Source: Gryganskiella cystojenkinii
Lineage: Eukaryota; Mortierellomycota; Mortierellomycetes; Mortierellales; Mortierellaceae
Direction of reading: 5' to 3'
Assembly: GCA_015852425.1 (NCBI GenBank)
Contig: JAAAIG010000802.1
Span: 1-17,512 of the forward strand
DNA: 17,512 bases
Position numbers and translations under genes: made by a program. The notes under the pieces were generated by a model. It was given only the letters and a program-made list of their open reading frames with translations. It made no database searches and had not been told where the DNA came from. The stretch's first letter is position 1, and each line of letters begins with the position of its first letter. Below are positions 1-17,512 of this stretch, in pieces.

Positions 1-319
1 ATGCCTTCCAGCCCCTCTGCGAGTCTATGACTGCTCAAGGCATGGGTCGCTGGTAGAGAGAGCCTTAATTCTTCCGAACCCTTAATCATGATTTGCCTTC
101 TCCTTTTTGGAGTCGGCGGGAAACTAAGGATTTTCTAAGCTTCGCCCAAACACGTCCAAAATGTTTTAACAGTCACGGGCGAGTCGAGTCAATTTTTTGA
201 GCACCGAGCTTGAGGCATGGCGCGATCTGATTTCATTCTTTTTGCTCCATTCGAGTTGATCCATTACCGCACTGCACCACACATCCACATTACACAACAA
301 CGCCACGACACTACACAAC
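1..319. other. Upstream region of the macrodomain gene, no gene seen
   Basis: No reading frame here has recognisable protein character. The stretch presumably holds the 5' untranslated region and promoter of the macrodomain gene that starts at 320. The bases just before that ATG are rich in C and A, as is common around fungal starts. I could not assign a specific promoter element. Confidence 0.4.
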
Positions 320-2438
320 ATGACTTGGTCGCGAAAGAAAGAAATCGTCACCCTTGCTGACATCCCAGCTCTGAATGACAGTGACGACTTCCAGGCATCA
401 TCGCAGGGTAACGAAATCTCATTCGTGCTTCATGTCACAGAACGAACCGCCGCACTTTTCTGTTCTTCCGCGAGCCTTCGCTACTAAATTTTATCCGCCC
501 TTCGATCTTTTTGCTTTTTCTCTTGACATTGATAGATCCCAAGTATGGCGTGAACGACCTTTGGCGCGGACGCATCTCTCTCTGGTAACAAACCTAGCCA
601 ATATTTTGCGAGGATTAAGACGATTTTTTTTTCTCTACGTTAACACCAGTTTTCTTTTGCTGTGGTTGTTATAGGCGGGGCGATATTACAACTCTCAAGA
701 TCGATGCTATTGGTAAGATCAGTCAGGAGAATACTTTGTTATGTTTCTGACAACGCGAATACGTCCTTATCGTAGATTACGTCTTCTAAACGTTTTTTTC
801 TATCTCCTGTAACCCAAATGCAGTCAATGCTGCTAATACAAGCCTGCTGGGAGGCGGAGGAAGTAAGTTGATGTGTACCGCACTGTGAAAAATATTTTCT
901 CGCTGGACCTTCTGACTTGCACGCGCTATGATTATGATCTGCCGTTAGAAAAATGACTTCGATCAAACTCATAAACCGACTGATTGATCTTTTTTTTTTT
1001 CTTTTCAGTCGATGGCGCGATTCACGGTGCCGCTGGACCCAAGCTCTTGCAAGAGTGTCGAACCTTGAAAGGATGTGAGACTGGAGTAAGTGACCAATAT
1101 GGTCAAAATGGGTTCAATCGCTGGTTTCAAGTTCTTGGCGTGCCACAGCTGTTAAAATGTCCGAAGGAGATTCTAACCGATCCACTGTTTTTTCTCCTCA
1201 CTTTTTATCATCCGATAGCATTCCAAGATCACTAAAGCATACGACCTTCCCTCAAAGCGTAAGACTTTATCCGCCCCTGTATTACGATATACAAGGGGAT
1301 TATTCCTACGTATTGCTTGTAACCTGACCACATCTTCTATATATATTTACATCTTGACTCTGTTAAAATAGACGTCATTCACACGGTGGGTCCCATTGGC
1401 GAGAAACCCGCGGATCTAAAGAACTGTTACGACAGTGTTCTAGAGTTGGTTCGCCTTCATAAACTGAAGTCGGTCGTAAGTCAAACAAAAGTTATACTTT
1501 TTTTTTTACTTTTGGCTGCACTGTGCTCGGATCTTGTAATCCACTCCACCCAGATCGAATCGAATCTAATCAAGGCATTCTTGTTGATACCCCTTTTTTA
1601 TTTCAGGCGTTTTGCTGCGTGTCGACAGGAATCTACGGGTATGACAACACACGCGCCGCCCATGTGGCTCTCGGAACTGTTCGAGAGTGGCTGGATAATA
1701 ACGAACAGGACGCCATGAAGGTGAGCAAGAGAAATAAATATATATACATCGCATCAAAAATGATATCCATTACGATCCTCTGAATCAAGTTATTAACTTA
1801 CACCTCTCGGTTTCTGTTTCTTCTTCCAATAGATCGAGCGCATTATCTTTTGTGTGTTCCTGCCGAAGGATGATTTGATCTACAAACAACTCATCCCTCA
1901 GTACTTTCCCGAGTCGAACATCATTCGCCGCACCGACAAGAAGGTCTCTTCCAAGCCCGCGACACGCACCACCACTACCACCATGCCCCAACAAGAAGCT
2001 GGGAAGGTCAAAGGGCTTAAGGACAGCGGCGGTCGAAAAAGTGAGGCGACAAAGCAAACAACCTTGTTTGACGCCTTGAAGAAGACTTCAGAATCAGTGT
2101 CATCATCGCCATCTTCATTGTCACCACGAACTTCGTCTCGAGATGTCTCGAGTGAAAAGAAGACTTCCAATGATGGCACCTCAGAAACAGCTTCGGAATC
2201 AACGCTTTCCAGTCCTGATCAGCTTGTCCAAGTCTTGCATCGAACCGCCAGTGAGCAGAACTTGGAGAAGCGAAAAGCCCGAGATGCAGACTTGGATGAG
2301 GTGACGCCAAGCAAACGAGACAGTCGTCGAAACTCGTTTGCCGACAATGATAGCGATAGTGGATCTTGGGCTGCACTCGATCCCAAAGGCTCGTCACCGA
2401 ACAGCGGGGGAAAGAATCCTTTAAAGAACGGGAAGTAA
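320..2438 (+). CDS. MacroD-type macrodomain protein (ADP-ribosyl hydrolase) with disordered C-terminal tail
   Basis: Nine exons join in frame: 320-407, 536-584, 675-712, 824-862, 1009-1085, 1219-1258, 1372-1475, 1607-1720 and 1833-2438, giving 384 residues. Introns begin GTAA or GTGA and end AG. Residues 7-20 resemble the short segment before MacroD macrodomains, and residues 36-210 form the macrodomain. Visible motifs are NAAN (60-63), the GGGGIDGAI loop (68-76), YDLPSKHVIHTVGP (105-118) and STGIYGY (151-157), the ADP-ribose-binding and catalytic loops of the MacroD/YmdB class. Family knowledge predicts removal of mono-ADP-ribose from acidic residues and hydrolysis of O-acetyl-ADP-ribose. 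Residues about 215-384 are Ser/Lys/Glu-rich and probably disordered, with an RRNSF phospho-site-like motif at 348-352. Exon 6 could start differently by a codon or two. The domain call is very secure; the role of the tail is unknown. Confidence 0.93.
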
Positions 2439-2782
2439 TCAGAAGTGACGAACGGATAGTTGGTCTAACTCGAGGTGTCATCGCAGCCCAGGAAGAGATT
2501 ACGGCATCTGATAGCCAGTAGGACAATTTGAGGTTCGCCTATAGGATCTTTTCCGGGGACAATGCGCCACAATCTTCCTTGCAATAAAATCTCCTACAGT
2601 GGGTCCTAAGCACGATTGTGGTGTCTTTTCCCTAATATCAAAATAGTCCCTCCTTTCCCCAGTTCCAAACCACCTTTTGGATCTATCAGTTCTAGGTAGT
2701 CTTTGTCATTGAAACTAAGCGACCTAATACGCATTTTTTTCTCTCTTCCTCTTTCCTCTCTCCCTCTTTCCTCTCTCCCACT
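2439..2782 (+). other. 3' flank of the macrodomain gene, with AATAAA and a pyrimidine tandem repeat
   Basis: An AATAAA hexamer at 2583-2588 lies 145 bases after the stop at 2438 and is a plausible polyadenylation signal. From about 2735 to 2780 the strand is almost pure pyrimidine and contains two exact 15 bp tandem units (2749-2763 and 2764-2778). No protein-like frame is evident before the acidic exon that follows. Confidence 0.5.
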
Positions 2783-3404
2783 TGCGAATTGGACCTTACT
2801 CGACTCGATGAACGAAATGAACATGGTGACCATGGCGAACATGTTGAAGCGCATCCGGACGAGAATGACAGCACTGACACACGGGAATCTGAATCAATTG
2901 TGAGATTCAAAAAGGAATGTAAAGTCTTTGCTCAATGCATGTAGACTGACTTTGGCCGTTCGTCTACTCTGATTTTGTTTTCGTCCTCAGAGTGTCCCTA
3001 AAATTGCTGTCTTTGAGAACTCACGCCACCAAGACGGGTCATCAAGGTAACCGATCCAACAGCAGGCGAGAATGGACCACAGTCAACGCGAGTTTGTGTC
3101 GAAGGGGACGCAACGACAATCCAACATACACGGTCAAAACTGAGATTGGTGTTGGTTCATCTTTTTGTACTTTGCATATTGTTGTTGTTTTATTTCACGG
3201 ATGCCCGTTTGTGAGCGAAACAGATGAAGAGAGAGATGAAATCGGATATTTTTCATATTGTCTCGTTCCAAGAGTTTGCGCCTTGGTCGACTTTCTGGAA
3301 GCGAAGTCCAAGCAAAAAGGCTATCAAGAAGCTGGACTGAGGACTCGAGGACAGGCGCGAGCGAGGACGACCTTGGAGCAGAGGGAAACGACTGGAGTAC
3401 TTGA
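2783..3404 (+). CDS. Putative acidic, Ser-rich protein (three exons, 5' end unresolved)
   Basis: I do not recognise this protein. Three exons, about 2783-2899, 2991-3046 and 3275-3404, join without breaking frame. The first intron has a GTGAGA donor (2900) and a pyrimidine-rich CCTCAG acceptor; the second starts GTAACC (3047) and ends AAGAG (3274). The product is strongly hydrophilic: first Asp/Glu/His-rich (EHGDHGEHVEAHPDENDS), then RESESISVPKIAVFENS, then a basic Ser stretch (KRLSRSWTEDSR) and an acidic end EGNDWST before the stop. No start codon lies in this frame in the first exon, and no AG separates it from the upstream pyrimidine tract. The 5' connection is therefore unresolved: these may be extra 3' exons of the macrodomain gene, a separate gene, or a decayed one. 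The support is consistent splice phase plus composition only. Confidence 0.4.
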
Positions 3405-3914
3405 CGACTATAGAAAAATACAATAGAAAACTGGTCAACAGTGCTGCTTTTTTCACAGTTTTGTGGCTTGGATTCGCGTGTTGATGAGTATGCACTTACG
3501 TATCTGGATCAGAGGTCTTCTTGGCTCGAGTACTGCAGTGGCGGCCCTTGGAAATGGCACTTCCGGTTGCCACTGTCCACAAGGGTAGACAGGCAAGAAG
3601 CTGGACGGACGACAGGGACGATCCAAGTCATGGGCATGCACGACCCAAGGAATGGGGGACGACTTTGGGCCTAGGAAAACAGCGACGAACTCGCGATGGG
3701 GATCATATGTATAACCATGTTCATTAGCGACTTTTAGCTAAGGGTCGGCCTTTAATCGACCCCACAATATCTCTGGTTGCCTATGCTGTTCCTCCGTTGC
3801 GTTGCGAAAGATCAGCCAGGGTTGGTGTCAAAATCGTGGTGGTGGTGTCAACTTGTTCGTTTTGATGCTACTATAGAGTAATCTAAGAGTTATCTTGATG
3901 AAGTTCGTCTTTAA
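3405..3914. other. Intergenic stretch, no recognised gene
   Basis: Overlapping short open frames exist around 3441-3730, but none resembles a known domain, none dominates in composition, and none connects in frame to the LRR gene downstream. I see no F-box-like segment that could supply the missing N-terminus of that gene. Confidence 0.4.
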
Positions 3915-4967
3915 AAAAGAATTCGAGTCTTGCTTCGAGGAAGATTGTGGACACTTTTATGGTTCAATGCTGAAGGAGGTAGAGCAGGATTGGAGTCTCT
4001 ATCTCTTGAGAGAGTCTACATCCATGCAGAAGTCATTCGCATCCGAAGCCACAGCGTCCAGGCGGACGCTTCTCTTCAGCACATCAATCTAAGCAATGTG
4101 ATCCTGCGTTCCTTGAACCACGATCGACTCGCCCACCGCCTCCACAACCACTCCAATGAGCTTTGTTCGCTTGTTTGGAACTCGATTGCCCTGGGAAACC
4201 GAGAGTCTCTTGCGGCTGCCATGTTCAAGACCCACGAAGGCGCGCTACCAAACTGGCCGCGCCTGACGAAGCTTTCTATCTGCGATGGCCGGTTGTCTGA
4301 TCAGGATGCTTCAGAGATGATCGCGGCTCTACCACCGAGCCTGCTTGATCTGGCTCTGACTCAGTTTGTGGAGATCGGTGCACTGACCGTGACCGATATC
4401 ACCTCGAATTATTCAGCGACGCTTCAATATCTTGACTTGTCGCAAAGCCCTAATATCAGGTCGGCCACGATTCATCGACTACTGTTGTCCTGCGTGTGTC
4501 TCAAATCATTCAAGGCGCCGGTTGTATTCGTTCAATATCTCATCGGTTCTCAAGATTGGGTTTGTGATGGACTTGAGGAGCTGGCAGTTGCTTTCGTGGT
4601 CACAAACGAAAGCCGAACTCGCAAACAAGAACACTCTCGGCATATTATACAGCGACTTGGACGCCTTCGTAACCTCAAGGTCCTGGATATCGTCAACCAC
4701 GATTGGATCCATTGGGTGAGTCATTCTTTGCTGGCTCTCAAGGCAGATTTAGGCGTTAGACAGCTATCCAACCTTCCAAAACTCCACTCTATTGTACTCG
4801 ATGACTTTGACCTGAGCAAAAGGGAAATCGAGTGGATATTGACAAACCTACAAAGCTTGAAAGAAGTTGGACACCCTTTTAAGGTCCATGACGTAGATCA
4901 CCTCAGTGTGCTTGTCGCTCTTGAAGAGTTTAGTCATATCCAAATCAATAATACAGGCGCGTTTTGA
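3915..4967 (+). CDS. F-box/RNI-family leucine-rich-repeat protein, N-terminus missing (probable truncated gene)
   Basis: An open frame of about 350 codons encodes a run of degenerate leucine-rich repeats of the RNI (ribonuclease-inhibitor-like) type: WPRLTKLSICDG, SLLDLALTQF, TLQYLDLSQSPNI, CLKSFKAP, GLEELAVAF, LRNLKVLDIV, LPKLHSIVLDDF, with a final segment ending WILTNLQSLKEV. This order matches the LRR half of the very large F-box/LRR families of Mortierella-type fungi, substrate receptors of SCF ubiquitin ligases by analogy. The frame has no ATG until 4221. An ATG at 3898 opens another frame (MKFVFKKEFES) that overlaps but ends at 4092. No F-box is visible. Either an upstream exon or frameshift near 3990 was missed, or the gene is 5' truncated. 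AATAAA at 4971, four bases after the stop, may serve as its 3' signal. Confidence 0.7.
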   Translation, partial: KRIRVLLRGRLWTLLWFNAEGGRAGLESLSLERVYIHAEVIRIRSHSVQADASLQHINLSNVILRSLNHDRLAHRLHNHSNELCSLVWNSIALGNRESLAAAMFKTHEGALPNWPRLTKLSICDGRLSDQDASEMIAALPPSLLDLALTQFVEIGALTVTDITSNYSATLQYLDLSQSPNIRSATIHRLLLSCVCLKSFKAPVVFVQYLIGSQDWVCDGLEELAVAFVVTNESRTRKQEHSRHIIQRLGRLRNLKVLDIVNHDWIHWVSHSLLALKADLGVRQLSNLPKLHSIVLDDFDLSKREIEWILTNLQSLKEVGHPFKVHDVDHLSVLVALEEFSHIQINNTGAF

Positions 4968-5194
4968 ATGAATAAAACAGCTTATACAGTTGCAGTAGCG
5001 AGGGCCAATACAAAATCGTTCCTTGGAGAATGACAAATGCTTTGTCTCCTTGTAGTTCTTCAGTAAAACATAGCTAGATGACTTTCTATGGCACAAATAC
5101 CACCATGGAAGGTCAAAAACCTGGCTCTGATGCCTCCAAAAGAGACAAACGCGAATTCAAAGTGAGGGATGTGCATGAATAAGGATTTGAAAAG

Positions 5195-5300
5195 GAGGAT
5201 GGTGGAGCAAGTAGCGCGATCAATCAAAGAGGATGGTTGAGCAAAAAAACACGATTGAACAAAGAGGATGGTCGAACATAGAGCATGGTTGAATGACAAA
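5195..5300. repeat. Degenerate ~35 bp tandem repeat, three units
   Basis: Units at 5195-5228, 5229-5263 and 5264-5300 each begin GAGGATGGT, continue with a GAGCA- or GAACA-like core, and end in (A)CAAA. They differ by substitutions and small length changes (34, 35 and 37 bp). No coding role is evident on either strand. Confidence 0.7.
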
Positions 5301-5576
5301 GGATAACACGGTAAAAAAAAGAAAAAAAATCTAATGTCGCTCCACAGGTGAGTGTGGATGTGATATTTGCTTGAGAAAATGGCGCGAATCATAAGCCAGA
5401 CTGTCTGTCTAATGCAATGGTGGACCACACCGAAGACAACTGGACTGAGTGAACAGGAGCAACAAGAACAGTACCCCCTTTGACTTTTTTTTGTGGTATC
5501 TCTCTCCCCTGCTGACTGATGCTGATGGAAAGAAAATAAAAAAAACACACAGATTAAAAGGCGACCTTTCGACTAG

Positions 5577-5616
5577 ACTTTTCTCATTCTCTCATTCTCT
5601 CATTCTCTCCTTCTCT
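5577..5616. repeat. (TTCTCTCA)n-like microsatellite
   Basis: Several 8 bp units of the ATTCTCTC type run in tandem and then decay into CTTCTCTCC. The tract lies in the pyrimidine-rich leader upstream of the coiled-coil gene. Confidence 0.8.
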
Positions 5617-5784
5617 CCAACTCACTCCCATTCCCTTTTGCCTCTCCAAATCCAACTACACCCATAAAGCAAGGTTGACATCTGTCTTTTTTCTTGACGT
5701 TTTTGCTATATTCAAGATAAACTCCTCGCCCTCTTCCATCTTCATTTCTTCTGACGCTTTGTTTTCTTGTTTCATTCTCAATAG

Positions 5785-6306
5785 ATGATGGTCGCAACAG
5801 CTCCCGCCGGACAGAACCCAAATGACAACAACAACAACAACCCTGGTCGAAAGATAACCACGGATATTAAGAACGCCGCGGAGATAGACGAAGCTCGCAA
5901 GAAGCAGTTCACGGATGCTCTGAATATTGCTTCTGCTTGGATCCAAACCTTGCAAGAAAATATCGACGAAGCTCGACGTCTGAGTAACATACTTCCAGCC
6001 ATGCATTCTTCGTTTTACATTGTGCTTGATCGACAGAGGGAAGCTCAACGATTGTTGGCCACCATCGCCAGACAAATGCGCACACTGGACACTCGTCATG
6101 ACATATGCACACGACAGGCAAAGAGGACAAAGCCTAATAAAACAGGACACCGAAAAACTTTGCTCGATGACATCGAAGACAATCTGGCCAGACTTACGGT
6201 ACTACTGCAGGAACAAGATCAACAACTCAACGAACTCCTCACCATTCTAGGGGAGCTGGTGACAGAGAGGCTTGAATTCCGGAGACGCCGAGAGACAGGG
6301 CAATGA
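5785..6306 (+). CDS. Small helical/coiled-coil protein, function unknown
   Basis: This single-exon frame encodes 173 residues. The start is the first of two adjacent ATG codons, just after an acceptor-like CTCAATAG. The N-terminus has an Asn run (DNNNNN, 14-19) and looks disordered. Residues 30-105 read as amphipathic helices (EIDEARKKQFTDALNIAS, WIQTLQENIDEARRL, LDRQREAQRLLATIARQM). A basic linker at 108-124 leads to a second long helix at 125-168 with heptad-like leucines (LLDDIEDNLARLTVLLQEQ, LLTILGELVTERLEF). No catalytic motif, signal peptide or membrane segment is present. Two helical segments with a loop recall small subunits of multi-protein assemblies, but I cannot name a family. A pyrimidine-rich 3' region and AATAAA at 6538-6543 follow, consistent with a real gene end facing the minus-strand SH3 gene. 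Confidence 0.72.
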   Translation: MMVATAPAGQNPNDNNNNNPGRKITTDIKNAAEIDEARKKQFTDALNIASAWIQTLQENIDEARRLSNILPAMHSSFYIVLDRQREAQRLLATIARQMRTLDTRHDICTRQAKRTKPNKTGHRKTLLDDIEDNLARLTVLLQEQDQQLNELLTILGELVTERLEFRRRRETGQ

Positions 6307-6537
6307 CCACAGCAACAGCAACAGCACAACCGACAACATGAGGTATCTACTACCTAGAGAGGCTTACCGGCATCATTAACACACATCACATACATGTCGA
6401 CACCCTAGTACTGCCACCTCTTCTTTCTACCTTTCTCTCTCCTATCTCTTTCTTACTCTTACCTCTCTTCCTACTTGCTCGCTTTTCATATCCGTCGTTT
6501 TTTACTCGTATTCGATACAATTTTGCACTTCCTTCCA

Positions 6538-6543
6538 AATAAA
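6538..6543 (+). terminator. Polyadenylation hexamer of the coiled-coil gene
   Basis: AATAAA stands about 230 bases after the stop at 6306, in an A-rich context after a long pyrimidine-rich stretch. It is the only perfect hexamer in this 3' flank. Confidence 0.45.
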
Positions 6544-6562
6544 AAACACCCCTAAGAGAACC

Positions 6563-7549
6563 CTAGAAAATCGCAACAATCATAGGCTTTTTTCTTGCAA
6601 AAGCTCTGCGGCTGTCTTCTCTATACTTTCCGTCTTTCAATCTTGCATCATTGCAGACGTCAAGCCGAGTGTCTTGTCCATCAGAATTATTGTCAGAGTC
6701 AATACTCTCATTCTCTGACTCTGACACATATTCACGTAGCTAGGGATACACGGGTTTATCCTCAAGCTCTATGTCAGGTGTCAAAATATAGGCGTCATCA
6801 GCGGCGATAGATTGGATAAACCACAGACAGCATAATTAGAAGGCTAGTGAGTGGTTAGGAATGAAGATATCAACTGTTGAGAGTGCGGAAAATGAACGCA
6901 TGAACTCACCGGAGTACCAGCGTCATTTCCAGTAACGATATGGTTAGACGATTGAGTCGTGTTTGGCGTATCCTTGGTGCAAGAGACGCTAGGAACGTGA
7001 TTATCTTACAAGAAATCAACAGCAACGACGTGCAGCAAGAAGGATAAATGGAGATTAATGACGGATACCGATGATGACAGGATGCGGTCCATAAAGAAAC
7101 GTTGGATAAGATGCATGATGTCTGTGTGGGAGCGTGTGTGTGGTGCTTGCTGAGTAGGAGATACTGTGAGTGTTGTTAAGAGTCCCGATGCTTCAAATGT
7201 CGATCGGCACAAGCAGAAAAAGGCAGGAGAAGTGGCAGTCAGGTTAGAGTCCATCTACAACCACTGTGAGAGAGTCATAGTTCTTCTTTGATTGGCCCTT
7301 TCCTTCCTGTGCGTTGAGCATCGCGGCACAACACCATCCTCCTCCATCTCCATCTCTCTCTTTGAATGATTTTTCTTTTATCTCCACAACCTGGCCAACA
7401 TATACTTCAAACTGAAACCAAAGGAACTCTCTCTCTGAATCCCGCCCTCTGTGACCATCTCTCAAAGCGGGATGTTCCCAAGGTGTCAACCCTCTGGGTG
7501 AAATAGTAACTCGCATTTTAATAACGCGGCACTCTTTTTGCTTTTGCAT
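6563..7549 (-). CDS. Putative SH3-domain protein with acidic C-terminus (multi-exon, possibly decayed)
   Basis: The first exon (from ATG at 7549 to about 7250) holds an SH3-like fold: HPALRDG, then EREFLWFQFEVYVGQVVEI (the hydrophobic strand and the 'G-x-VVEI' stretch), then GDGGGWCCAAMLNAQEG and KKNYDSL. Canonical positions are altered: ALYD(Y/F) reads ALRDG, the WW pair reads WC, and FPxNY reads SKKNY. Downstream on the minus strand, exon 6988-6910 (CTKDTPNTTQSSNHIVTGND) ends at a perfect GTGAGT donor. It joins in phase 0 to 6739-6563 after CCCTAG, giving LREYVSESENESIDSDNNSD and a basic end RRAFARKKPMIVAIF before the stop. The exon linking 7250 to 6988 is unresolved; acceptors near 7170 are possible. 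SH3 domains bind proline-rich peptides in actin, endocytosis or signalling proteins. It may be a functional divergent gene or a pseudogene. Confidence 0.5.
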
Positions 7550-7963
7550 GAAAGCCCTTTATCGGCCAAGAAGAAATCACAAGAAATCACAAGAAATCGC
7601 ATCCCAAGATTGCAAGAAATCAATCACACCCCCAAAAAATCGCTCTAGTCTGCTTTTGCAGAGTGGCAAGGTCACTTCCTCGTCCTGCAAACCAAAGTGT
7701 GAAATTTGTTCTCATACATGCCCTCTCTCGTTTTCTTCTCTCTTCTTCTTTCTTCTCTTAATCCTCTTCATCCCCATCCCTCTTCGGCATTTGACCCATC
7801 ATCGCTCTCTCCCCCTCTCCCCCCTCTCCTTTTCTCTCTCTCTCCCTCTCCTTCCTCGCTCTCCCTCACCACTACCATGTAAGTCGTCTCTCCACCGTCT
7901 CTACTTTATCCTACGGTTACCCTGGCTGCATTGGTCCTCGATCAACGTCGTTATAACAGCAAA
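7550..7963 (+). promoter_or_regulatory. Divergent intergenic/leader region, strongly pyrimidine-rich, with a possible leader intron
   Basis: This stretch separates the minus-strand SH3 start (7549) from plus-strand LRR remnants. It contains a 10 bp tandem repeat (7571-7600) and a long run of C and T from about 7715 to 7870. GTAAGT at 7879 and TTATAACAG ending at 7959 could bound an 81 bp leader intron just before an ATG at 7964. A shared promoter is plausible but is inference from arrangement. Confidence 0.4.
7571..7600. repeat. 10 bp tandem repeat AAGAAATCAC x3
   Basis: Two exact units and one with a single change (AAGAAATCGC) lie back to back. Another AAGAAATCA copy follows at about 7614. 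Confidence 0.85.
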
Positions 7964-8290
7964 ATGTCAAAAAAATGGTCCCGGGTAACTCTGGCTGGCT
8001 ACTGGTGGTCGGTATCTAGCACTAAAACGAACAAGTTGACACCACCAGCGATATTCTCCGATCACATGGCCTCCGATCAGATGAAAATGATCGTGTTAGT
8101 TGATCGCTGTCACCCTCACTTGCGTCTGAAATATCTAACCCTGACCGTGGATCCATCCATGGTCTATAGCTTGGAGAGGATTGAATCTGACACGCTCGAG
8201 TCTTTGGTCGTGAACTTTCATTTTCACATGAGAAAGAAGAGGAGGCAGAGGACACTGAGACTCGTCAGTAAACAATGGCGGAATCGTTGA
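7964..8290 (+). pseudogene. Fragment of an F-box/LRR-family gene
   Basis: A 108-codon frame opens at ATG 7964, which may be preceded by a leader intron (7879-7959). Its second half has LRR character: HPHLRLKYLTLTVD, then SLERIESDTLESLVVNFHF. It ends in a very basic stretch (MRKKRRQRTLRL) before the stop. It has no F-box and is far shorter than intact F-box/LRR proteins. It stops just before the outer edge of an inverted duplication (8308) whose spacer and second arm continue the same family in the same orientation. I infer that these pieces were one gene, later split. Confidence 0.5.
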
Positions 8291-8307
8291 TAGGAGACAA
8301 AAAGGAG

Positions 8308-8667
8308 ATCATCGCATCTTGCGATCTCTCAAGCGATTTATTATCCGTCATTTCTCCAGGAGAAGGGACCCACATGTATTATGATGTCCTCTCTGCAACG
8401 ATGCCCGGGCTTAGAAGATGGACCAACGTCGCCAGTTGATCATAGGCTCGGAGTCCCGCACTGAGTTCTGTCGCCCAGGCTGGGTCAATGATTCGATCGC
8501 CGGCTGCATTCGCAAAGGTGCCTTCACCAAGACGGTATTGACAGATATCAAGTCGAGTGATACCGGTCATAGGAACCTGAAGGACTTGCAGCTGAGCGCA
8601 GCCCCGCCAAGATCATTCCACTTATTCGGGAGTGTCCACGGTCAGGTAGTGGAAAAATAGAAGTAGA
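8308..8667 (-). repeat. Inverted repeat, left arm (antisense copy of the LRR remnant)
   Basis: These 360 bases are the reverse complement of 8946-9305 with no indels. The inner 286 bases (8382-8667) match without a mismatch on reading; the outer 74 bases carry about ten substitutions. Read on the minus strand, the arm encodes the same LRR segment as the right arm (GITRLDICQYRLGEGTFANA). Because the spacer and right arm form a continuous sense LRR remnant, this left arm is probably the inserted inverted duplicate. Confidence 0.93.
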
Positions 8668-8689
8668 ACTCTGTCCCCATTCTTACTTC

Positions 8690-9315
8690 TAAACCTTAGA
8701 GACCAGGTCTGTGGCGACAAAGGATACGTGGATAACAGAGTAATCATCGCGAAAGTACGTAGATTGGGCTGGCGAAAAATACACCTCTTGACCTCGGATT
8801 CCTTTTCATCCAGACCGAGTATCGACGCTTTGCTGTCGAATGCGCACTCGCTCGAGTCACTGGTCACCGAGGAAGTGACTATGCAAGTTTCTACCAGTTC
8901 CTAGAACAAGCCGTCCGATTGAAGGAAGTCAAGACCATCGAAAGGTCTACTTCTATTTTTCCACTACCTGACCGTGGACACTCCCGAATAAGTGGAATGA
9001 TCTTGGCGGGGCTGCGCTCAGCTGCAAGTCCTTCAGGTTCCTATGACCGGTATCACTCGACTTGATATCTGTCAATACCGTCTTGGTGAAGGCACCTTTG
9101 CGAATGCAGCCGGCGATCGAATCATTGACCCAGCCTGGGCGACAGAACTCAGTGCGGGACTCCGAGCCTATGATCAACTGGCGACGTTGGTCCATCTTCT
9201 AAGCCCGGGCATCGTTGCAGAGAGGACATCAGAATACATGTGGGTCCTTTCTCCTGGAGATACGAAGGATAATGAATCACTTGCGAGATCGCAAGAGGGG
9301 ATGATAATTTTCTAA
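8690..9315 (+). pseudogene. F-box/LRR-family pseudogene (C-terminal LRR part)
   Basis: Family-typical segments appear in order but in changing frames. One frame gives LGWRKIHLLTSDSF, PSIDALLSNAHSLESLVTEE (about 8701-8901) and then meets TAG at 8902. The next frame gives FYQFLEQAVRLKEVKTIE (about 8889-8943). The first frame returns with WRGCAQLQVLQV, TGITRLDI and DPAWATELSAGLRAYDQL up to the stop at 9313-9315. The pattern (GW+KI.LL....S..LL..A.SLE.L, then W.GC..L..L) is that of F-box/LRR proteins of Mortierella-like fungi. At least two frame changes and one internal stop show it is broken. The right arm of the inverted repeat overlaps its 3' half. Confidence 0.65.
8946..9305 (+). repeat. Inverted repeat, right arm
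   Basis: This is the partner of 8308-8667; coordinates of paired bases always sum to 17613, so there are no indels. The 278 bp spacer (8668-8945) separates the arms. This arm continues the sense LRR reading of the spacer and so appears to be the original copy. Confidence 0.93.
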
Positions 9316-9424
9316 GGGTACTGAATGATTGGAGTGACTTAGTTTGCAGGTACTTTAATGTAGAAGAACGGGAAGAATATAGCGGACAAAACGTATCACT
9401 TATTTACTGACCATAGAGACGGGC

Positions 9425-9430
9425 TTTATT
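9425..9430 (-). terminator. Possible polyadenylation hexamer of the GT17 gene
   Basis: On the minus strand this reads AATAAA, about 125 bases beyond the GT17 stop codon. Other A/T-rich hexamers occur closer, so the choice is tentative. Confidence 0.35.
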
Positions 9431-9554
9431 ATCATTGCGTCTCTAAGAGCTGCAAAAATAGCAAATATGAAAGTAAAGTCTACAGTAATAATAAAACAGA
9501 AGTCGAAACTCTAATATTCTCCTATTAAAAGGTATACATATACAAAGGCGAGCG

Positions 9555-10793
9555 TCATGTGGGTTTCCACTTCTCATCCAGAGGGTTCTCAGGGTTCACA
9601 TCCAGAAATCCTGCATTCGTCCTGTTGCGCCTTTGGAGCAAATAACTAAACTCTTTCCGATGCTCGCTCACATACGAGGGCAGGTCTTCATTGTTTTCGA
9701 CATAAACAAATTGGTCCAAATCCCTTTCAAAGAGATCGCGACCCTCCTTGACGGCATTAAGGATCCACTGTCGACTCTTGTACTGGTCTTGGTTATGATC
9801 GAAATGGGAATAAGACTCGACCTTGGAGGTCACCTGGGCGATCGTGGGGAAACACCAAGAACAATGAAAGCAGGCATCGTCGACATAGGTGGCCAGACTA
9901 CTTTCTCGGAGACCCCGCATTTTGTTCCCTGCCTCGCGCCAGTCGTCACCGGAGAGATCACGCATTATCTTTGCTTGGGGGTCATCAGATCGAGTCTTCT
10001 GTGACCAATAATCAGAAGAGCGGTATCGAGCGACAACGGGTCCATGCCAGAGAGGTCCTGTGTGTTGATATTCGTAAGAATAGTAATAAAACTGACATGC
10101 GAAACGGAAGAGATCACTGCCAGAGCCTTCGGCGCCATCACTAAAGAGTCGTCCGTTTTCGGTCGAGAGGTCTTGGTCCCTCATCGCTTGAAGAACAGAC
10201 CTCCGGGGGAGTTCGTCCATATCTGATATCATGAGCCAGTCGCCGTCTCTGGGTCTGTGGGTATCGAGGGTTGTCCAGAATCCGAGGTTTCGTGTAACTT
10301 TCTCTCTATCCCAACCTGAGGACTGTGGATCAAACTTCTCGGCGGGAAGAACAACGTGAAGGATCTGGCGACGAAATTTTTCGAACCGCGGTTCGTTGAG
10401 GCGAAAGTACAGGGGTTTTGGCTGCCCTGCGAAGGTTCGTTCGGCTTCGATGATAACGAACCAGTCGACATGTTGAGAGAGTTCATTCAGACGAAGCTCA
10501 AGCAGATCGAGTTCGCTGTGAAAGAGAATGATGTCGTAAATCAGGGGTTGATATGAATCCTGAGTACTGCTGACGGCATCCGTGTTGCTGTTGTTTGAGA
10601 ATCGTGAGCTGGACCTGAAAGAGATGTCGTGTCGTTCCTGGACGATCAGCAAGAGTATAAAAGTTGCGACAAGATATAGGGACAGTTTTGCTGCGAAGGT
10701 TTTTTTTACGAAACGATGGCGGATCGATATTGAGGATGACCACCACCTAGAGTTGGAATCGTGCTGTGAGGCTAGTGGCAAAAGAGTGGCCAT
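9555..10793 (-). CDS. Glycosyltransferase family 17 (beta-1,4-N-acetylglucosaminyltransferase-like), type II membrane protein
   Basis: An uninterrupted frame encodes 412 residues. A short basic cytosolic N-terminus (about 1-36) precedes one membrane anchor (LSLYLVATFILLLIV, 37-51), then a Ser-rich stem and a lumenal catalytic domain: the topology of Golgi transferases. GT17 hallmarks are YDIILFHSELDLLELRLNEL (86-105), VDWFVIIEAERTFAG (109-123), GDWLMISDMDELP (184-196) with its acidic DMDE metal/nucleotide-binding motif, FYYYSYEY (235-242) and HCSWCF (310-315). The animal relative (MGAT3) adds bisecting GlcNAc to N-glycans using UDP-GlcNAc; what fungal members transfer and to what is not established by this sequence. 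The length is normal and I see no frame break. The start at 10793 gives a complete anchor; an in-frame alternative downstream would lose part of the tail. Confidence 0.93.
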   Translation of the reverse strand: MATLLPLASQHDSNSRWWSSSISIRHRFVKKTFAAKLSLYLVATFILLLIVQERHDISFRSSSRFSNNSNTDAVSSTQDSYQPLIYDIILFHSELDLLELRLNELSQHVDWFVIIEAERTFAGQPKPLYFRLNEPRFEKFRRQILHVVLPAEKFDPQSSGWDREKVTRNLGFWTTLDTHRPRDGDWLMISDMDELPRRSVLQAMRDQDLSTENGRLFSDGAEGSGSDLFRFACQFYYYSYEYQHTGPLWHGPVVARYRSSDYWSQKTRSDDPQAKIMRDLSGDDWREAGNKMRGLRESSLATYVDDACFHCSWCFPTIAQVTSKVESYSHFDHNQDQYKSRQWILNAVKEGRDLFERDLDQFVYVENNEDLPSYVSEHRKEFSYLLQRRNRTNAGFLDVNPENPLDEKWKPT

Positions 10794-11220
10794 GCTGTCG
10801 ATTGACGTGAAAAAAAAGTGAACAGAGACAGGCAGCGATAATGACGGTGATCTGAAGGATGTTGGAAAAGGAATGTGAGGATGCTGGGTGAGGGGAACTG
10901 AATGAGAATGAAGATGGTACAGGATTCAAGAACATGAATGAGATGGCCCATTTACTGCCCTTCCTGAACCACGCATCTCAACACCGCACTCTCGGTAGAC
11001 TACAGCCCATGCTCGGTTTTGGCGTAGACTTCCGCCAAACAAAGTTTTCTCAAGATCTTTCCATTTTTATTGGACAAGATCGATTTGATTTAAATTTCTT
11101 ATTCAATACGTCAGGATTACCCTCATGAAAGCAAGTCTTTTTTGACCTTTATGGAGGTTATTTGGTAATTGACTAAAAAATTTAAATCGCCGGCCAAAAA
11201 CCGAACTTGGACCGCAAGCA
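10794..11220. other. Intergenic region, no gene recognised
   Basis: This is the upstream region of the GT17 gene on one side and the flank of the hAT relic on the other. It becomes A/T-rich after about 11080. A 64-codon frame at 10934-11128 has no recognisable motif. I found no convincing terminal inverted repeat or target-site duplication for the transposon by eye. Confidence 0.4.
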
Positions 11221-11256
11221 TTTTTTTTTTAAAGTTGAGGGCGAAGTAAAAATCTG

Positions 11257-12303
11257 TTGCTGGAGTCAGAGCCTCACATAGGCTGCTGCAATTTTTGCGA
11301 GTTCAAATCCGTAGCAGGAAAAAACCACTTTGAGCGACTTCAAAAAAACTGTGAGCAAACAAGTAAAAACCTGTCGCACACGATGAACAACCGTCGAGAA
11401 GCATGCTTTGAATCTGCGAAAACAGGTTTTAAAGATGCTGCAAGGGCGCTGATTCAATGCTGCGAGAGTAGCTTGCTTGGATGAAACTTAGCACGATTTT
11501 CCAGAAAATCCACTCCCAATAATGCTCTTCAATACAATGTCCGCTCGCTTCCTTCTTTTCCATCTTCACATTCCCCATCCCCCATCTCCCTCCTTCTTTC
11601 TTCTAAATCACTTCCACACCGACACCCACCTCCACTGACTTACCAATGGAAACAGCGTCCTCCTCTTCCACATCAACCTCAATTGACTTACCCAAGGAAA
11701 CGTCATGTACCTCCTCCGTACCTTTCAAAGTCTCATCCAATCTATGGAGGTGGATGATCGTATCACGATTCACATGGTCAAAGGCGGCGATATGACCTCG
11801 ATCTCTGGTGGAAAGGCAAACCCCTCATCCAACGAAGAAGAGCAGCTCGAGACCTGTCTTCAGCAACTTGTTGTTGAAGGGGAGATTTCATTTAGGTTCC
11901 TAGGATCGGACTGTCTCTCGCGTCTCTGTGGTCAACTCAATCCGAAATTTCATGTCCCAGGTGCAGAAGAGACTTGAAGCCAGAGTTCGAAAGTAAAGGC
12001 TCAGGATTCGATCTGAGCTCAAGAAAATCGAACATATTTCTCTCACCCTTGACGCATGGACAAGCAAGGACAAGCGAGGGTATCTTGGGGTTACATGTTA
12101 CTTCTTCTCGGCGTCTTCCTAGATGACCAGTTTGTCATAGGGATAGAACGCATTCATGGGACTCAGACTGCCGATGTCGTATTGCAAGCTGTTCGTACGT
12201 ATTTGGCGTTGAATGGTTTTAAAGTCACAAAATTACTGCAGGGAGACGAAACTGCGCTGGAGTGTGGTTGTTCTATTTGTTATTCTGTTTTTTTGATCTA
12301 TTG
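11257..12303 (+). mobile_element. hAT-family DNA transposase relic, frameshifted and truncated
   Basis: Pieces of one hAT transposase lie in order across three frames. At 11257-11484, CCNFCEFKSVAGKNHFERL with Cys at +2 spacing and a following His/Cys forms a BED-type zinc finger. A Ser/Thr-rich linker follows. At 11705-11974, EGEISFRFLGSDCLSRLCG and LNPKFHVPGAEE is the conserved segment before the catalytic core. After a frame change, RSELKKIEHISLTLDAWTSK and RGYLGVTCYFF (about 11997-12112), the RNase H-like start with the first catalytic Asp region, follows an internal TAA at 11994. A second frame change gives FVIGIERIHGTQTADVV (about 12126-12180) and LALNGFKVTKLL. The rest of the catalytic core and the dimerisation domain are absent, so it cannot make active transposase. 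Confidence 0.8.
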
Positions 12304-12426
12304 ATTTGCTATCAGCTTCCAGCTCGGCACTTCTTTTTATAATCCGAAGAGTTTGTAATTATTGAAACGCACGATATTATTAATAATACTAATATTATAA
12401 ATTAAGCAGGTGAAAAATAACCTACT

Positions 12427-14920
12427 TCAAAGGCCATACTTATGCTGTCCCTCCATCACTTGCTGGACCTGCGACTCTTGTTCTAATCGAGCCATCTCCA
12501 TATCTAGCTCTCGCTGTACTTTCATCAACATCAATTTTTTCTGCGTCAAATCCGGATTCTCGGGCTGTACTGGCTGTGGACCAGGAGGAGGTGGTGGGTG
12601 ATACCAAGCACGATTACTGGAATCCCAACTGCTAATCCCAGTCAGCACTGGCGATGGGGATGCGTGTGGAGCTCCGCTGCTGACCTGACTAAAAGGGAGA
12701 CTGGCCGCGAGGCTCGTCTGATTTTCTGACACAAACTGATGTGGACCTCGAGGTTCGGCCCGACCGACTTCACCCCATACACCATTTCCGTCCGAGTTGA
12801 TGGGGAGATGTTGAGGGGATCTACCATATGCAACGGCGGCTGAATGACTTTGAGGATTTGTCCGTGGTATCGAGAAATCTTCTTCGCCTCCACTATAATA
12901 GCTGGAATAATGAGGCTGTTCCGAGGGTGGGAATCCCGTCGAGCCTCCTCCTCCTCTTTGTAGAGTGGTTGTAGGAGATAGCGGCGTCGCTGACATAGCT
13001 GAATGGTGCAACATGGACGGAGGTGGGGGAGTACTGACAGCCCGTGGGGGGGACGGTAGTGAGGGCTTATTCATAAATGGCGCGGAAGAGGTAGAGTCAA
13101 GAGGAGAGGAAGTTGAAAGGTGGAGTATTTCACCAGAGCCCCTTTTCGTCACTGTTTCCTGAAGCTGAACTGTATCTCCGTTAGGATGTCCGTGGTCGTC
13201 GTCTTGGTTCCTGTTGCTCCGCCCGAAGAGACCCTCCTTCCTCCGGAAAAGTCCATGGTCATTATTTCCTGACTTCTTCAGCGACGGAGGAGGGACGTTG
13301 TGGGACGCTTTTTTGCGTCGTCTGTAAAAGAAAAATCCGATCGCGGCAATCACCACAACACCGCCAACAGCACCACCAATGGCGCCGCCTATATTAGAAG
13401 ACTTTCCTGTTGAAGGAGGCGAATCGATGCTATTGGAGGGACCAGGTGTAGACGTCTGAGTCCCCTTCATTGTCGATGTTGTTGTTGCTGTGACACTTGT
13501 TGGCGGAGGTGCCGAAACCGCAAAGTCGTGAACCCATTGGTTGGTTGGGATGTTATAGATCAGCGGTGTGCTGCCCGCCGCCACTGTGTTCTGTGGATTC
13601 AGCTGCCCTAAAAGAACGCGAAATATAGATGACGGTATTAATAAGGATTTTCTTAGTTATCTAAGAAGGGAGTTGGTCTCTCGTTATTTTTCGTTCAGCA
13701 AAAGTAAGACGCGAAGTTTACCTCCCCAGACGATGAAGCTGTCCCCATTCGTAGCGCAGGTATGCCCAGCTATGGCATTGGCCACTCCGGCATCGGCCCC
13801 TTGCGTCCAGGTGAAATTGCTCAAGTGAAGGATGAAAATACTTGACGAGAACTGGTAAGTTGCGCTCATGCCACCAAACAAAATCATCTTGGTGTTGTCC
13901 GACGCTGTGGTTATAGACCGAGGGAACGGGGAATTAGAGTCTTTTTTTTTGGATCGTTTTTCACAACGAATAAAATCAACAAGCAATATTCACGTTACTC
14001 TGCACCATGCAATGGGAGTTGATATCACCAGGGGAAGTTCCTTGCGGTTTCTATAAATAAACAAAAAAAAATAAAAATCAATTGAGAGGCACTCCCCAGC
14101 TGTTCGATGGACTCTCAGGATTCCTTCCAATGCTCCAGGGTGCCCTGGGAATAAGGCTGACATTAGAAAAGGAAAACAGAGGCCCACTTACCAGAAGTGT
14201 CCACGTGTTGGTCGCCACGACATACTCGAACAAGTTTGGGCTGGCCGCTAAGCTCGTCGCATCAATCCCTCCATAGAGCAGCATCGAGTTCCGCGATTTA
14301 CAATACACAAAGGAATAATATCTGAGAGCAGACGAAATCTGAGTAGGCATGGCAACAGTGGTGATGGTATTCACGCTCAAGTCCAACCTACACATCGATG
14401 GCGTGGGATTTAAGCAACCATTAGGCATATACAGGACTCCAGCACCCGCACTTGTGGGATCAACCAGAGCCTGTTGACCATAGGCGTTTGAAATAGACAT
14501 TGTCGGTAGAGGACTATTGGTCCAAGTGTTACTAACGAGATTGAACATGGCCAACGTGGTAGGGTGAGAGAGGTCCCAGATGACCAATCGGTTATTGTCT
14601 GCAGTCACGGCCATGGACTGTAGCGAAATCATGGGTGCCACTGCACCAGAGGAGTTGCTAGGAAGGGTCTTCCATGGAGGTGATGCGTCGTTCCACGCGG
14701 TTGTCAGGCTCAAAGAGTAGAATGCTGAATATTGTGTTGTAAATTGTGCTCCTCCTTCGACGTAAAGGATGCCATTCACTGTTGCATAATTAGATTTGGT
14801 AACCACGACAGGCGTTACTGCTGCAGATGTGGATGGTGTGTTTCTCAGGGTGATGATCACCACAAGGAAAGGGAGCAGGTTGGCGGCGATGATGGGCATG
14901 CGACGAAACAGATGCACCAT
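12427..14920 (-). CDS. Kelch-repeat/galactose-oxidase-like beta-propeller membrane protein with long cytosolic tail
   Basis: Four exons on the minus strand, 14920-14192, 14050-13999, 13904-13722 and 13607-12427, join in frame to 714 residues; donors include GTAAGT and GTAACG. The chosen start (14920, alternative 14899) gives a signal peptide (RRMPIIAANLLPFLVVIITL). An open frame extends to 15211, but its extra residues look like translated leader. The ectodomain has Kelch-type blades: SNYATVNGILYVEGG, MFNLVSNTWTN, SRNSMLLYGGID, FEYVVATNTWTLL, KMILFGGMS, FIVWGG. After a Thr/Ser/Pro stalk comes a Gly-rich membrane helix (394-416) with an RRRKK stop-transfer. The tail (about 300 residues) is Pro/Ser-rich, has polyproline (HPPPPPG), and ends in a short coiled coil (QKKLMLMKVQRELDMEMARL). 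A surface or sensor role is inferred; no ligand is evident. The galactose-oxidase catalytic residues were not seen. Confidence 0.88.
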
Positions 14921-15640
14921 GACGGTATTGAGATAAACGAGGACGAGGAGGACCAGGAGAAGGGAGGAGGGGAGGACAGGAGGATAAGTCGGACTAGAGC
15001 GGATGGAGGCAGCCACTATCGGTGGTCCAGATGATCCAGATGACCTTGAATTCCGAGGACAAGCTTCGCAAAGGGAGCAAGTGAAGTGAGAGGGAGTCCC
15101 TGACAAGGAAGTAAGGACGAAAGGAGGCGGGGGTGAAAGCAAAGGGAAGAGTGGAAAATGAAGGCCCGCGAGGGAGAATGGGACGACTTCGATGACCCGT
15201 TCGCCCTCCATTCGCCCTCCTTTTGTTTCATGGCAAAGCTGATTGCTCTTTTTCTTTTTTCTTTTATGCCCGATGAGAGCAAAGTAAACCTTGTGCTACG
15301 CGTTTTTTCTTTTTTCTTTTCCAAGTCCATCTCAGTCAAAAATGGCGATTAAATTTTTTGTATTGAGCCGGGTCAACAATGTTGCATGGGGTTGATTCTG
15401 CAGGTCATTTTTAATCGCAATTATTATTTTCTTGGAGTGTTTTTTGTTATCCTGGTTGCACAAAGAAAATTTCAAGGGAACCTCATCCTTCTCGTTTTGT
15501 CTTTTTTTTTTTTATTGGTGCACATTCGAAATGAGTGCTGTCACTGGAGTACGCATCCTCTTCTTTTTCATTCACTCTTCCCTCACTACCATTCTAATCA
15601 AGATCTCCGCTGCTGTACTTACAGAATGGACGATCAGACC

Positions 15641-15680
15641 TTCTTCATCCTCTGACATTCTTCTTCATCCTCTGACTTCT
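15641..15680. repeat. 20 bp tandem duplication
   Basis: Two adjacent copies of TTCTTCATCCTCTGAC plus four variable bases (15641-15660 and 15661-15680) lie in a pyrimidine-rich tract. Confidence 0.8.
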
Positions 15681-16020
15681 TCTTCTTTCTCATGTTTCCT
15701 CTCGCCTCCCTCTTCTTTTTCCGAGTGACGTACCGAGGCGATACGCAAACGAACATGGCGGGACAAGGGGTTGAATCAAAGTATCGATCATCTTTGTGCT
15801 GAAAAAAAATGGCTTGTGTGCTGTACTCTCTGTTTCTGTACTGTTTTTTATGCGTGTGATGCACGGTGCTCGAGCCAAATCTTAAAAAGTTGACAGCGAC
15901 AGTGCTGTGAGAGTTCGCGAAACGTTTAAGGAACAGGTCTGCTCTTTTTCTCTAGCCTCTATCCTCGGCTCTCACTCTCTTAGATTCCTCATTACCATCA
16001 CTCCTCTTTGATCTCCCTCA

Positions 16021-16122
16021 CCTTCAACTCTTTCATCAACTCTTTCATCAGCTCTTTGAACTGTTACATCAACTCATTCGTGTGCTCTTTCATCAACTTT
16101 TACATCAACACTTTCATCGACT
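16021..16122. repeat. 12 bp-period repeat (TTTCATCAACTC-like) in the leader of the AMP-binding gene
   Basis: About eight degenerate copies of a TTTCATCAAC(T/A)C unit are present, some interrupted by short insertions. In the frame of the downstream gene they would read as repeats of S-F-I-N or N-Y-I-N, but no ATG in frame lies upstream, so they are placed in the 5' leader. Confidence 0.7.
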
Positions 16123-16139
16123 CGGTGTTCCTGATCACA

Positions 16140-17512
16140 ATGCTCTCCGCCATAGACGCTCATGCCGACGTTATGATTCCCCCGCCTTGTGCAAGCATGC
16201 GCCAGTGGGACTTTCTCCACCTCCCGCTGGACAAGCAGTTGGAAGCACTAGGCGATGACGCCATGCCGCCATCCTTTTCTGCTGTATACTTTCTCACTAA
16301 GTGGGCTCGAGAACTGCCCGATGCACCGTGTCTGTTGGTACCCAATGCCCAGGCTACAGCCTATATTACATTCTCTTACGCGCAGTATGACGCTGCCACC
16401 AGTGTTATTGCTCGCTACTGGGCCTCCAAGCTTAATCCGACCTGGCTCGACGTTGGTCGCACACGCGCCATGGTAGCACTTGACTCTCCTGTTGCACTAC
16501 TCGTCAAAGACTTGCCCACTTCCCATTTTCTTATTATGTCCTTCTACAAGCTGCGTATCCCTATTCTGCTGATCAGCCCACGTAACAGTCCCTCTGGCGT
16601 GTCGCATCTGATCACCACTAGCAAAGTCAGCGCCATCCTTGTCGAAGACAGTCTCCTATCATTGCTGGAACCAGAAGTCGATCATGTCCCTACCTATTCG
16701 GTCCCACTAATTAACCCCGACGAGCTGCTGCAGATGCCTACTGTTCCACCAATCCCAAATTGTGCCGACGTTGATGGTGAGGATATCGCTATCATTGTTC
16801 ATAGTTCTGGTACTACGGGGTGGGTGTTTTGCCATTCAATTGCAATATGCGTTCTCTTCCATGATTTTTTACGTGCAAATGTTTCCTCTTGCGTTTGATC
16901 TGGTACAGTTACTGCCCTACCTTGTTCATACAAACTAATGTGCAGGTTCGTGTTCTCCCTTTGGTTGTTGGCTGCGACCGTTTAGATTTCCCAAGCTTCT
17001 TCCAACTCCTTATCGCGCCATGTACTTTTCGAGCTTGTACCTTGACATAGCTGACAACTATTATTCACGTCGGAAGCGGAGTGCTATCCTGTTGGTCCTT
17101 CCTATCTTCCATGCCTATGGTGCACGCATCATGCTCACCACGTTTGTGGGCGCCCAAGCGTTAGTGCTACCGCTCACGGCAACATGGCCAGTGAGTGCAG
17201 CACAAGTGGCATACAGTCTCGAGCATAGTAATGCCAGTGTCCTCTGCACTGTCCCAGCCATCATCGAGCAATTGGCGTCCAATACCAGCACACAAAAGGA
17301 ACTTGCGAGATTGCGCATGCTCTATTTCGGAGGAGCGCCGTTGAGCGTCGAGACGGTGCAGCTGCTTCGCGATCAGATGGGTGTCAAGGTGATGGATTTG
17401 TTCGGGACGAGCGAGGGTGGTCTAGTTATGATTGGCTGCGTCGACGCCGACCATGGTGACTCAGATAGCCGCGGCGACGAAATGATGATAGGTCCATTGG
17501 CGCACGCATATA
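16140..17512 (+). CDS. Adenylate-forming (AMP-binding, NRPS-like/acyl-CoA synthetase superfamily) enzyme, 3' end beyond the window
   Basis: Exon 1 runs 16140-16819 and exon 2 from 16986 to the window edge, giving about 402 residues so far. The intron (GTGGGT...GTTTAG, 166 bp) falls inside the core A3 loop; splicing restores HSSGTTGFPK (221-230), the phosphate-binding P-loop. A second acceptor-like GTGCAG further upstream would shift the frame. Other superfamily motifs are LPIFHAYGARIML (about 265-277, A4-like), MLYFGGAPLS (substrate pocket region) and VMDLFGTSEGG (about 362-372, A5), where the Thr-Glu pair helps position ATP and Mg. The enzyme would activate a carboxylic acid as its adenylate. 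Whether it is a free-standing ligase or an NRPS-like adenylation-thiolation-reductase cannot be told, because the C-terminal A8-A10 motifs and any carrier domain lie beyond the edge. The leader's 12 bp repeat precedes the ATG. Confidence 0.88.

Follow-up and report, generated by a model that had tools for sequence, protein, structure and literature searches.

The window analyzed in this work is the whole of contig C867 (17,512 bases), one of the 1050 contigs in the 35-Mb assembly of Gryganskiella cystojenkinii, a fungus of the Mortierellaceae. It contains a large inverted repeat built from gene-derived sequence, and the only other DNA match to the arm in this genome lies on contig C770 (all four candidates were scored). 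The features of the region are listed below, with sequence segments named after the corresponding parts of the C770 gene.

7704 to 7885, plus strand: C/T-rich tract of 182 bp just upstream of the remnant (60-base windows with C+T of at least 85%)
8080 to 8307, plus strand: upstream part of block X, sense, outside the repeat and starting at C770:3820, with 34 of 225 aligned positions mismatched
8308 to 8667, plus strand: left arm, a mosaic of sense X (8308-8417) followed by antisense A' (8416-8667)
8308 to 8381, plus strand: outer left arm, 74 bp, carrying all 10 differences between the arms
8668 to 8945, plus strand: spacer S, 278 bp of sense gene sequence that runs on into the right A block
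8946 to 9305, minus strand: right arm, the mirror mosaic, with sense A up to 9197 and then antisense X' (9196-9305)
9400 to 9414, minus strand: 15 bases identical to antisense C770:4012-4026 (E 0.029), oriented as a decayed continuation of X' would be
9558 to 10790, minus strand: glycosyltransferase family 17 gene outside the repeat, facing it, with a frame that stops about 250 bp short of the right arm

The C/T-rich tract is the longest of six on the plus strand of the window, and on circumstantial grounds it may be promoter- or leader-like. The glycosyltransferase gene is 100% identical to BGZ83_010921 over 78% of the query. It has a paralogue on another contig (C72:4046-4290; L074) with 88% DNA identity over 1,040 bp, and the homology between these two copies stops at approximately 9460, in the interval that separates the gene from the inverted repeat. 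Elsewhere in the window, a 350-aa open frame (3915-4967) has no Pfam match, appears LRR-like by eye, and is encoded by DNA that matches nowhere else in the genome. A protein search with 5785-6303 found a single paralogue, in the same species only. Degenerate 12-bp tandem units (16004-16126) lie at the start of a frame with an AMP-binding domain (15984-16898). No tRNA, and no known RNA family above its gathering score, was found in the window.

Self-comparison of the window showed that the two arms match at 350 of 360 positions in an ungapped alignment. All 10 mismatches (8314, 8316, 8329, 8334, 8339, 8347, 8350, 8352, 8365, and 8381 in left-arm numbering) are located in the outer 74 bp, which leaves the inner 286 bp identical; for 10 differences placed at random among 360 positions, the probability that all land in this outer part is 8e-8. 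A repeat search pushes the arms three bases further inward, to 8670/8943, over one mismatch. These results agree with the first-pass annotation, which had described 360-bp arms without indels around a 278-bp spacer, identical in the inner 286 bp and with about ten changes in the outer 74 bp. The inverted repeat is confirmed as real and far above chance expectation. A scan for inverted repeats with arms of at least 60 bp was conducted on 64 sequences, namely the window and 63 partly overlapping loci that remained after 9 of 72 were removed because they duplicated this region or C770; in this non-random sample, chiefly F-box, LRR-like, and RNAi loci, the sole other case was a smaller repeat on C770 (L006, 6993-7059 and 7327-7393; 67-bp arms, 92.5% identity).

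The C770 relative is an intact gene with a 667-aa open frame (3143-5146, plus strand) and a public model of 602 aa (BGZ83_010086). The model drops 4092-4169 (L005; 78 bp) as an intron though the frame is open throughout, and block X ends at 4172, three bases past this stretch. Relative to this gene, the order of the remnant is X - A' - S - A - X'. Block X (window 8080-8417) corresponds to C770:3820-4172 in forward orientation with 82% identity, and its portion within the left arm (8308-8417) is the sense equivalent of C770:4063-4172. Block A' (8416 to approximately 8670) runs in reverse from C770:4785 down to approximately 4526. Blocks S and A (8673-9197) together correspond to C770:4243-4785 in forward orientation, with S covering 4243 to approximately 4525, and block X' (9196 to approximately 9305) corresponds to C770:4172-4063 in reverse. 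Each arm combines two segments of the gene that point in opposite directions, and the X/A' joint, at which two bases (AG) can be assigned to either side, is common to both arms. About 70 bp (C770:4173-4242), which lie between X and S in the gene, are absent from the remnant.

This block mapping bears out the earlier suggestion that the gene's own sequence had been duplicated in inverted form and revises how the parts were read. The left arm had been taken as an inverted copy of the 3' part of the gene; its outer 110 bp are in fact sense, and only the inner ~250 bp are inverted. The spacer and right arm had been read as a single sense remnant, which holds up to 9197 and fails beyond, where the antisense X' begins. 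Upstream of 8080, homology to the gene does not rise above that of shuffled sequences (95 of 300 reach the score). On the other side, the 15-base match at 9400-9414 is suggestive of a decayed continuation of X'; gapped alignments of a longer right arm were not significant against either C770 (64 of 300 shuffles scored as high) or the left flank in the window (216 of 300). The window (31-111) and C770 (1-97) also share sequence near their left contig ends, in one stretch of 53 bp with 92% identity and another of 25 bp with 100%.

Judged from its sequence, the feature is a dead fragment (pseudogene) of an F-box-like gene, homologous to the intact gene on C770 with frame breaks. Stop codons interrupt both 8674-9246 (two TGA, one TAG, and one TAA) and 8084-8416 (one TGA and one TAG), and stops are present in all six frames of the remnant. 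The C770 product scored 23.2 bits against PF12937, below the cut-off of 24.3, and matched no LRR profile; the remnant piece 8763-9062 matched nothing in the domain search. Of the original description as an LRR/F-box gene remnant, the F-box-like part is supported, with the match below the cut-off, and the LRR label is that of the first-pass annotation.

Comparison with C770 allows the parts of the repeat to be placed in time. Divergence from the C770 gene is 15.1% in the upstream part of X, 17.8% in S, 12.7% in A, and 2 of 36 positions in the 36-bp inner X. In the outer 74 columns, there are 10 differences between the two arms, 10 between the left arm and C770, and 14 between the right arm and C770; by pattern, both arms agree against C770 in six columns, the left arm alone differs in two, the right arm alone in six, and all three differ in two. 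The outer arms are about as far apart from each other as from C770, which indicates that the inversion is old, nearly the age of the split from C770, an estimate that is loose with only 74 bp. The identity of the inner 286 bp indicates that one arm was recently copied from the other. The contrast between the two parts supports the recent gene conversion or two-step formation that had been suggested. Only 2 of the 10 mismatches in the outer part would still be paired, as G-U wobbles, in a plus-strand transcript, so the pairing there has no sign of upkeep by selection. Just past the core, at 8668-8670, the left side agrees with C770 and the right carries one change; this weakly favors an older left A' that was converted later, three bases being too few to decide.

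Taken together, we consider it probable that inverted template switching of the replication type, or fold-back synthesis, reshaped a pseudogene that was then homogenized. We propose no selected function for it. In a first step, long ago and near the split from the C770 lineage, synthesis through the fragment would have reached gene position 4785, folded back there, and copied X antisense, which yields A|X'. In a second and recent step, synthesis on the left side would have switched to the right arm at a point within the X/X' homology, copied ~286 bp backwards over the X'/A joint, and returned at S, such that the 70 bp were replaced. Alternatively, the second step may have been the homogenization of an older full-length inverted repeat by gene conversion over the inner 286 bp. 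This conversion alternative fits most of the data equally well, and the steps are inferred throughout, with their order and direction based on a single outgroup, C770. The template switch is preferred because it also accounts for the loss of the exact segment between X and S and for the presence of one joint in both arms. The repeat has the features of a template-switch or gene-conversion product, namely a reverse-complement copy, a sharp edge of identity, and a shared joint. A separate 31-nt inverted match (94%, 24 nt exact) links 3840-3870 and 8017-8047, 4.1 kb apart in the window; the latter copy, about 30 bp ahead of the start of the remnant, resembles a templated insertion at a breakpoint.

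A less likely rival for this history is the palindrome of an inverted allele, in which an inversion (X joined to A') was followed by head-to-head duplication, one-sided trimming of the center, and conversion that kept the inner arms alike. The same blocks would result, since S-A-X' is the exact reverse complement of X-A'-S', and arm-to-arm gene conversion is described as maintaining the palindromes of mammalian sex chromosomes (PMC6790999). Nonetheless, this path requires an inversion, a duplication, a central deletion, and conversion, and explains the missing 70 bp no more simply. It differs from reshaping by template switching or fold-back synthesis in formation history alone, and the odds of the two overlap.

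A different question is whether the repeat is active as a young hairpin-RNA locus. Such a locus would be transcribed from the C/T-rich leader or by read-through from the glycosyltransferase gene, its transcript would be cut by Dicer, and Argonaute-bound siRNAs would act on the locus itself and on the C770 gene. The repeat has the long self-complementary stem and the loop of hairpin-RNA (hpRNA/endo-siRNA) loci. The predicted fold of a transcript across it is an almost unbroken stem of -805 kcal/mol (computed with no shuffle control), in line with the earlier statement that such a transcript could form long double-stranded RNA. At the level of domain matches, both Dicer and Argonaute are present in the genome: there are two Dicer-type loci and Piwi-domain matches on six contigs. 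An RdRP gene gave three neighboring matches on C608, and C719 carries a second match that is fragmentary. With Dicer, Argonaute, and RdRP genes present, small RNAs are possible. Further points in favor of this reading are the perfect 286-bp stem and the tract at 7704-7885, which lies upstream in the correct orientation. In rice, inverted pseudogene pairs with hairpin-capable transcripts and mapped small RNAs have been reported (PMC2708354). A literature search found no paper on RNAi in Mortierella, as judged by the titles and abstracts of open-access articles.

The sequences available as targets are few. Exact sharing of at least 21 nt with the repeat involves one gene, on C770, in a few short patches. 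Between 8308-9305 and this gene, 40 sense 21-mers are shared, of which 20 lie in the unpaired spacer, and 14 antisense 21-mers are shared in two patches (8429-8456 and 9196-9221); the other strand of the stem has further short patches that match the gene. These shared 21-mers favor an active locus, but the antisense ones are confined to two patches, the second mostly within the stretch that the BGZ83_010086 model treats as an intron. Also against it, the outer stem is decaying with no compensatory pairing, the arm DNA has no contig match beyond C867 and C770, the C770 gene lacks a comparable C/T-rich tract near its start, and the window has five other such tracts on the plus strand. On balance, we regard an active hairpin-RNA locus as unlikely. 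If transcribed, the repeat would give a long double-stranded RNA and Dicer substrate, whose effect would fall mostly on the locus itself, with a weak effect at most on the C770 gene. The strongest version, in which this relative of Mortierella has a hairpin-RNA gene only just born from an aged, decaying pseudogene, with a template switch that made the perfect 286-bp stem and siRNAs directed against the one close surviving relative BGZ83_010086 in a genome rich in F-box genes, appears very improbable.

The first-pass annotation had proposed small RNAs against many F-box/LRR genes, which is not supported. F-box-like matches in the genome number at least 150 (150 scored of 561 candidates), and none of these loci was matched in a genome search with the arm DNA, which found C770 only. 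Among 63 loci compared, after 12 of 75 that copy this region or C770 were set aside, 16-mers in common with the repeat were found only in L073, which is the window itself. At the protein level, the remnant has at least 64 matches (66 of 175 candidates scored), several of which are fragments of a single gene or belong to the window itself. The best protein relatives listed outside C770 and C867 have 35% identity over most of the length or 55% over 101 residues. Many F-box targets are rejected at the level of DNA similarity among the best candidates scored, and the protein relatives are many but distant. A literature search on F-box/LRR expansion in Mortierella found only an algal genome paper, judged by its title.

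We also considered that short reads from two related copies were mis-joined in assembly. The 1050 contigs and the presence of one or more gap runs (878 N in L046) suggest short reads, and a perfect 286-bp repeat is longer than such reads usually are; a literature search found no published description of the assembly method. However, the window has no N, and the outer arms and flanks are all distinct, such that the 286-bp core is entered from two different sides. With a single spacer closing the sole path, only the orientation of the spacer would be truly ambiguous. Moreover, the genome search found no further copy of the core with >87% identity, and the diverged outer arms are incompatible with collapsed copies of one sequence. 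We consider such an artefact improbable. An origin from a transposon or MITE was rejected, as the left arm and the region upstream match, besides the window, only C770 in genome searches that skip very common words, and the match there is an intact gene.

Plant microRNA genes can originate by inverted duplication, and hairpin siRNAs in mouse oocytes are derived from pseudogenes. The repeat described here provides a readable example of a gene fragment becoming a long perfect hairpin, with both steps datable against an intact relative. Should small RNAs be detected, the repeat would qualify as a young hpRNA locus from a fungal group that diverged early; without them, it would be a case of ordinary pseudogene turnover.

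Several known systems are comparable. In rice, two inverted pseudogene pairs have hairpin-capable transcripts with mapped small RNAs, and one of them has a 185-nt stem and a 1,283-nt loop (PMC2708354). As in those pairs, the G. cystojenkinii repeat consists of inverted pseudogene pieces of a known parent, with a stem of >100 bp and a loop of <2 kb, which are the criteria used in that report. Two differences from the rice pairs as reported are that the arms here are two-segment mosaics with an identical inner part, and that small RNAs were sequenced in rice, whereas the present repeat is known from DNA alone. Among fungi, hairpin small-RNA loci described in PMC9757828 likewise have a stem-loop source, many from coding sequence; those loci were confirmed by reads, and the main text of that article contains neither "Mortierell" nor "Mucor".

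With regard to formation, template switching between inverted repeats in Saccharomyces homogenizes the arms and inverts the spacer (PMC8604942). The homogenized arms of a diverged inverted repeat are similar here, but the yeast examples have arms of 8-16 bp and spacers were searched up to 70 bp, whereas in this case the identity spans 286 bp and the spacer 278 bp. Template switching also creates stems in RNA genes (PMC8794818), where a reverse-complement copy made in a single event gives a perfect stem, as may be the case here. Unlike those RNA-gene hairpins, the G. cystojenkinii repeat has been seen only as genomic sequence, and the largest pattern given in that study, which did not pass quality control there, extends up to 59 bp, compared with 286 bp here. 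By this comparison, the 286-bp tract would fit break-induced copying or ordinary gene conversion better than the short published template switches. These likenesses suggest that the repeat is one of the already known kinds, namely template-switched stems, homogenized inverted repeats, and inverted pseudogenes.
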